From: an uncultured Actinomycetes bacterium
GTDB taxonomy: Bacteria; Actinomycetota; Actinomycetes; Nanopelagicales; Nanopelagicaceae
Reading direction: 5' to 3'
DNA: 64,000 nucleotides
Assembly: GCA_903822425.1 (NCBI GenBank)
Contig: CAIJOY010000047.1
Location: 47,753-111,752, forward strand
In this document: positions 1 through 64,000 of the stretch, one piece after another
How positions within the stretch are numbered: position 1 is the first letter of the stretch
Layout: each line of letters starts with the position of its first letter
Notes under the pieces: model-generated
The model's input: only the letters and a program-made list of their open reading frames with translations
What the model was told of the DNA's origin: nothing
Database searches by the model: none
Translations under genes and position numbers: made by a program

Positions 1-823
1 TTGTCATCACTTGATAGGTGGCGATAGTGACGGGACGAATTTCTTTCTTTGCCCCAGAATATTCGCCAATTTCATCTTCGTTTAAAGTCGTGCGCTGCAA
101 TAGTTCTTCTCGCCATTGCCGAGCAGCAATCGTATTTGTTACCAAAATCAAAGTCGTCGCTTTGGCATGGGCCATAGCCGCTGCACCAACAATCGTCTTT
201 CCAGCACCGCAAGGTAGGACAACAACGCCAGATCCTCCGTGCCAAAATCCTTCAGCAGCGAGTTCTTGGTATGGACGAATTTTCCAGCCATCTTGAACTA
301 GATCTATCTCATGGTGTTGGCCATCGACATATCCAGCAAAATCCTCTGCAGGCCAACCCAATCGCAGGAGCGATTGTTTGATGTGACCACGTTGGCTGGG
401 ATGAACGGCAATTGTTTCTGGATCAATTCGTATCCCAAGTAAAGGTGCAATCTTTTTTGCGCGGATAACTTCTTCAAGGACCGCTACATCAGTAGTGATC
501 AATACCAAACCATGTACTGGATCAGCCTCTAAACGCAGGCGGCCATATCGTGACATCGTTTCAGCAACATCAACAAGAATGGAATGCGGAACGGCGTAAC
601 GTGAGTACTTAAGAAGTGTGTCAATTACTTGTTCGGCATCATGCCCAGCAGCACGTGCATTCCAAAGACCTAATGAAGTCAAACGGTAGGTATGGATATG
701 TTCAGGTGATCTTTCAAGTTCGGCAAAGGGTGCAATCGAGCGACGGCATTCTGTGCTTAGTGGATGATCAATGTCCAGAAGTAGAGTTTTGTCACTTTGA
801 ACAATCAGCGGCCCATCAGTCAT
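1..823 (-). CDS. DNA repair helicase XPB-type (SF2), N-terminal part, cut by window edge
   Basis: This ORF is missing from the track because its stop lies beyond the left edge. Read on the minus strand from the ATG at 823, it begins MTDGPLIVQSDK and stays open to base 1, giving about 274 residues. An N-terminal XPB/Ssl2-like region is followed by a helicase core with Walker A motif PCGAGKT and, after it, TLILVTNTIAARQW (motif Ia region). XPB-family helicases are 3'-5' SF2 translocases; in actinobacteria they are thought to act in DNA repair. The start overlaps the stop of the M20 peptidase gene by 8 bp, and a helicase_C_3 protein heads the same operon, which is the usual partner of bacterial XPB. 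The C-terminal RecA domain is outside the window. The family call is firm; the cellular role is inferred. Confidence 0.88.
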   Translation of the reverse strand, partial: MTDGPLIVQSDKTLLLDIDHPLSTECRRSIAPFAELERSPEHIHTYRLTSLGLWNARAAGHDAEQVIDTLLKYSRYAVPHSILVDVAETMSRYGRLRLEADPVHGLVLITTDVAVLEEVIRAKKIAPLLGIRIDPETIAVHPSQRGHIKQSLLRLGWPAEDFAGYVDGQHHEIDLVQDGWKIRPYQELAAEGFWHGGSGVVVLPCGAGKTIVGAAAMAHAKATTLILVTNTIAARQWREELLQRTTLNEDEIGEYSGAKKEIRPVTIATYQVMT

Positions 824-1916
824 TCAAAAGTTCCTTGATGAATGCATGAGTGAAATCTGATCTCTCCTGCAAAGCTTTCACGCTGATCCATTCGGTGAGT
901 GCGTGGGCACCGGAACCAACAGCTCCTAGGCCATCAAGTACTTTTGCGCCGGCTTCTGCAGCGAAATTTCCATCACTAGCGCCTCCAACTGCTGCATGGC
1001 CTAAAACCATTCCTAAACTTTGAGCAACTTTTTCAGCGCGTTTGTAAAGTTCTTCAGTTGATTTTAGTTCTAGAGGTGGACGGTTAAGGCCACCTTGGAT
1101 TTCAATGCGGGCTTCTGGATTTTCGTTTTGCAATTCACGAATCGCCTTATCCACTCTGACAAGGTCTGCTTGAAGAAATGAACGCGCATCTACATCGAGG
1201 ACAGCATGGTCTGGAACAGTATTGGCCGTATTGCCAGAATGTAAAAGTGTTGGAACAACAGTTGTTCCGTGCTCTGTATTTTCTAATGCAGCAAGTTTTA
1301 AAATTACGTGAGCAATCTCGACCGTTGTATTGACGCCTTTTTCTGGTTCTAGGCCGGCGTGAGCAGCTCTTCCGTGAACATTGATCTTGTAGTTTGAAGT
1401 TCCCTTACGACCTGTTTTTACTTTCCCATCTACCGCTGCTTCAAATACCAAGACCGCCTTAGCTTTGCGCGAAAGGTCTTTTATAAATTCTTTGGATGTA
1501 TCGCTACCCGTTTCTTCATCAGTGGTTGCAACAAGGGCTACAGAGCCAGTAATTCCTTTTAAGGCGAAAAGGGCTTGTATGAATCCAGCTTTCATATCGA
1601 AAATTCCGGGACCTCTAGCGACATCTCCTTCCACACTCCAAATAGGAGTGAAAGAACCATGTGGCCAGACCGTATCAAGGTGAGCCAAGAGAACAATCTC
1701 AGGTTGTTCTGCACCCCACCAAAACACGGGGCGACCATTCACATCACGAATTTGAGCAGGGATTCCAAGAATTCTTGTGGCGATATCACTTGCTAATTTC
1801 ACAACGTCGTTGCATGCCTTTAAATCTTCAGTAGGAGATTCACATTTCACCAAGGCTTCAAGGGCTGCGAGCATGGGGGCAATTCTGCCGTATTTGTCTT
1901 GATCATGGGAGGTCAT
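816..1916 (-). CDS. M20-family metallopeptidase (carboxypeptidase-like)
   Basis: The 366-aa product is a zinc-dependent M20 amidohydrolase, probably a cytoplasmic carboxypeptidase or deacylase with unknown substrate. Visible family motifs are LLAHLDTVWP (H-x-D metal ligand and catalytic Asp), ARGPGIFDMKAG, ATTDEETGSD (catalytic Glu and ligand Glu), the dimerisation region around KINVHGRAAHAG, and a C-terminal GSGAHALTEW carrying the last metal-binding His. The length fits the family. It sits between a helicase_C_3 gene, whose stop overlaps its start as ATGA, and the XPB gene, which it overlaps by 8 bp. Translational coupling to both helicase genes is therefore likely. Why a peptidase lies between two repair proteins is not evident. 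Glutamate carboxypeptidase and acetylornithine-deacetylase-like activities are both possible. Confidence 0.85.
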   Translation of the reverse strand: MTSHDQDKYGRIAPMLAALEALVKCESPTEDLKACNDVVKLASDIATRILGIPAQIRDVNGRPVFWWGAEQPEIVLLAHLDTVWPHGSFTPIWSVEGDVARGPGIFDMKAGFIQALFALKGITGSVALVATTDEETGSDTSKEFIKDLSRKAKAVLVFEAAVDGKVKTGRKGTSNYKINVHGRAAHAGLEPEKGVNTTVEIAHVILKLAALENTEHGTTVVPTLLHSGNTANTVPDHAVLDVDARSFLQADLVRVDKAIRELQNENPEARIEIQGGLNRPPLELKSTEELYKRAEKVAQSLGMVLGHAAVGGASDGNFAAEAGAKVLDGLGAVGSGAHALTEWISVKALQERSDFTHAFIKELLND

Positions 1917-4108
1917 AGGGCAGCGACCCCAGTAATACGCGGGATGCGAAAGGTTTGAAGTTCTCCAGTGCCATGATCGCGTGCAATAAGTGAGCCGGCG
2001 CTAATACTTAATGGATCGATGATGCGATGCGTTGCGGCACCATTGTTATCAGCGTATCCAATGGAGAGCGTGCGTTGTTGTTTGATAAATTCATGAAGAA
2101 TTTCAAGTGTCTCGTTTGCAGTTGTGCGAGGCAAAGCTGTTAAGGCATTAGATGCGATCTGCCGCAATGAACTTTGTTTACTACTCGAGCGTTCTCCTGC
2201 ACGAATAGATCGCAGCGCTGCAGTAAGGGTTTCATCTGTGGGAGCTTCGAGTTCTCCAATAATTCTTGGAGGACGAGGTCGAGCTTTTGCGCGGTTTAGT
2301 TTCATCCCAGCAAGCAAGACTCCAGAACCAGATTCGGCTGCAGGCATATATCCAGCAGCACGCAAATGCGCCATCGCCTCTGTTGCTTCCATGTCGCAGA
2401 CCAAAACTTCTGGAGCAATGCGGCGAATAGGTAAACCCTCAATCTTCTTATCACTGAGAATTTCAGTGAGAATCGAAGGATCTTCGCAACGGATATAAGA
2501 GCTGGTATTGCCAACACGTAATCGACCGTGCCGCTTTGAGACATCGGTAATTAAGTACTCTAAAGGCTGAGGCATCGGTGTCTTAGAAGTCTTTCTTAGG
2601 AAATCTTTAATTTCCTCACCAGTTTTACCGTGATCTAAACCTCGTCGAATTGAAGTTTCACTAAATCGGTAAACGGTTGCACCACCGCGACTTTCGATAT
2701 CAGCAATCGAATCCAGAACTCTTGCCACATGAATTTCTAGCGGTCCTGGGGCAATGGCAGTGTTGTCGCTTTGAATCAGAATGTGATCAACTGGTTTTGG
2801 CAGGTCGGCTTGAATCCCTAGTGCATCTTGTGCAGCTATGAATGCTTGCCCGTACTTAGAAAGTGCGCCTTGACCCGTTAGTCCCAACCACTCAGCTTCA
2901 CGAAGACTCCAGAGCACTAGTTCGCTTTGTAGGCCAGGGTTTCTACGTGATGGTGCGCGCCACTTTATCAACGCCAGAAGCGACTCTATTTCTGGAGTGA
3001 GAAGTGGATTTTGCGCAAGTATTTCTAATGTTAATTTCCGTGTACTGGCTGCGTTAACACGATCAAGTTCAGGGCCAAGTGCTGCAATGTTTTTTGAATC
3101 TGCACGTCCGACTAAACCACTAACACGGGAAGTTATCAGCCAGAGAGATGCAAGATTTCTCCAGCGCAATTCTGCGCTTTGCGTAAGCCATAAATCAAAG
3201 GCATGTGTGGGAAGCACTCGATCATCAGGATCAATAACAACCAATCCACCCAAAAATATAAGTTCGGTAATAAATGCAGCACAGTTCTCATCGACTCCAA
3301 GATGTTCTGCGGCAGATTTCAAGTCACGAACGCCAAGTCCACCAGCTCGAAGTGCGCTAGGAGGTTCTTCAGACCAATAGTTCAGGATCTCTTCACACCA
3401 GCGCAGCATCGTTGCGATGTTTGCAATAGCAGCTCGGTCAACAAGTGCTGCATCAATTTTTTTGCCTTGAACAACTGGTGGATTCGGTTGTGGATTTTTG
3501 TGCAATTTGCCGCCGCGCAAATAAATAGCCACATCCCTTGGAAGGATCACAGTGCGCTGATCTAGTGGCACGAGAAAGTTTTCTTGCAATAACCAAGCAA
3601 TACCAGGACCAGGATTCTTGATATCTCCAACGCTTCCACGAGGAGGGCCCCAAATCAAGCGTTGCAATACTTTTTTGGAAGAATCCGGTGCGTCATCTAA
3701 TTTCTTCATGGATAACTTAGCCATTGATGCTGGTCCTAGACCCGCCGGTTCATTGCCTAGTACTTCACGTAATGAATTTGGAAGGCGATAGCCGTCGGAT
3801 GATTTATACAATAAAGCTAAATTTAAGAGATGCGGGATAACAAATTTTGCAGATGAATCTGTGAGAGAAGTGATCTCTTTCTCAGCGAAGGGTTCATTGA
3901 GCGCAGCACACGCTTCTAGAACTTGAAATTGCCATTCATTAAGTGAATCAACTGCCCGTGCCAAACTCGGTGCAGAACTTGCACGCACGGCAAGTGAGGC
4001 AAACTCAGGCGGAACTGGTGAGACTAGATCTGGGCGAAGAGAGAAAAGCGCGAGCATGGCGGCATCATCGAGCCCGCGCAGGTACTCAGTAAAAGATCGC
4101 GTTTCCAT
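1913..4108 (-). CDS. Helicase-associated protein with helicase_C_3 and C-terminal WYL-like domain
   Basis: The 731-aa protein resembles the actinobacterial conserved protein usually encoded beside the XPB helicase (Rv0862c-like). The N-terminal half is helical and winged-helix-like. The middle (about residues 440-600) matches the XPB/Ssl2-like helicase_C_3 domain, for example VDHILIQSDNTAIAPG and the stretch around EYLITDVSKRHGRLRVG. The last 70 residues read as a WYL domain: LSIGYADNNG, then RIIDPLSI and a closing FRIPRITGV. No Walker A or B motif is visible, so it is not itself a helicase motor. WYL domains sense nucleic acids or ligands in other families. It is first in the operon, with TAATGT (candidate -10) ending 9 nt before its ATG. 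Confidence 0.8.
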   Translation of the reverse strand: METRSFTEYLRGLDDAAMLALFSLRPDLVSPVPPEFASLAVRASSAPSLARAVDSLNEWQFQVLEACAALNEPFAEKEITSLTDSSAKFVIPHLLNLALLYKSSDGYRLPNSLREVLGNEPAGLGPASMAKLSMKKLDDAPDSSKKVLQRLIWGPPRGSVGDIKNPGPGIAWLLQENFLVPLDQRTVILPRDVAIYLRGGKLHKNPQPNPPVVQGKKIDAALVDRAAIANIATMLRWCEEILNYWSEEPPSALRAGGLGVRDLKSAAEHLGVDENCAAFITELIFLGGLVVIDPDDRVLPTHAFDLWLTQSAELRWRNLASLWLITSRVSGLVGRADSKNIAALGPELDRVNAASTRKLTLEILAQNPLLTPEIESLLALIKWRAPSRRNPGLQSELVLWSLREAEWLGLTGQGALSKYGQAFIAAQDALGIQADLPKPVDHILIQSDNTAIAPGPLEIHVARVLDSIADIESRGGATVYRFSETSIRRGLDHGKTGEEIKDFLRKTSKTPMPQPLEYLITDVSKRHGRLRVGNTSSYIRCEDPSILTEILSDKKIEGLPIRRIAPEVLVCDMEATEAMAHLRAAGYMPAAESGSGVLLAGMKLNRAKARPRPPRIIGELEAPTDETLTAALRSIRAGERSSSKQSSLRQIASNALTALPRTTANETLEILHEFIKQQRTLSIGYADNNGAATHRIIDPLSISAGSLIARDHGTGELQTFRIPRITGVAAL

Positions 4109-4144
4109 AACTTGCCTACATTAGTGGAAGTTGAAGGAGTGCGT

Positions 4145-4921
4145 TTACCGCTCCTTTGATCTACCCCATCGAGGCGTAACTAGCGCGCCTAAGGCAGCGA
4201 GACGGGAGACGACGGGACCAAGAAATCTATTAAGAACACGAGCACGGCGAAAATCGTGGATCGGCCATCCATCGCGTAACGCCCGGATACGCAAGATTGC
4301 ATCTGGATTGATTGCACTTGGGTGCCCAACTGCAAGTAGTAGTGGCAAATCGTTATGACTATCGGAATAGGAATAACAATTCTTCAAATCAAATTCGCGC
4401 TCTTGAGCCAATTCTTGAATTGCTTTTGCTTTTTCTTTACCGTGTAAGAGATTTCCTAGCATCGCTCCTGTGTAGACCCCATCTTTAATTTGAGCTTTAC
4501 TACCCAGTGCGCCAGTGAATCCAAGACGCTGAGATATCAAGTGAGCCATATCTTCGGGAGCCGCTGTAACTAGCCAAACTTCTTCGCCTTGAGATAAATG
4601 AGATTGTGCAATGTCGATTGTGCCTTGCCACAAAGCCGGAGACACATATTGGTCATAAACTTCCTGAGCCATTTTCTCAATCTGAGCAACGTCGTGGCCT
4701 CCGATAAAATCTGTTGCAGCGTTTTGCCAACGTTGAATTTCTTCAGGATTTTCTTTCCCAGTTAACTTAAAGCGCAAATTAGCCAAAACAAAACGGGAGA
4801 CATCTTTCTTAGTAAAAAATCCTCGTTGATACATTCCACGACCAAGGAAATAGAGCGTTGAACCCCTGATGAGCGTGTTATCCACGTCAAAAAAGGCTGC
4901 ACGTTTGGTCACTAGAGCCAT
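4145..4921 (-). CDS. HAD-IB family hydrolase (SerB/phosphatase-like)
   Basis: The 258-aa protein is a haloacid-dehalogenase phosphatase of subfamily IB. Motif I is FFDVDNTLIRGST (nucleophile and acid/base Asp), motif II is LVTAAP, and motif IV is YSDSHNDLPLL, where the usual GDS is replaced by SDS. A helical cap region lies between motifs I and II. Relatives dephosphorylate phosphoserine or related small phosphomonoesters; the substrate here cannot be read from sequence. The C-terminus is basic and hydrophobic and could lie close to the membrane. The gene diverges from the phosphoglycerate-mutase/cytochrome c operon across 50 bp. Its ATG lies 6 nt after a TAAGGT element, so a leaderless transcript is likely. 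Confidence 0.85.
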   Translation of the reverse strand: MALVTKRAAFFDVDNTLIRGSTLYFLGRGMYQRGFFTKKDVSRFVLANLRFKLTGKENPEEIQRWQNAATDFIGGHDVAQIEKMAQEVYDQYVSPALWQGTIDIAQSHLSQGEEVWLVTAAPEDMAHLISQRLGFTGALGSKAQIKDGVYTGAMLGNLLHGKEKAKAIQELAQEREFDLKNCYSYSDSHNDLPLLLAVGHPSAINPDAILRIRALRDGWPIHDFRRARVLNRFLGPVVSRLAALGALVTPRWGRSKER

Positions 4922-4927
4922 GGCACA

Positions 4928-4933
4928 ACCTTA
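4928..4933 (-). promoter_or_regulatory. Candidate -10 element for a leaderless HAD-hydrolase transcript
   Basis: On the minus strand TAAGGT fits the actinobacterial -10 pattern TAnnnT. It is followed by exactly 6 nt and then the ATG of the HAD gene, which places the expected transcription start on or next to the start codon. There is no Shine-Dalgarno sequence. No convincing -35 is seen. Confidence 0.45.
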
Positions 4934-4959
4934 GCGGCGACTGCACCCCCGCAACGCTT

Positions 4960-4965
4960 TATGCT
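4960..4965 (+). promoter_or_regulatory. Candidate -10 element for leaderless phosphoglycerate-mutase/ccs operon
   Basis: TATGCT (TAnnnT) ends 6 nt before the ATG at 4972, and the intervening TTACCA has no ribosome binding site. The geometry is that of a leaderless promoter. It diverges from the HAD -10 within a 50-bp intergenic region. Confidence 0.45.
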
Positions 4966-4971
4966 TTACCA

Positions 4972-5592
4972 ATGGCTACTGTTCACGTCCTTAGGCATGG
5001 CGAGGTTGAGAATCCCAAGAAGATTCTTTACGGACGCCAACCAGGTTGGAAGCTTTCACAACGAGGGCAAGAAATGGCTGAAGTTTTAGGTAAGTGGTCA
5101 GAAAGTATTGATCTCGGCGCTCTTCACGTTTCGCCATTGCAACGCGCGCAAGAAACCGCAGCACCGATTGCATCTGCTCAGAAAATTGCAATTACTACAG
5201 ATGATCGACTGATTGAAGCCGCCAATATTTTTGAAGGTAAACCATTTGGAATTGGTGATGGTGCCTTGCTTCATCCCTCTGCGTGGCGACATCTTTGGAA
5301 TCCATGGAAGCCTTCATGGGGCGAACCTTATGTCGAGCAAGTTAGTCGAATGCTTGCAGCGGTTTTCACTGCTCACGAAGCAGCGAATGGAAAAGATGCA
5401 ATCTGCGTTTCCCACCAATTACCGATCTGGATTTTGCGCAGTGCAATCGAAGGTCGACGCATGATTCATGATCCTCGCAAACGCGAGTGCACTTTGGCCT
5501 CGGTGACAAGCATTCACTTCGATGCCGAAAACGTAATTTCTGGTATTACCTATTCCGAACCAGCGCGTCATTTACTTCCAGTGCAAAAGTAA
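4972..5592 (+). CDS. Histidine phosphatase (phosphoglycerate-mutase superfamily)
   Basis: The 206-aa protein carries the branch-1 histidine phosphatase signature LRHGEVENP, with the phospho-acceptor His near residue 9. It also has SPLQRAQETAAPIA, the catalytic-acid region EAANIFEGK, and a second His in CVSHQLPIW. The substrate is unknown. A homologue is conserved as the first gene of actinobacterial System II cytochrome c maturation operons (compare Rv0525 ahead of Rv0526-Rv0529), so a link to heme or quinone delivery has been suggested by context only. The next gene starts inside its stop codon (TAATG). Confidence 0.87.
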   Translation: MATVHVLRHGEVENPKKILYGRQPGWKLSQRGQEMAEVLGKWSESIDLGALHVSPLQRAQETAAPIASAQKIAITTDDRLIEAANIFEGKPFGIGDGALLHPSAWRHLWNPWKPSWGEPYVEQVSRMLAAVFTAHEAANGKDAICVSHQLPIWILRSAIEGRRMIHDPRKRECTLASVTSIHFDAENVISGITYSEPARHLLPVQK

Positions 5593-6137
5593 TGAAGAAA
5601 CTTCGCGCCACCACCCTTTTGCTATTGATACCAGCGCTATTAACAAGCTGCGGTGGCGGAGTTTCAACTACTGGATCTGAAAGTTTTATCGCTGGAAATG
5701 GAACAGTGACTTTCATAAATGCGCAGACTCGTGTCCAAGCTCCCACCATCGAGGGCAAAACTCTTGAAGGTGGCACATTTCAGCAAGTAGCTGGAGAAGT
5801 TACTGTTGTAAATGTATGGGCTTCGTGGTGTTCGCCCTGCCGGGCTGAAGCTCCAGCACTGGCTGCCATTTCCAATAAGTATCCAGGGGTTCACTTTGTT
5901 GGGGTGCTTACGCGCGATAACACTGCAACCGCTGTGGCATTTGTTAAAAGATTCAATCTTCCATACCCAACGCTGGTTGATGATTCGATACTTTTGGGAT
6001 TTCACACCTCACTCATTCCCAATGCAATACCTTCAACTTTAATTATTGATAAGAATGGAAAAGTCGCAGGGCGCATTTCCGGAGAAATTACCGTTGCATC
6101 CCTTACTGACTTAATTGATCGGGTGTCTAAGGAATGA
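5592..6137 (+). CDS. TlpA/ResA-like thioredoxin-fold lipoprotein
   Basis: The track ORF starts at 5487, but the natural start is the ATG at 5592, overlapping the upstream stop (TAATG). This gives 181 aa beginning MKKLRATTLLLLIPALLTSCGGG. The N-terminus is a lipoprotein signal with lipobox LLTSC, so the protein should be anchored outside the cytoplasmic membrane. The thioredoxin fold carries the redox motif WASWCSPCRAEAP and a later cis-Pro region (NAIPSTLIIDKNG). ResA/TlpA proteins reduce the CxxCH disulfide of apocytochrome c so that heme can be attached. CcdA, ResB and CcsB follow directly, with 4-bp overlap to ccdA, which supports this role. Confidence 0.92.
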   Translation: MKKLRATTLLLLIPALLTSCGGGVSTTGSESFIAGNGTVTFINAQTRVQAPTIEGKTLEGGTFQQVAGEVTVVNVWASWCSPCRAEAPALAAISNKYPGVHFVGVLTRDNTATAVAFVKRFNLPYPTLVDDSILLGFHTSLIPNAIPSTLIIDKNGKVAGRISGEITVASLTDLIDRVSKE

Positions 6138-6859
6138 GAGATTTCTTTGTTGCCCAAATCAATAGTGGATGGTTATTAGCGGCCCTCCCAGTTTCTATCG
6201 TTGCTGGAATCATCTCTTTTCTCTCTCCATGCGTGCTCCCGCTGGTTCCCGGCTATCTTTCTTTTGCTGCGGGATTATCTAAGAGTCGAGGCAAAGTTCT
6301 AGCTGGCTCCATGCTTTTTGTTCTAGGTTTTACATTCTTGTTTGTTTCCTATGGCGCACTCTTTGGTGGTTTAGGTTCAAAGATTTTGTCGCACCAAGGT
6401 CCAATTACAAAAGTTCTAGGTTTGTTCACGATTGCACTTGGTTTTATCTTTATGGGGCGATTCCCGATGATGCCGACTTTCAAACCGAAGATTTCAACGA
6501 CTGGTGGCTTGCTAGGTGCACCACTATTGGGATTTCTTTTTGGAATTGGTTGGACTCCGTGCATTGGACCCGCACTTGCAGCTGTTGAAACACTCGCGGT
6601 TCAACAGGCGAGTGCGATGAGAGGTGCGATTTTATCTTTTGGGTATTGCATTGGCCTTGGAGCGCCCTTCATTCTCTCAGGGCTTTTCTTAGACCGGTCA
6701 GAGAAACTACGACGCTTTCTTTCCCGCCGCGGAAACATAATTACTTATTTTGGTGGCATCATGCTAATCATCATTGGGTTGCTACAACTCTTTGGTTATT
6801 GGGATGACCTCATGAACACCATGCGCTCACTTATTTCTGATTTTAACCCGGTGATTTAA
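6134..6859 (+). CDS. ccdA: CcdA/DsbD-family thiol-disulfide membrane transporter
   Basis: The 241-aa integral membrane protein has about six transmembrane segments and the two conserved redox cysteines of the CcdA family, in LSPCVLPLVPGY near the N-terminus and GWTPCIGPAL in the middle. CcdA passes electrons from cytoplasmic thioredoxin across the membrane to ResA-type proteins. The length is typical. ATGA overlap with the tlpA-like gene and direct adjacency of resB show a single operon. Confidence 0.93.
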   Translation: MRDFFVAQINSGWLLAALPVSIVAGIISFLSPCVLPLVPGYLSFAAGLSKSRGKVLAGSMLFVLGFTFLFVSYGALFGGLGSKILSHQGPITKVLGLFTIALGFIFMGRFPMMPTFKPKISTTGGLLGAPLLGFLFGIGWTPCIGPALAAVETLAVQQASAMRGAILSFGYCIGLGAPFILSGLFLDRSEKLRRFLSRRGNIITYFGGIMLIIIGLLQLFGYWDDLMNTMRSLISDFNPVI

Positions 6860-8338
6860 GTGACATCACAAGAGGAAGTAACAGAGATTGGCGGAGTAAG
6901 TGCTTTGCGCTTTCTTTGGCGCCAGCTAACAAGTATGCGCACTGCGCTAATTCTCTTGCTCCTTCTAGGCGTTTTTGCTATTCCAGGATCTTTGATTCCG
7001 CAGCGAACACAGAATCCGATGAAAGTTCGTGAGTATTTTGTTAATGACCCTACTCTTGCTACTTGGATGGATCGGCTTTCACTCTTTGATGTTTACGGCT
7101 CTCCATGGTTTAGTGCCATTTACATACTTCTTTTTATTTCCCTCATTGGTTGCGTACTACCGCGCACTGTGGAACATTTCAAGGCCTCCCGCGCACTGCC
7201 GCCTTTAACACCTAAATATCTTGAACGCATGGAATTTCACCAAAGTTGGAAAGCTTCGGGCAGCGAGTTGGAGAATGCCAGAAGTTGGCTTCGCAAGAAA
7301 CGTTTTCGCATTCAAGAATCCAACGGTGCCCTCTCAACCGAGAAAGGCTATCTTCGTGAAACTGGAAATCTTTTCTTTCATCTAGCACTGATTCTCATTT
7401 TGATTGGCGTTAGCTTGGGAGCTCTTTTTGGGATGAAGGGCGAGGCAATCCTCAGCGTTGGAGAGCGCTTCATCAACATTCCCACTACTTATGATTCTTT
7501 ATCGTATGGAAAACTTTTCAACGATCGTTCCCTTTCACCTTTTACTTTAACCATTGATGATTTTCAAGCTAAATATGACTCGTTAACTAATGCACCTCAG
7601 GATTACACTTTGACGGTAACTGCAACAGATAAGCCTGGAGCTACTCCAGTAAAGAGGATAATTAAAGTTAACAGTCCATTAAGTTTCGGTGCCACCAATG
7701 TTTATTTACAAGCAAATGGTTTTTCTCCGATAGTGACAGTGCGCAATAAAGCTGGCGATGTCGTTTTGCAAGGTGCGATCCCATTTTTGCCACAAGATGC
7801 AAACTTGACCTCAATCGGTGCTATCAAAGTTCCAGATTCAGACCCACAACTTGGTTTCGTCGCATCTTTTGTACCTACTGCTGGGCGTGACGCTGTCCGT
7901 GGCGCCATCTCGGTTTATCCTGAAGCGTTAGATCCAAAACTTCTTTTCTCTATTTGGAAAGGAGATTTAGGCTTAGATCGCGGAACACCCCAATCTGTCT
8001 ACAGAATTGATACTTCCAAAATGAAACAGATCGGTCTAAATTCCCTAAAAATTGGTGAAACATTTAGCTTTGCAGAGGGATCGATCACTTTCGACAACCT
8101 TGTTCCATGGGTAAATCTGCAGGTGGTCAGGGATCCCGGAAAGATTTATGCGCTGCTTGGCGCTATTGTGGCGATCTTGGGATTGCTCGGCTCCTTATTT
8201 ACGCGGCGACGTAGAATTTGGGTACGTGTGAATCAGAACGGAACTATAGAAGTGGCTGGTCTAGCAAAGAACGCGGCACCTGGCTTAGAGAAAGAAATTG
8301 CAGAACTAGTAACGCATTTACAAAAGGAGAGAACGTGA
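6860..8338 (+). CDS. resB: ResB, System II cytochrome c maturation protein
   Basis: The 492-aa protein starts with GTG immediately after the ccdA stop. Hydrophobic segments near residues 30-50, 95-115 and 170-195 and one near the C-terminus frame a large extracytoplasmic domain, as in ResB/Ccs1. Characteristic stretches are LTSMRTALILLLLLG, VYGSPWFSAIYILLF and ETGNLFFHLALILILIG. ResB with CcsB forms the heme export and cytochrome c synthetase complex. The stop overlaps the ccsB GTG by 4 bp. Confidence 0.93.
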   Translation: MTSQEEVTEIGGVSALRFLWRQLTSMRTALILLLLLGVFAIPGSLIPQRTQNPMKVREYFVNDPTLATWMDRLSLFDVYGSPWFSAIYILLFISLIGCVLPRTVEHFKASRALPPLTPKYLERMEFHQSWKASGSELENARSWLRKKRFRIQESNGALSTEKGYLRETGNLFFHLALILILIGVSLGALFGMKGEAILSVGERFINIPTTYDSLSYGKLFNDRSLSPFTLTIDDFQAKYDSLTNAPQDYTLTVTATDKPGATPVKRIIKVNSPLSFGATNVYLQANGFSPIVTVRNKAGDVVLQGAIPFLPQDANLTSIGAIKVPDSDPQLGFVASFVPTAGRDAVRGAISVYPEALDPKLLFSIWKGDLGLDRGTPQSVYRIDTSKMKQIGLNSLKIGETFSFAEGSITFDNLVPWVNLQVVRDPGKIYALLGAIVAILGLLGSLFTRRRRIWVRVNQNGTIEVAGLAKNAAPGLEKEIAELVTHLQKERT

Positions 8339-9249
8339 CACATTCTTCGTGGGCGTACCTTTCAAACTACTTAATTTATTCTGCGATGGCTGTTTACACC
8401 CTTGCATTCTTTGCTCACGCATATGAAACTGCTTGGGCGGTGCGCGCTCCCGAAGGACCTGCCGTAGAAGGCAATCTGTTAGTAAAAACTTTGGATTACT
8501 CTCGCACGGAACGGGTTGCCCGAATCGCAACAGCTTTCATGATCCTTGGTTTTCTCCTTCTCTTTGCCGGTGTTGTAGCACGCGGCATCTCTGCAGGGCG
8601 GGTGCCATGGGGAAATATGTATGAATTCTCAATCACTGGCGCACTTGCTTTCTGCGGCGCCTATTTAGTTGCACTTCGTAAATACGATCTTCGTTGGTTG
8701 GGGCTTTTAGTATCAACTTCGGTTCTCCTTACCCTTGGAACTGCAATAACAGTTCTTTATCGTCCGAGCGCACCGCTTGTGCCTGCTCTTAAATCAACAT
8801 GGTTAGTTATCCATGTTTCTGCTGCGATTGTTTCTGGCGGGGTATTTTTATTAGCCAATACCATCGCTGCTGCTTACCTTTATTTAGATTCCATGGAGCA
8901 AAAAGGTGAACGCAAAGCTTGGGCTAAGCGCTTACCTTCACTCGAAGTGCTTGATCAACTTTCCTACCGCCTTGTCGCCTTTGTGTTCCCACTCTGGACC
9001 TTTGCCGTTATTGCCGGGGCAATTTGGGCAGAGCATGCCTGGGGCAGATATTGGGGCTGGGATCCAAAAGAAACTTGGGCATTCATTACTTGGGTTGCCT
9101 ACGCGGCCTATTTGCATGCGCGTGTAACAGTTGGCTGGCGTGGAAGAAAAGCGGCTTGGCTTTGTCTCTTTGCTGGTTCAACATTCTTATTCAATTACGT
9201 CTATGTCAACATTTGGGGAACCGGCAAGCACACGTACTCTGGTCTATAG
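8335..9249 (+). CDS. ccsB: CcsB/CcsA-type cytochrome c synthetase subunit
   Basis: The track begins at 8218, but coding starts at the GTG at 8335 overlapping the resB stop (GTGA); this gives 304 aa starting THSSWAYLSNYLIY after the initiator. It is a polytopic membrane protein of the heme handling family with the tryptophan-rich WWD motif WGRYWGWDPKETWAF and conserved histidines, one after the WWD (YLHARVTVGW) and one in the last segment (WGTGKHTYSG). With ResB it ligates heme to apocytochrome c. It ends the operon. Confidence 0.94.
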   Translation: MTHSSWAYLSNYLIYSAMAVYTLAFFAHAYETAWAVRAPEGPAVEGNLLVKTLDYSRTERVARIATAFMILGFLLLFAGVVARGISAGRVPWGNMYEFSITGALAFCGAYLVALRKYDLRWLGLLVSTSVLLTLGTAITVLYRPSAPLVPALKSTWLVIHVSAAIVSGGVFLLANTIAAAYLYLDSMEQKGERKAWAKRLPSLEVLDQLSYRLVAFVFPLWTFAVIAGAIWAEHAWGRYWGWDPKETWAFITWVAYAAYLHARVTVGWRGRKAAWLCLFAGSTFLFNYVYVNIWGTGKHTYSGL

Positions 9250-9360
9250 AAAGAGATTTGCTTTCAACCAAATCGCAATCGGCTAGCGCGTCTGAATGCA
9301 ATTGCTCTCTAATAGATCCACAATTACTACACATTTAAGTGTTCCCGAAAGAGGTAAATC

Positions 9361-9552
9361 ATGGCCGTTGTCAGCATCACCATCGAACTAATTGCAGAAA
9401 TTCCACTAACCGTAAATGAAGCAGATCGACAAGAAGATCAGTCCTATATCGATCTTGTAACAGATGCTGCAACCACATTTATGGAAAATAACGATTTAAA
9501 CCAACTAGATTTTCAGATCAAAGTTGTTGGAGATGTGATCGCTGCCGAGTAG
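9361..9552 (+). CDS. Small hypothetical protein, 63 aa
   Basis: A short acidic protein without a recognisable family. It starts MAVVSITIELIAEI and ends KVVGDVIAAE. The ATG is preceded by GAGGT at a 6-nt spacing, a good ribosome binding site, and the alternating hydrophobic pattern suggests beta-strands flanking an acidic helix (NEADRQEDQSYIDLVTDAATTF). No signal peptide or membrane segment is seen. It stands alone between the ccs operon and a secreted-protein gene. The RBS and clean composition argue for a real gene, but no function can be assigned. Confidence 0.62.
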   Translation: MAVVSITIELIAEIPLTVNEADRQEDQSYIDLVTDAATTFMENNDLNQLDFQIKVVGDVIAAE

Positions 9553-9586
9553 GCATGAATTGCTGCGCAGGAACTTGTAGTGAAAA

Positions 9587-9612
9587 ACCATCCTCAAATT
9601 CTTGGGGATGGT
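9587..9612 (-). terminator. Intrinsic terminator-like hairpin, minus orientation
   Basis: Arms ACCATCCTCAA and TTGGGGATGGT pair over 11 bp (one G-U) around a 4-nt loop. Read on the minus strand the hairpin is followed by TTTTTCAC, a proper U-tract; on the plus strand there is only an A-run before it and no T-run after it. It thus fits a terminator for a minus-strand transcript, although no convincing minus-strand gene lies in 9613-9795. It could still stop the 63-aa gene without a U-tract. Confidence 0.5.
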
Positions 9613-9795
9613 AGTGTGATTAAGCCGCGATGCTTTCTTGGACTTCTTCAATGTCGGCATTCGAGTTTTGTGAAAGTAGCTTGCTCCTTGACTAGGTCTC
9701 ATCAACGATGCCGCAAGTGCGGTCAAAGAGAATAAAGCCTTAAATCGGGCGGTTTTTACATATCTGGCCCTGGAGTTCACTGCGCCTTACCTGTA

Positions 9796-11400
9796 GTGGC
9801 AAGATTGAATCTGATAACGTCTTTACCTATGCGAGCAAGGGTTATCTCTATATTTGTTGTTGTTGCTCTGCTGATTCCTATTACATCAGCGCACAGTCTT
9901 GGAAGCGTCTGGCCAGCTGTTCCATCTATTGGATTTTCATCTAGCGACAACAGCTTAGTTGAAACTAAATCTTACGTTACTGGCCTATCTTTTCCCGCAG
10001 GTGCAACGACCGGACTTTATTCAGAACGCGTCACTTGCAATTCGGTGGATGATCTTGCTTGTTCTCAAGTAAATTCAATATTTGCCCAAGCGATACTCCC
10101 TCCCTGCTCGACGCCTCAAGATGAAATGTGTGTGGAGTCTTTAGAGGTCACTGATGCAAGTGGTGTTTTACATAAAGCAACACTGGGTTATGAAGCACCC
10201 GGGGAAAGAATTCCTGCCAGCAAAGCTCGCAAAGTACCTGCTGGTGGCTCTGCAAGTGTGTGGCACGCTAAAGATTCTCTCAATTCAGCAGGTCTTGACG
10301 AATATGCAGTGAGCGTTAGTACCACTTTTCAGAACTACCAAAATAAGGGGTGTACTCAATATGTAACTGCCCCATGTGGATTCACTAGCGGATTTAGAGC
10401 GAGAGTTTTCCCCATTGCTCATGGGGCCATTACGGGCTCAAGCGAAACCTGCTTGTGGACAGAAGCCCAAGATTGCATTCGGGCAGCCGATTTTTCAGCA
10501 GGGGCTCGGGTTGCCCTTACTCTCAGAATTGATAATTCCTTAACTGGATTTCTTTTTGGACAAATGAAGAATGTGAATTTAGATGTCAAGCCACTTTCCA
10601 CTTCAGCAAATTTACTTCGCGTGGAGGCCAACCCCATCGATGTTCCGAAAATATATGCTTACGTTGCCAAGAGTGACTTAAGTAAGTATCCGAAAATTAT
10701 TGATTATTGGAAAGAGCGCCGCCAGCAATTGGCAGCCGATGATTTTACGAGTCCAAACACAATTGATACTGGTCCGGCCCCAGAATGGGCAATGAGTGAT
10801 TTTCTAGCATTTGAAGATCTAGTTAAGTCTGCTGAACTAGTAACCTCAATCTGGAGATTTGGTACACAATCCGGGACGGGCTCTGGAAGCCCCTGCTATG
10901 CAGATAAAAGCAAACTTCAAGGGCTAGTGACTACTAATGCACCAACTTATTTTCCAAACCCACCTACTTTCGTTAATGGCGAACTCATTTACAAAGTTGC
11001 TGGTGCTCACTATTTACAAGATGGCGTAACGCTCTTCAAGGGATCTTATGATCTTGTCCTACGCACTGATTTTGCGCGTTGTTTATACGGATTTACTAAA
11101 GCGCCAGTCCAGGCCAAAGTTTCAGTTGTTTCCACAGACGGTTCGGTGCAAGACATCGCGTCAGAAATCATTCGCGAAGATGATGCGCATGAATGGCTCT
11201 ACCTCAGCGCCAAGAACTTTACTTTCTCATCACCGACTATCAAAGTGAAGCTTTCACAAGTGGGTGCGCCAGCTGCCGCAGAAAAGGTTCCGGCAGCGCC
11301 AGCGAAGAAAACCACAACAATTACCTGCGTCAAAGGAAAGTTAACTAAAAAGGTAACTGCGGTTAAAGCCACATGCCCTACTGGCTATAAGAAGAAATAA
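9796..11400 (+). CDS. Large secreted protein with paired CX7C loops and Lys-rich C-terminal CVKGK...CPTGYKKK tail
   Basis: The 534-aa protein starts at GTG; an in-frame ATG at 9829 is an alternative. A hydrophobic signal segment ISIFVVVALLIPIT is followed by a likely cleavage region TSAHS. Four cysteine pairs with exactly seven residues between them lie near residues 81-89, 104-112, 176-184 and 219-227 (for example CNSVDDLAC and CSTPQDEMC), suggesting small disulfide loops in an exported beta-rich protein. An Ala/Pro/Lys linker leads to a tail ending TCPTGYKKK, with its own Cys pair. No enzyme motif is visible. The function is unknown; the tail may be a surface or wall-interaction module. Confidence 0.8.
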   Translation: MARLNLITSLPMRARVISIFVVVALLIPITSAHSLGSVWPAVPSIGFSSSDNSLVETKSYVTGLSFPAGATTGLYSERVTCNSVDDLACSQVNSIFAQAILPPCSTPQDEMCVESLEVTDASGVLHKATLGYEAPGERIPASKARKVPAGGSASVWHAKDSLNSAGLDEYAVSVSTTFQNYQNKGCTQYVTAPCGFTSGFRARVFPIAHGAITGSSETCLWTEAQDCIRAADFSAGARVALTLRIDNSLTGFLFGQMKNVNLDVKPLSTSANLLRVEANPIDVPKIYAYVAKSDLSKYPKIIDYWKERRQQLAADDFTSPNTIDTGPAPEWAMSDFLAFEDLVKSAELVTSIWRFGTQSGTGSGSPCYADKSKLQGLVTTNAPTYFPNPPTFVNGELIYKVAGAHYLQDGVTLFKGSYDLVLRTDFARCLYGFTKAPVQAKVSVVSTDGSVQDIASEIIREDDAHEWLYLSAKNFTFSSPTIKVKLSQVGAPAAAEKVPAAPAKKTTTITCVKGKLTKKVTAVKATCPTGYKKK

Positions 11401-11417
11401 CTTCAACAGCAAGTTGT

Positions 11418-11675
11418 CTAGATACTCCGCAAGAAATCTGGATCGTCATCTGGAGGCAAGATTCGGCGTTGAGGTCCACGATTTGGTCCGGGGTTACGGC
11501 GAGGACGTCCCGCAATCCAATACGCGATAGGACCAAAAGTACCGATGATAAGAATGATTAAAATCCACGCCCATTTAGGTAAGTTGCGTATTTCAGATGC
11601 ATCAGTTCTAGCGCAATCGACCAACGTATAAATTTCAAAAATGAGTAATAATAAAATCGGCACGTAACGAATCAT
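11418..11675 (-). CDS. PLDc_N-domain small membrane protein
   Basis: The 85-aa protein has two transmembrane segments (VPILLLLIFEIYTLVDC and WAWILIILIIGTFGPIAYWI) separated by a short loop, then a basic GRPRRNPG tail. The pattern with IYTLVDC and GPIAYWIAGRP matches the phospholipase-D N-terminal (PLDc_N) family of short actinobacterial membrane proteins. These lack the catalytic HKD motif, so no enzyme activity is expected. It lies just downstream of menA but has its own leaderless-type -10. Confidence 0.8.
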   Translation of the reverse strand: MIRYVPILLLLIFEIYTLVDCARTDASEIRNLPKWAWILIILIIGTFGPIAYWIAGRPRRNPGPNRGPQRRILPPDDDPDFLRSI

Positions 11676-11681
11676 GATGCA

Positions 11682-11687
11682 AGCCTA
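11682..11687 (-). promoter_or_regulatory. Candidate -10 for leaderless PLDc_N transcript
   Basis: Minus-strand TAGGCT is followed by TGCATC and then the ATG at 11675, the same TAnnnT-N6-ATG geometry as at 4921, 4972 and 49074. It lies in the 19-bp gap between menA and this gene. There is no Shine-Dalgarno sequence. Confidence 0.42.
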
Positions 11688-11694
11688 CCCTGCA

Positions 11695-12552
11695 TTAAGA
11701 AAGCCATAGTGCCGTTGCTAACAAGGCTGAGAAGCCGAGTTGCAGTTGACCAGTCTTGACTAAAACGGGAATAAGGGCGAGCCCTTGCACATCTCCACGT
11801 ATGGATTTAGAAAGGTTAAGAGTAAGCGGAAAAACTGCCAGAGTAAGGAGAGCCCAAGGAGTGAGAGTTAGCAGGGCAGCGATGTGAGCGATTACTAAGA
11901 GAGCTGTATAGAAATTTCTGCTCTGGTGATCTCCCATTCGAACGGCGAGTGTGTGTTTTCCGACCAGGGAATCTTTTGCGCGATCGCGGATGTTGTTCAC
12001 AGCTAAAATTGCACATGCAATGCACCCAATGGGGATGGAAACTATAAAACTTTCCAAAGTTATGGTCTTTGTCTGCACATAAAAAGAACCAACAGTGGCA
12101 ACGATTCCAAAGAAAATAAACACAGAGATTTCTCCATACCCGCTGTAGCCGTAAGGTTTCTTTCCGCCCGTATAAGCCCAAGCTGCGGCAATAGCAACTG
12201 CCCCAACAATTATTAGAAGCCAGGAAGTCTGGAGAGCCAAAATTAATCCAGCAATAGCAGCAACGAGAAAAGAGAGAAGGGCTGCACTCTTCACCGCAGT
12301 TGCAGTGGCAAGGCCGCTACCAACTAAGCGAGTTGGTCCCACGCGATCAGCATCGGTCCCACGAACTCCATCGGAGTAGTCATTGGCAAAATTCACGCCA
12401 ATTTGAAGTGACAAGCTCACGATCAAAGCGAGGAGTGCACATTGAGCATTGGCGTGCTTTCCAGCAAGTGCCGTTGCCACAAGAACTGGAGCAAGCGCTG
12501 CAGGGAGGGTTCGTGGCCGTGCACCTTGTATCCATATGCTTATTGAATTCAC
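11695..12552 (-). CDS. menA: 1,4-dihydroxy-2-naphthoate polyprenyltransferase
   Basis: MenA is an integral membrane prenyltransferase that attaches the polyprenyl tail to DHNA to give demethylmenaquinone. The 285-aa protein has about eight hydrophobic helices and the UbiA-family Asp-rich motifs, first NFANDYSDGVRGTD and second NNIRDRAKDSLVGKHTLAVRMG. The N-terminus IWIQGARPRTLPAALAPVLVATAL is typical of MenA. Its start overlaps the menE stop by 4 bp, so the two are co-translated on the minus strand. Confidence 0.94.
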   Translation of the reverse strand: MNSISIWIQGARPRTLPAALAPVLVATALAGKHANAQCALLALIVSLSLQIGVNFANDYSDGVRGTDADRVGPTRLVGSGLATATAVKSAALLSFLVAAIAGLILALQTSWLLIIVGAVAIAAAWAYTGGKKPYGYSGYGEISVFIFFGIVATVGSFYVQTKTITLESFIVSIPIGCIACAILAVNNIRDRAKDSLVGKHTLAVRMGDHQSRNFYTALLVIAHIAALLTLTPWALLTLAVFPLTLNLSKSIRGDVQGLALIPVLVKTGQLQLGFSALLATALWLS

Positions 12553-13646
12553 GAATGGCTCCCTTCTTGTAACTTGCGTTGAGTCAAAGCTTTACGGTCG
12601 ATTTTTCCTATGCCGATGGTTGGCAGACTGGAAAGCATAAGGAATCCCTTTGGTTTTGCAACATCACCCAAAGTATTAGCTAGGACCCTTGTGATTTCTT
12701 GAGTAGAAACCGATTGCGCACTAGCAATTGCTATCTGAAGTGAGCTACCCCATTCTGCATCTGCAATGGAAAAGGCTGCAAACTCAGAGTCTGGAAAGTT
12801 TGAATGCAAAATTGACTCAACTACATCTAGGGAAATCTTTTCTCCGCCGCTAATAATGATGTCATCGGCTCTTCCTTCAACAAAGAGTTTTCCGTCAATG
12901 AAACTTCCTATGTCGTTGGTAACAAACCATTCATCTGATAGTGATGATGCCCAAGCCTCTTGGTTGCCTAAATATGTTGTAGCAAGAGTCGAGCCTTTGA
13001 TTTTTATTCTTCCATTTTCACTGATTGCCACATCTACTCCAGGCAAGGATTTTCCGTCGTAGACACAGCCTCCACTCGTCTCAGTCATTCCATACGTTGA
13101 AACAACGTTGATACCCAAGGCATGAGATTTGGTTCGTATTGCTTCTGGCAGTGCAGCACCTCCCACTAAAACAGCGCGCGCGTTGCAAAGATGCTTTAAG
13201 AGTTGAGTGTCACCGTTAAGGGCACGAAAAAGTTGTGTCGGCACAATGGCAGTAAAATCTGCTTGAGGAAATTCTTTAGCACTACGTAAATCAAGCGGGA
13301 TGGTTCCTAGTTCAAGTGAGCGTACGAGGACATTCACTGCTGCAATGTGAGTCATCGGCAAGAGAAGTGACCAGATGTGCCCAAATTCGGCGGCAAGGAA
13401 TGTATGTGATGCGCGTGCTGATGCAAGAAGTGCACTCGATGAAAGGCCCACCTGTTTTGGCTTACCAGTGCTTCCGCTCGTTCCAATCACTACGGCAATA
13501 CCTTCAGGAACATGGGTGCTTTCCAGTTTGCCAAATCCCAGGGCTGCTCCGTTACCAGAGAGTGCCTGCGCTAAATCCTCCATAACCTCAGGAATTGAGC
13601 ATGCTTCGCCTACGGGTAGCAGCTCTCGTTGTGACGACTTATCCAT
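12549..13646 (-). CDS. menE: o-succinylbenzoate-CoA ligase
   Basis: MenE activates o-succinylbenzoate to its CoA thioester. The roughly 365-aa protein is short for an ANL ligase but normal for actinobacterial MenE. It carries the AMP-binding loop IGTSGSTGKPKQVGLS, STYGMTETSGG, IISGGEKISLDVVES and the catalytic Lys region GIGKIDRKALTQ. The track starts at GTG 13652; ATG 13646 is preferred because the candidate TSS (about 13649) would lie at or inside the earlier codon. The gene diverges from menB across about 40 bp and overlaps menA. Confidence 0.92.
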   Translation of the reverse strand: MDKSSQRELLPVGEACSIPEVMEDLAQALSGNGAALGFGKLESTHVPEGIAVVIGTSGSTGKPKQVGLSSSALLASARASHTFLAAEFGHIWSLLLPMTHIAAVNVLVRSLELGTIPLDLRSAKEFPQADFTAIVPTQLFRALNGDTQLLKHLCNARAVLVGGAALPEAIRTKSHALGINVVSTYGMTETSGGCVYDGKSLPGVDVAISENGRIKIKGSTLATTYLGNQEAWASSLSDEWFVTNDIGSFIDGKLFVEGRADDIIISGGEKISLDVVESILHSNFPDSEFAAFSIADAEWGSSLQIAIASAQSVSTQEITRVLANTLGDVAKPKGFLMLSSLPTIGIGKIDRKALTQRKLQEGSHS

Positions 13647-13654
13647 TGCCACCG

Positions 13655-13661
13655 TAGGCTA
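13655..13661. promoter_or_regulatory. Bidirectional TAnnnTA -10 element between menE and menB
   Basis: TAGGCTA reads as TAGGCT on plus and TAGCCT on minus, so one near-palindrome can serve as the -10 of both divergent men genes. Plus-strand transcripts would start near 13667 and use the strong AGGAGGAAA ribosome binding site before the menB GTG. Minus-strand transcripts would start near 13649, giving an almost leaderless menE mRNA. TAnnnTA symmetry is a known feature of bidirectional bacterial promoters. Confidence 0.45.
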
Positions 13662-13687
13662 GCGCCAGTACCCGTGCAGGAGGAAAT

Positions 13688-14566
13688 GTGAGCAAGCCAA
13701 TCAAGCGTGAGTTCGGTAGCCGTGCGATACCGGCATGGAAAAAAGCAGAAAGCAGCGAAAGTTTTACCGATGTCATTTTTGAAACTGCTGAAGGTATGGC
13801 CAAAATAACTATTAACCGTCCGGAATTGCGCAATGCTTTTCGCCCACAAACAATTATTGAATTACAGAGTGCCTTTTCATTGGCGCGCGATGATGAAGAA
13901 GTTGGAGTAATTATTCTTACTGGTGCAGGAAGCGAAGCTTTTTGTTCTGGTGGAGACATCAGCGTACGTGGTGATGATGGATATCTAGGCAATGATTCCT
14001 TGGCTAAAAAAGGAATTGGCCGATTGAATGTTTTGGATTTACAAGTTCAAATTCGACGCACACCCAAGCCCGTCGTGGCCATGGTTGCGGGTTGGGCAGT
14101 TGGCGGTGGACACGTGCTACATGTTGTCTGTGATTTAACAATTGCTGCAGAGAACGCAAAGTTCGGACAGACAGGACCGATGGTTGGATCTTTTGATGGT
14201 GGTTATGGTGCTGGTCTCCTAGCTGCACATGTGGGCCAGAAGAAAGCGCGCGAAATTTGGTTTCTTACTCGCGAATACGATGCGCAAGAAGCTCTGGATA
14301 TGGGATTGGTTAACACTGTCGTACCGGTAGCAGAACTCGAAGCCGAAACCGTATCGTGGTGTCGAGAAATGCTACGTAATTCTCCTATGGCACTTCGTTT
14401 ACTTAAGGCGAGTTTAAATGCTGCCGATGATGGCTTATCTGGAGTCCAACAACTTGCAGGGGATGCAACACTTCTTTTTTATATGACCGAGGAAGGCCAA
14501 GAAGGACGTGATGCCTATAAAGAAAAACGTCCGCCAGATTTTGGAAAATTCCCTAGGCGTCCATAA
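13688..14566 (+). CDS. menB: 1,4-dihydroxy-2-naphthoyl-CoA synthase
   Basis: MenB is a crotonase-fold enzyme that cyclises o-succinylbenzoyl-CoA to DHNA-CoA. The 292-aa sequence shows [14 protein letters not shown], the oxyanion region [16 protein letters not shown], the diagnostic [18 protein letters not shown] and the C-terminal [11 protein letters not shown]. The GTG start is preceded by AGGAGGAAA at good spacing. The next gene (menC) begins at the base after its stop. Confidence 0.95.
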
Positions 14567-15553
14567 ATGCTGGATTCAATTCTTGAATCTCTTCGCGTCA
14601 TTGCGCTACCAACAAAAACTGATTTTCGCGCTGTAACATCTCGCGAAGTTGCTCTCTTTGAAGGCCCTGCCGGTTGGGGTGAATTTTCACCTTTCATAGA
14701 ATATGGCGCTAAAGAGTGTGTTCCTTGGTTGGTGAGTGCGGTGGAAGCAGCTTTGATGACACCTCCAAACCCGCTGCGATCATCAATTCCAATCAATGCG
14801 ACACTTCCAGCGATAAATGGTCATGAGGAAATTCAGGAAGTTCTCTCGTGGTATCCCGGCGCATCGGCGGTAAAGATCAAAGTAGGGAAAAACCTTTTGG
14901 AAGATCTCGCACGTATTGAGATTGTCCGAGAATTGTTACCTGATGCTGATATCAGAATAGATGTCAATGGAAGTTGGAGTGTGGCAGTTGCCCTCCAAGG
15001 TCTCAATCAAATCTATGCAAGCGGACCCATTCAATATGTGGAACAACCGTGTGCAACGCTTGCTGAACTCCGCTCTCTTAAATCTCAATTGAAAATCCCT
15101 GTTCTTATTACTGGTGATGAAGTAATTAGAAAAGCAGCAAATCCATTTGAATTAAATCTTTTTGGCGCAGTTGATATCGTTGCGCTAAAAGTTGCACCCT
15201 TAGGTGGGATTAAGCGCGCATTAGAATTAGCAGAACATTTCGCTCTTCCAACTGTCGTCTCCAGTGCCCTTGATTCTGCCGTAGGGATTTCCCGTGGCCT
15301 GAAACTTGCGGCCGTACTTCCTCAATTGGATTTTGCCTGTGGGCTTGGAACCAGTGCACTTCTGAGCGCAGATGTAGCTTTATTGCCAATACTTAATGGC
15401 GAGATTGCCGTGAATTCAGTTACACCCGATGCACGTGCATTAGAGCACTACGCAGTGAGCTCTGAAAAATTGGATTGGTGGCGCGCGAGAGTGAGAGATA
15501 CTTGGGCAGCTGGCGCACAAGAGTGGGTCACGCGTGAAGGGTGGGTCTGGTGA
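14567..15553 (+). CDS. menC: o-succinylbenzoate synthase
   Basis: MenC dehydrates SHCHC to o-succinylbenzoate and belongs to the enolase superfamily. The 328-aa protein has the acid/base Lys motif VKIKVGK, metal ligands in DVNGSW, EQPCA and ITGDEVIR, and the second Lys in VALKVAPLGG. The ATG directly abuts the menB stop and the menD start overlaps its own stop, which gives a tight menB-menC-menD operon. Confidence 0.92.
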   Translation: MLDSILESLRVIALPTKTDFRAVTSREVALFEGPAGWGEFSPFIEYGAKECVPWLVSAVEAALMTPPNPLRSSIPINATLPAINGHEEIQEVLSWYPGASAVKIKVGKNLLEDLARIEIVRELLPDADIRIDVNGSWSVAVALQGLNQIYASGPIQYVEQPCATLAELRSLKSQLKIPVLITGDEVIRKAANPFELNLFGAVDIVALKVAPLGGIKRALELAEHFALPTVVSSALDSAVGISRGLKLAAVLPQLDFACGLGTSALLSADVALLPILNGEIAVNSVTPDARALEHYAVSSEKLDWWRARVRDTWAAGAQEWVTREGWVW

Positions 15554-17121
15554 ACACATCTACTCAACTTGCCCGCAGAATCGTCACTGAATTAATTGAA
15601 GGTGGCATCAATGACATAGTTCTTTCACCTGGTTCTCGCAATGCACCACTTTCCATTGCTTTATATGAAGCAGAAAAGGCGGGCCTGCTCAACCTCCATA
15701 TTCGTATTGACGAGCGCACCGCTGGATTCTTTGCGCTAGGTATTGCAAAAGCAGCAAAAAAAGCCGCCGCTGTTGTTTGCACGAGCGGAACTGCAGTGGC
15801 TAACTACCACCCGGCCGTCCTGGAAGCACATCACTCACATATTCCACTTTTGGTAATTACTGCCGATCGACCAGCACGCATGCGTGAAACCGGAGCAAAT
15901 CAAACAACAATTCAAAATGGAATTTTTGCTAACGCAGTTGCTTATGAAGCAGATATTTCAGACCCAGATATCAAACTCACTCGTGCTTTCAACGGACTCT
16001 TGTCTGGACCAGTGCATCTGAACTTGCAATTTGATGAACCGCTGGTACCGGATGACAAAAGTAAGTGGCTCAAAGGAATCAAGCCTCGAGACTATCTTTT
16101 AACAAGTAAATCACCCCGCGAAGAATTAGTAATCAGACAGTCGCGAGGAGTTCTCGTTATTGGCCATGATCGCGCAGGATTGAGCGTGACTGAAATTTCA
16201 GACTTTGCCATAGAACTTGGTTGGCCGATAGTTGCAGAAGACCCCCTCTCCTTTCCAAACAGTATTGCTCACGCATCCCTCTTGTTGACTTCAGAAAAGA
16301 CCCGCGAAATTTTGCAACCAGATGTCGTACTTGTGATTGGTCGCACCACCCTTTCTCGCTCGATTAATGCTCTTGTGAAATCCGCACGTAAAGAAATTGT
16401 CATTGATCCGCGAATAGTTGACATTGATGTGAAGCGTTCTGCAGATCAGATTTTGGAAGGTTTACCTAAACTTACAAACGAATTTACCTTTGATGAAGAA
16501 TGGATTCCACTGTGGCACAAATACAGCGAGAAAGCTAAGCAAGCAATTGCAGATGTGCCTGATTGGTCCGAACAAAATATTGCACGCCAACTTTCAGCCC
16601 GATTACCAGAAGGATCCACACTCTTTATTTCCTCATCACGACCAATCCGTGACATTGAAGGTTTTGCTGAACCACGCGCGGGCATTGAAACTTTTGCCAA
16701 TAGGGGGTTAGCCGGCATCGATGGAAATATTTCAACATCGCTTGGAATCGCTTCTCAACGAGATTCTGCCGTTGCTGTTATTGGTGATCTCTCATTCCTT
16801 CACGATCTCACGGGCTTGATTGGAGCAAAAGGCATCAACCTGTGCATCTTGGTGCTTAATAATGATGGTGGTGGCATTTTCTCTACTTTGCCACAAAATG
16901 GCGTTGACGGCTTTGAAAAGATTTTTGGAACACCCCATGGTCTAGATCTCAATGCGATCGCAACTTCTATGGGTATTACCACTAAAAATGTAAAAAACAT
17001 GAAGCAACTTTTACAGGAGTTATCGTTACCTATTCAAGGTATTTCCGTTCTTGTCGCCGACCTTCCCAATAGAGAAGTAAATGCAAAATACTTGAAGAAG
17101 ATTAACTCAACTCTTTTGTAG
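15550..17121 (+). CDS. menD: SEPHCHC synthase (2-succinyl-5-enolpyruvyl-6-hydroxy-3-cyclohexene-1-carboxylate synthase)
   Basis: MenD is the thiamine-diphosphate enzyme that joins isochorismate and 2-oxoglutarate. Visible motifs are LSPGSRNAPLSIAL, the ThDP-activating Glu region RIDERTAGFFALG, VVCTSGTAVANYHPAV, and the Mg/ThDP-binding IGDLSFLHDLTGLIGA followed by LNNDGGGIFSTLPQ. The track uses GTG 15541; GTG 15550 overlaps the menC stop as GTGA and gives MNTSTQLARRIV, the better start (523 aa). Its 3' end overlaps the convergent menF by 15 bp. Confidence 0.95.
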   Translation: MNTSTQLARRIVTELIEGGINDIVLSPGSRNAPLSIALYEAEKAGLLNLHIRIDERTAGFFALGIAKAAKKAAAVVCTSGTAVANYHPAVLEAHHSHIPLLVITADRPARMRETGANQTTIQNGIFANAVAYEADISDPDIKLTRAFNGLLSGPVHLNLQFDEPLVPDDKSKWLKGIKPRDYLLTSKSPREELVIRQSRGVLVIGHDRAGLSVTEISDFAIELGWPIVAEDPLSFPNSIAHASLLLTSEKTREILQPDVVLVIGRTTLSRSINALVKSARKEIVIDPRIVDIDVKRSADQILEGLPKLTNEFTFDEEWIPLWHKYSEKAKQAIADVPDWSEQNIARQLSARLPEGSTLFISSSRPIRDIEGFAEPRAGIETFANRGLAGIDGNISTSLGIASQRDSAVAVIGDLSFLHDLTGLIGAKGINLCILVLNNDGGGIFSTLPQNGVDGFEKIFGTPHGLDLNAIATSMGITTKNVKNMKQLLQELSLPIQGISVLVADLPNREVNAKYLKKINSTLL

Positions 17122-18333
17122 AGCGCTTTTCATCGGCAAAAATTTAACTTGGCTTTCCATGAACTCTTTTTCTGGATTAGATTCAGATACGATCCCGCAC
17201 CCAGCAAATAATCTAATTTGATGGTTTGTAATTTGCCCACATCTCAATGCGATGCCTAGTTCGCCATCACCACGTGCATCAATCCAGCCAACAGGGCCTG
17301 CATATCTACCTCGAGACATTCCTTCAAGGTCTGAAATAACTTTTGCTGCAAGGTCAGTTGGAGTTCCACAGACCGCAGCAGAAGGATGAAGTTTTTCAAG
17401 GATGGCAAATACATCAATACGGTTAGGTGAATCCGATAGTGCCCCGGTTACATCAGTGGCTAAGTGCATCACATTTGCTAGGTGCAAAACGAAAGGTGAA
17501 TCAGGCACGTTAGTTGAAGTACAGAAAGGAAGTAAAGATTCAGCAACAGAGCGGACAGCAAAGTCATGTTCTTCTAAATCTTTCGAGGAGCGAGCAAGTG
17601 ATGCCGCAAGTGCTAAGTCTTTCTCATCATCACCTGTCCGACTAATAGTCCCAGCCAAAACTCTGGATGTAACCATTCCTTTGTTTAACCGCAAAAGTAA
17701 TTCTGGTGTGGCACCGATTAGCCCCTCAACGGCAAAAATCCATGTCGAGGGATATTCAGCTGCCAAAGCGCGCAGGATTGAGCGTGCATCTATCGTCGAG
17801 TCAGTCGTCGCAGTTAGATCCCTAGCCAGAACAACTTTTTGAATTTTTCCGGACTTGATTAAATCAATTGCTGTTGCAACTTGGCGCTGCCATTGCGGCG
17901 CCGAGAGCGTGCCATCGTGCCAGGAGTATTGAAGTTGAGATGGGACTGCATCGCTGACATCAATTGGTGGCTGTCCGCCTTCTCCAATCCAGGTGATCCA
18001 GGATTTGCCCGCACGCATGCCTATTACAATTTTTGGAATCACCAAGACAGAATCTTCTTCATCAGAAAATGAAAATGATGTGAAAAGTATTGGCCCTGTT
18101 CCGTTAGCGTGTACAGAGTCTGTAATAGCAAATTTTTCTAAGTGGGCATGCCACCATTGGCGCGCTTCACGAAATCGATTAGGGCCACGGACTGTTGTTT
18201 TGGCGTGAACACCCCACCCGACTAATCCGTCGCCACCACGAACCCAAGAAACTGGTTGAGCATCGGGAAATAACTCTAAAAGTGGTGGATGCTCACCGAG
18301 ATGGGTAGTTGTTACGGGGATTAAAGAGGGCAC
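17107..18333 (-). CDS. menF: Isochorismate synthase
   Basis: MenF converts chorismate to isochorismate, the entry step of the pathway whose later genes surround it. The 408-aa chorismate-binding protein has QKVVLARDLTATT, GATPELLLRLNKG, AGTISRTGDDEKDLALA, HPSAAVCGTPTDLA and the C-terminal SRGRYAGPVGWID with CGIVSESNPEKE. An entC-type siderophore role is possible by family, but the position next to menD favours menaquinone. The GTG start lies 9 nt after the bioY stop without a clear Shine-Dalgarno sequence, so coupling to bioY is likely. Confidence 0.9.
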   Translation of the reverse strand: MPSLIPVTTTHLGEHPPLLELFPDAQPVSWVRGGDGLVGWGVHAKTTVRGPNRFREARQWWHAHLEKFAITDSVHANGTGPILFTSFSFSDEEDSVLVIPKIVIGMRAGKSWITWIGEGGQPPIDVSDAVPSQLQYSWHDGTLSAPQWQRQVATAIDLIKSGKIQKVVLARDLTATTDSTIDARSILRALAAEYPSTWIFAVEGLIGATPELLLRLNKGMVTSRVLAGTISRTGDDEKDLALAASLARSSKDLEEHDFAVRSVAESLLPFCTSTNVPDSPFVLHLANVMHLATDVTGALSDSPNRIDVFAILEKLHPSAAVCGTPTDLAAKVISDLEGMSRGRYAGPVGWIDARGDGELGIALRCGQITNHQIRLFAGCGIVSESNPEKEFMESQVKFLPMKSALQKS

Positions 18334-18342
18334 TTGGATAAT

Positions 18343-18918
18343 TTATTTTTGTACGAATCGCCACACGATTGGGAGTGAAGTTCCGGCAATTGCAACTTTA
18401 AAAATCTCGCCAATAATAAATGGTGTAAGTCCTGCAGAAATCGTCCAAGACCAACCCTTATCAGAATGTGCAAATAACCAAATAAGTCCAAATGAAAAGA
18501 TCACAACGTTTCCGAGCAGCATTGTTGGGAGTGCAGTCATAATGCGTTGATCCCACTTGCGACCGGCAAGTGCACCAACAATGATGGATGCGACAAGCAT
18601 TCCGATGAGATAACCACCGGTAGCACCAGTCAGACGTGCAAGGCCATGAGCTCCGTGAGCAAAAACTGGTGCGCCAGCAATGCCGACGAGTAAGTACATA
18701 AGAACTGTTGTTGCACCCAAGGTTGCACCATAACTAGTTCCAATTAAGAGCACGGCAAGAGTTTGGCCGGTTACAGGAATAGGTGAGCCGGGCACAGGGA
18801 GCGCAATTCGTGCCATTGCAGCAATAAAGAGGGTTCCGGAAGTGATAAAGAGAGCATTGTTGAGGGCAGTAGTGCGAGGAAAAATTGCGCTTCGCAGTGA
18901 GATGACCGAAATCGACAT
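18343..18918 (-). CDS. bioY: BioY, biotin ECF transporter S component
   Basis: The 191-aa membrane protein has about six helices and the BioY signature PVPGSPIPVTGQTLAVLLIG followed by GATGGYLIGMLVAS. BioY captures biotin and normally works with an ECF energising module (EcfAA'T), which is not in this window; some BioY proteins transport alone. A strong GAAGGAG site precedes the ATG at 6-nt spacing. It is first in a two-gene minus-strand unit with menF. Confidence 0.93.
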   Translation of the reverse strand: MSISVISLRSAIFPRTTALNNALFITSGTLFIAAMARIALPVPGSPIPVTGQTLAVLLIGTSYGATLGATTVLMYLLVGIAGAPVFAHGAHGLARLTGATGGYLIGMLVASIIVGALAGRKWDQRIMTALPTMLLGNVVIFSFGLIWLFAHSDKGWSWTISAGLTPFIIGEIFKVAIAGTSLPIVWRFVQK

Positions 18919-18955
18919 GATCGCTCCTTCATGGGTGGTTTTGATTTGTGGGGTG

Positions 18956-18965
18956 AGCCTACTCT
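18956..18965. promoter_or_regulatory. Overlapping divergent -10 elements between bioY and menG
   Basis: AGCCTACTCT contains TAGGCT on the minus strand (for bioY, about 38 nt before its ATG and upstream of the RBS) and TACTCT on the plus strand (for menG, 16 nt before its ATG). The two hexamers share the central TA. No good -35 is evident, so this rests on -10 matches alone. Confidence 0.33.
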
Positions 18966-18981
18966 GCGCGAGAATACGGGC

Positions 18982-19674
18982 ATGGCTCGAGCTAATCTAG
19001 ATAAAGATCCCGAGGAAGTTGCCGCCATGTTTGATGGTGTGGCACAGCGTTATGACCTTATTAACGATCTTTTGAGCCTGGGTCGCACTCATGCGTGGAG
19101 AAAATCCACGACCGCACTGATCGCTCCCCGTCCTGGCATGAAGATTTTGGATTTGGCCGCAGGAACTGGCTCCTCCAGTGCCCCATTAGCAGCCGCTGGT
19201 GCGCAGGTCATTGCTAGCGATTTCTCTGAAGGGATGTTGGCAGCTGGCCGCGCTCGCCACCCAGATCTGAGTTTCGTTAAGGCCGATGCCCTGAATCTGC
19301 CCTTCAAGCCGGCAACTTTTGATGTAGTCACTATCTCCTTTGGGCTTCGAAATACCAGCGATATGTCACAGGCTCTTGCAGAAGCCCTGCGAGTAACCAA
19401 AAGCGGAGGCAAATTAGTTGTCGCAGAATTCTCCCACCCTACGTGGCGCCCGTTTCGTACTATTTATATGAAATATTTGATGAACGCCCTGCCTCGGATT
19501 GCTCGTTTGAGCTCGAGTAACCCCGATGCCTACGTATATCTGGCCCAATCGATTCAAAATTGGCCAGACCAAGCCGAATTAGCCAAGGCAATCACCCATG
19601 TTGGCTGGAGTGAGACCTCATGGAAGAACCTCACGGGTGGGGTTGTCGCAGTTCACACGGCCATCAAGCCATAG
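18982..19674 (+). CDS. menG: Demethylmenaquinone methyltransferase
   Basis: MenG/UbiE uses SAM to methylate demethylmenaquinone, the last step of menaquinone synthesis. The protein shows PEEVAAMFDGVAQRYDLINDLLSLG at the N-terminus, the SAM-binding motif ILDLAAGTGSSSAPL, the acidic loop IASDFSEGML, and FDVVTISFGLRNTSD. The track start at 18931 would lie upstream of the candidate promoter; ATG 18982 gives 230 aa (MARANLDKDP), the usual family start. No ribosome binding site is obvious. Confidence 0.94.
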   Translation: MARANLDKDPEEVAAMFDGVAQRYDLINDLLSLGRTHAWRKSTTALIAPRPGMKILDLAAGTGSSSAPLAAAGAQVIASDFSEGMLAAGRARHPDLSFVKADALNLPFKPATFDVVTISFGLRNTSDMSQALAEALRVTKSGGKLVVAEFSHPTWRPFRTIYMKYLMNALPRIARLSSSNPDAYVYLAQSIQNWPDQAELAKAITHVGWSETSWKNLTGGVVAVHTAIKP

Positions 19675-19680
19675 CGGTTA

Positions 19681-19707
19681 TTGGCTTAGCGCTTGCGAGC
19701 ATAGGAT
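19681..19707 (+). promoter_or_regulatory. Candidate promoter of the nuo operon
   Basis: TTGGCT at 19681-19686 and TAGGAT at 19702-19707 could be -35 and -10 boxes, with a short 15-bp spacer. The -10 ends 10 nt before the nuoA ATG and no Shine-Dalgarno sequence lies between, so the 14-gene operon would begin with a nearly leaderless mRNA. Confidence 0.38.
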
Positions 19708-19717
19708 TTGAGCCATC

Positions 19718-20089
19718 ATGGCGTCCACACCTAATCCTTACGTGCCGATCTTGGTCATTGGAGCAATTGGCTTTGGCTTTGCTGCTTTCTCAGTTCTTAT
19801 CGCAGCACTAACCGGTCCAAAACGTTACAACAGAGCTAAAGAGCAAGCATATGAATGTGGAATCGAACCAAGTCCACAAGCTGCTGAGGGTGGACGTTTT
19901 CCTATTAAATATTTCTTAACTGCGATGCTCTTCATTATTTTTGATATTGAAATCGTATTCCTTTATCCATGGGCAGTCTCTTTCGACAAACTCGGCGTTT
20001 TTGGTTTGGTTGAAATGATGCTCTTTATTTCTACGGTCTTTGTTGCGTATGCCTATGTATGGCGCCGCGGCGGACTGGAATGGGATTAA
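19718..20089 (+). CDS. nuoA: NADH-quinone oxidoreductase subunit A
   Basis: A small membrane subunit (123 aa, three transmembrane helices) of complex I. Family markers are [29 protein letters not shown] and [17 protein letters not shown], with the conserved acidic residues in the second helix. It opens a gapless nuoA-N operon, 43 bp after menG. Confidence 0.96.
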
Positions 20090-20091
20090 TC

Positions 20092-20646
20092 GTGGGTCTC
20101 GAGGAGAAGTTACCTAGCGGATTAGTTCTTACCAGTGTTGAGAAACTTGCTGGGTATATGCGAAAGAATTCTCTTTGGCCAGCAACTTTTGGTTTAGCTT
20201 GCTGCGCAATTGAAATGATGGCAGCCGGTGCAGGCCGCTATGACTTGGCGCGTTTTGGTATGGAAGTATTCCGCGCTTCGCCGCGACAAGCAGATTTAAT
20301 GATTGTGGCTGGGCGAGTATCAAACAAGATGGCTCCAGTACTTCGTCAGATTTACGATCAAATGGCTGCTCCAAAATGGGTTATTGCGATGGGGGCTTGT
20401 GCATCATCTGGTGGAATGTTTAACAACTATGCCATCGTCCAAGGTGTTGATCACGTAGTGCCTGTAGATATTTATTTGCCAGGTTGTCCACCGCGACCTG
20501 AAATGTTGATGGATGCGATCTTGAAATTGCACGAAAACATTAACGATGCAAAGCTCGGTCCAAATCGCGAAAGAATTATTCAAGAAGTAGAAGCAGCCGC
20601 AATGGCAGCCAAACCAACCCATCAAATGAAGGGTTTGTTGGCGTGA
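20092..20646 (+). CDS. nuoB: NADH-quinone oxidoreductase subunit B
   Basis: NuoB carries cluster N2, the last iron-sulfur centre before quinone. The tandem cysteines are in [12 protein letters not shown], with further ligands in MGACASSGG and LPGCPPRPE. The track start at 20059 lies inside nuoA; GTG 20092 gives 184 aa starting [10 protein letters not shown], the conserved N-terminus of actinobacterial NuoB. It is 2 nt after the nuoA stop. Confidence 0.96.
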
Positions 20647-21272
20647 ACGATAAGGGAATGTTTGGAGCCCCCGGCACCGGAGATACATCAGGATTTGGCG
20701 GCCTAGTTCGCATTCCAGCATCCACGGGCTCAAGCCAGCGTCCTTATGGAAGTTATTTTGATGAAGTTGCCGATGATCTCGAGCGCGCATATCCAGATTT
20801 TGCAGATGCAATTGAGCGCGTAGTTGTTGATCGTGGCGAGCTAACTCTTTATATCAAACGTGAGCGACTTGTTGATGTTGCTCTAGTTTTACGCGACAAG
20901 TTGCTTTTTGAAATGTGTCTGGGGGTTAGTGGAGTTCATTATCCAACCGATACTAATCGCGAGTTGCATGCGGTCTACCCATTACTTTCGCTGACAAAGA
21001 ATCAACGCGTACGTATGGAAGTTTGTGTCCCAGATTCAGACCCACATGTCCCATCTTTGGTCGAAGTTTGGGCTGGCAATAACTGGAACGAACGCGAAAC
21101 ATTCGACATGTTCGGAATTATTTTTGATGGCCATCCTGGTCTTACTCGTATTTTAATGCCGGATGATTGGCGCGGTCATCCTCAGCGCAAGGATTATCCA
21201 CTCGGAGGAATTCCAGTTGAGTACAAAGGTGCAACTATCGCACCACCTGATGAACGTAGGTCGTACCGATGA
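20643..21272 (+). CDS. nuoC: NADH-quinone oxidoreductase subunit C
   Basis: The 209-aa peripheral-arm subunit contains the 30-kDa-subunit signature region ([20 protein letters not shown] followed by [21 protein letters not shown]). An extra N-terminal stretch of about 35 residues is glycine-rich, as in other actinobacterial NuoC. The GTG start overlaps the nuoB stop by 4 bp; separate C and D genes are present, not a fused nuoCD. Confidence 0.95.
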
Positions 21273-22609
21273 ATACTTTTACAGATCCATACGCGTCCTC
21301 GCGCGAGACTACTGAAGGAACAGTTTTCTCGGTTACTGGCGGGGATTGGGATTCATTAGTTACTGAAATCGGAGCAACTAAAGAAGAACGCGTTGTCGTG
21401 AATATGGGTCCACAGCACCCATCAACACATGGAGTTTTACGTTTAGTTCTTGAACTCGAAGGTGAGACAGTTAAGGAAGTTCGCTGCGGAATTGGATATC
21501 TCCACACAGGCATTGAAAAGAATGCCGAATTCCGCAGCTGGACTCAAGGCGTCACTTTTGTTACTCGTATGGATTACCTAGCCCCACTCTTTAATGAAAC
21601 CGCTTATTGCCTAGGTGTCGAAAAATTGTTGGGTATCACCAATGATGTTCCAGAACGAGCCAGTGTTATTCGCGTAATGATGATGGAATTCAATCGCATT
21701 TCATCTCACATGGTTGCACTAGGCACCGGAGCACTCGAACTCGGGGCTTTAACACCAATGATTTTCTGTTTCCGCGAACGTGAAAAAGTTTTAGATGTCT
21801 TCGAGAACATCTCAGGTCTTCGCATGAACATGGCCTATATCCGTCCAGGTGGAGTGGCTCAAGACCTTCCAGCGGGATCTTTGCCAAAAATCCGCGAGAC
21901 AGTGAAAGAGCTTCGCCGCGATTTCAAAGATAACGAGAAACTACTTATCGGAAACACGATCTGGATGAAGCGCACTGAAGGAATTGGATATCTAGATCTA
22001 GCAGGATGCACAACTCTCGGTGTTACCGGCCCAGTATTAAGATCCACTGGAATGCCTTGGGATTTGCGCAAAACTGCCCCATATTGCGGATATGAAAATT
22101 ATGAATTTGATGTAATCACCGCAACCAGTGCAGATGTCTATGGTCGTTTCTTAATTCGTATGGCCGAACTAGAACAGTCACTTCGCATCATCGATCAATG
22201 TATTGATAAATTGGAACTCTCCGAAGGACAGCCAGTGATGGTTGCAGATAAGAAGATTGCTTGGCCGGCGCAACTTGCACTTGGTGGAGATGGAATGGGC
22301 AACTCCCTTGATCACATCCGCGAAATTATGGGCGAATCGATGGAATCACTGATTCATCACTTCAAATTAGTGACAGAAGGTTTCCGCGTTCCAGCTGGCC
22401 AGGTCTATACAGCAGTGGAATCTCCACGTGGTGAATTAGGTGTGCATCTAGTTTCAGATGGTGGCACCAAACCATATCGCGTGCACTTTCGCGAACCATC
22501 CTTTAACAACTTGCAATCAACGGCAGCAATGTGTGAAGGAAGTTTGATTGCAGACATTATCGGAGCGGTTGCTTCCATTGACCCTGTAATGGGAGGCGTT
22601 GACCGCTAA
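21269..22609 (+). CDS. nuoD: NADH-quinone oxidoreductase subunit D
   Basis: The 446-aa 49-kDa-type subunit helps form the quinone pocket with NuoB. The conserved stretch [21 protein letters not shown] lies near residue 45, then [12 protein letters not shown] and the C-terminal [15 protein letters not shown]. An N-terminal extension of about 40 residues precedes the core. ATGA overlap with nuoC. Confidence 0.96.
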
Positions 22610-23241
22610 TGGCATATACAGAGCAAGATCTAGTAACGATGGACTCGATCATCGCGCGATACCCTCGTAAGCGTTCAGCAATTATGCCTTTGCTGCATTT
22701 CACCCAATCTCGAGATGGTTTCATCACAGGTGAAGGCATTGAATTAATCGCTAAGAAACTTGATTTAGCTACTGCTGAAGTTTCAGCAGTTTCAACTTTT
22801 TATACACAATACAAACGTAAGCCTGTCGGTGAATATCACGTGGGTGTCTGCACCAATACTTTGTGCGCAATTATGGGCGGAGATGAAATTTTCTCTGGCC
22901 TGAAAGATCATTTAGGTATTGAAAATGATGGAGTCACAGCAGATGGCAAAGTTTCACTTGAACATATCGAATGCAATGCTGCCTGTGACTTTGCACCAGT
23001 TGTCATGGCCAACTGGGAGTTCTATGACAATCAAACTGTGCAGTCAGCTAAAGATTTAGTTGATTCGATGCGTGCTGGAAAACCTAAACCACCAACTCGC
23101 GGACCTGATTCCTTACCCACGTGGAAAGAAAATTCTGCCGTGCTTGCAGGTTTAAATGACGGTCGCTCTGCAGAGGGTGTCCAAGCAGGAGAACCTTCCT
23201 TGCTGGGATTAAAAATTTCCAAGAAGGGAGCAAAGGGATGA
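22609..23241 (+). CDS. nuoE: NADH-quinone oxidoreductase subunit E
   Basis: The 210-aa 24-kDa-type subunit binds a [2Fe-2S] cluster (N1a). The four ligands lie in GVCTNTLCAIMGG (C-x4-C) and IECNAACDFAPVV (C-x3-C). Past about residue 155 the tail is Pro/Gly-rich and poorly structured, a feature of actinobacterial NuoE. Start and nuoD stop share one base (TAATG). Confidence 0.95.
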   Translation: MAYTEQDLVTMDSIIARYPRKRSAIMPLLHFTQSRDGFITGEGIELIAKKLDLATAEVSAVSTFYTQYKRKPVGEYHVGVCTNTLCAIMGGDEIFSGLKDHLGIENDGVTADGKVSLEHIECNAACDFAPVVMANWEFYDNQTVQSAKDLVDSMRAGKPKPPTRGPDSLPTWKENSAVLAGLNDGRSAEGVQAGEPSLLGLKISKKGAKG

Positions 23242-24545
23242 CCAAGTTGATGCCCGTGCTCTCGGCACATTGGGATGAGAAAGATTCATTCACGATGGCC
23301 GGATATAAGCGCCATGGAGGATATGACGCAGCTGCTAAAGCTTTGAAGATGGAACCTGATGCAGTCATTCAATTGGTGAAAGATTCAGGACTGCGCGGTC
23401 GCGGTGGAGCAGGTTTCCCAACTGGCATGAAATGGGGATTCATTCCACAAGGCGATAACAAAGACCACTATTTGGTTGTTAATGCCGACGAATCCGAACC
23501 TGGAACTTGCAAAGATATGCCTCTACTTCTTGCAAACCCACATGTATTGCTTGAAGGCATGATTATTGCTTCATATGCAATTCGCGCCAAGTATGCATTT
23601 GTGTACGTACGTGGCGAAGTCACGCACGTTGTCCGTCGCGTTCAGCAAGCAATCGAAGATGCCTACAAAGCGGGATACCTAGGTAAGAATATTTTTGGTA
23701 GCGGAGTCGATCTTGAGCTCGTAATGCATGTTGGTGCCGGTGCATACATATGTGGAGAAGAAACCGCTCTCCTTGATTCACTTGAAGGATTTCGTGGACA
23801 ACCGCGATTGCGACCACCGTTTCCTGCAATTGCTGGTTTGTATGCCAGACCAACTGTTGTAAACAACGTTGAATCAATCGCATCAGTTCCCTCAATCATT
23901 GCAAATGGAGCCGAATGGTTTTCATCTATGGGAACCGAAAAAAGCAAAGGCATGACCCTTTATTCTCTTTCTGGTCACGTCCAAAACCCTGGGCAATTTG
24001 AAGCACCACTGGGAATTACTTTGCGTGAAATTCTCGAACTGGCTGGGGGAATTCGCCCGGGACATCAACTTAAATTCTGGACACCTGGTGGTTCATCGAC
24101 TCCAATCTTTACAGCTGACCACTTAGACACTCCTTTAGATTACGAAGGTGTGGCCGCAGCTGGTTCGATGTTGGGAACAAAAGCTCTGCAAATTTTTGAT
24201 GAAACTACGTGCGTTGTGCGAGCAGTACTGCGCTGGTCCGAGTTCTATGAGCACGAATCTTGTGGCAAATGCACGCCTTGCCGTGAAGGAACTTACTGGT
24301 TAGTCCAGATCATTCAAGACCTCGAGAATGGTAAAGGTACTGAAGCGGATCTGGAAAAACTACTGGATCTTTGCGACAACATCATGGGACGTTCTTTCTG
24401 CGCACTAGGAGATGGTGCAACAAGCCCAATTACTTCATCTATTAAGTATTTCCGTGATGAATACATCGCGCATGTAACTAATCAAGGATGTCCATTTGAT
24501 CCGCACGCTTCGACTCTTTTTGCTGGCACGAAAGTGGGTGCCTAA
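23238..24545 (+). CDS. nuoF: NADH-quinone oxidoreductase subunit F
   Basis: The 435-aa 51-kDa-type subunit holds FMN, the NADH site and cluster N3. Markers are [16 protein letters not shown] (NADH/FMN loop), [29 protein letters not shown], and the [4Fe-4S] motif [15 protein letters not shown] with a later Cys in [15 protein letters not shown] overlap with nuoE and 1-bp contact with nuoG. Confidence 0.96.
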
Positions 24546-26893
24546 TGAGCGCAGAAGTTGTTGACATGATCACTGTCGTAATCGATGGCTTTGAAATCAC
24601 TGTGCCTAAAGGAACTCTCGTCATTCGCGCTGCTGAAAAACTTGGAATTCAAATTCCAAGATTTTGTGATCATCCACTTCTTGAGCCGGTTGGTGCATGT
24701 CGCCAATGTTTAGTTGATATTGAAATTAACGGCCGCGCATTTCCAAAACCACAAGCCTCTTGCACTATCCCAGTGGAAACGGGAATGATCGTAAAAACGC
24801 AATTGACATCTGCTGTTGCCAAGAAAGCGCAAGAAGGCGTGATGGAGCTTTTGTTGATGAACCACCCACTTGATTGTCCAGTGTGCGATAAGGGTGGTGA
24901 GTGCCCGTTGCAGAATCAGGCAATGAGTACTGGTCGTTCAGAGTCGCGTTTCACGGGAGTTAAAAGGACATTTGAAAAACCTATTCACATTTCAACACAA
25001 GTATTGCTCGACCGTGAACGTTGCGTCTTATGCGCCCGTTGTACTCGATTCTCTGATCAAATCGCCGGAGATCCATTCATCACTTTGAATGAACGTGGAG
25101 CTCTGCAGCAAGTAGGTATTTATGAGAATCAACCTTTCGAATCTTATTTCTCGGGTAATACAGTTCAGATCTGTCCAGTAGGTGCATTAACTGGCGCCTC
25201 TTATCGATTCCGTGCCCGTCCGTTTGATTTGGTCTCAACGCCTTCTGCTTGCGAACATTGCGCATCAGGTTGTTCTCTTCGTACCGATGTTCGACGCGGG
25301 AAAACTCTGCGCCGCCTAGCTGGTGATGATGCTGAAGTTAACGAAGAATGGAACTGCGATAAGGGTCGATGGGCTTTTGTATACACAAACGCCCACGATC
25401 GCTTAACTGAACCAATGATTCGTGATGCATCCGGCGAACTGCGTCCTGCGTCTTGGCCTGAAGCCCTTGCTGTTGCTGCTGCCGGACTTGCAGGCAAAAC
25501 GGCGGCTGTACTTACCGGTGGTCGAGTGAGCGTTGAAGATGCTTACGGTTACAGCAAGTTTGCTCGCGTAAGCCTTAACACCAATGACATTGATTTCCGT
25601 TCTCGTATTTCCTCTGTCGAAGAAGATGAATTCCTTGCCACAAAAACTCTTACTCTTAAAACTTCTTACCGTGATATTGACCGAGCAGATTCTGTGCTCT
25701 TAGTTGCTTTTGAACCAGAGGAAGAATCACCAATTGTTTTCTTACGCATTAACAAGCAAGTACATAAGCGATCACTAAAAGTTACTGCGATTGCAAGCAA
25801 ACTCTCAATCGGTAACGAGAAATTGAAATCAAATTTCATCTGCGTTGCTCCAGGACTTGAAGCTCAAGCGGTGGCAAATCAGGAACTAACTGCAAAATCT
25901 GTCATTCTCGTAGGAGAGCGAGCATCTGAGAGTGTCGGGTTACTTTCAGCTGTCGTAGCTCTTGCAGAAAAAACTGGAGCTAAAATCGCATGGATTCCTC
26001 GTCGTTCTGGTGAGCGTGGTGCAATTGCTGCTGGCGCCATTGGACAGTTATTGCCAGGTGGGCGTTTAGTCAGCGATGCTGCCGCTCGAGTTGATGTTGC
26101 GGCTGTGTGGGGCGTTGCAACTTTACCAACTGCTCTCGGTCGTAATGCAAAGGAAATAATTTCTAGTGTTAACGAAGGCAAAATCGGTGCGTTAGTTGTT
26201 GGCGGTATTGATCCACTTGATTCAGAAGATCATCAGGCGACTCTTGCTGCGCTTAAGAAAGCATTTGTTGTCTCCCTAGAAATTCGTCCAAGTGCCGTGA
26301 CGCAGTTGGCTGATGTAGTTCTACCCGTTGCTGTAGTTTCCGAGAAGTCGGGCTCATTCCTAAACTGGGAAGGTCGTGCTCGCGCATTTGATGCGGCAGT
26401 TGCCGATTCACTTCAGCGTAGTGACCTTCGTATTTTGTCCATGATTTCAGATCAAATGAAAAAACCGATCAACCTTTCTACAGTCAAAGCTGCTGCAAAA
26501 GAATTTGCCACTCTTGCTTCATGGGATGGCGCATCTTCCACTTTCACATCTTGCGCGCCAATAGCCCAAAAGAAGTTAAGTGCACATGAGGCACTTCTCA
26601 CTTCATGGAGAAGACTTCTTGATGAAGGAACTCTGCAACAAGGCGAAGAAAATCTGGCAGGGACAGCCCGCAAGAGTGTTGTCGTTATTTCCCCCAAACG
26701 CGCTTCAGCTATTGGGGTAGTAGATGGTGACAAGGTGAGAGTTTCAAATGAACATGGAGCAATTGTTTTGCCAGTGCTGGTTGAAATGATCCATGATGAT
26801 GCGGTCTGGCTCCCACGCAATTCTCGCGGCTCGCATCTTCTTGCAACTTTCGGTGTAGCAAGCGGTGCGGTTGTAACGGTGGTGAAGGACTAA
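24545..26893 (+). CDS. nuoG: NADH-quinone oxidoreductase subunit G
   Basis: The 782-aa 75-kDa-type subunit carries several iron-sulfur clusters. The N-terminus has a [2Fe-2S] domain ([15 protein letters not shown]), then [19 protein letters not shown] (His-Cys3 cluster) and [13 protein letters not shown] with a later QICPVGAL. The N7-type motif CEHCASGC plus [12 protein letters not shown] is present, an extra cluster found only in some bacteria. The rest is a molybdopterin-oxidoreductase-like domain, presumably without cofactor, ending in a MopB-type C-terminal barrel ([20 protein letters not shown]). Confidence 0.95.
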
Positions 26894-28113
26894 TGACAAC
26901 AGCAGAACTCCTAAGCCAAGATCCAGGTTGGCTCATTGCAGTCAAGGGGCTCCTCGTATTCGTATTGTGCGTACTACTGACTCTCATGTCAGTATGGGGA
27001 GAACGTCGCATCGTTGCACGCATGCAAATGCGCGTTGGCCCCAATCGCGTAGGAAAATTTGGATTAGTTCAGGCACTTGCAGATGGTGTAAAGCTGGCAT
27101 TAAAAGAAGATCTCATACCGGCGGCTGCGGATAAAATAGTCTTCATCATTGCTCCAATCATCAGCGCGACGACTTGTTTTATGTCTTTTGCAGTTATACC
27201 TATTACTGGCCCAGTTTCACTCTTCGGACATCAAACAGCCATGCAGCTGACTGATCTGCCAGTCGGAGTTCTCTATGTATTAGCGATTGCTTCGGTTGGT
27301 GTTTATGGAATTGTCTTAGCTGGTTGGTCATCGGGTTCCACTTACCCTCTTCTTGGCGGACTTCGTTCTAGCGCCCAAGTCATATCTTATGAAGTTGCAA
27401 TGGGACTTTCCCTAGTTGCAGTCTTCATTTACGCAGGATCGATGTCCACTTCCGAAATTGTTGCAGCACAATCTCAATGGTGGTTTGCAGTGGTTTTGTT
27501 CCCTTCCTTTGTGATTTATGCAATCTCAATGGTGGGCGAAACTAACCGTGCACCTTTTGACCTAGCAGAAGCTGAAGGTGAACTTGTTGGCGGATTCCAC
27601 ACTGAGTATTCATCACTTAAGTTTGCGCTCTTCTTCTTGGCTGAATACGTCAACATCGTTGCTGTTTCTGCTCTAGCAACCACACTCTTCTTAGGCGGAT
27701 ATCACGCACTTCCTGGTTTAACTTTCACCGAACAATGGCTTGGTGGTTGGTTTACTGGCATCTGGTTCTTCTCTAAAGTTCTTTTCTTCTTCTTTATTTT
27801 CGTATGGTTACGTGGAACTTTGCCTCGATTGCGCTATGACCAATTCATGAAATTTGGTTGGAAAGTATTGATTCCCGTTAGCTTGTTCTGGATCATGATT
27901 GTCTCGACGTTGCGAGTGCTTTCACTTCAGGGGGCGTCGCGAATGATCGTGGTTGCATTTGCAAGCGCAATAGTCTTTGTTGTATTGCTAGTTAATATTG
28001 CCTACGAATCTTCAAAAAAGCGATCTCGAACGATTGTAGAGACAGAACTCCCTGAACCAACTTTTGCTGTTCCAAAAATACCAGCGCCACAATTGGGGGA
28101 ACCACGTGTCTGA
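26893..28113 (+). CDS. nuoH: NADH-quinone oxidoreductase subunit H
   Basis: The 406-aa membrane subunit links the peripheral and membrane arms. Signature regions are [25 protein letters not shown], the acidic quinone-tunnel loop [26 protein letters not shown], and [17 protein letters not shown]-terminal tail of about 40 polar residues ([16 protein letters not shown]) extends past the last helix. Its 3' end overlaps nuoI by 8 bp. Confidence 0.96.
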
Positions 28114-28717
28114 TATCCAACCAACTCGTCGCGATTTAGGTCTTGAGGCAGTTCAATCGGCCCCAGTTAACAATGACGGCCCAGTGAGTTTTGGCAAACA
28201 AATGCTTGGTTTCTGGGTCACTTTCCAAGCTATGTTTAAAAAACCTAACACGGTCCAGTATCCAGAAGTAAAAGAGCCAACAGCACCTCGTTTCCATGGC
28301 CGGCATCAACTCAATCGCCACCCTGATGGTTTAGAAAAATGCATTGGTTGCGAATTATGTGCCTGGGCCTGTCCGGCTGATGCAATTTATGTTGAAGGTG
28401 AATCAAATACCGAAGAGAACAGAATGTCTCCCGGTGAGCGTTACGGCAAGGTTTATCAAATTAATTATTTGCGTTGCGTTTTCTGTGGACTTTGCATTGA
28501 AGCATGTCCAACTCGCGCACTAACTATGACTAACGAATACGAACTAGCGGATGACTCACGCGAGAGTTTGATTTACGAGAAAATGGATCTACTGGCACCA
28601 TTGCAGCAAGGAATGCTGATGCCTCCTCATCCAATGTATCCAGACATGAACGATACGAATTATTACAAAGGCGAAGTGCCAGGATCGCATCCTTCACAAG
28701 AGGTAGCGCATGATTAG
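28106..28717 (+). CDS. nuoI: NADH-quinone oxidoreductase subunit I
   Basis: NuoI holds clusters N6a and N6b in two ferredoxin motifs, [18 protein letters not shown] and [18 protein letters not shown]. The track start (28064) lies well inside nuoH; GTG 28106 gives 203 aa beginning [12 protein letters not shown]. It overlaps nuoJ by 8 bp. Confidence 0.95.
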
Positions 28718-29489
28718 TTCTGCGATCGAAGTCGGGCAGACGCAAACACCCGAAGCGATTCTCTTTTGGGTTCTTGGGCCACTTTCAGTCCTCGCCGCAT
28801 TAGGCATGCTTTTAGTAAAGAAAGCAATCCATTCAGCGCTGCTCTTGGCTTGGGTAATGATCACTTTGGCAATTTTCTATATCGCACAAGATGCTGCATT
28901 TCTTGGGATTGTGCAGATTGTTGTTTATACCGGCGCAGTAATGATGTTGTTCCTCTTTATCTTAATGTTGGTCGGTGTTGATTCATCGGATTCACTCACC
29001 GAAACAATCCGCGGATTGCGTCCGATTGCGATCACCGCTGCGCTGGGCTTTGGTGGCCTGATGGTTTCACTATTAGGACGGGCAACATTAGGCAGAACCT
29101 CAGTTGGCCTATCGCAAGCAAATGTCGATGGAAATGTTCAAGGTTTAGCTGTCCTTTTATTTTCAAAGTATGTCTGGCCTTTTGAAGTAGTTTCAGCTCT
29201 TTTGATTACTGCAGCACTTGGCGCGATGGTGTTAGCGCATAACCACCGCATCATTGCTCGCCCAACACAACGAGATCTTTCCAGAGCCCGCTTTCGTTCT
29301 GGTTCTTTGGCAGATGCTGCAGGGCTTCCAGGTCCTGGTGTTTACGCCCTTCACAACGCAGTAGATGTTCCAGCGCTCTTGCCAGATGGCACAGCTGCTG
29401 CTGCATCCATTTCTGCAACACTCAAGGCGCGCGGTGATGTTATCGATTCACGTCCCTTCCAACTCGAGCGCAAGAGCGAGGAAGAGTAA
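28710..29489 (+). CDS. nuoJ: NADH-quinone oxidoreductase subunit J
   Basis: The 259-aa membrane subunit has five predicted helices; [23 protein letters not shown] is the conserved segment with the pi-bulge Gly. The C-terminal 75 residues after the last helix are hydrophilic and long compared with proteobacterial NuoJ, common in actinobacteria. ATG overlaps nuoI; nuoK starts at its last base. Confidence 0.94.
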
Positions 29490-29788
29490 TGAACGCAGCC
29501 AATTATTTATATGTGTCTGCCCTCCTTTTCACGATTGGTGCCATAGGAGTCGTCGTACGACGCAATGCGATTGTGGTTTTCATGTGTGTAGAGCTCATGC
29601 TCAATGCAGCAAATTTGTCCTTCGTTACTTTTGCTCGCATAAATGGCAACCTAGAAGGTCAAGTTGTTGCGTTCTTCACAATGGTTGTCGCAGCATGCGA
29701 AGTCGTAGTTGGGCTGGCAATTATCGTCACCATTTATCGTTCACGGCGATCGGCATCAGTTGATGATGCCAGTTTGTTGAAACGGTGA
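29489..29788 (+). CDS. nuoK: NADH-quinone oxidoreductase subunit K
   Basis: A 99-aa, three-helix proton-channel subunit with conserved acidic residues in helix 2 ([14 protein letters not shown]) and helix 3 ([19 protein letters not shown]). The length is standard. Start and nuoJ stop share one base (TAATG). Confidence 0.95.
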
Positions 29789-29792
29789 CCAA

Positions 29793-31682
29793 GTGATTAG
29801 TAACTTGCCTATTTATCTCATCGCACTTCCTCTTTTTGGTTCTGCCGTGTTGTTGCTGGGAGGAAGAAAGACTGATCGCTGGGGGCACATTTTTGCCACG
29901 CTGATGTCGGCTGCCTCATTTGGGGTTGGTGCTTATCTGCTGACAATTATGTTGAGCAAATCCAATAGTGAACGCGCAATTACCCAAAAGTTATTTGAAT
30001 GGATTTCAGTCGGAACTTTCAAAGTTAATGCTGGCTTGTTGCTGGATCAACTTTCGATTTGTTTTGTTCTGCTCATTACAGGTGTAGGTACTTTGATCCA
30101 CATCTATTCCATCGCTTACATGTCACATGATCACGATCGACGCAGATTCTTCGCTTACCTCAACTTCTTTATTGCAGCGATGTTGCTCTTGGTTTTAGGT
30201 GATTCTTACCTCAACCTTTATGTCGGTTGGGAAGGCGTAGGTCTTGCGTCTTACCTATTGATTGGTTTCTGGAATCAGAAACCAACATATGCAACTGCCG
30301 CCAAAAAAGCTTTTATTGCCAACCGCGTTGGCGATATGGGTCTATCACTTGCCATCATGATCGCATTTGCAACTCTCGGAACAGTGTCATTTGCTGGAGT
30401 AAAAGAGCATGTAGGGCAGGCATCAACTGGTGCGCTCACGGCTATTGGCATCATGTTGTTAGTTGCAGCAACTGGAAAATCTGCTCAGTTCCCATTACAA
30501 GCATGGTTGGGCGATGCGATGGCTGGTCCAACCCCAGTTTCAGCCCTGATCCATGCAGCAACGATGGTTACAGCTGGCGTGTATTTGATAACGCGATCTA
30601 ATTTTATTTTCGATGCTGCACCTACCGCCCAACTAGCGGTGGCAATTATTGGTGCGATCACTCTCTTATTTGGCGCCGTGATTGGTATGGCCAAAGATGA
30701 CATTAAGAAAGCACTTGCTGCTTCGACAATGTCCCAAATTGGATACATGATTTTGGGTGCAGGCCTAGGGCCCGCTGGTTATGCATTTGCAATCATGCAC
30801 TTGCTTACTCATGGATTCTTCAAGGCTGGAATGTTCCTAGGTGCAGGTTCGGTCATGCATGGCATGAATGATGAAGTGAATATGCGTCGCTATGGGGGAC
30901 TTCGCAAGTTCATGCCAATTACTTTCGCAACATTTGGTCTTGGTTATTTGGCAATTATCGGAGTACCACCCTTTGCTGGTTTTTACTCGAAAGATAAAAT
31001 TATTGAAGTTGCATTTAATACTGGCGGGATAAAAGGCATCACCCTTGGATCTGCAGCTTTGCTAGGTGCAGCAATTACAGCGTTCTATATGACCCGCGTC
31101 GTCATTCTTACATTTGCTGGCGCCAAGCGCTGGGACGAAAAAGCTCATCCTCACGAATCACCATTTCTTATGTGGGGCCCCATGGTCCTACTTGCACTCG
31201 GTTCAGTTTCCTCTGGATTCTTATTCACCCACGGAGATGCGCTACGTAATTGGCTTGCTCCGGTGGTTGAGCCAGTTGCAGTTCATGAAGCTGAAGTATT
31301 GAGCCCAGCGATTGTTTCGATTTTGGCGCTAGTCCTTGTCGCGATCGGTGTGGGTCTAGCGATTGTTAAGTACCTGCTTTCAGATGTTCCTGAAGTTGCT
31401 CCAAAAGATGTCACGGTCTTTACTCGCATCGCTCGTCGCGATCTACTTCAAGATCAATTTAATGAAGCAGTATTTATGCGTCCAGGGCAAGCGCTTACCC
31501 GCGGATTGCTCACTGCTGATCGCTCGGTCATCGATGGAGCAGTGCGCGCAATTGCACGTATGGCCGTTGGGTCCGGAAATATCTTGCGAACGACTCAAAC
31601 AGGATTTGTTCGAAGCTACGCAATGTGGATCGTATTGGGAGCAATTGGCTTAGTTGCCGCGATTTGGATGGTGACGCTATGA
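29793..31682 (+). CDS. nuoL: NADH-quinone oxidoreductase subunit L
   Basis: The 629-aa antiporter-like proton-pumping subunit starts at GTG. Landmarks are [18 protein letters not shown] (key Glu of TM5), [37 protein letters not shown] (Lys/His channel), and [12 protein letters not shown]. The C-terminal amphipathic lateral helix and final anchor helix are retained ([16 protein letters not shown]). nuoM overlaps its stop (ATGA). Confidence 0.95.
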
Positions 31683-33196
31683 ACTGGTTAACAATGTTGA
31701 TGTTGCTGCCTTTAGTTGGAGCGGGCGTTGTTGCAACGCTTCCTAAATCCAATTCAGCTATTGCTCGTAATGCTGCCTTAGCTACGACGATCATCGTTGC
31801 TGGTGCAACTATTGCGATGGCGATTCAATTCCAACGCGATAACGTGGATATGCAATTTACAGAAAGCTATTCCTGGATCCCTACTTTTGGTATCAAATAC
31901 GCAGTTGGCGTTGACGCCATTGCATTGGTCTTGATTTTGCTCTCTGTCCTTCTTGCTCCAATCGTCATCCTTGCTGGGTGGAATGAAGCACTTGGCGGAC
32001 GTTGGAGTGCAAAAACTTTCTATATTCTCATTCTTGTTCTAGAAACGATGATGATCGGAGTCTTTGCTGCTACCGATGTATTTCTGTTCTATGTATTTTT
32101 CGAAGCAATGTTGGTGCCCGTGTATTTCCTCATCGGTGGATACGGAACTGGACAGCGCTCGGCAGCTGCGGTGAAGTTCTTGCTCTACAGCCTATTCGGC
32201 GGCCTTTTGATGTTGGTTTCCATAATTGCTCTCTATGTTCTATCGGGTGAGCAAGGCGGTCACACTTTCGATACTGCGGCGCTTTCACACTTGAAGATGA
32301 GTTCGATGACTCAAAACCTCTTCTTCTTGGGATTCTTTATCGCATTTGCGATTAAAGCACCCGTTTGGCCATTTCATACTTGGTTACCAGATGCTGCAGC
32401 AGCAGCTACACCCGGTACCTCAGTACTTCTTCTAGGCGTGCTCGATAAAGTTGGAACTTTTGGAATGATTCGTTATTGCTTAACGCTATTTCCTGATGCA
32501 ACTAAAACGTTTACCCCAGTTATTTTAGTTCTTGCGGTCATTTCCATCATCTACGGTGCATTCCTTGCTATAGGACAAACTGATTTGAAACGACTGATTG
32601 CATTTACTTCGATTTCGCACTTCGGTTTTATCACTATGGGAATTTTCGCAATGACTTCTCAAGGCCATTCTGGTGCCACGCTTTATATGTTCAATCACGG
32701 CTTCTCAACGGCGGCACTTTTCCTTGTTGCAGGGTGGATGATTTCTCGTCGCGGCTCTTCAAAAATTGCAGATTTTGGTGGTTTGCAGCGAGTGACGCCA
32801 GTAATGGCTTGGATGTTCTTCTTCGCGGGAATGTCGAGTTTGGCACTTCCTGGACTCTCTAGTTTTGTTAGCGAATTCTTGGTTCTGGTTGGAACATATA
32901 CGCGCTATCCAGTAGCAGCAGTAATTGGCACACTCGGAATTGTTATGGCTGCCTTGTATATCTTAATTCCAATTCAACGTGCCCTTCATGGCCCGGTGAT
33001 GCCTGGTAACGAAGCTCTTTCAGATCTCAATCTGCGCGAAAAAATTGCGATTGCTCCAGTAGTCGCTGTCATAGTTGGACTTGGTTTCTACCCATCTCCA
33101 CTTCTTAATGTCATCAACCCTGGTGCTGTGCACACAATTTCACAAGCAGGCTATAGCGATCCACTTCCACAAATTGATGCAAAGGTGGGTAAATAA
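31679..33196 (+). CDS. nuoM: NADH-quinone oxidoreductase subunit M
   Basis: The antiporter-like subunit; ATG 31679 overlaps the nuoL stop, so the track start (31625) is too long. This gives 505 aa beginning [16 protein letters not shown]. The channel residues are seen in [20 protein letters not shown] (Glu), [32 protein letters not shown] and the later Lys in [18 protein letters not shown]. Confidence 0.95.
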
Positions 33197-34717
33197 ATGT
33201 CTGCCTTTACAACCCCAATACTTAATTACTCACTCCTGTTACCAATACTTATCGTTTTGGGAGGAGCGCTGATCGGAGTAATGCTCGAGGCATTTGCTTC
33301 TCGCAAAATTCGTCCCATTGCACAATTGAGTATCACCTTTGGTACTTTGATTTTGGCTCTTGTCCAAGTTTGGCGAATTCGTCACCAATCATCGCTAACG
33401 GCAGCAATGGGATCAGTTGCGATTGATGGTGCGTCAATTTTGGCACAAGGTTCAGTTTTATTGATCGCAATCTTGGGTGTTGCACTTATTGCCGATCAAG
33501 AACATTTTACCGCACTAGCGGCATCACTTCCTGGCTCTTCAGAGGAACGCGAATCAATACAAAGCGGGGAACAGCTAACAGAAATTTATCCACTCACACT
33601 TTTTGCAGTTGCTGGAATGCTCTTGTTCCCAGCATCGAATGATTTGATTACCCTCTTTGTTGCTCTAGAAATGCTTTCCTTACCTTTATATTTAATGGCG
33701 GGGCTTTCTCGCCGGCGACGGTTGCTTTCCCAAGAATCAGCTTTGAAATATTTCTTGCTGGGCGCCTTTTCATCTGCCTTCTTTTTATTCGGCGCTGCTT
33801 ATCTTTACGGTTATTCAGGTAGCGTCTCATTTGCTGGAATTCGAGAAGCAGTAATTGGTGGAAGTGGCAACGACGTCTTCTTGCTCATGGGCATCGCATT
33901 TCTATCTATTGGCCTTCTCTTCAAAGTAGGAGCAGTGCCATTTCATGCATGGACTCCTGATGTGTATCAAGGCGCACCAACACCAGTGACTGCATTTATG
34001 GCAGCAGCCACAAAAGTTGCTGCATTTGGTGCAATGCTTCGAATTTTCTATACCGCACTTGCAAATGCTTACTGGGATTGGCGACCAGTTATGACCACAA
34101 TTGCGATCATCACGATGCTCTTTGGATCCTTTGTTGCAATTGCGCAACGTGATGTGAAGCGCATGTTGGCTTATTCGTCAATTGCTCATGCTGGTTTCTT
34201 ACTCATCGGTGTGATTGCCCTAAACAAAGCTGGACTTGATGCTTCTATCTTCTATTTATTGGCTTACGGCGTCACGACAATCGGTGCATTTGGTGTAGTC
34301 ACACTCGTTCGAGATTCCACGGGCGAGGTAACAGACCTTAAGCGATGGGCAGGACTTGGGAAGCGTTCACCGTTTGCAGCGACCCTATTTGCTGCCTTCC
34401 TTTTAGCTTTTGCTGGTATTCCAATGACTAGTGGATTTATTGGAAAGTTTTCGATCTTCTCTGCAGCCTACGAAAGTGGCAATCACGCCATCGTTATTGT
34501 GGGTGTACTCTCCAGCGCAATCGCTGCATATTTTTACATCAGAGTCATCGTTGTAATGTTTTTTAATGATCCTGTTGAAGATGGAACAACGGTAGTTATC
34601 CCTTCCATTCTTACCCGTTTTGCAGTTACTACGGCATTCGCAGTCACAATCTTCCTGGGCGTGTTTCCCGCTCCGGTACTCAACTTCATTACATCAACGG
34701 CCCTCCTACTCCGCTGA
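33197..34717 (+). CDS. nuoN: NADH-quinone oxidoreductase subunit N
   Basis: The 506-aa antiporter-like subunit starts directly after the nuoM stop. Landmarks are LFVALEMLSLPLYLMAGLSRRR (Glu), LLFKVGAVPFHAWTPDVYQGAPTPVTAFMA and QRDVKRMLAYSSIAHAGFLLIG. The polyprenyl synthase gene starts at its last base, so the quinone-tail enzyme is read with complex I. Confidence 0.95.
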   Translation: MSAFTTPILNYSLLLPILIVLGGALIGVMLEAFASRKIRPIAQLSITFGTLILALVQVWRIRHQSSLTAAMGSVAIDGASILAQGSVLLIAILGVALIADQEHFTALAASLPGSSEERESIQSGEQLTEIYPLTLFAVAGMLLFPASNDLITLFVALEMLSLPLYLMAGLSRRRRLLSQESALKYFLLGAFSSAFFLFGAAYLYGYSGSVSFAGIREAVIGGSGNDVFLLMGIAFLSIGLLFKVGAVPFHAWTPDVYQGAPTPVTAFMAAATKVAAFGAMLRIFYTALANAYWDWRPVMTTIAIITMLFGSFVAIAQRDVKRMLAYSSIAHAGFLLIGVIALNKAGLDASIFYLLAYGVTTIGAFGVVTLVRDSTGEVTDLKRWAGLGKRSPFAATLFAAFLLAFAGIPMTSGFIGKFSIFSAAYESGNHAIVIVGVLSSAIAAYFYIRVIVVMFFNDPVEDGTTVVIPSILTRFAVTTAFAVTIFLGVFPAPVLNFITSTALLLR

Positions 34718-35706
34718 TGTCAGCATTTGGGATACCTAATCTGTCAGATGCGTTGGAGCGGGATGTAACTGAAGGTTTGGTTAAAGTAGAAGAGCTTCTT
34801 GCAAGTCACATAAAAGGAAAGTACCCGTTAGTTGAGGAAACCTCACATCACCTAGTTGCGGCGGGTGGAAAACGCTTGCGACCGCTTTTAACATTACTAA
34901 CTTCTCACCTTGGAAATCCGAGTAACCCTCAGATTATTGAAGCAGCCGTTGTCTGCGAACTCACTCACCTTGCCACTTTGTATCACGATGATGTGATGGA
35001 TGAAGCACCACTAAGACGTGGAGTTCAAAGTGCTAACTCTCGCTGGGGTAACACAATTGCGATATTAACCGGTGATTATTTATTCTCTAAAGCCTCAGAT
35101 TTACTAGCCGATTTAGGTCCTGAAGCGGTGCGACTTCAGGCGCGAACTTTTGAACGCTTAGTGATTGGGCAGATCATGGAAACTCAAGGTCCTGATGCCG
35201 GACAGGATCCGCTTGAGCATTACCTACAAGTTGTTGCAGACAAAACTGGCTCGTTGATTTCAACCAGTGCACGCTTTGGTGCATTACTGTCAAAAGCACC
35301 TAAAGAAATCGTTGAAACCGTTACGCAATTTGGTGAGCAAATTGGTATTGCTTTCCAGCTTGTAGATGATGTCATTGATATCGCTAGCAATTCAGTTGAA
35401 TCGGGCAAGACGCCAGGAACAGATCTTCGCGAAGGTGTGCCAACTTTAGTAACTTTAAATGTATTGAAATCTCAGAATCCTGGGGATCGGGAACTTCAGT
35501 CATTGCTGCGCGCACCTATCGAATCCGAAGAAGTTGTCCAAGAAGTTCTTCTAGCTCTACGTAATCATCCAGCATTAGATGAGTCTCGCCAGCAGCTTTT
35601 ACAAGTTGCACAGAAAGCGCGCTTAGCCCTGGGACCTCTGCCAATCTGTGATGCAACGGGTGCCCTATTTTCACTTTGCGATGCGGTGATTGAGCGCTCT
35701 AACTAA
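34717..35706 (+). CDS. Long-chain polyprenyl diphosphate synthase
   Basis: The 329-aa trans-isoprenyl diphosphate synthase has both Asp-rich motifs, the first in LYHDDVMDEAPLRRG and the second in FQLVDDVIDIASNS, plus GGKRLRPLL for IPP binding. The residues just before the first motif (LATLY) are mostly small, which in the family goes with longer products; a hepta- to nonaprenyl chain for menaquinone is likely but not provable from sequence. It follows nuoN with a 1-bp shared base, an arrangement seen in other actinobacteria. Its 3' end meets the convergent rarD-like gene. Confidence 0.9.
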   Translation: MSAFGIPNLSDALERDVTEGLVKVEELLASHIKGKYPLVEETSHHLVAAGGKRLRPLLTLLTSHLGNPSNPQIIEAAVVCELTHLATLYHDDVMDEAPLRRGVQSANSRWGNTIAILTGDYLFSKASDLLADLGPEAVRLQARTFERLVIGQIMETQGPDAGQDPLEHYLQVVADKTGSLISTSARFGALLSKAPKEIVETVTQFGEQIGIAFQLVDDVIDIASNSVESGKTPGTDLREGVPTLVTLNVLKSQNPGDRELQSLLRAPIESEEVVQEVLLALRNHPALDESRQQLLQVAQKARLALGPLPICDATGALFSLCDAVIERSN

Positions 35707-36602
35707 GAATTTTGAGCTGGAAGATTTCTATTGGTTTTAACTAAGTCAGTTCCAAGGAAGACCAACGCAAACCAGATGAAGCAAAAGCCAACAAGGCGTC
35801 CCAGGGACATTGTTTCGCGATTGATGAGCGTGCCCACCAAGAACATAATCGTAGGACAAATGTATTGCAACAACCCTGTAACTGATAATGGTAAACGAGT
35901 TGTAGCTCCGTTATATGCCAGAAGTGGAATGACTGTGGCAAGACCAGCACACGCGAGCAAGAGTGAAAAACCAAGTGATTGCCCAAATTGTGCCCGACCC
36001 TGAGACTCTAGATAACCCAAATAGATGAGATTGGGCAACAATGCAAAGGTAGTTTCAATAGATAAACCTTCAAGGGCACCTAGATTTAGCGTCTTTTTGA
36101 CCAAACTATAGGTTCCCCAAGATGCAGCAAGTGCAATTGCGATCCAAGGAAGTGCTCCGTACACAATAGTAAGAATTACAACTCCGACGGCGGCAAAGGC
36201 GACAGCAATCCATTGAATTCTGCGCATACGTTCATGGAATATGAAAACACCGAATGCAACATTAACAAGTGGAGTTATGTAGTAACCCAAAGAAGCTTCT
36301 ACAACTCGGTCAACGCTGACTGACCAGATGTATACAGCCCAGTTTACTGTGAGGAAAAGTGAGGAAAGCCCTAACAACGCCAGAGTGCGTGGCTGTTTAA
36401 AGATGGCAAAAGTAGTGCGTAGTTGTTTGAGGCTTGCTAGCAGGATTACACATAAGACCAGCGACCAAATTCCTCGGTTAGCTAGGATTTCGAAAGCCGA
36501 GGCTTTGTGCATGTAATGCCAGAAAAGTGGAAGCAGACCCCAAATGACGTTGGCAGCAACACCGTAGAAAAGCCCAGTTGCGCGGTGTTCGATTTTAGTA
36601 AT
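35703..36602 (-). CDS. rarD: RarD/EamA-family permease with probable ATT start
   Basis: The protein is a ten-helix drug/metabolite transporter of the RarD branch. The track begins at ATG 36512 (269 aa), but the conserved first helix of the family (GLFYGVAANVIWGLLPLFWHY) lies upstream in the same frame and would be lost. That frame is open back to the yajQ TGA at 36609-36611 with no ATG, GTG or TTG in it. The best start is ATT at 36600-36602, preceded by GGTGAG six nt upstream, giving 299 aa, the normal length. CTG or readthrough of the yajQ stop are alternatives. The substrate is unknown. It overlaps the polyprenyl synthase stop by 4 bp. Confidence 0.82.
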   Translation of the reverse strand: MTKIEHRATGLFYGVAANVIWGLLPLFWHYMHKASAFEILANRGIWSLVLCVILLASLKQLRTTFAIFKQPRTLALLGLSSLFLTVNWAVYIWSVSVDRVVEASLGYYITPLVNVAFGVFIFHERMRRIQWIAVAFAAVGVVILTIVYGALPWIAIALAASWGTYSLVKKTLNLGALEGLSIETTFALLPNLIYLGYLESQGRAQFGQSLGFSLLLACAGLATVIPLLAYNGATTRLPLSVTGLLQYICPTIMFLVGTLINRETMSLGRLVGFCFIWFALVFLGTDLVKTNRNLPAQNS

Positions 36603-36608
36603 TGAGTC

Positions 36609-37100
36609 TCACCGGTAATTCGTGAACTGTACGGCGAATTCCCACTTTGCCCCTTTGATCATGGCTATTGCATCTTGAAGATCGTCGCGGCTCTTGCTCG
36701 TTACGCGTAATTCATCTCCTTGAATTTGAGTCTTAATTGATTTCGGTCCTTCATCGCGTAATAGTTTTGCAACTTTCTTTGCATTCTCTGTAGATATACC
36801 TTCTTTCAGAGGGCAATTTATTTTGTAGATTTTTCCACTCAGCGCAGGTTCAGCCGGATCGATGTGCTTGAGGGAGACCCCGCGCTTGACCAACTTGTCT
36901 TTCAGGACATCCAAAGTGGCTTTTGCGCGCTCTTCAGTTCCAGCTTCAATTGAAATTTTTTCACCTTCGAGTTCTAACTTTGCACCGGTGTTCTTAAAAT
37001 CAAAACGAGTATCAATTTCGCGGATCGCTTGGTTAACAGCGTTATCCAGTTCCATGCGGTCGATCTTAGAAACTACATCAAAACTGCTATCTGAAGCCAT
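36609..37100 (-). CDS. yajQ: YajQ-family nucleotide-binding protein
   Basis: The 163-aa protein matches YajQ (UPF0234) over its whole length: DSSFDVVSKIDRMELDNAVNQ at the start, ISTENAKKVAKLLRDEGPKSIKTQIQGDELRVTSKSRDDLQ near the end. Two ferredoxin-like halves are expected. Some members bind cyclic di-GMP, others bind nucleotides; the role here is open. An AAGGAG site precedes the ATG at 7 nt. The gene diverges from the LacI-type regulator and is followed by the rarD-like gene in the same frame. Confidence 0.94.
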   Translation of the reverse strand: MASDSSFDVVSKIDRMELDNAVNQAIREIDTRFDFKNTGAKLELEGEKISIEAGTEERAKATLDVLKDKLVKRGVSLKHIDPAEPALSGKIYKINCPLKEGISTENAKKVAKLLRDEGPKSIKTQIQGDELRVTSKSRDDLQDAIAMIKGAKWEFAVQFTNYR

Positions 37101-37123
37101 GGGTTTACTCCTTATCTATAAGA

Positions 37124-37161
37124 CAAAGATAGCGTTTTTCGCCCTCCTTGGTCTATCTTTG
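37124..37161. promoter_or_regulatory. Inverted repeat holding divergent -10 boxes for yajQ and lacI-type genes
   Basis: CAAAGATAG (37124-37132) and CTATCTTTG (37153-37161) form 9-bp arms around 20 bp. Each arm contains TATCTT in outward orientation, placed about 25-30 nt before the start codons and upstream of the RBS of yajQ (minus) and of the regulator (plus). The dyad may therefore be simply two near-identical -10 regions, or also a regulator site. Confidence 0.4.
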
Positions 37162-37187
37162 CCTTCTCAAGAAAATACGGAGAATCA

Positions 37188-38222
37188 ATGCGAGCTTCAT
37201 CGAAAAAAACGGAAGTGGTCGCTAAACGTGCCACTATTCGAGATGTTGCAGCAAGAGCGGGCGTTTCTAAGTCTCTGGTCTCACTTGTTTTTAGTGATCC
37301 GGCAGCGGTTAGCGCTGATAAGAAGCGACGCGTGCTTAAAGCAGCAGAGGACTTGAACTTCACTCCCAATTTTTTAGCGCGATCTTTAGCAACTGGATCT
37401 GGAATCTTCGTAGGAATTCTTGTAGCAGATCTCCATAATCCACTTTTTGCCGAAATTGTAGATTTTGTGCGATTGGAACTTGAAGGTGCAGGGGAGTACG
37501 GTTTTATGACATCAGCCATGTTGCCAGGACTCGATGGAGTTCCTCGCTTAGATAGCCGCACCGTAAATGCTTTGATCGATCTCCGACCACGCAGTGTGCT
37601 GGTTGTTGGGTCCATCTCCGATTTAAGCCCACTCGATAAGATTCCTGCGGATGTCCAAATAGTGGTTGCTAGTGCAATTCCCTCAAAACTTAAGCGCGCA
37701 ATATCAGTTCGAACTGATGATTCGCAAGGAATGGCTTTGATCGTAGATCACTTAGTTGAGCGAGGACATAAAAACATTGCGCATATTGGCGGGGGCGGGG
37801 GAAAAGTTTCGCTGGGTCGCGCGAAAGCTTATGAAGATGCCATGAATGCAAACGGTTTGAAGAAGTACATTCACATCGAAGATGCAGATTTCACAGAGAA
37901 GTCTGGCTACAAAGCTGCCTTGAAAATGCTCAAAGGTTCAAAGCGCCCGACAGCGATAACTGCTGCAAATGATCTTGTGGCAATCGGCATAGAAGATGCA
38001 ATCAAAGAAATGGGCCTAAGTAATATCGCTCTTACGGGATATGACAACACCTATCTGGCGGACATTAAGACCATTTCCTTGACCTCGGTTGACCAAGATA
38101 ATGCTGAAATTGCAGCCCAAGCTGTCAAGTGGCTCACAGGAGTTGAGAGCATCAAAGCCGGTGGCCAATTTTTAGTACAACCACGATTGATTATTCGAGA
38201 TTCCTCCTCCGCTCGGTATTGA
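37188..38222 (+). CDS. LacI-family transcriptional regulator
   Basis: The 344-aa protein has an N-terminal helix-turn-helix, ATIRDVAARAGVSKSLVSLVFSD, with the hinge region NFTPNFLARSLATGSG, followed by a periplasmic-binding-protein-like effector domain (residues 65-344). GGAGAATC precedes the ATG. It is immediately upstream of, and co-directional with, the inositol-type catabolic operon, and a LacI-type palindrome sits in the 60-bp gap between them. Local repression relieved by an inositol-related compound is the simplest reading, but the effector is not readable from sequence. Confidence 0.92.
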   Translation: MRASSKKTEVVAKRATIRDVAARAGVSKSLVSLVFSDPAAVSADKKRRVLKAAEDLNFTPNFLARSLATGSGIFVGILVADLHNPLFAEIVDFVRLELEGAGEYGFMTSAMLPGLDGVPRLDSRTVNALIDLRPRSVLVVGSISDLSPLDKIPADVQIVVASAIPSKLKRAISVRTDDSQGMALIVDHLVERGHKNIAHIGGGGGKVSLGRAKAYEDAMNANGLKKYIHIEDADFTEKSGYKAALKMLKGSKRPTAITAANDLVAIGIEDAIKEMGLSNIALTGYDNTYLADIKTISLTSVDQDNAEIAAQAVKWLTGVESIKAGGQFLVQPRLIIRDSSSARY

Positions 38223-38247
38223 CTTAACTCTTTTTAAGCAATAACTT
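38219..38247 (+). promoter_or_regulatory. Promoter of the inositol-type catabolic operon
   Basis: TTGACT (38219-38224) and TAACTT (38242-38247) are separated by 17 bp, a near-consensus housekeeping promoter. The -35 overlaps the stop codon of the LacI-type gene. The predicted start, near 38253, falls inside the palindromic operator. Confidence 0.65.
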
Positions 38248-38260
38248 TGGAGCGGTCCAA
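38247..38260. promoter_or_regulatory. LacI-family operator palindrome
   Basis: TTGGAGCGGTCCAA is a 14-bp palindrome centred on CG with a single mismatched pair, the classic LacI-family operator architecture. It touches the -10 box and covers the expected transcription start, so bound repressor would block the polymerase. It is 22 nt before the aldehyde dehydrogenase ATG. Confidence 0.68.
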
Positions 38261-38282
38261 TTGAGAAGCGAGGCGAGAAAGA

Positions 38283-39731
38283 ATGCAACGCAAGCAACTC
38301 TTAATAGGCGGTCTTTGGAGAGAACCCACCAACGCAAAATTTGAGGAAATTCGATCACCTTTTGATCAACGCGTAATTGGGGAAGTATCTATCGCGGGAT
38401 TGAGTGATGTTGAAAGCGCTCTCGTCGCTGCAGAAAAAGGCGCACATTTATGGCGACGAACCCCAGCGCATAAGCGCGTAACTATTCTCTTGAAAGCTGC
38501 AGCTTTAGCAGATGAACGAGCAGAGGAAATTGCCCAAATTATTAGCGCAGAAAATGGCAAAGCCATCGGAGAAGCGCGAGGTGAGGCGAGCCGATCAGGA
38601 GAGATTATTCGTCTTGCAGCTTTTGAAGGTTCTCAACTTTATGGAAGTACATTGCCATTAGATGCAAATGTCGGCACAGGACAAGAAAAAATAGGTTTTA
38701 CCCTTCGTCAACCGGTTGGAATTGTCGTAGCTATTAGCCCATTCAATTACCCAGCTCTCTTAGTTTTGCATAAATTAGCTCCGGCCTTAGCTGCTGGCAA
38801 TGCTGTAGTTCTTAAGCCAGCTCGCACGACGCCACTTACGGCCCTGGCCCTTGCACAGTGTTTCTTAGATGCTGGATTGCCTGAAGGTGTTTTAAGTGTT
38901 CTCACTGGATCAGGAGCCGAACTCGGCGATGCATTGGTGAGTGATAAAAGAGTGCGCAAAGTTTCATTTACTGGTTCTACTGTTACCGGTGAGCACATAT
39001 CTCGAATCGCTGGGATCAAGAAACTTTCACTTGAACTAGGCGCGTCTTGCCCAGTGATTGTTTTAAAAGATGCGGACTTAGAGCTAGCAACAAATTCGAT
39101 CGCACTTGGTGGGTATGTAAATGCGGGTCAAGTATGCATTTCAGTGCAGCGTGTGATTGTTGATGAATCGATCATGGCTGATTTTCTTAATTTGCTGGCT
39201 CCCAAAGTGTCTGCAATTACTACAGGAGATCCAGGATCAGTTGATACCAAGATGGGGACTTTAATTTCCGCCAAAGAAGCCGCTCGCGTAAATGCGACTA
39301 TTCAAAAAGCGGTTGCTGATGGAGCAAAGTTATTAATGGGTGGCCAAATCGATGGCTCGATCATGCAACCTACAATTTTGACTCATGTTGATCCACGTTC
39401 ATCAATTGCGCAAGATGAACTTTTTGGACCCGCAATAGCGGTGAGCAGTGCGACATCGGTGGCACAAGCAATTGATTTAGCTAATAGCACTTCATACGGA
39501 TTAGGTTCTGGAGTTTTCACTCGCGATGTTTCTGCGGCAATTCAAGCTGCTCGAGAAATAGATTCTGGCATTATCGATATCAACTGGACGCCGCTTTGGC
39601 GGGCAGATTTAATGCCATATGGTGGATTAAAATCTAGCGGCATCGGCAAAGAGGGCGTTCGCTCTGCAGTTGAAGAAATGACCGAAGTAAAGACAGTTGT
39701 TTTACACGGCCAACCTTGGAATCCAGCATGA
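38283..39731 (+). CDS. NAD(P)-dependent aldehyde dehydrogenase (not IolA-like by motif)
   Basis: The 482-aa ALDH has the cofactor and active-site landmarks ISPFNYPALL, FTGSTVTGEHI, LELGASCPVIVLKDADL (Glu base) and GGYVNAGQVCISVQRVIV (nucleophilic Cys). The GQVCISVQR context resembles glycolaldehyde/lactaldehyde or semialdehyde dehydrogenases, whereas methylmalonate-semialdehyde dehydrogenases (IolA) usually carry GQRCMA. It is first in the operon, so it may oxidise the aldehyde released by the HpaI-type aldolase two genes downstream. The substrate is inferred from context only. Confidence 0.88.
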   Translation: MQRKQLLIGGLWREPTNAKFEEIRSPFDQRVIGEVSIAGLSDVESALVAAEKGAHLWRRTPAHKRVTILLKAAALADERAEEIAQIISAENGKAIGEARGEASRSGEIIRLAAFEGSQLYGSTLPLDANVGTGQEKIGFTLRQPVGIVVAISPFNYPALLVLHKLAPALAAGNAVVLKPARTTPLTALALAQCFLDAGLPEGVLSVLTGSGAELGDALVSDKRVRKVSFTGSTVTGEHISRIAGIKKLSLELGASCPVIVLKDADLELATNSIALGGYVNAGQVCISVQRVIVDESIMADFLNLLAPKVSAITTGDPGSVDTKMGTLISAKEAARVNATIQKAVADGAKLLMGGQIDGSIMQPTILTHVDPRSSIAQDELFGPAIAVSSATSVAQAIDLANSTSYGLGSGVFTRDVSAAIQAAREIDSGIIDINWTPLWRADLMPYGGLKSSGIGKEGVRSAVEEMTEVKTVVLHGQPWNPA

Positions 39732-39756
39732 AGATCACACGAGTGAGGGAAAAAAT

Positions 39757-41721
39757 ATGACCACACCCAACTACGGACCAACAATTCGACTAACTGTTGC
39801 TCAAGCAGTTATTAAATATATTTCAGTCCAATATTCAGTGGCCGATGGAGTCAGACAAAGATTTATTCCCGGCGCACTCGGCATATTTGGTCATGGCAAC
39901 CTTGCCGGCTTAGGTCAAGCGCTAGACCAATACAGTGATGAACTTCCATTTATTCAAGGCAGAAATGAACAATCGCTCACTCATGCTGCTATTGCATTTG
40001 CAAAAGCTAATCGCCGCCATCGCGCGCTAGCAGTCACAGCTTCAATCGGACCAGGCGCCCTTAACATGATTACAGCTGCTGGACTTGCAACAGTTAATAA
40101 ACTTCCAGTTTTATTACTACCAGGTGATTCTTACGCAACGCGTCGACAAGGCCCAGTTTTACAACAGCTAGAAAATCCAACTGCACCAGATATCTCAGTT
40201 AACGATGCCTTCAGACCTATCGCTCGCTTCTTTGATCGCATCACTCGCCCTGAACAACTTCTCACCTCACTTCCTTTGGCATTTAGAGTTCTTACAAATC
40301 CGGTTGAAACGGGTGCGGTAGTTATCGCTTTACCTCAAGATATTCAATCTCACGCTTTTGATTTTCCGGTTTCATTTTTTGAAGAACATGATTGGAAAAT
40401 TCGTCGTGCTCTTCCTGATCCAGTAGAGATTTCCGAGATTGCTGCAATTCTTGCTGGTGCCACACAACCAATCATCATCGCTGGTGGAGGAATTAACTAT
40501 TCCGATGCAGGTAAAGAACTCGAAGCAATTGGTGAAGCGACGGGGATTCCGATCTGTGAAACCTTTGCCGGTAAAGGCGCTGTCCAGATTAAGGCTCCAT
40601 GGCAAGTAGGCGGAATTGGCCTAGAAGGCAGCCCGGCTACTAATAAATTAGCAATGAAGGCAGATGTTGTATTACATATTGGCACCCGCCTTACAGATTT
40701 TGCCACCGCATCTCAGTCAATATTTAATAATCCAAAAGTGCAGTTTGTGTCCATCAACATCTCTGAATTTGATGCGATCAAGCAAGGCGCTCACGCTGTC
40801 ATAGGTGATGCAAAGTTATCTTTGAAAGCGTTGTTGCCTGCACTAAAAGGTTACAAAGTTCCTGCGGCGTGGAGCGCTGAAGTAGCTAGCCTGAATAGCG
40901 CTTGGGAGATCGAGCGCATCGATGCGACAAACCCTGACAAGTTATTTGATAAAGCCACTCTTCCTGATTCTCCAATCACTGATGCGATTTTGACACAAGG
41001 GCAGTTGCTCGGAGTGTTGCAAGAGCATGCACGCCCCGGTGACATCATCATTGCTGCAGCGGGTGGCGCCCCCGGCGATGTCCAGAAAGTTTGGGATGCT
41101 ACCGGCGGACGCACAGCGCATCTCGAATTTGGTTTTTCGTGCATGGGATACGAAGTGCCCGCAGCAATTGGCGTGCGCCTTGCTCATCCAAATCCAGCCA
41201 ACCGTGTCACAACTTTCATCGGTGATGGAACCTTCGTAATGGCTCCAACCGAACTTGTTACCGCTGCTCAAGAAGGACTTCCTCTGACAATTGTCATTTC
41301 AGAAAATCATGGGTACCAAGTGATTCGTCGTCTACAGATGTGGCGCACTGGTAAGAGTTTTGGAAATGAATTCCGCTATCGCACTGCTGGTCCACTCTTT
41401 ACCGAGGACGCTGTCGTAGATGGGAAGACATCAAAACTTGAGGGAGATTATCTCAAGATTGATCTTGTTCAGATGGCAAGCGGTATGGGAGCCAAGGCAT
41501 ACCGTGCTCTTAGTGCAGATGATTTCCGCAAGGTGCTTAATCAAACTCGCGACGAACACGGACCAGTTGTAATTGTTGTTCCTACGGTTCAGCACGCACT
41601 ATTACCGGCATCTGGAGTTTGGTGGGATGTAGCACCTGCTGAAGTTTCAACACAGAGTTGGATTGCTCCACTTCGCAAGGATTACGAAGATGGCTTGGGC
41701 ACTCAAAGGTGGCACGGATGA
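39757..41721 (+). CDS. iolD: 3D-(3,5/4)-trihydroxycyclohexane-1,2-dione hydrolase (IolD)
   Basis: IolD is a thiamine-diphosphate enzyme that opens the cyclic dione of inositol catabolism to 5-deoxyglucuronate. The 654-aa protein aligns by eye along its length: TIRLTVAQAVIKYISVQYS, FGHGNLAGLGQAL, the activating Glu in IQGRNEQSLTHAAIAFAK, VTASIGPGALNMITAAG, and the ThDP/Mg motif FIGDGTFVMAPTELVTAAQE with NHGYQVIRRLQ. The track start (39697) lies in the ALDH gene; ATG 39757 has GAGGG upstream. The next gene overlaps its stop (ATGA). Confidence 0.93.
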   Translation: MTTPNYGPTIRLTVAQAVIKYISVQYSVADGVRQRFIPGALGIFGHGNLAGLGQALDQYSDELPFIQGRNEQSLTHAAIAFAKANRRHRALAVTASIGPGALNMITAAGLATVNKLPVLLLPGDSYATRRQGPVLQQLENPTAPDISVNDAFRPIARFFDRITRPEQLLTSLPLAFRVLTNPVETGAVVIALPQDIQSHAFDFPVSFFEEHDWKIRRALPDPVEISEIAAILAGATQPIIIAGGGINYSDAGKELEAIGEATGIPICETFAGKGAVQIKAPWQVGGIGLEGSPATNKLAMKADVVLHIGTRLTDFATASQSIFNNPKVQFVSINISEFDAIKQGAHAVIGDAKLSLKALLPALKGYKVPAAWSAEVASLNSAWEIERIDATNPDKLFDKATLPDSPITDAILTQGQLLGVLQEHARPGDIIIAAAGGAPGDVQKVWDATGGRTAHLEFGFSCMGYEVPAAIGVRLAHPNPANRVTTFIGDGTFVMAPTELVTAAQEGLPLTIVISENHGYQVIRRLQMWRTGKSFGNEFRYRTAGPLFTEDAVVDGKTSKLEGDYLKIDLVQMASGMGAKAYRALSADDFRKVLNQTRDEHGPVVIVVPTVQHALLPASGVWWDVAPAEVSTQSWIAPLRKDYEDGLGTQRWHG

Positions 41722-42506
41722 GTTCGCGCTCACCGCTAGATCAAGGCGTGCTACGCGCCCGAATTAATGCCCATGAATTTAGCATGGGCATCTTCGTAGG
41801 TTTGAACGCACCCATGAGCGCTGAAATTGCTGCGCTAAATGGTGTTGATTGGGTACTTCTCGATCTCGAGCACGGCGGTGGAGGAGAAGATCAAGTAGGA
41901 CCAACCGTTGTTGCAGCAGGTGCTTATGGTGTTCCAACACTTGTACGCGTTGAATCTGCAGCACGAATTCGTATTGGGCGAGCACTTGATGCAGGCGCTG
42001 CAGGAATAATGATTCCTCGCCTCGAATCACCCAGTGAAATTCAAGAAAGTATTAAGCACTTGAGCTATCCGCCTCTTGGTGATCGTGGTGTTGCGACATA
42101 TAACCGTTCTGCCCAGTGGGGAAAGAATGCTGCCGCCCTGACCGCACCACGCACGTGTGTTGGCATAGTGCAAATTGAATCAGCGAAGGCCCTTGGGAGT
42201 ATTGATGAAATTGCTGCTATAGATGGTGTTGATGTTTTATTTATCGGGCCACTGGATTTAAGTTTTGATCTTGGAGTTCCACGCGATTTCAAGAACCCCA
42301 AATTTATCGAAGCTACCGAAAAAGTAGTGAATGCGGCAAAGAAGGCAGGAAAGGTTGCCGGTATTTTGGCACTGGATGCTGCTGGTGCTATCGATTATCG
42401 AAACCGCGGATTTAATTTTGTCGCGGTGGGATCTGATTCCACACTCTTAGCTAGTGCAGTAAATGCTCAAATGACCGAAGTACGCACACAAACGACGAAT
42501 AAATAA
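41718..42506 (+). CDS. HpcH/HpaI-family class II aldolase
   Basis: The 262-aa TIM-barrel protein has the HpaI-family landmarks WVLLDLEHGGGG (catalytic His), TLVRVESAARIRIGRALDAGAAGIMIPRLES, GIVQIESAKAL (metal Glu) and FIGPLDLSFDLGVP (metal Asp). HpaI enzymes cleave 4-hydroxy-2-oxo acids to pyruvate plus an aldehyde. In a standard inositol operon this step is done by IolJ on a phosphorylated sugar acid, so this aldolase points to a different lower pathway. ATG 41718 overlaps the iolD stop; the track start is too long. Confidence 0.88.
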   Translation: MSSRSPLDQGVLRARINAHEFSMGIFVGLNAPMSAEIAALNGVDWVLLDLEHGGGGEDQVGPTVVAAGAYGVPTLVRVESAARIRIGRALDAGAAGIMIPRLESPSEIQESIKHLSYPPLGDRGVATYNRSAQWGKNAAALTAPRTCVGIVQIESAKALGSIDEIAAIDGVDVLFIGPLDLSFDLGVPRDFKNPKFIEATEKVVNAAKKAGKVAGILALDAAGAIDYRNRGFNFVAVGSDSTLLASAVNAQMTEVRTQTTNK

Positions 42507-42516
42507 TAGGAGAACA

Positions 42517-43740
42517 GTGTCTACCTCAGAAAATACGAAGAAGCACGTCATTGGAGTGGGACTTATCAGCGTTGGCTGGATGGGCAAAGTCCATACCAAG
42601 GCCTATCAAGCTCTCCCTGTTGTTTATCCTGAGCTAGGTATCAGCGCACGTCTGATCATTGCTGCAGATACTTCACAAGAACGTGCCGACTACGCCGTCA
42701 ACGTTTTAGGATATGAGAAATCAACTTTGGATTACAAGGACGTTCTTGCTCATCCAGATGTTGATGTGGTTTCCATCTGTGCACCAAACTTCTTACACGC
42801 AGAGATTGCTATTGCTGCAGCTAAGGCAGGTAAAGCTTTTTGGTTAGAAAAACCTGCAGGACGCAACGCACAAGAAACTGAGAGTATCGAGACTGCCGCG
42901 AACGCCGCTGGCATTATCACCTCAATTGGTTTTAACTATCGCAATGCTCCTGCAGTTGAATATGCCAAGAAGATCATTGCCGAGGGGGCCATAGGCCGCA
43001 TTACCAACGTCCGCGGCACTTTCTTCGCTGATTATTCAGCAGATCCCCGCGGAGCACTTTCCTGGCGCTTCATCCGCAAACTTGCAGGAAGTGGAGTACT
43101 CGGTGACTTAATGGGTCACCTTGCAGATTTGATGCACTATGTCGTAGGGCCCATTGATGAAGTCTGTGGAGTTACAAAAACAATCCATACGCAACGGCCT
43201 GAATTGCCGATGGGCACGGGTACTCACTTTGCAATCATTGAAGGTGGAGATATGAAGCCTGTCGAGAATGAAGATTACGGTGCCATGTTGGTTCACTTTG
43301 CAGATAATGCAGTGGCTGCCGGTGCTCTTGGAACGTTAGAAGCCTCTCGCGTTGCAGTAGGCCCACGTGCCCGCTATACCTTTGAAATCTACGGAACTGA
43401 TGGTTCGGTTAAATGGAATTTCGAACGCATGAATGAACTAGAACTCGCAGTTGGAATCAGTGGTGACAAAGTTGGTTACCAGACAATCATGGCTGCGCCT
43501 GGTTTTGGGGATTTCTCTCACTTTCAACCTGGCGCTGGAACAGGAATGAGCTATGACGATCTCAAGATCATCGAAGCAAAGAAATTCTTGATTTCTTATA
43601 TTGGGGGAGTGAGCGAGAATTCAAACATTCATGATGCTGTTGCGGCTGCTCGCGTAGTTTCGGCAGTTGAAGAATCTGCCTCAAGCAAGAAGTGGATTCC
43701 AATTAAACAATCTGTTGGAACAACAGCAGCGATTCGATAA
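42517..43740 (+). CDS. Gfo/Idh/MocA-family dehydrogenase (inositol-type), first copy
   Basis: The 407-aa NAD(P)-dependent dehydrogenase starts at GTG behind GGAGAACA. The Rossmann motif is GVGLISVGWMGKVHTKAY, the conserved catalytic Lys lies in FWLEKPAGRN, and the substrate domain contains GSGVLGDLMGHLADLMHYVVG. The family oxidises inositols, inososes and related polyols. A second, shorter member closes the operon, so the two probably act on different isomers or steps. The substrate is unassigned. Confidence 0.88.
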   Translation: MSTSENTKKHVIGVGLISVGWMGKVHTKAYQALPVVYPELGISARLIIAADTSQERADYAVNVLGYEKSTLDYKDVLAHPDVDVVSICAPNFLHAEIAIAAAKAGKAFWLEKPAGRNAQETESIETAANAAGIITSIGFNYRNAPAVEYAKKIIAEGAIGRITNVRGTFFADYSADPRGALSWRFIRKLAGSGVLGDLMGHLADLMHYVVGPIDEVCGVTKTIHTQRPELPMGTGTHFAIIEGGDMKPVENEDYGAMLVHFADNAVAAGALGTLEASRVAVGPRARYTFEIYGTDGSVKWNFERMNELELAVGISGDKVGYQTIMAAPGFGDFSHFQPGAGTGMSYDDLKIIEAKKFLISYIGGVSENSNIHDAVAAARVVSAVEESASSKKWIPIKQSVGTTAAIR

Positions 43741-43750
43741 AGGTCCTCCA

Positions 43751-44698
43751 TTGGCACAAGAAATGACAGTTCTAGCACTTGGTGCTGTTGATGCTGCCAT
43801 CGTTTCTCCAATTCTTGGACCAGACGTTCGTTATGTTGAAAATCCCACTGCCGATGATTACAAGAAAGCCGTTGGAGTTATCGCGCGTGCGGCGGCGGTT
43901 GTAGATCGCTCGCTGATTGATTCGATGCCAAATTTAAAAGTAATTGCGAGAACCGGGGTCGGTACCGAGCTCGTGGATCTAGTTGCTGCAAGTGAACGTG
44001 GAATACCTGTTGTAGTTACGCCAGGTGCGAACTCGCGAGCCGTAGCCGAAGGCACCCTGGCCCATATTTTGCACTTGGTGAAAAGACTTGGCCCACTGAC
44101 TTCACTTGTTCAATCCGAACGCTGGAATGAACGTACAAAATATCCTGTAGGTGATCTATTTGGCCAAACCGTGGGAATCGTTGGCCTCGGCCGTATTGGC
44201 ACCCTCCTTGCTGATTATTGCTCGGCTTTAGGAATGCAAGTCCTCGCTTTTGATCCTTACGCACAGGTACCGCCTGCTATGAAAGTACAAGATGTCAATG
44301 AACTTTTCAAAAATTCAGATGTAATTTCCCTCCACCTGCCCCTGACGCCTCAAACCGAACACTTAATTAATCACAGTGCAATTAATTCGATGCGTGATGG
44401 TGTCATCATTGTTAACTGCGGCCGTGGTGCTTTGATCGATCTGGATGCAGCGCTTGTGGGGCTGCAAAGCGGAAAGATTGGTGGATTAGGTTTGGATGTC
44501 TTTGATCCAGAACCACCTCAACGTCACGAAATTTTTCTTCATGAAAATGTTGTCCTAACTCCCCATGTCATGGGACTCAGTATCCAATCAACACAAACAA
44601 CTTTCATCGATGCTGCTCAAGGAGTGGCAGATGTATTGCAAGGCAGAACACCAAAGGCAATTGCCAATCCAACACAGGAAACAGGGAGAAATACATGA
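43751..44698 (+). CDS. D-isomer-specific 2-hydroxyacid dehydrogenase
   Basis: This is a phosphoglycerate-dehydrogenase-type enzyme with NAD motif VGIVGLGRIGTLLADYCSALG, the catalytic Arg region IIVNCGRGALIDLDAAL, the Glu region GLGLDVFDPEPP and the catalytic His in LTPHVMGLS. No ACT domain follows, so it is a catabolic or general form, not a regulated SerA. The track start (43667) lies inside the previous gene; TTG 43751 has AAGG seven nt upstream, and ATG 43763 is an alternative. The start overlaps nothing; the end overlaps iolE by 4 bp. Its 2-hydroxy/2-oxo acid substrate may feed the HpaI-type aldolase. Confidence 0.85.
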   Translation: MAQEMTVLALGAVDAAIVSPILGPDVRYVENPTADDYKKAVGVIARAAAVVDRSLIDSMPNLKVIARTGVGTELVDLVAASERGIPVVVTPGANSRAVAEGTLAHILHLVKRLGPLTSLVQSERWNERTKYPVGDLFGQTVGIVGLGRIGTLLADYCSALGMQVLAFDPYAQVPPAMKVQDVNELFKNSDVISLHLPLTPQTEHLINHSAINSMRDGVIIVNCGRGALIDLDAALVGLQSGKIGGLGLDVFDPEPPQRHEIFLHENVVLTPHVMGLSIQSTQTTFIDAAQGVADVLQGRTPKAIANPTQETGRNT

Positions 44699-45597
44699 GC
44701 GCCAAGAAAGCAAAAATCGCAGCAGCACCAATTTCATGGGGAGTGTGTGAAGTTCCTGGATGGGGATTGCAGATGGAACCGAGCCGTGTTTTAAAAGAGA
44801 TGAGTGACTTAGGTTTTGGAGCAACTGAATTTGGCCCAGAAGGTTTTCTCCCTATGGATCCTGCTCTTAAGGCATCGATTCTAAAAGAGCACGGCATGAG
44901 CGCTGTTGGAGGTTTCGTACCAGTCATTTTGCATAAAGGCGATCACGATCCACTTCCAGGGATAGTTGAAGAGCTAAAGGGATATGAAGCAGCAGGTGCT
45001 GAAGTTCTTGTCCTTGCAGCAGGCACGGGCATCGATGGTTATGACGCTAAACGTCCCGTCCTGACTGATGCAGAATGGAATATTGTCTTTACAAATCTTG
45101 ATCGAATTCGTGATTACGCAGCCACAAAATCAGTTAAAGCAGTTCTACATCCCCATGTCGGAACAATGGTGGAAACTGAAGATGACATCATGCGCGTATT
45201 ACATGGTTCTGCAATTCCATTCTGCCTAGACACTGGCCACATGCTCATTGGCGGAACTGATCCTGTTGCTTTTGCACAAAAGTATTCAGATCGCGTTGCC
45301 CATAGCCACTTGAAAGATGTTGATCTTTCTTGGGCTAAAAAAGTCCAATCTGGCGAGCTAACTTACTATCAAGCAGTCACCAAAGGCATGTACCGCCCTC
45401 TTGGTCAAGGAGATCTAGATGTGCGCGGAATTGTGCGCAGTTTGCTCTCTGCAGGGTATGACGGTTGGTTCACACTTGAACAAGACAATGTTGTTGCCGA
45501 AGCTCCTGCAATTGGGCAAGGTCCGATGTTGGATGCGAAAGCCAGCGTTGCCTTCTTGCAAGGTGTGCTCGATGAGTTCTATGCCGAACAGCGCTAA
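44695..45597 (+). CDS. iolE: Inosose dehydratase / sugar isomerase-epimerase family (IolE-like)
   Basis: The 300-aa TIM-barrel protein begins AAAPISWGVCEVPGWG, the IolE/MocC-type N-terminus. Metal-binding and active-site stretches include AVLHPHVGTMVETEDDI, FCLDTGHMLIGG, VAHSHLKDVD and YRPLGQGDLDVRGIV. IolE dehydrates scyllo-inosose to the dione used by IolD, encoded three genes upstream. A xylose-isomerase-like epimerase activity cannot be excluded by sequence alone, but IolD in the operon supports the IolE call. The ATG overlaps the previous stop (ATGA). Confidence 0.87.
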   Translation: MSAKKAKIAAAPISWGVCEVPGWGLQMEPSRVLKEMSDLGFGATEFGPEGFLPMDPALKASILKEHGMSAVGGFVPVILHKGDHDPLPGIVEELKGYEAAGAEVLVLAAGTGIDGYDAKRPVLTDAEWNIVFTNLDRIRDYAATKSVKAVLHPHVGTMVETEDDIMRVLHGSAIPFCLDTGHMLIGGTDPVAFAQKYSDRVAHSHLKDVDLSWAKKVQSGELTYYQAVTKGMYRPLGQGDLDVRGIVRSLLSAGYDGWFTLEQDNVVAEAPAIGQGPMLDAKASVAFLQGVLDEFYAEQR

Positions 45598-45606
45598 CAG
45601 CTACCG

Positions 45607-46620
45607 GTGAAGATTGCAGTAATTGGCTTAGGGCGAATCGGTTTGATGCATGCTCGAAATCTGGCGCAACACAAGAGTGTGGATCAAGTTCTCCTTGTCG
45701 GTCGCGATTCTGACCGCTTGAAGATTGCAAGTGCAAAAGTTGCTGATCAACTTGCAACCGATGCTGAGAAAGCAAAGTTAAGTTCAACACTTGATCTTGA
45801 CGCAGCAATTGTTGAAAGCGATGGAGTCCTCATCGCCAGTTCATCAGCTTCGCACCCAGAGTTAGTGCGTAAATGCATCGCGCATTCACGTACCACCCTG
45901 GTTGAAAAACCTTTAGCACTTGAACTCAATGAATTGGAATCTCTCGCAAATGAGATCGAAAAAAGTGGCACCGAAGTAATGGTGGCATTTCACAGAAAGT
46001 ACGATCCACATTTTCAAGCACTTCGGCAAAAAGTTGCTTCGGGTGAAGTTGGCACTGTTCGCCTTGTCCGATCAACCGCCTTGGATCACAACGGACTCAA
46101 TCTGGATTACATCGGTTCATCCGGTGGAGTCTGGCGAGACATGTTAATTCATGATTTTGATCTAATCCCATGGGTTCTAGGTGAAAAAGTGATCTCTGTT
46201 CAAGCATTTGGTGCAGTTCTGGATGAGCCAACATATGCCAAGTTCGGTGATGCTGACACAGCTGTAGCAGTGCTCGAATTCGAATCAGGAGCAATTGCAA
46301 CAGTTGCAGGGACCCGACGCAACGGTGCCGGACAAGATGTACGCCTTGAAATCTATGGAACAAAGAACACTTTCTCTGTCGGTTTTGATTCACATGCACC
46401 TGTCACTTCAATTGAGAGTGATGGTTTTCATCCACAAGGAATCTATGAAGATTTCATGGATCGCTTCGAACCGACGTTCAAGGCAGAGGTAGATCACTTC
46501 ATCAAACTTATTAAGGGCCAAGCACAGAACTTAACTAGCGCTAGAGACGGCTTAACCTCACTTCGAATCGCAATCGCAGCTGAGGAGTCTCGAAAGTCCC
46601 GCATGCCAGTGCTACTTTAG
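45607..46620 (+). CDS. iolG: Inositol 2-dehydrogenase-type Gfo/Idh/MocA protein
   Basis: The 337-aa protein has the NAD motif VIGLGRIGLMHARNLAQH, catalytic Lys in TLVEKPLALEL, and the substrate-domain sequence GGVWRDMLIHDFDLIPWVLGE (Asp/His), matching IolG-type inositol dehydrogenases in length and order. IolG oxidises myo-inositol to scyllo-inosose, the substrate of IolE. It starts at GTG 9 nt after iolE without a strong ribosome binding site and ends the operon. Confidence 0.87.
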   Translation: MKIAVIGLGRIGLMHARNLAQHKSVDQVLLVGRDSDRLKIASAKVADQLATDAEKAKLSSTLDLDAAIVESDGVLIASSSASHPELVRKCIAHSRTTLVEKPLALELNELESLANEIEKSGTEVMVAFHRKYDPHFQALRQKVASGEVGTVRLVRSTALDHNGLNLDYIGSSGGVWRDMLIHDFDLIPWVLGEKVISVQAFGAVLDEPTYAKFGDADTAVAVLEFESGAIATVAGTRRNGAGQDVRLEIYGTKNTFSVGFDSHAPVTSIESDGFHPQGIYEDFMDRFEPTFKAEVDHFIKLIKGQAQNLTSARDGLTSLRIAIAAEESRKSRMPVLL

Positions 46621-46700
46621 ATTTGTCACCCTTGTTGGTTCTTGATTAATCGATCTTGCTAAGAGATTATTCCTTTCATTGAGGATCAAGGGAGTTAATG

Positions 46701-47249
46701 ATGAAGAACATGCAACGAAGCCAGGTTATTCTGCTAGCAAGTGCTCTCATAAGTGCCACCTTTGTCTTAAGTGGTTGTGGTTCAAAAGCAACTCCTAGCG
46801 CTGATGGCTCCAATGCGGCAACAAACTCATCGCAGGGTTTAAGTGCAAACACGACCTCCACCAGTGATTTTAATTCTTATGTCACCGACGTTGGCGCTTT
46901 GAGTAGCAGAGAATCTGACATCCTTGCTCGCTATGACAGCGTTTCCGGAGATAACTACACAGACGATGCAACCATGTATGACGTACTTGTAGCTCTTGTC
47001 CCAGATATTCGTTCATTTACAACGGATCTTGAAACAATCCAACCGTCAGATCCTGCACTGTTGGAGCTTCACAATAAATATATCCAGGGCTGGAACGATC
47101 AATACAATGGAATGACAAAGATTATCGGAGCCCTTGAAAATCAAGATTATTCAGCTATGGCCGATGCCAACCAATTGCTTGCCTCAGGAAGAGCGCTGAT
47201 TCGAGAATATACAACTGGACTAGGGGCTTTGGTTACTGCTAGCCAGTAA
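46701..47249 (+). CDS. Putative lipoprotein, unknown function
   Basis: The 182-aa product has a lipoprotein signal ending at the lipobox VLSGCGSK, so mature protein should be tethered outside the membrane. The first 40 mature residues are Ser/Thr/Ala/Asn-rich linker, then an acidic helical domain (SSRESDILARYDSVSGDNYTDD to LVTASQ). No enzyme motif is seen. ATG 46701 sits 6 nt from AAGGGAG and is preferred over the adjacent ATG 46698. It stands alone between the inositol operon and tRNA-Tyr. Confidence 0.8.
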   Translation: MKNMQRSQVILLASALISATFVLSGCGSKATPSADGSNAATNSSQGLSANTTSTSDFNSYVTDVGALSSRESDILARYDSVSGDNYTDDATMYDVLVALVPDIRSFTTDLETIQPSDPALLELHNKYIQGWNDQYNGMTKIIGALENQDYSAMADANQLLASGRALIREYTTGLGALVTASQ

Positions 47250-47283
47250 GTGAATTAAGGCAATTAGCCCCATCGATAGCTAA

Positions 47284-47289
47284 TAAGGT
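47284..47289 (+). promoter_or_regulatory. Candidate -10 of the tRNA-Tyr gene
   Basis: TAAGGT lies 32 nt before the mature tRNA 5' end, which would give a leader of about 25 nt. No good -35 is visible, so the call is weak. Confidence 0.3.
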
Positions 47290-47321
47290 AATCTGCGCAC
47301 GCCGTAAAAAAGTACGACCCT

Positions 47322-47406
47322 GGCGGGTTGCCCGAGCGGCCAATGGGAGGGGACTGTAAATCCCCCGGCTCTGCCTTCGAAGGTTCAAATCCTTCACCCG
47401 CCACCA
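47322..47406 (+). tRNA. tRNA-Tyr (anticodon GTA), class II, CCA encoded
   Basis: The acceptor stem GGCGGGT pairs with ACCCGCC and is followed by discriminator A and a genomic CCA. The anticodon arm is GGGGA-CTGTAAA-TCCCC with anticodon GTA, which reads Tyr codons. A long variable arm follows, then the T arm GAAGG-TTCAAAT-CCTTC. The long variable arm fits bacterial tRNA-Tyr; the anticodon excludes Leu and Ser. Confidence 0.97.
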
Positions 47407-47425
47407 GCATCAACAAAGGATCTTC

Positions 47426-47956
47426 TTGAGAAACGAAAACATCGGCAACATTCCTAATCGTAGAATTATTATGGTTGGGCCAATGGGTGTTGGGAAATCA
47501 ACAGTAGGGAAAATGTTGGCAGAAATTCTTGAGTGGAAATATATTGATAATGACTTTGAAATGTCCAGAATGGCATCTCTATCGATTAAGGAATTGACTC
47601 AATTAGATGTGCCGAGTCTGCATGCACTCGAAGCCGATTACTTGAGAGAGGTTCTTACTCGCCCAGCACCGCTCATAGCAGGTGCTGCTGCCTCCATCGC
47701 TGATAATTTAGATTTAGTGAATGCGCTTAAAAATGAATTCACTGTGTACTTGCACTTACCGCTTGAAGATCAGCTACACCGTGCCGGAAAGACAGGTGTT
47801 GGACGACAGGGGTTAATTGAAAACCCGACCACGGTCATCCGCCAACGATATGAAAGACGTGATCCCAGGTATCGTAAAGTTGCTTCCTTGGTAATTGAAA
47901 CAAGCATTGGTCCAGAAAGCGCGGCGGCTTTGATACTCGAGAAGTTGAAGTCATAG
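47426..47956 (+). CDS. Shikimate-kinase-like P-loop protein lacking key substrate residues
   Basis: The 176-aa product has a Walker A motif VGPMGVGKSTVGK and IDNDFEM, the counterpart of the AroK Asp motif. The AroK FR.E motif is LHALE here (Arg lost), the shikimate-binding GGG is GAAAS, and RPLL is RQGL. The late Arg region RYERRDPRYRKVA is retained. It thus has the nucleoside-kinase fold but probably not shikimate kinase activity. TTG 47426 is preceded by AAAGGA at six nt; ATG 47471 would clip the P-loop strand. It lies 19 bp after tRNA-Tyr and away from other aro genes. Confidence 0.8.
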   Translation: MRNENIGNIPNRRIIMVGPMGVGKSTVGKMLAEILEWKYIDNDFEMSRMASLSIKELTQLDVPSLHALEADYLREVLTRPAPLIAGAAASIADNLDLVNALKNEFTVYLHLPLEDQLHRAGKTGVGRQGLIENPTTVIRQRYERRDPRYRKVASLVIETSIGPESAAALILEKLKS

Positions 47957-48030
47957 TTTCCCATGTCCCCACGCAACACTTTAACTCGCACTAGACTTAT
48001 GGGCGCAAACACTGCCGAAATGGAGGCGAA

Positions 48031-48993
48031 GTGAGTTCAATTAATTTTGGCATGATTGGACTTGGTCGAATGGGCGCCAATATTGTCCGCCGCCTTTCTC
48101 AGCATGAAATTACCTCTGTTATCTATGACCAATCACCAGATGCCATCAAAGTGTTGGCTGCAGAAGGTGCAACTGCGGCATCAGATTTGGCAGATTTGGT
48201 TTCGAAAATTGCCACTCCTCGCACAATCTGGATCATGGTCCCATCTTCCGCGGTGGATGCAACTATCGAAGATTTGTCTCAACATCTATCACGCGGGGAC
48301 ACAGTTATTGATGGCGGTAACAGCCACTACAAAAATGATGTAGTTAACGCAAAGAAATTAGCGGCTCTAGGCATCAGCTTTGTAGATATTGGTACTAGCG
48401 GCGGAGTCCATGGCCTCTCACGTGGATATAGCTTGATGATTGGCGGGGAAAAGGAAGTTGTTGAAAGACTTGACCCATTATTTAAGGCACTTGCACCGGG
48501 GGTTGATTCTGCTACACGTACTCCTGGGCGAAAAGGTGAGCCTTCTCAGAGTGAACATGGTTATCTTCACTGCGGCCCCCATGGTGCTGGTCATTTTGTA
48601 AAGATGATCCACAACGGAATTGAGTACGGCATGATGGCAGCAATCGCAGAAGGACTAGCGATTTTTGAAGCAGCCGACGGAATGACTCCTGCTTACGAAT
48701 TTGATATTGCAGAAATAACTCAAGTATGGCGGCGCGGAAGTGTTGTTGATTCTTGGTTATTAGATTTAACAGCACAATCATTGCAAGAAAGCCCTGACCT
48801 TCTCGAGTATTCCGCATCTGTAAGTGACAGTGGAGAGGGACGTTGGACGGTTCAAGCTGCTGTTGAAGCAGGGATCCCAGCGCATGTGTTGAGTGCCGCT
48901 CTGTATTCGCGTTTTGCTTCAAGAGATAACGACGAATTCGCTAACCGTTTGCTCAGCGCTATGCGCAGCCAATTCGGCGGCCATACAGCATAG
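48031..48993 (+). CDS. gnd: 6-phosphogluconate dehydrogenase, decarboxylating, short type
   Basis: The 320-aa enzyme oxidatively decarboxylates 6-phosphogluconate to ribulose 5-phosphate. Landmarks are MIGLGRMGANIVRRL, DGGNSHYKNDVVNAKKLA, VDIGTSGGVHGLSRGYSLMIGGE and GPHGAGHFVKMIHNGIEYGMM (catalytic Lys). Its length is that of the short GndA/YqeC-type form, about 150 residues shorter than E. coli Gnd, often NAD-preferring. The GTG is preceded by GGAGG. It stands alone. Confidence 0.92.
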   Translation: MSSINFGMIGLGRMGANIVRRLSQHEITSVIYDQSPDAIKVLAAEGATAASDLADLVSKIATPRTIWIMVPSSAVDATIEDLSQHLSRGDTVIDGGNSHYKNDVVNAKKLAALGISFVDIGTSGGVHGLSRGYSLMIGGEKEVVERLDPLFKALAPGVDSATRTPGRKGEPSQSEHGYLHCGPHGAGHFVKMIHNGIEYGMMAAIAEGLAIFEAADGMTPAYEFDIAEITQVWRRGSVVDSWLLDLTAQSLQESPDLLEYSASVSDSGEGRWTVQAAVEAGIPAHVLSAALYSRFASRDNDEFANRLLSAMRSQFGGHTA

Positions 48994-49061
48994 AAGTTGC
49001 CAGGTAATAAGTATTAAAAAGTTACATCCTCACCTACTTACCTAATGCGCCTTAACAAACG

Positions 49062-49067
49062 TAAACT
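49062..49067 (+). promoter_or_regulatory. Candidate -10 for leaderless esterase transcript
   Basis: TAAACT is followed by CTGAGC and then the ATG at 49074: TAnnnT-N6-ATG once more. TTACCT 18 bp upstream is a possible -35. No Shine-Dalgarno sequence is present. Confidence 0.45.
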
Positions 49068-49073
49068 CTGAGC

Positions 49074-49967
49074 ATGACACTTAGTCGAAGAGTAATTCCT
49101 TACTTTTTACTTTTTTGGTTGAACCTACCTTCAGCCTTGTTGGTCACGGCCTCAACAGCTAACGCCCAAGTGGTAACTTTTTCGGGTCAGCGCCCATTCC
49201 ATCTCGTTGTGCCGACTACCTATCAAAAGAGTAAACCAGCACCGCTGATTATTGCGTTACATGGCTATTCATCTAGTGGTGCAACTACTGAGAAAAGATT
49301 TCAGCTAGATCCAGTTGCGCAAGCTCATGGAATTCTTCTAATTTATCCAGATGGCACGAAAGACGCAGTTGGTAACTCTTTTTGGAATGCCACTCCTGCT
49401 TGCTGCAATGTCTTTAAAGCAGGAGTAGATGATGAGGGGTATTTGATCAGCATCATTGATGCAGTCTCGAAGAAGTATGCAGTTGATCAAAAAAGAATCT
49501 ACATTCTCGGACATTCCAATGGTGGATTTATGGCACACCGAATGGCGTGCGACCAGTCCCAGCGAATCGCAGCGATAGCTAGTTATGCGGGTGCGACCTT
49601 TGAAGATCCTGGTAGCTGTATGCCCGCTACACCGGTGAGTATTTTGCAGATTCACGGAACCGCAGATAAGACAATTCTTTATCATGGCGGACTGCTCAAC
49701 GGGGAGAAGTATCCTTCGGCATTACGAACTGTAAAGTCTTGGGCCAAATTGAATTTGTGTTCAGCTCTTCCGGTTACGGTAAAGAAGAAGCTCGAGGTTG
49801 AGAAAAGTATTATCGGCGCTGAAACAAAGATTCTTCGGTTTCAAAGTTGTGAGAATCAGACAAACGTCGAACTTTGGAGCGTTGATGGCGGAGTCCATGT
49901 TCCATTTCCAACTTCTTCATTTGCGACCGCCTTAGTAGATTTCTTCTTGTCACATCCAAAGAAGTGA
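49074..49967 (+). CDS. Secreted alpha/beta-hydrolase of the PHB-depolymerase/feruloyl-esterase (LpqC-like) family
   Basis: The 297-aa protein has a signal peptide (IPYFLLFWLNLPSALLVTA, cleavage near ANAQ) and an extracellular esterase domain. The nucleophile elbow is ILGHSNGGFMAHRMAC, the catalytic Asp lies in QIHGTADKTILYHGG and the His in DGGVHVPFP. TKDAVGNSFWNATPACC is typical of the CE1/PHB-depolymerase group. It could cleave polyester, feruloyl or acetyl esters; the substrate is not resolved. Confidence 0.88.
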   Translation: MTLSRRVIPYFLLFWLNLPSALLVTASTANAQVVTFSGQRPFHLVVPTTYQKSKPAPLIIALHGYSSSGATTEKRFQLDPVAQAHGILLIYPDGTKDAVGNSFWNATPACCNVFKAGVDDEGYLISIIDAVSKKYAVDQKRIYILGHSNGGFMAHRMACDQSQRIAAIASYAGATFEDPGSCMPATPVSILQIHGTADKTILYHGGLLNGEKYPSALRTVKSWAKLNLCSALPVTVKKKLEVEKSIIGAETKILRFQSCENQTNVELWSVDGGVHVPFPTSSFATALVDFFLSHPKK

Positions 49968-50013
49968 AAGTTTCTCACGCCTAAATCCAGCCAGAACCCC
50001 TAATTTAACTTGA

Positions 50014-50029
50014 CTTGGGAGAACCCAAG
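50014..50029. promoter_or_regulatory. 16-bp palindrome upstream of the peptide-transporter operon
   Basis: CTTGGG-AGAA-CCCAAG is a perfect 6-bp inverted repeat 50 nt before the binding-protein ATG. It overlaps TTGACT at 50010-50015, a -35-like box, so it may be an operator; a small RNA hairpin is the alternative. Confidence 0.4.
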
Positions 50030-50078
50030 GTGGAGCATTCACGCTACCAAGTAAGCCCCCGGAAGAAAAAGGATAAAC

Positions 50079-51653
50079 ATGACACAAGCTTCACGTACAC
50101 GCATTTCTGCGTTGTCGGCATTTGCAGTGATCACCGCACTCGTAATGGGTATGGTCGTATCAGCTCCAGCAAATGCAGCAACCAGCAAGACAACTCTTAT
50201 TGTTGGTATGTCTGCCGATCTTGATTTTCTCGATCCAGCAGCCACAATGGATAACGCACAATGGAAAATTACATATCCTTGCTACCAACGCCTTGTTGAA
50301 TACAACGGTGCTAATACCGATGTTGTTCCAGGTCTTGCATCAAGTTGGACCATTTCTGCAGACAACCTGACCTATACATTCACATTGAAGCCAGGAAATA
50401 AGTTCTCTGACGGAACAGCTGTTACAGCCAAGGCTGTTCAGTACACCTTCCAGCGCCTTCTCAAGATCGCAAAGGGTCCAGCTGATAACTTCACAGCAGT
50501 TGCATCAGTTAAGGTTTCCGGAACGAACACCGTTGTCTTCACTCTCAAGCAGGTTTCACCACAATTCCTATACACACTCGCCGGTAACTACGGTGGAATT
50601 GTTAACCCAACAGTTGCTGCAGAAGAAGTTGCAGGCGATAGCGGACAGGCTTATTTGGCCAATCACACTGCTGGATCTGGTGCCTACGTTTTGACCGACT
50701 GGAAAAAGGGTCAATACCTCAAGTTAGAGCAGAACAAGTACTTCTCAGGAACTAAGCCAGTTCTAAAGACTGTTCTTTTCAAGATTGTTGGAGATGCTTC
50801 ATCCCAACGTCTACAACTTGGTAAGGGTGAAATTGATATCGCTGAAGGAATTACTTCAGATCAATTCGACGCCGTTGCTAAGGAAGCTGGCAATACAGTC
50901 ATGAACAAGCCAAGTCTTACAGTAGACATCTTGTACATGAACAGCACCAAGGGCAATGCTGCTTTGAAGGACAAAGTTGTTCGTCAAGCAATTAGCTATG
51001 CACTTGACTACAAGGGTCTTATTGCAACAACACAAGCTGGAAATGCAACGCAAATGCGCGGACCAATTCCAAACGGCATGTGGGGACAAGATCCAAAGGC
51101 ATTCCAGTACACAACTAACGTAACAAAGGCTAAGGCGCTCCTTGCCCAAGCTGGCGTAAGCAATCTCAGCTTGGATCTACTTTATTCTGCACGCCAACCA
51201 TGGTGGGCAGCTGAAGCACAATTAATCCAAGATAACTTGGCTAAAGCTGGCATCACAGTCAACTTGAAGCTCACTGAGTACGCAACTGCTCGTCAAATGA
51301 TCGATGCTGGAACATTCGATCTATGCCTTGGCGTGTGGAGTCCTGACTATGCAGATCCTTCAATGTTCATGAACTTCTGGTTTGATTCCAATAACTTTGG
51401 TCTTGCCGGAAACCGTTCGTTCTACTCAAATCCAGAAGTAGATAAATTGATCCGCTACGCAGCAAAGATCACTGATCAGAAGAAGCGCACAGCTGCTTAC
51501 ATCAAGGCACAGACGATCGTCATTGATGAAGCTGCTTACGGTTACCTCTATCAGAAGAACTACCGTTTGGCATTGCGTTCAAGTGTCAAGGGGTATGTCT
51601 TCAACCCAATGCTTGAGCAGATCTACAACGTAGCGACAATGTCAAAGGCATAG
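50079..51653 (+). CDS. Peptide ABC transporter substrate-binding protein (SBP_bac_5)
   Basis: The 524-aa protein is a family-5 (Dpp/Opp) binding protein: LDFLDPAATMDNAQWKITYPCYQRLVEYN, LASSWTISADNLTYTFTLKPGNKFSDGT, and FDLCLGVWSPDYADPSMFMNFWFDSNN. The N-terminus is a Sec signal ending APANAATSK, but no cysteine follows the hydrophobic core, so it is not a lipoprotein, which is odd for a Gram-positive binding protein. AAAGGA precedes the ATG. Codon choice is enriched for AAG, AAC, TAC and TTC compared with its neighbours, suggesting high expression. Permease and ATPase genes follow after a hairpin. Confidence 0.93.
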   Translation: MTQASRTRISALSAFAVITALVMGMVVSAPANAATSKTTLIVGMSADLDFLDPAATMDNAQWKITYPCYQRLVEYNGANTDVVPGLASSWTISADNLTYTFTLKPGNKFSDGTAVTAKAVQYTFQRLLKIAKGPADNFTAVASVKVSGTNTVVFTLKQVSPQFLYTLAGNYGGIVNPTVAAEEVAGDSGQAYLANHTAGSGAYVLTDWKKGQYLKLEQNKYFSGTKPVLKTVLFKIVGDASSQRLQLGKGEIDIAEGITSDQFDAVAKEAGNTVMNKPSLTVDILYMNSTKGNAALKDKVVRQAISYALDYKGLIATTQAGNATQMRGPIPNGMWGQDPKAFQYTTNVTKAKALLAQAGVSNLSLDLLYSARQPWWAAEAQLIQDNLAKAGITVNLKLTEYATARQMIDAGTFDLCLGVWSPDYADPSMFMNFWFDSNNFGLAGNRSFYSNPEVDKLIRYAAKITDQKKRTAAYIKAQTIVIDEAAYGYLYQKNYRLALRSSVKGYVFNPMLEQIYNVATMSKA

Positions 51654-51677
51654 TCTCTACAGAACACAAGCAGTAGA

Positions 51678-51717
51678 TTCGGCCCTTTTGAAATCTTAGG
51701 ATTTTGAAAGGGCCGAA
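51678..51717 (+). terminator. Hairpin between binding-protein and permease genes (partial terminator)
   Basis: TTCGGCCCTTT pairs with AAAGGGCCGAA over 11 bp, extended by a few more pairs near the loop, followed by CTGCTTTTACC, a weak T-run. Such hairpins after binding-protein genes often stop most transcripts or protect the upstream mRNA, keeping permease levels lower. A TAGGAT box at 51731-51736 could add a second promoter for dppB. Confidence 0.62.
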
Positions 51718-51767
51718 CTGCTTTTACCGCTAGGATAAAGAATCTTCAGAATAAGAAAGGCAAATGA

Positions 51768-52772
51768 GTGTTACGACTAATACGTGCTCGTTTGGCCATG
51801 CTTGTGATTGTGCTTTTTGGTGTCAGCATTATTACTTTCTTAATGGCACATGTTTTGCCTGGAGACCCAACTACAGCTCTTGCTGGCCCGCATCCAAGTC
51901 AGGAAACATTAAATTCAATTCGGGCCCAATTCGGATTAGATAAGCCACTCCCAGCACAATATTTAAGTTATCTTTCAGATCTCTTCCATGGAGATCTAGG
52001 AACCTCTATCAGAAGCCAACAACCTGTAACTCACGAAATGTTGGCATTCTTTCCAGCAACACTCGAACTGGTGTTGGTTGCATTTATTGTCGCCATCGCT
52101 TTTGGAATTCCATTAGGTGTGCTTGCGGCAGTCAAGAAGAATTCTTTCTCTGATTACATCATTCGTTTCTTTGCAGTCGGTGGTGTATCCGTACCGCTAT
52201 TTTGGGGCGGACTTGTCATGATCCTGATTTTTTATGCGAAATTGGGATGGCTACCATCATCGGGGCGCCTCGATATTGAATTAAATTCCCCTGAGTCCGT
52301 CACTGGTTTTTATACAATCGATACACTCATTGCTGGTGATAAAGAAGCATTCATCAATGTATTGAAACACTTAGTGATGCCCGCACTTGCATTGGGCTAT
52401 GTTCAATTAGCGTTCATTGTGCGCCAGGTGCGATCGAGCATGCTTGATGCCCTGTCCCAAGATTATTACTTAACTGGTCGGGCAAATGGCCTCGGAAAGA
52501 GATTCTTGGTGGTTCGATATGCGCTTCGCAATGCTCTAATCCCTTCCATAACAATCATTGGTCTCTCCTTCGGTTCACTTTTAGGTGGGGCGGTTGTGAC
52601 GGAAACAGTTTTTGATTGGCCAGGTATGGGCAAGTATGTGACTGATTCAATTCTCGGTCGTGATTTTCCAGCAATTATGGGATTTACAGTGGTTATTGCA
52701 CTTGCGTATGTGATTATCAATCTTTTAGTGGATCTACTGGTCTACTCCCTCGATCCACAAACGAGGAAGTAA
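51768..52772 (+). CDS. dppB: Peptide ABC transporter permease (DppB-type)
   Basis: The 334-aa inner-membrane permease has an N-terminal helix (LAMLVIVLFGVSIITFLMAHVLPGDP, the DppB/OppB signature) and five further helices. The ATPase-contacting EAA loop is seen around YYLTGRANGLGKRFLVVRYALRNALIP. GTG is used, with AGAAAGG seven nt upstream. It works with the DppC-type permease encoded next. Confidence 0.92.
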   Translation: MLRLIRARLAMLVIVLFGVSIITFLMAHVLPGDPTTALAGPHPSQETLNSIRAQFGLDKPLPAQYLSYLSDLFHGDLGTSIRSQQPVTHEMLAFFPATLELVLVAFIVAIAFGIPLGVLAAVKKNSFSDYIIRFFAVGGVSVPLFWGGLVMILIFYAKLGWLPSSGRLDIELNSPESVTGFYTIDTLIAGDKEAFINVLKHLVMPALALGYVQLAFIVRQVRSSMLDALSQDYYLTGRANGLGKRFLVVRYALRNALIPSITIIGLSFGSLLGGAVVTETVFDWPGMGKYVTDSILGRDFPAIMGFTVVIALAYVIINLLVDLLVYSLDPQTRK

Positions 52773-52773
52773 A

Positions 52774-53604
52774 ATGTTGAAATCAATCAAACAGCTAGTA
52801 AAGAATCGCTTTACCGGCGGAGCATTTATTTCACTTTGCGTCATAGCTTTCATCGCTATTTTCTCGCCGCTACTTACTCCGTATTCTCCTATTGACACCA
52901 AACCTGAGGACCGCCTCTTAGCTCCAGGTCATCTCCATTATTTTGGTACAGATGAACTTGGGCGTGACATCTTCAGTCGCATTCTTGCTGGAACGAGAAT
53001 TTCTGTGGGAATCGCACTCTTTGCGATCTTGCTCGCTGCATTTGTTGGAACTTTTATTGGCTCCTTCTCTGGGTTTATCGGTCGATGGATAGATCAAGTG
53101 ATTATGCGCAGCACAGATGTATTGCTTGCTTTCCCCACATTAGTTTTAGCACTTGCTTTATCCGCTGCCCTTGGACCCAGTATCGTGAACGCTGCCCTTG
53201 CCATTGCTATCGTGAAATTACCGATTTATATGCGTTTAGCAAGAACGCAAGCGCTATCTATTTCGCAAACACTTTATGTTAAATCTGCTCGCACCTTTGG
53301 AGTCAAATCGGGCTGGATTGTCCGTAGACATATTGTGCCGAACCTATTGACGCCGATTGTGATTCAAATTTCATTGGATATTGGCGATGCAATTTTGTTG
53401 ATTGCAACCCTCGGCTTTTTGGGTCTAGGAGCACAACCTCCTACTCCTGAATGGGGTGCAATGATCAGTACGGGCTGGAACTACTTGATTGATCAATGGT
53501 GGTATCCAACCTTCACTGGCGCTGCCATCTTTATTACCGTAATGGCATTTAACATTATTGGCGACGGGATTCGCGATTTACTTGACCCTAAGGCAGGTGA
53601 ATGA
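52774..53604 (+). CDS. dppC: Peptide ABC transporter permease (DppC-type)
   Basis: The 276-aa permease shows the DppC/OppC features HYFGTDELGRDIFSRILAGTRISVGIALFA and the EAA loop YVKSARTFGVKSGWIVRRHIVPNLLTPI, with the C-terminal GLGAQPPTPEWGAMIS. It starts one base after dppB and overlaps dppD by 4 bp (ATGA). Confidence 0.92.
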   Translation: MLKSIKQLVKNRFTGGAFISLCVIAFIAIFSPLLTPYSPIDTKPEDRLLAPGHLHYFGTDELGRDIFSRILAGTRISVGIALFAILLAAFVGTFIGSFSGFIGRWIDQVIMRSTDVLLAFPTLVLALALSAALGPSIVNAALAIAIVKLPIYMRLARTQALSISQTLYVKSARTFGVKSGWIVRRHIVPNLLTPIVIQISLDIGDAILLIATLGFLGLGAQPPTPEWGAMISTGWNYLIDQWWYPTFTGAAIFITVMAFNIIGDGIRDLLDPKAGE

Positions 53605-54584
53605 TGAGCGAGCTCGTATTAGATATTAAAGATCTATCTCTTTCTTTCCTTACTTCTGGAACTCCAGTAAGTATTCTCAAGAGCGTTGAGCTGCAAATCG
53701 CTGCAGGTGAGATCGTGGGACTCGTCGGAGAGTCAGGATCAGGGAAATCCGTAACTGCCCTAGCAATTTCCAAACTCCTACCTACCCAAATAACCACCTT
53801 CTCAAGCGGAAGCATTTATTTCAATGGCATGGATATTTTGACCTCATCTGAAGAATCCGTCGCTCAATTAAGAGGTAAGAAGATCGGCTTTGTTTTTCAA
53901 GAGCCCATGACTGCGCTCAATCCCACCATGACTATTGGCAAGCAGCTCTTTCATGTGATCCGCAGGCACTCAGATTTATCAAAAGAGCAAGCGCAAGCAA
54001 AGGTACGTGCGGCTTTGGAAGAAGTGCTCATTGCTAAGCCCGAGATTGTTGAGAACCAATACCCATTCCAACTCAGCGGTGGGATGCGACAACGAGTAGT
54101 TATTGCCATGGCTATGTCTGCAAACCCTGCTCTCTTGATTGCTGATGAACCAACAACGGCTCTTGATGTCACCGTACAAGCAGAAATCCTTAACCTCATT
54201 GGCAAACTAGCCAAAGTTCATGGCACTGCGGTCTTGCTTATTAGCCATGACCTAGGAGTGATCGCAAATACTTGCTCCAAAGTCACGGTTCTTTATGCTG
54301 GCGAAGTTGTTGAAACTGGAAAAGTTTCTGATGTTTTGCGCACACCATTACATCCATACACGCAAGCCTTAGTGAAATCACTTCCAGATATTGCAGCCCG
54401 CGGAAGTTCCCTGGAGACAATCGCAGGAGAATTCCCAGACTTGCGAAAACGCCCTGAAGGTTGCATTTATGCACCACGTTGTCCTAAGAAATTTGATAAA
54501 TGTTCCGAAAGTCCAGTGTTGATGAAGGTCGATAATGAACACTCTGTTGCGTGCTGGGCTCAAGGATCCAGGAGTTCCTCATGA
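53601..54584 (+). CDS. dppD: Peptide ABC transporter ATP-binding protein (DppD-type)
   Basis: The 327-aa ATPase has Walker A GESGSGKSVTA, signature LSGGMRQRVVIAMAM, Walker B LLIADEPTTALD and switch LLISHDLGV. The C-terminal oligopeptide-transporter extension carries the cysteines GCIYAPRCPKKFDKC...ACW seen in Dpp/Opp ATPases, which can bind an iron-sulfur cluster in some homologues. ATGA overlaps at both ends. Confidence 0.93.
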   Translation: MMSELVLDIKDLSLSFLTSGTPVSILKSVELQIAAGEIVGLVGESGSGKSVTALAISKLLPTQITTFSSGSIYFNGMDILTSSEESVAQLRGKKIGFVFQEPMTALNPTMTIGKQLFHVIRRHSDLSKEQAQAKVRAALEEVLIAKPEIVENQYPFQLSGGMRQRVVIAMAMSANPALLIADEPTTALDVTVQAEILNLIGKLAKVHGTAVLLISHDLGVIANTCSKVTVLYAGEVVETGKVSDVLRTPLHPYTQALVKSLPDIAARGSSLETIAGEFPDLRKRPEGCIYAPRCPKKFDKCSESPVLMKVDNEHSVACWAQGSRSSS

Positions 54585-55384
54585 ATCAAGACTTACTTGT
54601 AGTTTCTGGTCTTAACAAGACATTTTCTTTTAAGAATAAGGGCGTTAAGCATGAAAACCATGCGGTAAAGGACGTCTCTTTCGCGATTAAGCCTGGTGAG
54701 GTTTTTGGCTTAGTCGGAGAATCGGGTTCTGGAAAATCTACAATCGCGAACTTACTCATGAATTTAGAGTCGGTAGATTCAGGTGAAATCACCTTCAATG
54801 GCGTGACCATTGCTGATTCTAAAGCGCAAAATAGTTTTCCTTATGGAGATATCCAAGTTGTTTTTCAAGATCCGCGCTCATCGCTAGATCCAAGAATGAC
54901 TATCCGGCAAATCATTGAAGAGCCTTTGCGATTCCTATCAGGGGCAAAGAAAACTGAACTTGGGAATTCATCAGATGTAGTAAGACTTATTCAAGCGGTG
55001 GGGTTGCGCGAAGAGCACCTGGATCGCAGGCCACACCAATTCAGTGGTGGACAGCGTCAACGGGTAGCAATTGCACGCGCTCTGATTACTCGCCCGAAAT
55101 TAGTCGTTTTAGATGAACCTACTTCCGCCCTGGATATTTCAGTGCAAGCCCAAGTCATCAATCTTTTAAAATCCTTACAGAGCGAATTTGGGTTAACGTA
55201 TCTCTTCATTTCCCACAATATGGGGGTTGTGAAATATCTTTGTGATCGTGTTGGTGTCCTCAATCAAGGTGAGCTTGTAGAGCTTGCATCAAATGAGGAT
55301 ATATTCAATCGCCCTACTCATCCATATACTAAGAAACTCTTGTCATCGGTGCCAAGCATGTTCAAGGAAATGGAGTCACAATGA
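54581..55384 (+). CDS. dppF: Peptide ABC transporter ATP-binding protein (DppF-type)
   Basis: The 267-aa second ATPase has GESGSGKSTIANLLMN, VVFQDPRSSLDPRMTI, FSGGQRQRVAIARAL and LVVLDEPTSALDIS. It lacks the Cys-rich C-terminal extension of its partner. The track start (54551) is inside dppD; ATG 54581 overlaps the dppD stop. The M55 peptidase gene overlaps its stop. Confidence 0.93.
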   Translation: MNQDLLVVSGLNKTFSFKNKGVKHENHAVKDVSFAIKPGEVFGLVGESGSGKSTIANLLMNLESVDSGEITFNGVTIADSKAQNSFPYGDIQVVFQDPRSSLDPRMTIRQIIEEPLRFLSGAKKTELGNSSDVVRLIQAVGLREEHLDRRPHQFSGGQRQRVAIARALITRPKLVVLDEPTSALDISVQAQVINLLKSLQSEFGLTYLFISHNMGVVKYLCDRVGVLNQGELVELASNEDIFNRPTHPYTKKLLSSVPSMFKEMESQ

Positions 55385-56208
55385 AGATCCTGATTTCTAT
55401 TGATATGGAAGGCGTTACAGGTGTGACATGTCCGGATGATTGTCGTCCCGGCACCCCAGGTTGGGATCATTTTCGAAACATTATGAGTGATGAAGTCAGC
55501 GCTGCTATCAGGGGATTCGTCTCAGGCGGTGCCACTGAGATTTTGGTAAATGATTCACATAATGCAATGCGCAACGTTGTCATAGATCGGTTAGACGGCA
55601 GAGCTCAGTTGATTTCTGGGCATCACAAGAAGTATTCGATGATTGAAGGAATTGATTCTGGTGTGGATGCAGTTGCTTTTATGGGTTATCACACGGGAGC
55701 CGGTAAGCAGGGAATTCTCTCTCATACGTATCTTGGAAATACCTACACTGGTGTTTGGCTTAATGAGGTAGCTTGCAGCGAAGGCTACATGAACACCCAG
55801 CTTGCATCTGATTTTGGAGTCCCAGTGGTACTCATCACCGGTGATGATTTAACGATCGCTGATGGCAAAACTTATGCACCGAATGCTGTTGGTGTTGCGG
55901 TTAAGACGTGTGTCGATCGCTATACCGCAATTTGCTTAACTCCAGAAAAGACAATGCCGATGATCCAAGAGGCTGCCAAGAAATCGATTGCAAAGATTAT
56001 TCCCGTTTCAAAACCGCAGGGCCCATTCACTTATCGGATTGAATTTGATTCCACTCAACCGGTAATCGCGGCGTGCCATATTCCAGGCGTTGAACAAACG
56101 GGTGAACGAGAAGTTTCCTTTACCTTGCCAACAATGGTTGAGGCTTTTCGTTGCTTCGGCGCTGTCTCAACTCTTGTGAAATCAGGTATTGAGCCCAACT
56201 ACGGGTAG
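55381..56208 (+). CDS. dppA: M55-family D-aminopeptidase (DppA-type)
   Basis: The 275-aa zinc peptidase has the M55 metal and active-site set: ISIDMEGVTGVT (Asp, Glu), VNDSHNAMRNVVID (Asp, His), FMGYHTGAGKQG (His) and LNEVACSEGYMNTQLASDFG (Glu). B. subtilis DppA, encoded with dppBCDE, removes N-terminal D-residues such as D-Ala from imported peptides; the same gene linkage here supports that role. GGAG lies six nt before the ATG. Its end overlaps the convergent beta-lactamase-fold gene by 27 bp. Confidence 0.93.
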   Translation: MKILISIDMEGVTGVTCPDDCRPGTPGWDHFRNIMSDEVSAAIRGFVSGGATEILVNDSHNAMRNVVIDRLDGRAQLISGHHKKYSMIEGIDSGVDAVAFMGYHTGAGKQGILSHTYLGNTYTGVWLNEVACSEGYMNTQLASDFGVPVVLITGDDLTIADGKTYAPNAVGVAVKTCVDRYTAICLTPEKTMPMIQEAAKKSIAKIIPVSKPQGPFTYRIEFDSTQPVIAACHIPGVEQTGEREVSFTLPTMVEAFRCFGAVSTLVKSGIEPNYG

Positions 56209-57606
56209 CACTGTCCACACCTGAAGTTTTGCTGGCAGGTTTGGGGTTAGCCAAATTTCTACTGAGATTTGACCATTGTTTCCTTGCAACTTCCAGGATA
56301 GGTGGGATGCATTCTGAGTAGAAACATCCGAAACCTCAAGGGATTTTAATCCCCCTACTGATTGCACTGCTTCCTGGATTTTCTTGAGTCTGAATGATCG
56401 TGGATGGTCCATATCCATGTTGATTCCAAAAATGTTTTCAATTATTGATTCATCCCAATTTTCGATTAATTTGTTGACGTGAGTTTGAAGAAGCAAACTC
56501 TCTGGCGATGGAGGGCTAGCCGGACGTCCCACCGATCCAATTAAGTGTTTTAGCGCTGGTGCGCAGGCTTTAACGGGGGCTGCATAGCGAGCATTTGTCA
56601 GTGCTATGACGCAGTAGCCTGTTGCAGGATGCCATCGAAAGTGAGCTCCATACCCGGGATAACCGCCGGAGTGGCCGACAATTTTCCCAGAATCGTAATC
56701 TTCTTCTACGCGCAAACCAAAACCATATCCATTAGTTGCCGTGTAAGAATGTTCAGTATTTGGTTCACGAATAATGGGAATCACTTGTTGGATCTCCTGC
56801 ATTTGCCGACGCGTTGCTTTGCACAGCGGCCCGCGTTCAGCAGCACCAGGATCGAATGCCTCACTGAGGTAGCCACTCCACGTGGCAAGATCTTCAACGC
56901 TTGTGACAAGTCCGCCAATAGAGGAGAAAGCACCCGGCGCAGTGAGAGTTTCGATTTCCCATCCATCTCTTTTCACATAACCTAGTGCCAAATTCCTACT
57001 GTTTCGATAGTCAAAAGTCGAGGTAGTTAATTGCATCGGTGTGAGAATTTCTTCTTCTACGAAATCTACAAAACTCTTACCCGACACCCGAGTGATGATT
57101 CTCGCCATTAATGCGTAGCCAAGATTGGAATACTCATACTTGGTTCCAGGTCGAGTATCAAAACGAATTCCTGCTTGCAATATCTCTCCGAAAGCAGCAT
57201 CGCTGAGATCCTCAAGTCGATCTGCCCATTCATTATCTGTAGGAAACCCAGCGCTCATGCTCATGAGCATTCTGATATTAATCGCTGGTGCATCATTAAA
57301 TGGTGCCGTTAAATTGGAAAGTTCCGGCAAATAATCGGAAATAGGGTTTTCAAGGTTTAAAAATCCGCGATCTCTTAGAAGTAGCAGCGCACCGCTAGAG
57401 AAAGATTTGGCGATGGATGCCACACGAAATGCACTCGAGCTAGTTGGGGTATTACCGCCAACTTGATCAAAGCCCAATCCGCGAGCATGAATTAATTTCC
57501 CTTTGCGAGCGACTCCGTATGCCAACCCCAAAGTGATTCCTTGTGAAAAGTATTCATCGAAGATGGCATCAATTTCTGCAAACTCAGTAGGCATGGGAGC
57601 AATCAT
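56182..57606 (-). CDS. Serine hydrolase of the beta-lactamase/class C (S12) family
   Basis: The 474-aa protein has the three active-site motifs of penicillin-recognising hydrolases: SIAKSF (S-x-x-K, near residue 65), YSNLGYA (Y-x-N) and GHSGGYPGYG (H-x-G). No signal peptide is visible, so it is probably cytoplasmic and an esterase or D-peptidase instead of a resistance beta-lactamase. The last 120 residues form an extra domain (ENWDESIIENIFGINMDMDH onward). S12 includes D-aminopeptidases and DD-carboxypeptidases, and the convergent M55 gene makes D-peptide handling plausible. The start could be ATG 57606 or 57594. Confidence 0.87.
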   Translation of the reverse strand: MIAPMPTEFAEIDAIFDEYFSQGITLGLAYGVARKGKLIHARGLGFDQVGGNTPTSSSAFRVASIAKSFSSGALLLLRDRGFLNLENPISDYLPELSNLTAPFNDAPAINIRMLMSMSAGFPTDNEWADRLEDLSDAAFGEILQAGIRFDTRPGTKYEYSNLGYALMARIITRVSGKSFVDFVEEEILTPMQLTTSTFDYRNSRNLALGYVKRDGWEIETLTAPGAFSSIGGLVTSVEDLATWSGYLSEAFDPGAAERGPLCKATRRQMQEIQQVIPIIREPNTEHSYTATNGYGFGLRVEEDYDSGKIVGHSGGYPGYGAHFRWHPATGYCVIALTNARYAAPVKACAPALKHLIGSVGRPASPPSPESLLLQTHVNKLIENWDESIIENIFGINMDMDHPRSFRLKKIQEAVQSVGGLKSLEVSDVSTQNASHLSWKLQGNNGQISVEIWLTPNLPAKLQVWTVLPVVGLNT

Positions 57607-57638
57607 AGGTCTAACCCGTATGCAGTACTAAAAAATCC

Positions 57639-58640
57639 TTACTCAACCTCCCAAGTATCTCCACCATTGAGAAGTGCAGTGAGATCTCCAGCGCCTTGTT
57701 TAGAAATGATTTCAGCAACTTGATTATTGACTAATTCTCCATAACCAGGGCGGCTAATATCGCGGAAAATCCCAACAGGGACATGGTCTAGCTCTGATGC
57801 TGAAAGTCGGGATAGAGCAAAAGCGTATGAAGGATCTTCATTATGGGCATCATGGATCACCAAATCACTTTCAGAAACCGTTGAAAGCTCAACCACCTTA
57901 AGCGACGCTCCATCATGAACTAGGCCATGAGTTTCTGATTTGATTGCTTGCCCATGAACCATTTGCAAAAGAGCGGCGCCCTTGGTGTCACCATCTTTAA
58001 CAATATCGAATGCGCCATCGTTGAAAATTGGGCAATTTTGGAATATCTCAATGAGAGCAGAACCCTTATGGGCGGCAGCTGCACGTAAAACTTCCGTCAA
58101 GTGCTTGCGATCGCTATCTACTGTACGAGCAACGAATGTTGCTTCCGCTCCGATTGCAAGTGAGACAGGATTAAATGGCGTATCTAGCGAACCAAGCGGA
58201 GTAGATTTTGTGATCTTGCCTTGTTCGCTAGTTGGCGAGTATTGCCCTTTTGTTAAGCCGTAAATGCGGTTGTTAAAGAGCAGGATTTTCAACTCAACAT
58301 TACGGCGAAGCGAATGAATGAGGTGATTTCCACCGATGGAAAGCGCATCGCCATCACCGGTGATAACAAAGACAGTTAAATCAGGCCGTGAAATAGCAAG
58401 GCCTGAAGCGATCGTCGGAGCACGTCCATGAATGGAGTGCATACCAAAAGTTTCAAGATAATAAGGGAAACGAGATGAGCACCCGATGCCGGAAATAAAG
58501 ACAATATTTTCGCGAGCGATTCCCAGCTCTGGCAAAAAGGCTTGCATTGTTGAGAGGATCGAGTAATCCCCACAACCTGGACACCATCTGACTTCCTGGT
58601 CAGAGGTAAAATCCTTCTTCGTTAGGGCTACATCAGACAT
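57639..58640 (-). CDS. korB: 2-oxoacid:ferredoxin oxidoreductase beta subunit
   Basis: The 333-aa ThDP-binding subunit has RWCPGCGDYSIL and GIGCSSRFPYY, whose cysteines bind the [4Fe-4S] cluster, and the ThDP/Mg motif ITGDGDALSIGGNHL with NNRIYGLTKGQYSPTSEQG. No extra ferredoxin domain is fused. With KorA it interconverts 2-oxoglutarate and succinyl-CoA with ferredoxin, as in mycobacterial KorAB. The start overlaps the korA stop by 8 bp. Confidence 0.93.
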   Translation of the reverse strand: MSDVALTKKDFTSDQEVRWCPGCGDYSILSTMQAFLPELGIARENIVFISGIGCSSRFPYYLETFGMHSIHGRAPTIASGLAISRPDLTVFVITGDGDALSIGGNHLIHSLRRNVELKILLFNNRIYGLTKGQYSPTSEQGKITKSTPLGSLDTPFNPVSLAIGAEATFVARTVDSDRKHLTEVLRAAAAHKGSALIEIFQNCPIFNDGAFDIVKDGDTKGAALLQMVHGQAIKSETHGLVHDGASLKVVELSTVSESDLVIHDAHNEDPSYAFALSRLSASELDHVPVGIFRDISRPGYGELVNNQVAEIISKQGAGDLTALLNGGDTWEVE

Positions 58641-60510
58641 GGATCACCTTCATTGTGGCCTCCATTAGTTCGGCGGTAGTAAATGGCAATCCACGCACTT
58701 GATTGAAGGAAATGACGTCTTTCAAGAACTGCGCACGCAACAACAATGCAAGTTGTCCCAAGTTCATTTCAGGAACAATTACTTTTGGATATTTCTTGAG
58801 TACCTCGCCGAGATTCTTTGGGAATGGATTGAGATAACGAAGGTGGGCTTGAGCAACGTTTTCTCCATTTGCTCGCAAACTCTCCATGGCAGCAGAGATA
58901 GGGCCGTATGTAGATCCCCAACCAAGAACTAGAACTGTTGCCTCACCACTGGGGTCTTCAACTTCTAGGTCTGGGACATCGATGCCAGCAACTTTTGCAG
59001 CACGAGTGCGGACCATGAAGTCGTGATTGGCTGGTTCGTATGAAATTTCACCAGTCTTATCAGCTTTTTCAAGTCCGCCAATTCGATGTTCAATTCCCTT
59101 GGTTCCCGGAATTGCCCAAGGTCTAGCTAAAGTTTTTGGATCACGAAGGTATGGCAAGAAATCTTCTTGGCTCTGTGCAAAATCAACGTGTAAATCAGGG
59201 AGTGAATCTACAGATGGGATTTTCCATGGCTCAGAACCATTGGCAATGTAGCCATCTGAGAGGATGAAAACTGGAACTCGATATGTCGTGGCAATTCTCG
59301 CTGCCTCAAGTGCAATTGCAAAACAATCACTTGCATGTGATGGGGCGATAACCGCAACAGGTGATTCGCCATTTCGGCCAAACATTGCCTGTAGCAAGTC
59401 GGCCTGCTCTGTTTTAGTTGGCAAACCAGTTGATGGTCCACCACGTTGCACATCTATAATAATTAAAGGAAGCTCAAGCATGACCGCAAGCCCAATCATT
59501 TCGCTCTTAAGCGCCACGCCTGGTCCAGAAGTTGTTGTGATACCCAAAGCTCCACCGTATGAAGCACCAAGAGCTGATCCAATTGCTGCAATCTCATCTT
59601 CGGCTTGGAATGTGATGACACCGAATTTTTTATGTTTGGAGAGTTCATGCAAGATATCTGAAGCAGGGGTGATTGGGTATGAACCAAGAAACAGTTTGAG
59701 GCCACTGCGTTCTGCTGCAGCGATAAGACCATATGCCATCGCGGAATTTCCGCTTATATTTTTATATTTTCCAGCTGGCATTTTTGCTTTTGCAATTTCG
59801 TAAGAAACCGAAAAATCTTCTGTGGTCTCGCCGTAATTCCAGCCAGTGCGATAGGCAAGTAAGTTAGCTTCAAGAATTTCAGGTTTTTTTGCAAATTTTG
59901 TTTTTAAGAAGTTTTCCGTAGATTCTGTAGGACGGTGATACATCCACGTGAGTAGTCCTAGAGCAAACATATTCTTAGAACGTTCTGCATCTTTACGTGA
60001 CAAGGCCAGTGAGGCTAAGGCTGCAACCGTCAGAGATGTCAATGCAACACCGTGCACTTTGTAGCTTTCCAACGATCCATCTTCTAATGGATTTGTTTCA
60101 TACCCGACTTTCGAAAGATTGCGGGTGGTGAATTCATCTTTATCAACGATGATCGTGGCGCCGCGAGCAAGATCTTTTATATTTGCTTTAAGCGCAGCGG
60201 GATTCATTGCCACGAGTACATCGGGTGCATCACCGGGGGTTTGTACGTGGTGGTCGGCAAAGTGCAGTTGGAAAGAGGAGACGCCAAGAATTGTGCCCTG
60301 TGGCGCACGAATCTCAGCGGGGTAGTTAGGAAGAGTTGAAAGATCATTGCCAAGGCTTGCTGTATCCATAGTGAAGCGATCGCCCGTAAGTTGCATTCCA
60401 TCGCCGCTATCGCCGGCGAAGCGGATAGTTACTTGGTCGAGCGAGAGAACCGGCTTGGTCACCCCTTTATCTTGCTCACTTTGCCCCCCTTTGACTAGAG
60501 GCAAAGGCAT
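58633..60510 (-). CDS. korA: 2-oxoacid:ferredoxin oxidoreductase alpha subunit (gamma-alpha fusion)
   Basis: The 625-aa protein has an N-terminal gamma domain (TIRFAGDSGDGMQLTGDRFTMD, residues 25-215) fused to the alpha pyrimidine-binding domain (ISGNSAMAYGLIAAAERSG, LGSYPITPASDILHEL, TFQAEDEIAAIGSALGASYGG, TTTSGPGVALKSEMIGL) and a C-terminal transketolase-like domain. The architecture is that of actinobacterial KorA; 2-oxoglutarate is the expected substrate, pyruvate less so. ATG 60510 is used by the track; an in-frame GTG at 60462 (TKPVLSLDQV) is a possible shorter start. No good ribosome binding site distinguishes them. Confidence 0.92.
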   Translation of the reverse strand: MPLPLVKGGQSEQDKGVTKPVLSLDQVTIRFAGDSGDGMQLTGDRFTMDTASLGNDLSTLPNYPAEIRAPQGTILGVSSFQLHFADHHVQTPGDAPDVLVAMNPAALKANIKDLARGATIIVDKDEFTTRNLSKVGYETNPLEDGSLESYKVHGVALTSLTVAALASLALSRKDAERSKNMFALGLLTWMYHRPTESTENFLKTKFAKKPEILEANLLAYRTGWNYGETTEDFSVSYEIAKAKMPAGKYKNISGNSAMAYGLIAAAERSGLKLFLGSYPITPASDILHELSKHKKFGVITFQAEDEIAAIGSALGASYGGALGITTTSGPGVALKSEMIGLAVMLELPLIIIDVQRGGPSTGLPTKTEQADLLQAMFGRNGESPVAVIAPSHASDCFAIALEAARIATTYRVPVFILSDGYIANGSEPWKIPSVDSLPDLHVDFAQSQEDFLPYLRDPKTLARPWAIPGTKGIEHRIGGLEKADKTGEISYEPANHDFMVRTRAAKVAGIDVPDLEVEDPSGEATVLVLGWGSTYGPISAAMESLRANGENVAQAHLRYLNPFPKNLGEVLKKYPKVIVPEMNLGQLALLLRAQFLKDVISFNQVRGLPFTTAELMEATMKVIHV

Positions 60511-60585
60511 GCAGCTGGGAGATTTCCCTCTCAGTGCAGGCCCTCAATTCTTAAGTAGGTTGAAATTCTGAGACATACTTGGGAA

Positions 60586-61605
60586 GTGAGTGGATTAGCG
60601 CTTTTTATCTCTGTCTTTCTTGCCTGCGCCGTTGAAGCAGTTGAGGCGACCACAATTGTCTTAGCTGCCGGAACGGCGCGCGATTGGCGATCAGCAATCT
60701 CTGGAACGGTCAGCGCCCTTGGAGTATTAGGGATAGTGGTTTGGTCGGCTGGTCCTAGAATTTCTCAACTTCCCATCGAACATCTACGACTTTTTGTCGG
60801 TGGCCTTTTGCTTGTGTTTGGATTGCAGTGGGTGCGCAAAGCTATATTGCGAAGCAGCGGATTTAAGGCACTTCATGATGAAGATGCAATTTTTCAAGAA
60901 GAAGTAATTTCAGCTAAGAAAGCAAAAAGTAGTAGCCGATTAGGGATTCATGATTGGTATGCATTCACACTTTCATTTAAAGGCGTATTGCTTGAAGGTC
61001 TTGAAGTTGCATTTATTGTCTTAACTTTTGGAACTATTCAAAATCAAGTCGGAAGGGCTTCATTAGCCGCTATTGCTGCCGTCGTAGTTGTTGCATCTGC
61101 AGGTTTCGCGCTGAGGAAACCACTAGCTCGCGTGCCCGAAAACACTATGAAATTTTGCGTTGGAATCATGCTCACCTCTTTCGGGATTTTTTGGGGTGCC
61201 GAAGGTTCAGGAGCAATTTGGCCAGGTAAGGATCTTTCATTAATCTTCATCATTGCTTTCATGACCGCTCTCTCATTCTTGCTAGTTGCATTGTTGCGCA
61301 AACGTCATCTGGCTCAGGCACGCATTTCACACTCGCATGTTCAATCTGACCCATTAGATTTGATAGAAGAAGATGAACTAGAAATCTTGCAGAGCAGCAC
61401 CTTAAGTAAGGCCATTAAGGCTTTTGCTGGATTTTGGTTTGATTTTCTCATTGGTGATGATTGGCGTGGAACCCTCGGAATACTTTGTGCCTTTTTCCTA
61501 ACTTCTTGGTTGAGCAACATCGGCACCGCAGCTTGGTGGGTGCTGCCCTTAACAATTGCGGCTTTGATGCCATTTAACTTAATGAGGGTCACGAGGGCTA
61601 CATGA
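60586..61605 (+). CDS. COG4280-like membrane protein with paired ExxE motifs
   Basis: The 339-aa protein has about eight membrane segments in two related halves. Each half starts with an acidic motif in a helix: AVEAVEATTIVLAAG and VLLEGLEVAFIVLTFG. The second resembles the REGLE motif of FTR1 iron permeases, and both recall the ExxD motifs of GDT1/UPF0016 cation transporters, so divalent-metal transport is a reasonable guess. A polar segment (ALHDEDAIFQEEVISAKKAKS) links the halves. The GTG start has only a weak Shine-Dalgarno. Its stop overlaps the next gene by 4 bp, tying it to the flavin oxidase operon. Confidence 0.7.
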   Translation: MSGLALFISVFLACAVEAVEATTIVLAAGTARDWRSAISGTVSALGVLGIVVWSAGPRISQLPIEHLRLFVGGLLLVFGLQWVRKAILRSSGFKALHDEDAIFQEEVISAKKAKSSSRLGIHDWYAFTLSFKGVLLEGLEVAFIVLTFGTIQNQVGRASLAAIAAVVVVASAGFALRKPLARVPENTMKFCVGIMLTSFGIFWGAEGSGAIWPGKDLSLIFIIAFMTALSFLLVALLRKRHLAQARISHSHVQSDPLDLIEEDELEILQSSTLSKAIKAFAGFWFDFLIGDDWRGTLGILCAFFLTSWLSNIGTAAWWVLPLTIAALMPFNLMRVTRAT

Positions 61606-62753
61606 AACACCCAGATGCAATTGTTATCGGTGCTGGTGTTGTTGGGGCGGCTTGCGCCCTCAAATTAAGTGCTTCTGGATTACGTGTATTAGTCATTGAC
61701 CGCGGTCCAATATCTGGTGGGACCACTGGAGCGGGCGAAGGAAATATTTTGGTTTCGGATAAGGAGCCAGGCCCTGAACTTACATTGGCAATGAGATCCC
61801 GAGATGCCTGGTTTGAAATTTCAGATGAGATTGGTGGAGGGTTTGAATTAGAAGATAAGGGCGGAATCGTAGTTGCTCGATCGGAGATCGGCGTAGGTGA
61901 GTTAAGAAAACTTGCTCAATTGCAAAGCAAAGCTGGAGTAGATGCACGTGAAGTTGACGCGAAAGAATTGCGGATTCTGGAACCAAATCTTTCTCACGAG
62001 CTTCAAACAGGAGTGCATTACCCGGGTGATGCTCAATGTCAACCAATGCTTGCCGCAGCCCACATGTTAAGGGCTGTGCGTTTGCGTGGAGGAAGTGTTC
62101 TAGTCGGTGCAACTGTGACTGCCATAAAAGTAAGCTCAACGGGCATCCAGGGTGTAGTTACTAATAAAGGTGAATTTGAAACAAGAGTTGTAATAAATGC
62201 AACGGGCACATGGGCGGGAGATATAGCCAAACTCGCTGGGTCTTATGTACCGATCGCTCCTCGCCGTGGATTCATTTTGGTCACAACGCCAGCACCGAAC
62301 TTGATAAGACATAAAGTTTATGATGCTGACTATGTTGCTAATGTGGCAAGCGGAGATGCAGAATTGCAGTCGAGTGCAGTTGTTGAGGGCACAAGAGGCG
62401 GAACCATTTTAATCGGCGCCAGCAGGGAAAGAGTCGGCTTTAAATCTGATCTTGATATATCAATCTTAAGAAAACTTGCAGCACAAGCAATTGCTTTATT
62501 TCCAGTATTAAATAATCTTCAATTATTACGCGCCTACCATGGCTTTAGACCCTACGCCCCAGATCATCTTCCAGTTATTGGTGAAGATGGAATTGTCAAA
62601 GGTTTGTGGCATGCAGCAGGCCATGAAGGTGCTGGAATTGGTTTGGCGCCAGCCACTGCCGAGATTATTAACGCACAAATTCACGGTCTAGAAACTTTCA
62701 TGGACACAGAACCATTTTCTCCAAAACGATTCTCGGCAGAGTTGGCATCATGA
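61602..62753 (+). CDS. FAD-dependent D-amino-acid-oxidase-family dehydrogenase (HcnC-like beta subunit)
   Basis: The 383-aa flavoprotein has the FAD motif AIVIGAGVVGAACALKLSASGLRVLVID, SGGTTGAGEGNI and a C-terminal second flavin contact HGFRPYAPDHLPVIGE ending in AAGHEGAGIGLAPATAE. In heterotrimeric oxidases of the HcnABC, opine oxidase and D-hydroxyproline/proline dehydrogenase types this subunit oxidises the amine substrate. A [2Fe-2S] protein and an FAD/NAD-type protein follow with 4-bp overlaps, matching that complex. The substrate cannot be chosen from sequence. Confidence 0.88.
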   Translation: MKHPDAIVIGAGVVGAACALKLSASGLRVLVIDRGPISGGTTGAGEGNILVSDKEPGPELTLAMRSRDAWFEISDEIGGGFELEDKGGIVVARSEIGVGELRKLAQLQSKAGVDAREVDAKELRILEPNLSHELQTGVHYPGDAQCQPMLAAAHMLRAVRLRGGSVLVGATVTAIKVSSTGIQGVVTNKGEFETRVVINATGTWAGDIAKLAGSYVPIAPRRGFILVTTPAPNLIRHKVYDADYVANVASGDAELQSSAVVEGTRGGTILIGASRERVGFKSDLDISILRKLAAQAIALFPVLNNLQLLRAYHGFRPYAPDHLPVIGEDGIVKGLWHAAGHEGAGIGLAPATAEIINAQIHGLETFMDTEPFSPKRFSAELAS

Positions 62754-63010
62754 AAGGGATAACAATTTTTTTTGATGGCGTTAATTTCCAAGCCGTTCCT
62801 GGTCAAAGTGTTGGTGCCGCTCTTTTAGCTGGGGGAGAATCAATATTGCGTCATACCCGGATTGAAGACAAACCACGGGGAATGTTTTGTGGAATTGGTG
62901 TTTGTTTTGATTGCTTAGTCGTAATTGATGGCTTACCTAACCAAAGAGCATGCATTACAGAGGTTCGAGAAGGTATGAGAATACAGAGCCAAGGAAATGT
63001 GATTTCATGA
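62750..63010 (+). CDS. [2Fe-2S]-binding small subunit (HcnA-like gamma subunit)
   Basis: The 86-aa protein is a plant-type [2Fe-2S] domain with cysteines in MFCGIGVCFDCLVVIDGLPNQRAC (C-x4-C-x2-C-x12-C), preceded by PGQSVGAALLAGGESILRHTR. It matches the HcnA/SoxA-N-terminal-like small subunit of heterotrimeric flavin oxidases and would carry electrons between the flavin subunits. ATGA overlaps on both sides. Confidence 0.9.
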   Translation: MKGITIFFDGVNFQAVPGQSVGAALLAGGESILRHTRIEDKPRGMFCGIGVCFDCLVVIDGLPNQRACITEVREGMRIQSQGNVIS

Positions 63011-64000
63011 TTGTAATTATTGGTGGCGGACCCGCAGGAATCTCGGCTGCCTTAGCGGCCGCAGAAAACGGCGCACAGATAATCCTCATTGAAAGTAGCT
63101 CACGACTTGGCGGTCAATATTGGCGTCATAAGCAAGGGCAAAATTTCTCTATCGGTAACTCCCTTACCGCACATTCCCAGGTAGAAGTTTTATTAAACGC
63201 TCACGTCTGGCATGCATCCTACAAAGCTGGCAAAACAACTTTGAATGTAATAGCCAATGGTAAAGAAAGAATCATTGAAACCGAATCACTGATCATTGCA
63301 ACAGGTGCATACGATCGCTCTCTGCCTTTCCCCGGTTGGAATCTACCTGGCGTGATGACACCGGGTGGCGCTCAAGCTTTACTCAAAGGCAGCGGCGTTG
63401 GATTTGGGAAAAAAGTGGTTGTTGCAGGAACTGGTCCATTTCTACTCCCAGTTGCAACAGGATTAGCTCAAGCTGGAGTGAACGTAATTGGTTTCTATGA
63501 GGCGAACTCGATCAGTGCCTGGATGCCGCACCTACCTCAATTGATTCTTAATCCTTCTAAACTTCGAGAAGCTTTTAGGTACGCCATCATGTTGAGAAAA
63601 TATCACATTAAGCAAAAAAGAAAATGGACTGTAGTAGCAGCTCACGCAGATTCTCAAGGAAAGCTAGCTCGCGTCACTATCGCAAAAATTGATCGCAACT
63701 TTAGGATCAGACATAGCAGAGAAATAGATTGCGATTGCCTAGCAATTGGTTGGGGATTTACGAGTGACCTTTCCCTGGCTAATAATCTTGGAGTTCAGCA
63801 AGAAATGTCCTTGGTAGACCAAAGCATGTTTGTAAGAGTTGATAAATCTCAAAAGACTAATTTACCTGGAGTATTTGCAGCGGGTGAAATTACCGGTATC
63901 GGAGGTTGGCAATTGTCTGTCACTGAAGGCCGAATTGCCGGTCTGGCAGCAACTGATCGTTCCGCAAGTAAATTGTTACTCCGAAGGTTTGTCCAGAGAA
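63007..64000 (+). CDS. FAD/NAD(P)-binding oxidoreductase (HcnB-like alpha subunit), 3' end beyond window
   Basis: This ORF is absent from the track because it runs off the right edge. From ATG 63007 it is open for about 331 codons. It has the dinucleotide motif IIGGGPAGISAALAAAENGA, the HcnB/opine-oxidase hallmark RLGGQYWRH, ATGAYDRSLPFPGWNLPGVM, a second nucleotide motif VVVAGTGPFLLPVATGLAQAG and GVFAAGEITGIGGW. In relatives a C-terminal Cys-rich BFD-like [2Fe-2S] domain follows; it would lie outside the window. It completes the three-subunit oxidase with the two preceding genes. Confidence 0.88.
   Translation, partial: MIVIIGGGPAGISAALAAAENGAQIILIESSSRLGGQYWRHKQGQNFSIGNSLTAHSQVEVLLNAHVWHASYKAGKTTLNVIANGKERIIETESLIIATGAYDRSLPFPGWNLPGVMTPGGAQALLKGSGVGFGKKVVVAGTGPFLLPVATGLAQAGVNVIGFYEANSISAWMPHLPQLILNPSKLREAFRYAIMLRKYHIKQKRKWTVVAAHADSQGKLARVTIAKIDRNFRIRHSREIDCDCLAIGWGFTSDLSLANNLGVQQEMSLVDQSMFVRVDKSQKTNLPGVFAAGEITGIGGWQLSVTEGRIAGLAATDRSASKLLLRRFVQR

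Follow-up and report, generated by a model that had tools for sequence, protein, structure and literature searches.

Several lineage-specific homology domains that recur at the C-termini of exported proteins are known already, including the LPXTG signals, the PEP-CTERM domains and the C-terminal domain (CTD) of the Type IX secretion system (T9SS). Ca. Nanopelagicales (acI), streamlined bacteria exposed to strong pressure from phages and grazers, rank with the most abundant bacteria of fresh water, and to our knowledge the construction of their surface is hardly known. The window analysed here, a stretch of 64,000 nucleotides from an uncultured member of the Nanopelagicaceae (assembly GCA_903822425.1, contig CAIJOY010000047.1), encodes an exported protein ending in a short basic tail, which recurs on unrelated exported proteins of this family and on proteins encoded by phages. 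A search of the literature on this tail, on acI surface proteins and on acI phages, conducted mostly outside subscription journals, found no description of such a module.

The protein is encoded by the forward-strand ORF 9796..11400 (534 codons, GTG start), with Met12 (position 9829) as an alternative start. Its putative signal peptide MRARVISIFVVVALLIPITSA (9829..9891), delimited with a simple predictor of our own that places the cleavage before HSLG, can be read as a charged n-region, a hydrophobic h-region and a TSA site. The body (9892..11259) is β-rich according to paralogue alignment and AlphaFold modelling; the full-length model has a pLDDT of 86.8 and a pTM of 0.83, with the body modelled well. 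Neither Pfam nor NCBIfam offered a confident match for the body, and in a fold search of the full model against the PDB all alignments were poor (TM scores near 0.1) and none was acceptable; the Pfam family Phloem protein 2 (E = 0.007) was under the cut-off and was rejected. The cysteines of the body are conserved and even in number in an alignment of 51 full-length paralogues, which would be consistent with a disulfide-rich exported protein. Three C-x7-C pairs are present in the body (C67/C75, C90/C98 and C205/C213 in the numbering of the model).

The body is followed by an Ala/Pro/Lys linker (11260..11313), defined by orthologue alignment and by a pLDDT below 50 at its centre, and by the module TTITCVKGKLTKKVTAVKATCPTGYKKK (approximately 11314..11397), a basic two-stranded hairpin with a C-x15-C arrangement, the last residue of which is the C-terminus of the protein. 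The ORF ends in ...KKTTTITCVKGKLTKKVTAVKATCPTGYKKK, its 534-residue product in ...VPAAPAKKTTTITCVKGKLTKKVTAVKATCPTGYKKK, and the TCPTGYKKK tail that an earlier note had placed after the Ala/Pro/Lys linker is present as described. The orthologues of the protein share 67–73% identity; the length of the linker differs among the six aligned orthologues while the tail is retained, and we count this as a protein-level constraint on the tail.

The module, small and positively charged, comprises the last 28 residues of the window protein. In the 223 modules tabulated, both cysteines and the following proline and glycine are fixed because the search pattern required them; beyond the pattern, I-2, K+2, G+3, K+4, K+7, K+8, P+14 and the last three lysines are conserved in more than 90% of cases. 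Every synonymous codon occurs at the fixed Cys, Pro and Gly positions, which indicates conservation at the protein level and not recently copied DNA. When the distance between the cysteines was left free from 8 to 25 residues, the search returned 340 cases, some of them non-independent since the loci overlap; the spacing was 15 residues in 335 of these 340, and in 283 of them the C-terminus lay three residues past the Y/F. The net charge of the module ranges from 5 to 10, with a mean of about +8.

AlphaFold modelling of 98 tails predicted two strands, with pLDDT above 90 across most of the module; in the full-length model of the window protein, the hairpin has a pLDDT of about 90 and the linker is below 50. 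The module is therefore predicted to be an independently folded hairpin on a flexible linker, and a single disulfide probably links its two cysteines. VKOR usually serves as the disulfide oxidase partner in actinobacteria; it was found in just one of the 11 tail-rich genomes, so disulfide formation is not assured, and this weighs against the preferred explanation given below. In a survey of 24 genomes, VKOR is also missing from most genomes of the family, despite exported proteins rich in conserved paired cysteines. Searches of the isolated tail against Pfam and NCBIfam profiles revealed no family up to E = 1, and the best profile and fold hits of the module in the PDB (E = 0.2 and E = 3.1, respectively) do not count as matches.

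The protein search revealed 15 copies of the tail in the genome containing the window (1.43 Mb), each of 27–31 codons and all situated at the 3′ ends of open frames; a profile built from these copies returned exactly 15 from the same genome (E from 9.5e-16 to 3.5e-13). More than 200 distinct tailed proteins were found outside this genome. Among 60 relatives, the tail occurs in 32 of the 37 genomes of the same family, in two of them by weak partial matches only, with 1 to 20 copies per tail-bearing genome, and in none of the 23 other families of the class. In a class-wide set of 395 genomes, 32 members of the family had the tail, as did a single genome from another family; several single-contig genomes of the family held 16 to 20 copies. 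Among 397 genomes representing the phylum, the only occurrences beyond the class were single copies in two genomes that belong to one genus. A 33-base pattern corresponding to PxCPxGYKKK-stop, searched over genomes of 84,980 species, matched at least 119 stretches; among the matches listed, nearly all records are freshwater actinobacterial, including Ca. Planktophila lacus MMS-21-148, IMCC19121 and IMCC26103, with some acidimicrobial records. These searches bear out the statement of the earlier note that such tails occur on other exported proteins of freshwater actinobacteria. Mostly, the module is restricted to one family of the Nanopelagicaceae type. Close relatives hold anywhere from 0 to 20 copies, so the group can do without the function of the module, which counts against the preferred explanation. 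Some records titled Bifidobacterium breve, Streptomyces griseus and Methylopumilus bear tailed freshwater-actinobacterial proteins (L094, L105, L107, L119, L123, L133 and L104), and we read these as mislabelled bins or foreign contigs.

After removal of the module, 258 carriers fell into 43 groups without detectable mutual similarity (152, 19, 18, 11, 5, 4 and 4 members, then many singles). The largest group is one family of β-rich bodies, including the window protein, and could suggest simple paralogy, with the tail marking one family of duplicated proteins; the 42 further groups, which carry different Pfam domains and have no detectable similarity, refute this reading. About 13 Pfam architectures are present among the carriers, with Trypsin, LRR_5, RCC1, FMN_bind, YHYH, Peripla_BP_6 (twice), SGNH, Flg_new with TIG, fn3, CAP, DUF3472, Laminin_G_3 and Ig-like domains. 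Within the genome of the window itself, a group of related β-rich proteins is accompanied by clearly different carriers: a trypsin-like protease (PF00089, E = 5.6e-13), a 467-residue coiled protein, and proteins of 296 and 196 residues without a Pfam match. Bodies of the SGNH, FMN_bind and Peripla_BP_6 types are known both with and without the module, which has been gained or lost on related bodies.

The carriers are also exported. The control genes in the comparisons that follow came from the stretches around the carriers and do not represent a random genome sample, and both signal-peptide rules are our own and not SignalP. With a simple rule, 74 of 78 carriers were positive compared to 181 of 581 non-carrier genes from these stretches (p = 5e-29), and in the genome of the window 11 of 13 carriers compared to 70 of 228 (p = 1.6e-4), the signal peptides of the two remaining carriers being evident by sequence. 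The enrichment among signal-peptide proteins that the earlier note proposed to look for is also seen with a second rule based on an N-terminal hydrophobic segment (214 of 218 carriers against 237 of 581 control genes); the four carriers lacking an export-type segment appear to be truncated or frame-shifted copies. No carrier has a predicted transmembrane segment beyond the signal peptide. The tail is accordingly not confined to direct homologues or to cytoplasmic proteins, either of which would have spoken against a surface role; the carriers comprise 43 unrelated groups, essentially all exported, as is expected of a portable surface-binding module.

The occurrence on unrelated exported proteins would also be compatible with a true C-terminal sorting signal, where a post-export enzyme cleaves the tail or links the protein to the envelope by a covalent bond, and the position of the module gives this reading some weight: in 205 of the 214 first-collected non-identical carriers (about 96%), the chain ends three to five residues past CPxG[YF], and the strongly fixed C-terminus noted above would suit a terminal recognition signal as well as a binding module. 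The position is mostly, but not exclusively, C-terminal. In one family of proteins of approximately 235–250 residues (L048, L050, L054, L056, L071 and L073), the module immediately follows the signal peptide (ANA-ATKTITCYKGKIIKKVTAVKPKCPTGF...) and so stands at the mature N-terminus; a 747-codon frame of IMCC19121 (L103:5760-8000) carries two or more modules one after another, two modules occur within one frame in G208, G226 and G168, and the YHYH protein has a variant module 20 residues before its end. These N-terminal, tandem and pre-terminal copies favour a binding domain rather than a signal for processing at the terminus. The IMCC19121 frame also contains a long repeat of PTPPNAPNQ-type units, placed before the tandem modules.

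The search for a cognate enzyme points in the same direction. The 223 modules have the basic end of LPXTG-type signals and neither the motif nor the hydrophobic stretch; the tail is basic and polar, with no C-terminal transmembrane helix of the PEP-CTERM type. Sortase (PF04203) is absent from 10 of the 11 tail-rich genomes, six of which are single-contig, with positive search controls, and this excludes the sortase route for most of them; the domain was found in the remaining tail-rich genome and in two tail-less genomes. Analysis of the neighbours of carriers revealed no candidate processing enzyme, and no enzyme gene recurs beside them beyond a shared syntenic block. This conserved block, beside one cluster of carriers, encodes an ECF-type sigma factor, a membrane protein and a further membrane protein. 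In five genomes (L214 (G000), L198, L201, L203 and L212), a cluster of tailed paralogues adjoins genes for an ECF-type sigma factor and for a single-pass anti-sigma-like membrane protein, and dedicated regulation of the cluster is possible. Considering these data, we regard a processed sorting signal as unlikely and prefer a portable module that serves in binding or anchoring. The suggestion of a sorting or surface tag made in the earlier note thus holds as far as recurrence on unrelated exported proteins is concerned, and is disfavoured for a sorting tag in the strict sense.

The module is present on phage-encoded proteins as well. The C-terminal pattern picked out 25 contigs in IMG/VR and a second pattern another five; 26 of these 30 contigs encode a signal-peptide protein of 560–580 residues with the tail, a few of these proteins being cut by the end of the contig or locus. 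Wherever the gene of the terminase large subunit is covered (phrog_2, E = 2e-16), the gene of the tailed protein lies directly downstream of it; L239:5739-7427 and L238:2965-4656 are example loci. The body of the phage protein is homologous to an S-layer-like protein of two hosts (G276 and G259), the copies of which end in a coiled coil (...NADVLKAIVSLIASINKQIAALQKALLKK and ...NKQIAALQKALLKK) without the module, and the phage protein continues into the module where the host homologues stop. The four other contigs encode a tailed trypsin-like protein with a signal peptide (L280:1134-2381, L278:6440-7453, L244:6229-7338 and L279). The neighbour genes in L278 and L280 are phage-like by reading, and L280 has a gene in common with the terminase-bearing L239. 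The S-layer-like phage protein is missing from named phage genome records, as is the tail.

Taken together, the data lead us to suggest, with moderate confidence, that the tail is a portable module that binds the envelope of its own cell non-covalently and retains the carrier at the cell surface. The tail would be a mini-domain of about 28 residues, a basic β-hairpin with an aromatic residue in the CPxG[YF] turn; a flexible Pro/Ala/Thr or coiled-coil linker would connect it with the carrier. Carriers would leave the cell through ordinary signal peptides; outside, the module would most likely bind an anionic component of the producer's own envelope in a non-covalent manner and would hold the carrier there, as other wall-binding modules do, and N-terminal and tandem copies suit such a binding domain. 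The anionic ligand might, as a guess, be a wall glycopolymer. Of 24 genomes, 23 encode LytR-CpsA-Psr ligases, which attach wall glycopolymers in other Gram-positives, and such a polymer would thus be at hand as a ligand, if unproven; these ligases are equally common with and without the tail, a point against the proposal.

The strong positive charge of the module and the proteases and lectin-like or LamG proteins among the carriers could also suit a module that binds an outside substrate (algal polysaccharide, DNA, polyphosphate or humic particles) instead of the producer's surface. Carriers of the Peripla_BP_6 and SGNH acyltransferase types, expected to act at the envelope of the producer, and the use of the module on the phage copy of an S-layer-like protein speak against this reading, which we consider rather unlikely. 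The location of the module at chain ends, C-terminal or N-terminal, might alternatively reflect a cap for stability or folding, where a disulfide hairpin with a basic end guards the termini from exopeptidases or aids folding, with no ligand involved; given that long flexible linkers leave the body uncapped and that the conserved lysines on both strands exceed the needs of a cap, such a role seems very improbable.

If the module is indeed a device for binding the envelope, freshwater actinobacteria would display surface proteins in a manner of their own, by means of 28 residues, and their phages would do the same, dressing infected cells with tailed S-layer-like and protease-like proteins; we put this forward as a tentative idea, possible rather than probable. 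Were it true, the phage proteins dressing infected cells could perhaps exclude competing phages. A one-line signature picks out as many as about 20 exported proteins in a small genome and gives a handle on many hypothetical proteins; the module makes the acI surface proteome testable and ties host and phage proteins together.

Like the module, the LPXTG/sortase signals are short, C-terminal, found on unrelated exported proteins and preceded by a Pro-rich linker; the module differs from them in having no LPXTG motif and no hydrophobic stretch, in the lack of a sortase in most tail-rich genomes, and in occurring also at N-termini and in tandem. The PEP-CTERM, GlyGly-CTERM and other exosortase/rhombosortase signals resemble it as lineage-restricted C-terminal domains of widely variable copy number, but they include a transmembrane helix and are served by a membrane enzyme of their own, whereas the module is soluble, contains cysteines and is predicted to be folded. 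The T9SS CTD is likewise C-terminal on many unrelated exported proteins, but it is a far larger β-sandwich of Bacteroidota, unlike the 28-residue hairpin of actinobacteria. LysM, GW, SH3b and CWB2 are, like the module, portable, terminal or repeated, linker-joined and envelope-binding (the binding of the module being presumed), and the module is smaller than these, with a single probable disulfide and no Pfam or NCBIfam counterpart. The S-layer-like protein of Nanopelagicaceae shares its body with the phage tailed protein, and its host copies lack the module. From the known C-terminal domains, the module thus differs in being a soluble hairpin with N-terminal and tandem copies, in the missing sortase and in its phage-encoded carriers.

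Follow-up and report, generated by a model that had tools for sequence, protein, structure and literature searches.

Phytate and plant exudates supply inositol, a common carbon source whose breakdown in bacteria is usually taken to require the kinase IolC. The classical myo-inositol pathway, known from B. subtilis, S. enterica and C. glutamicum, runs through IolG-IolE-IolD-IolB-IolC-IolJ-IolA and produces malonate semialdehyde. HpaI-type aldolases, for which hydroxypyruvate is a usable donor, are familiar from non-phosphorylative sugar-acid routes (GarL, RhmA/YfaU and HpaI). A 2022 survey of inositol gene clusters required three of iolBCDE within 10 kb (PMC9430895), a rule under which a core unit whose only genes of this group are iolD and iolE goes uncounted. 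We found no description of an HpaI-linked inositol operon in the open-access literature, a weak negative that applies to open-access texts only.

An operon with this combination of genes is present in the window analysed here, a stretch of 64,000 nucleotides from an uncultured member of the Nanopelagicaceae. The order to which it belongs is presumably the freshwater acI group, judging from one member (SCGC AAA278-O22). Seven ORFs, all on the + strand, occupy positions 38283-46620, and the ORF list and profile matches bore out the protein families named in the preliminary description. That description had also relied on overlapping stops and starts; two of the six junctions do overlap, by 4 nt each, and the other four are gapped by 9-25 nt. 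A motif check of the translations found the catalytic motifs intact in all seven proteins, and IolD alone among them passed a curated cut-off in the profile search.

The first gene (38283..39731; PF00171) encodes an aldehyde dehydrogenase (ALDH) with lactaldehyde dehydrogenase as both its nearest curated model (477.5 bits, cut-off 650) and its nearest solved chain (3pqa). As had been judged earlier, this ALDH is not IolA-like: it scored 261.8 bits on the methylmalonate-semialdehyde dehydrogenase (IolA-type) model, below the cut-off of 448.5, which rules out its being IolA, and a true IolA (methylmalonate/malonate-semialdehyde dehydrogenase, 707 bits) sits on contig C15. It is followed by IolD (3D-(3,5/4)-trihydroxycyclohexane-1,2-dione hydrolase; 39757..41721; TIGR04377, 771.7 bits, cut-off 715), the sole IolD of the genome, and by an HpaI/HpcH class II aldolase (41718..42506; PF03328, 126 bits). 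In alignment the catalytic His, Arg, Glu and Asp positions of this aldolase agree with solved HpaI/YfaU chains, and its scores lie below the equivalog cut-offs for HpaI (165.5/368.8 bits), GarL (153.0/406.75 bits) and RhmA (137.2/441 bits). Next comes a Gfo/Idh/MocA dehydrogenase of the levoglucosan / scyllo-inositol dehydrogenase type (42517..43740), for which the best model is levoglucosan dehydrogenase (317.8 bits against a cut-off of 650) and the nearest solved chains are 6a3f (a putative dehydrogenase) and 5ya8 (scyllo-inositol dehydrogenase). The fifth gene (43763..44698; PF02826, PF00389) encodes a D-2-hydroxyacid dehydrogenase (HADH) of the PGDH / glyoxylate-hydroxypyruvate reductase type; the Arg/Glu/His motifs are present, and the true start codon may lie upstream of 43763. 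The operon ends with an IolE-like inosose dehydratase (44695..45597; TIGR04379, 161.3 bits, below the cut-off of 290), with IolE chains 9zmu and 3cny as its best solved matches, and an IolG-like inositol dehydrogenase (45607..46620; TIGR04380, 267.4 bits, below the cut-off of 355). Directly 3' of the operon, positions 47426-48993 of the window encode a P-loop protein that resembles shikimate kinase but reaches no cut-off, and an NAD-dependent 6-phosphogluconate dehydrogenase at curated level.

A gene for a LacI-family regulator (37188..38222, + strand; PF00356, PF13377), predicted to be the probable repressor of the operon, precedes these genes, and orthologues with 50-59% identity occupy the same position in related acI loci. 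A candidate LacI-type operator, TTGGAGCGGTCCAA, is found at 38247..38260 (listed without a strand), 22 bp upstream of the ALDH start codon. The TTGGANCGNTCCAA motif, which LacI would bind, has a single exact match in essentially the whole genome, at the operon. Sites with one mismatch are few across the same sequence, and one is biologically placed: TTGGACCGCTTCAA on contig C41 separates an ABC transporter of the inositol/rhizopine type from a divergent SDR-IolG pair. The IolG of this pair passes its cut-off (411.6 bits, cut-off 355), and the binding protein of the transporter has the rhizopine SBP as its best model; the binding proteins of the regulon's transporters score 176-215 bits on that model, below its cut-off of 420. 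Identification of the SDR as a uronate dehydrogenase was not supported, its nearest solved relatives being RmlD-type reductases.

The operator was also found in related genomes: of 16 related HpaI loci scanned, 14 contained a single site, and 379 kb of acI sequence lacking the gene set contained none. Its position in Micrococcaceae, Brevibacterium, Alpinimonas and others is ahead of the ALDH gene, the gene for a sugar-binding protein, an IolG gene or an SDR gene, and the neighbouring IolG genes of Arthrobacter, Brevibacterium, acI and Alpinimonas pass the IolG cut-off. Read from the sequences, these links to a curated-level IolG and to an inositol/rhizopine-type transporter tie the operon to a predicted inositol-type substrate.

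The lack of IolB and IolC pointed out in the preliminary description holds for the operon, but not for the genome. Contig C48 carries IolB (249.9 bits, cut-off 205) and IolC (375.8 bits, cut-off 300), both above their curated cut-offs, which rules out their absence from the genome. Between them lies a gene that we take to be of the Cgl0159 type, a name taken from C. glutamicum, and that no curated model matched. The same contig holds a second IolE-like copy (144.0 bits, below the cut-off of 290), and contig C3 holds one class II FBA homologue; this homologue and the Cgl0159-type gene are candidates for an IolJ-type phospho-aldolase. The operon is thus an addition to the textbook inositol route in this genome and not a replacement, and with IolB, IolC and Cgl0159 intact on C48 the earlier idea of a "replaced" lower pathway has to be given up. 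Intact iolB and iolC elsewhere under the same operator had been named as evidence against that idea: the intact genes were found, but the scan detected no operator at the C48 iolB-iolC locus. This rules out the locus as a member of the same regulon here, although the IolB of relatives does share the operator.

Outside the order, loci were searched for by HpaI similarity, and the best 80 of the 169 relatives obtained were examined. These 80 come from Arthrobacter, Streptomyces, Brevibacterium, Rhodococcus, Sinomonas, Pseudonocardia, Microbacteriaceae and others. An IolD of the same type adjoins HpaI in 80/80 of them, and since the loci were picked by HpaI similarity alone this linkage is not due to chance. 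The neighbours also include HADH in 78, ALDH in 77, the Gfo/Idh dehydrogenase in 75-76 and IolE in 63 of these best 80 loci, and the IolG-like gene is an operon member (at least 40% identity) in nine, for example in Brevibacterium. In a tree the HpaI-linked IolDs (IolD2) form one clade with 100/100 support, apart from the classical IolDs; long branches meet near the root, and the unity of the clade is surer than its placement relative to other clades. Judged from these homologous loci, the gene set is a conserved unit across Actinomycetota rather than the decayed remnant of an iol operon. Of 45 outside genomes searched with a joined IolB+IolC+Cgl0159 query, all except one returned three or more matches, and a separate classical IolD was found in L103 and in all 12 classical loci fetched. 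Because classical iol genes coexist with it in outside genomes, the gene set is usually a second pathway outside acI.

Within the order, 74 of the 296 genomes sampled have IolD and 17 have a window-type HpaI. These 17 all carry IolD and IolB as well, IolD2 being the sole IolD in acI genomes with the set. The shared order of the locus is SDR-LacI-ALDH-IolD-HpaI-Gfo/Idh-HADH-IolE; in many cases IolB, or IolC-Cgl0159-(IolA)-IolB, lies divergently next to the unit, and in many set genomes IolB stands divergent beside the same operator. IolC and Cgl0159 were found in three of the 17 set genomes, that of the window among them, and went undetected in the other 14, which include genomes 92-99% complete (G011, G016, G009, G020 and G023). 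Loss of IolC is, however, not specific to the set, as 28 of 57 related IolD genomes without it likewise have no IolC, and its value as a diagnostic trait of the HpaI branch is weakened. Other PfkB kinases, below the IolC cut-off, are present in many genomes and could substitute for IolC. Malonate-semialdehyde dehydrogenase was found in 11/11 well-assembled genomes tested. One genome, G015, has IolD2 without the set: its reduced locus (L048:3982-8817) consists of IolC-IolB divergent from IolD2-IolE, with no HpaI, ALDH, LgdA-like gene, HADH or LacI. Its IolD is nested within the HpaI-linked clade, and the oxidative branch thus appears to have been lost secondarily. From the distribution over the 17 genomes and from G015 it follows that, within the order, no well-covered IolD2 genome is without both of the two candidate lower branches.

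Other loci of the order showed different arrangements. Several acI genomes that have classical IolD-IolB-IolA and lack IolC carry a transaldolase-family gene (~358 aa) near IolD (L077:10333-11406, L082:5551-6627, L075:5712-6788, L076:11616 and L083:6742); if 2-deoxy-5-keto-gluconate were cleaved in the manner of fructose-6-phosphate aldolase, this would make a further kinase-free branch. G267, G269, G270, G271, G273, G275 and G276, all of the same genus, have IolD and IolB and gave no IolC match at E 1e-50, and the fetched loci L065, L078, L080, L084 and L085 showed no transaldolase-family gene; L065, L080, L084 and L085 are examples from this group of genomes. An IolB homologue beside IolD and IolC in G290 (C178:13185-13964) contains three in-frame stops and is either a pseudogene or an assembly error. 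Some public MAG titles (at L112, L121, L113 and L154) look mislabelled: two contigs under the name Bifidobacterium breve (CAMAYZ010000001.1 and CAMCPZ010000008.1) are 180106 and 43985 bases long, exactly as long as contigs of the acI-order genomes G020 and G021, and the MAGs labelled Gulosibacter massiliensis may be a similar case.

We propose, at a probability of roughly 0.45, that the operon is part of a LacI-controlled inositol (cyclitol) regulon that is parallel to classical iol and has a kinase-free lower branch. The preliminary description's central idea, an inositol-type upper half and an oxidative, aldolase-based, kinase-free lower half acting as one unit, is strengthened by the Actinomycetota-wide conservation and by the 14 of 17 set genomes without IolC and Cgl0159. 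The chemistry can be put forward more tentatively: an oxidative, kinase-free pathway would lead via 5-deoxyglucarate and 3,4-dihydroxy-2-oxoadipate to hydroxypyruvate and malonate semialdehyde, under a LacI regulon conserved in Actinomycetota, and some abundant freshwater acI bacteria may have no other apparent lower branch for inositol.

In this scheme, imported inositol would be converted to inosose by the C41 IolG and by the IolG-like and scyllo-inositol-dehydrogenase-like enzymes of the window, and the inosose would then be dehydrated by IolE and ring-opened by IolD to 5-deoxyglucuronate. As C1 of 5-deoxy-D-glucuronate is an aldehyde and its C2 hydroxyl is D-configured, the ALDH could oxidize C1 to yield 5-deoxyglucarate, and the D-2-hydroxyacid dehydrogenase, whose family takes in 2-ketogluconate reductases, could oxidize the C2 hydroxyl to yield 3,4-dihydroxy-2-oxoadipate. 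The latter belongs to the 4-hydroxy-2-oxo acids, the class of compounds on which HpaI acts, and HpaI would cleave it to hydroxypyruvate and malonate semialdehyde. IolA would take malonate semialdehyde to acetyl-CoA, and the whole branch would run without a kinase, with IolB, IolC and Cgl0159 providing a parallel phosphorylated branch in this genome. No homologue of the E. coli-type GarK (glycerate kinase) or GarR (tartronate semialdehyde reductase) was found in this genome, so that hydroxypyruvate would be left to transamination to serine or to another kinase family. The linkage of the core genes in nearly all of the best 80 loci, the IolD clade, the placement of the operator, the set genomes without IolC and Cgl0159, the G015 locus, the constant presence of malonate-semialdehyde dehydrogenase in the genomes tested and the intact catalytic residues favour this scheme as the best explanation at the level of sequence.

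Given the IolB/IolC/Cgl0159 matches in nearly all genomes searched outside acI, a second route for inositol would be redundant there if both had the same substrate. It is conceivable, though in our judgement doubtful, that the operon acts on some other cyclitol, such as a rhizopine, a deoxy-inositol or another isomer of inositol. From it the IolD and IolE paralogues would yield a deoxy-uronate unusable by IolB, which would explain the oxidative HpaI branch, and myo-inositol would be left to the classical locus. Coexistence of the set with a classical locus and a classical IolD outside acI, the long stem of the IolD2 clade and the rhizopine SBP match of the transporter binding protein, below cut-off as it is, would all agree with such a substrate. 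However, IolD2 passes the IolD equivalog cut-off and is, as the only IolD in acI set genomes, always accompanied by IolB, and its occurrence with IolC-IolB and without the HpaI set in G015 suggests that its product is 5-deoxyglucuronate.

The kinase-free oxidative scheme needs no IolB, and the retention of IolB in all 17 set genomes, in many of them divergent from the same operator, is its main unexplained fact. IolB would find a place if 5-deoxyglucuronate were isomerised to 2-deoxy-5-keto-gluconate and HpaI cleaved this compound to malonate semialdehyde and dihydroxyacetone, directly or after C6 oxidation. Such a route seems improbable, since HpaI enzymes act on 2-oxo acids, E. coli-type DhaK/DhaL have no homologue in this genome, and the ALDH and the hydroxyacid dehydrogenase would be left without clear roles. 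Finally, a split ordinary pathway, with the operon giving IolG-IolE-IolD only, the C48 IolB-IolC-Cgl0159 performing the lower steps and HpaI, ALDH and HADH serving an unrelated sugar acid, would suit a genome with intact IolB, IolC, Cgl0159 and IolA and a single IolD, but is very improbable, as HpaI, ALDH, the LgdA-like gene and HADH remain linked to IolD2 across Actinomycetota, the operator is missing from C48 and relatives carry the set without IolC.

From its predicted functions, the gene set is probably a parallel, kinase-free inositol branch. If so, its presence in Arthrobacter, Streptomyces, Rhodococcus and freshwater acI would alter the prediction of inositol use from genomes, because surveys that demand iolB/iolC in the cluster overlook it. 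Moreover, the regulon (operator, transporter and seven enzymes) is testable in culturable soil bacteria.

Compared with the classical myo-inositol pathway, the operon has in common an IolD above its cut-off, IolE and IolG homologues and the predicted 5-deoxyglucuronate and malonate semialdehyde nodes. Unlike that pathway, it is a unit without isomerase, kinase or phospho-aldolase, with HpaI, a D-2-hydroxyacid dehydrogenase and a non-IolA ALDH instead, and it has an IolD of a separate clade and a LacI regulator with its operator. The class II aldolase fold, the catalytic residues and the expected aldehyde and 2-oxo acid products are shared with the GarL, RhmA/YfaU and HpaI routes, but the operon would receive its substrate from a ring-opened cyclitol, hydroxypyruvate takes the place of pyruvate as the predicted nucleophile, and the window aldolase falls far below all of their cut-offs. 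Levoglucosan and scyllo-inositol dehydrogenases (6a3f, 5ya8) are the nearest solved relatives of the fourth protein of the operon, which differs from levoglucosan dehydrogenase in its score (less than half of the cut-off) and in having inositol genes as neighbours. Rhizopine (scyllo-inosamine) catabolism differs by the low scores already given, and it resembles the regulon in that the rhizopine SBP is the best match of the regulon's binding protein.
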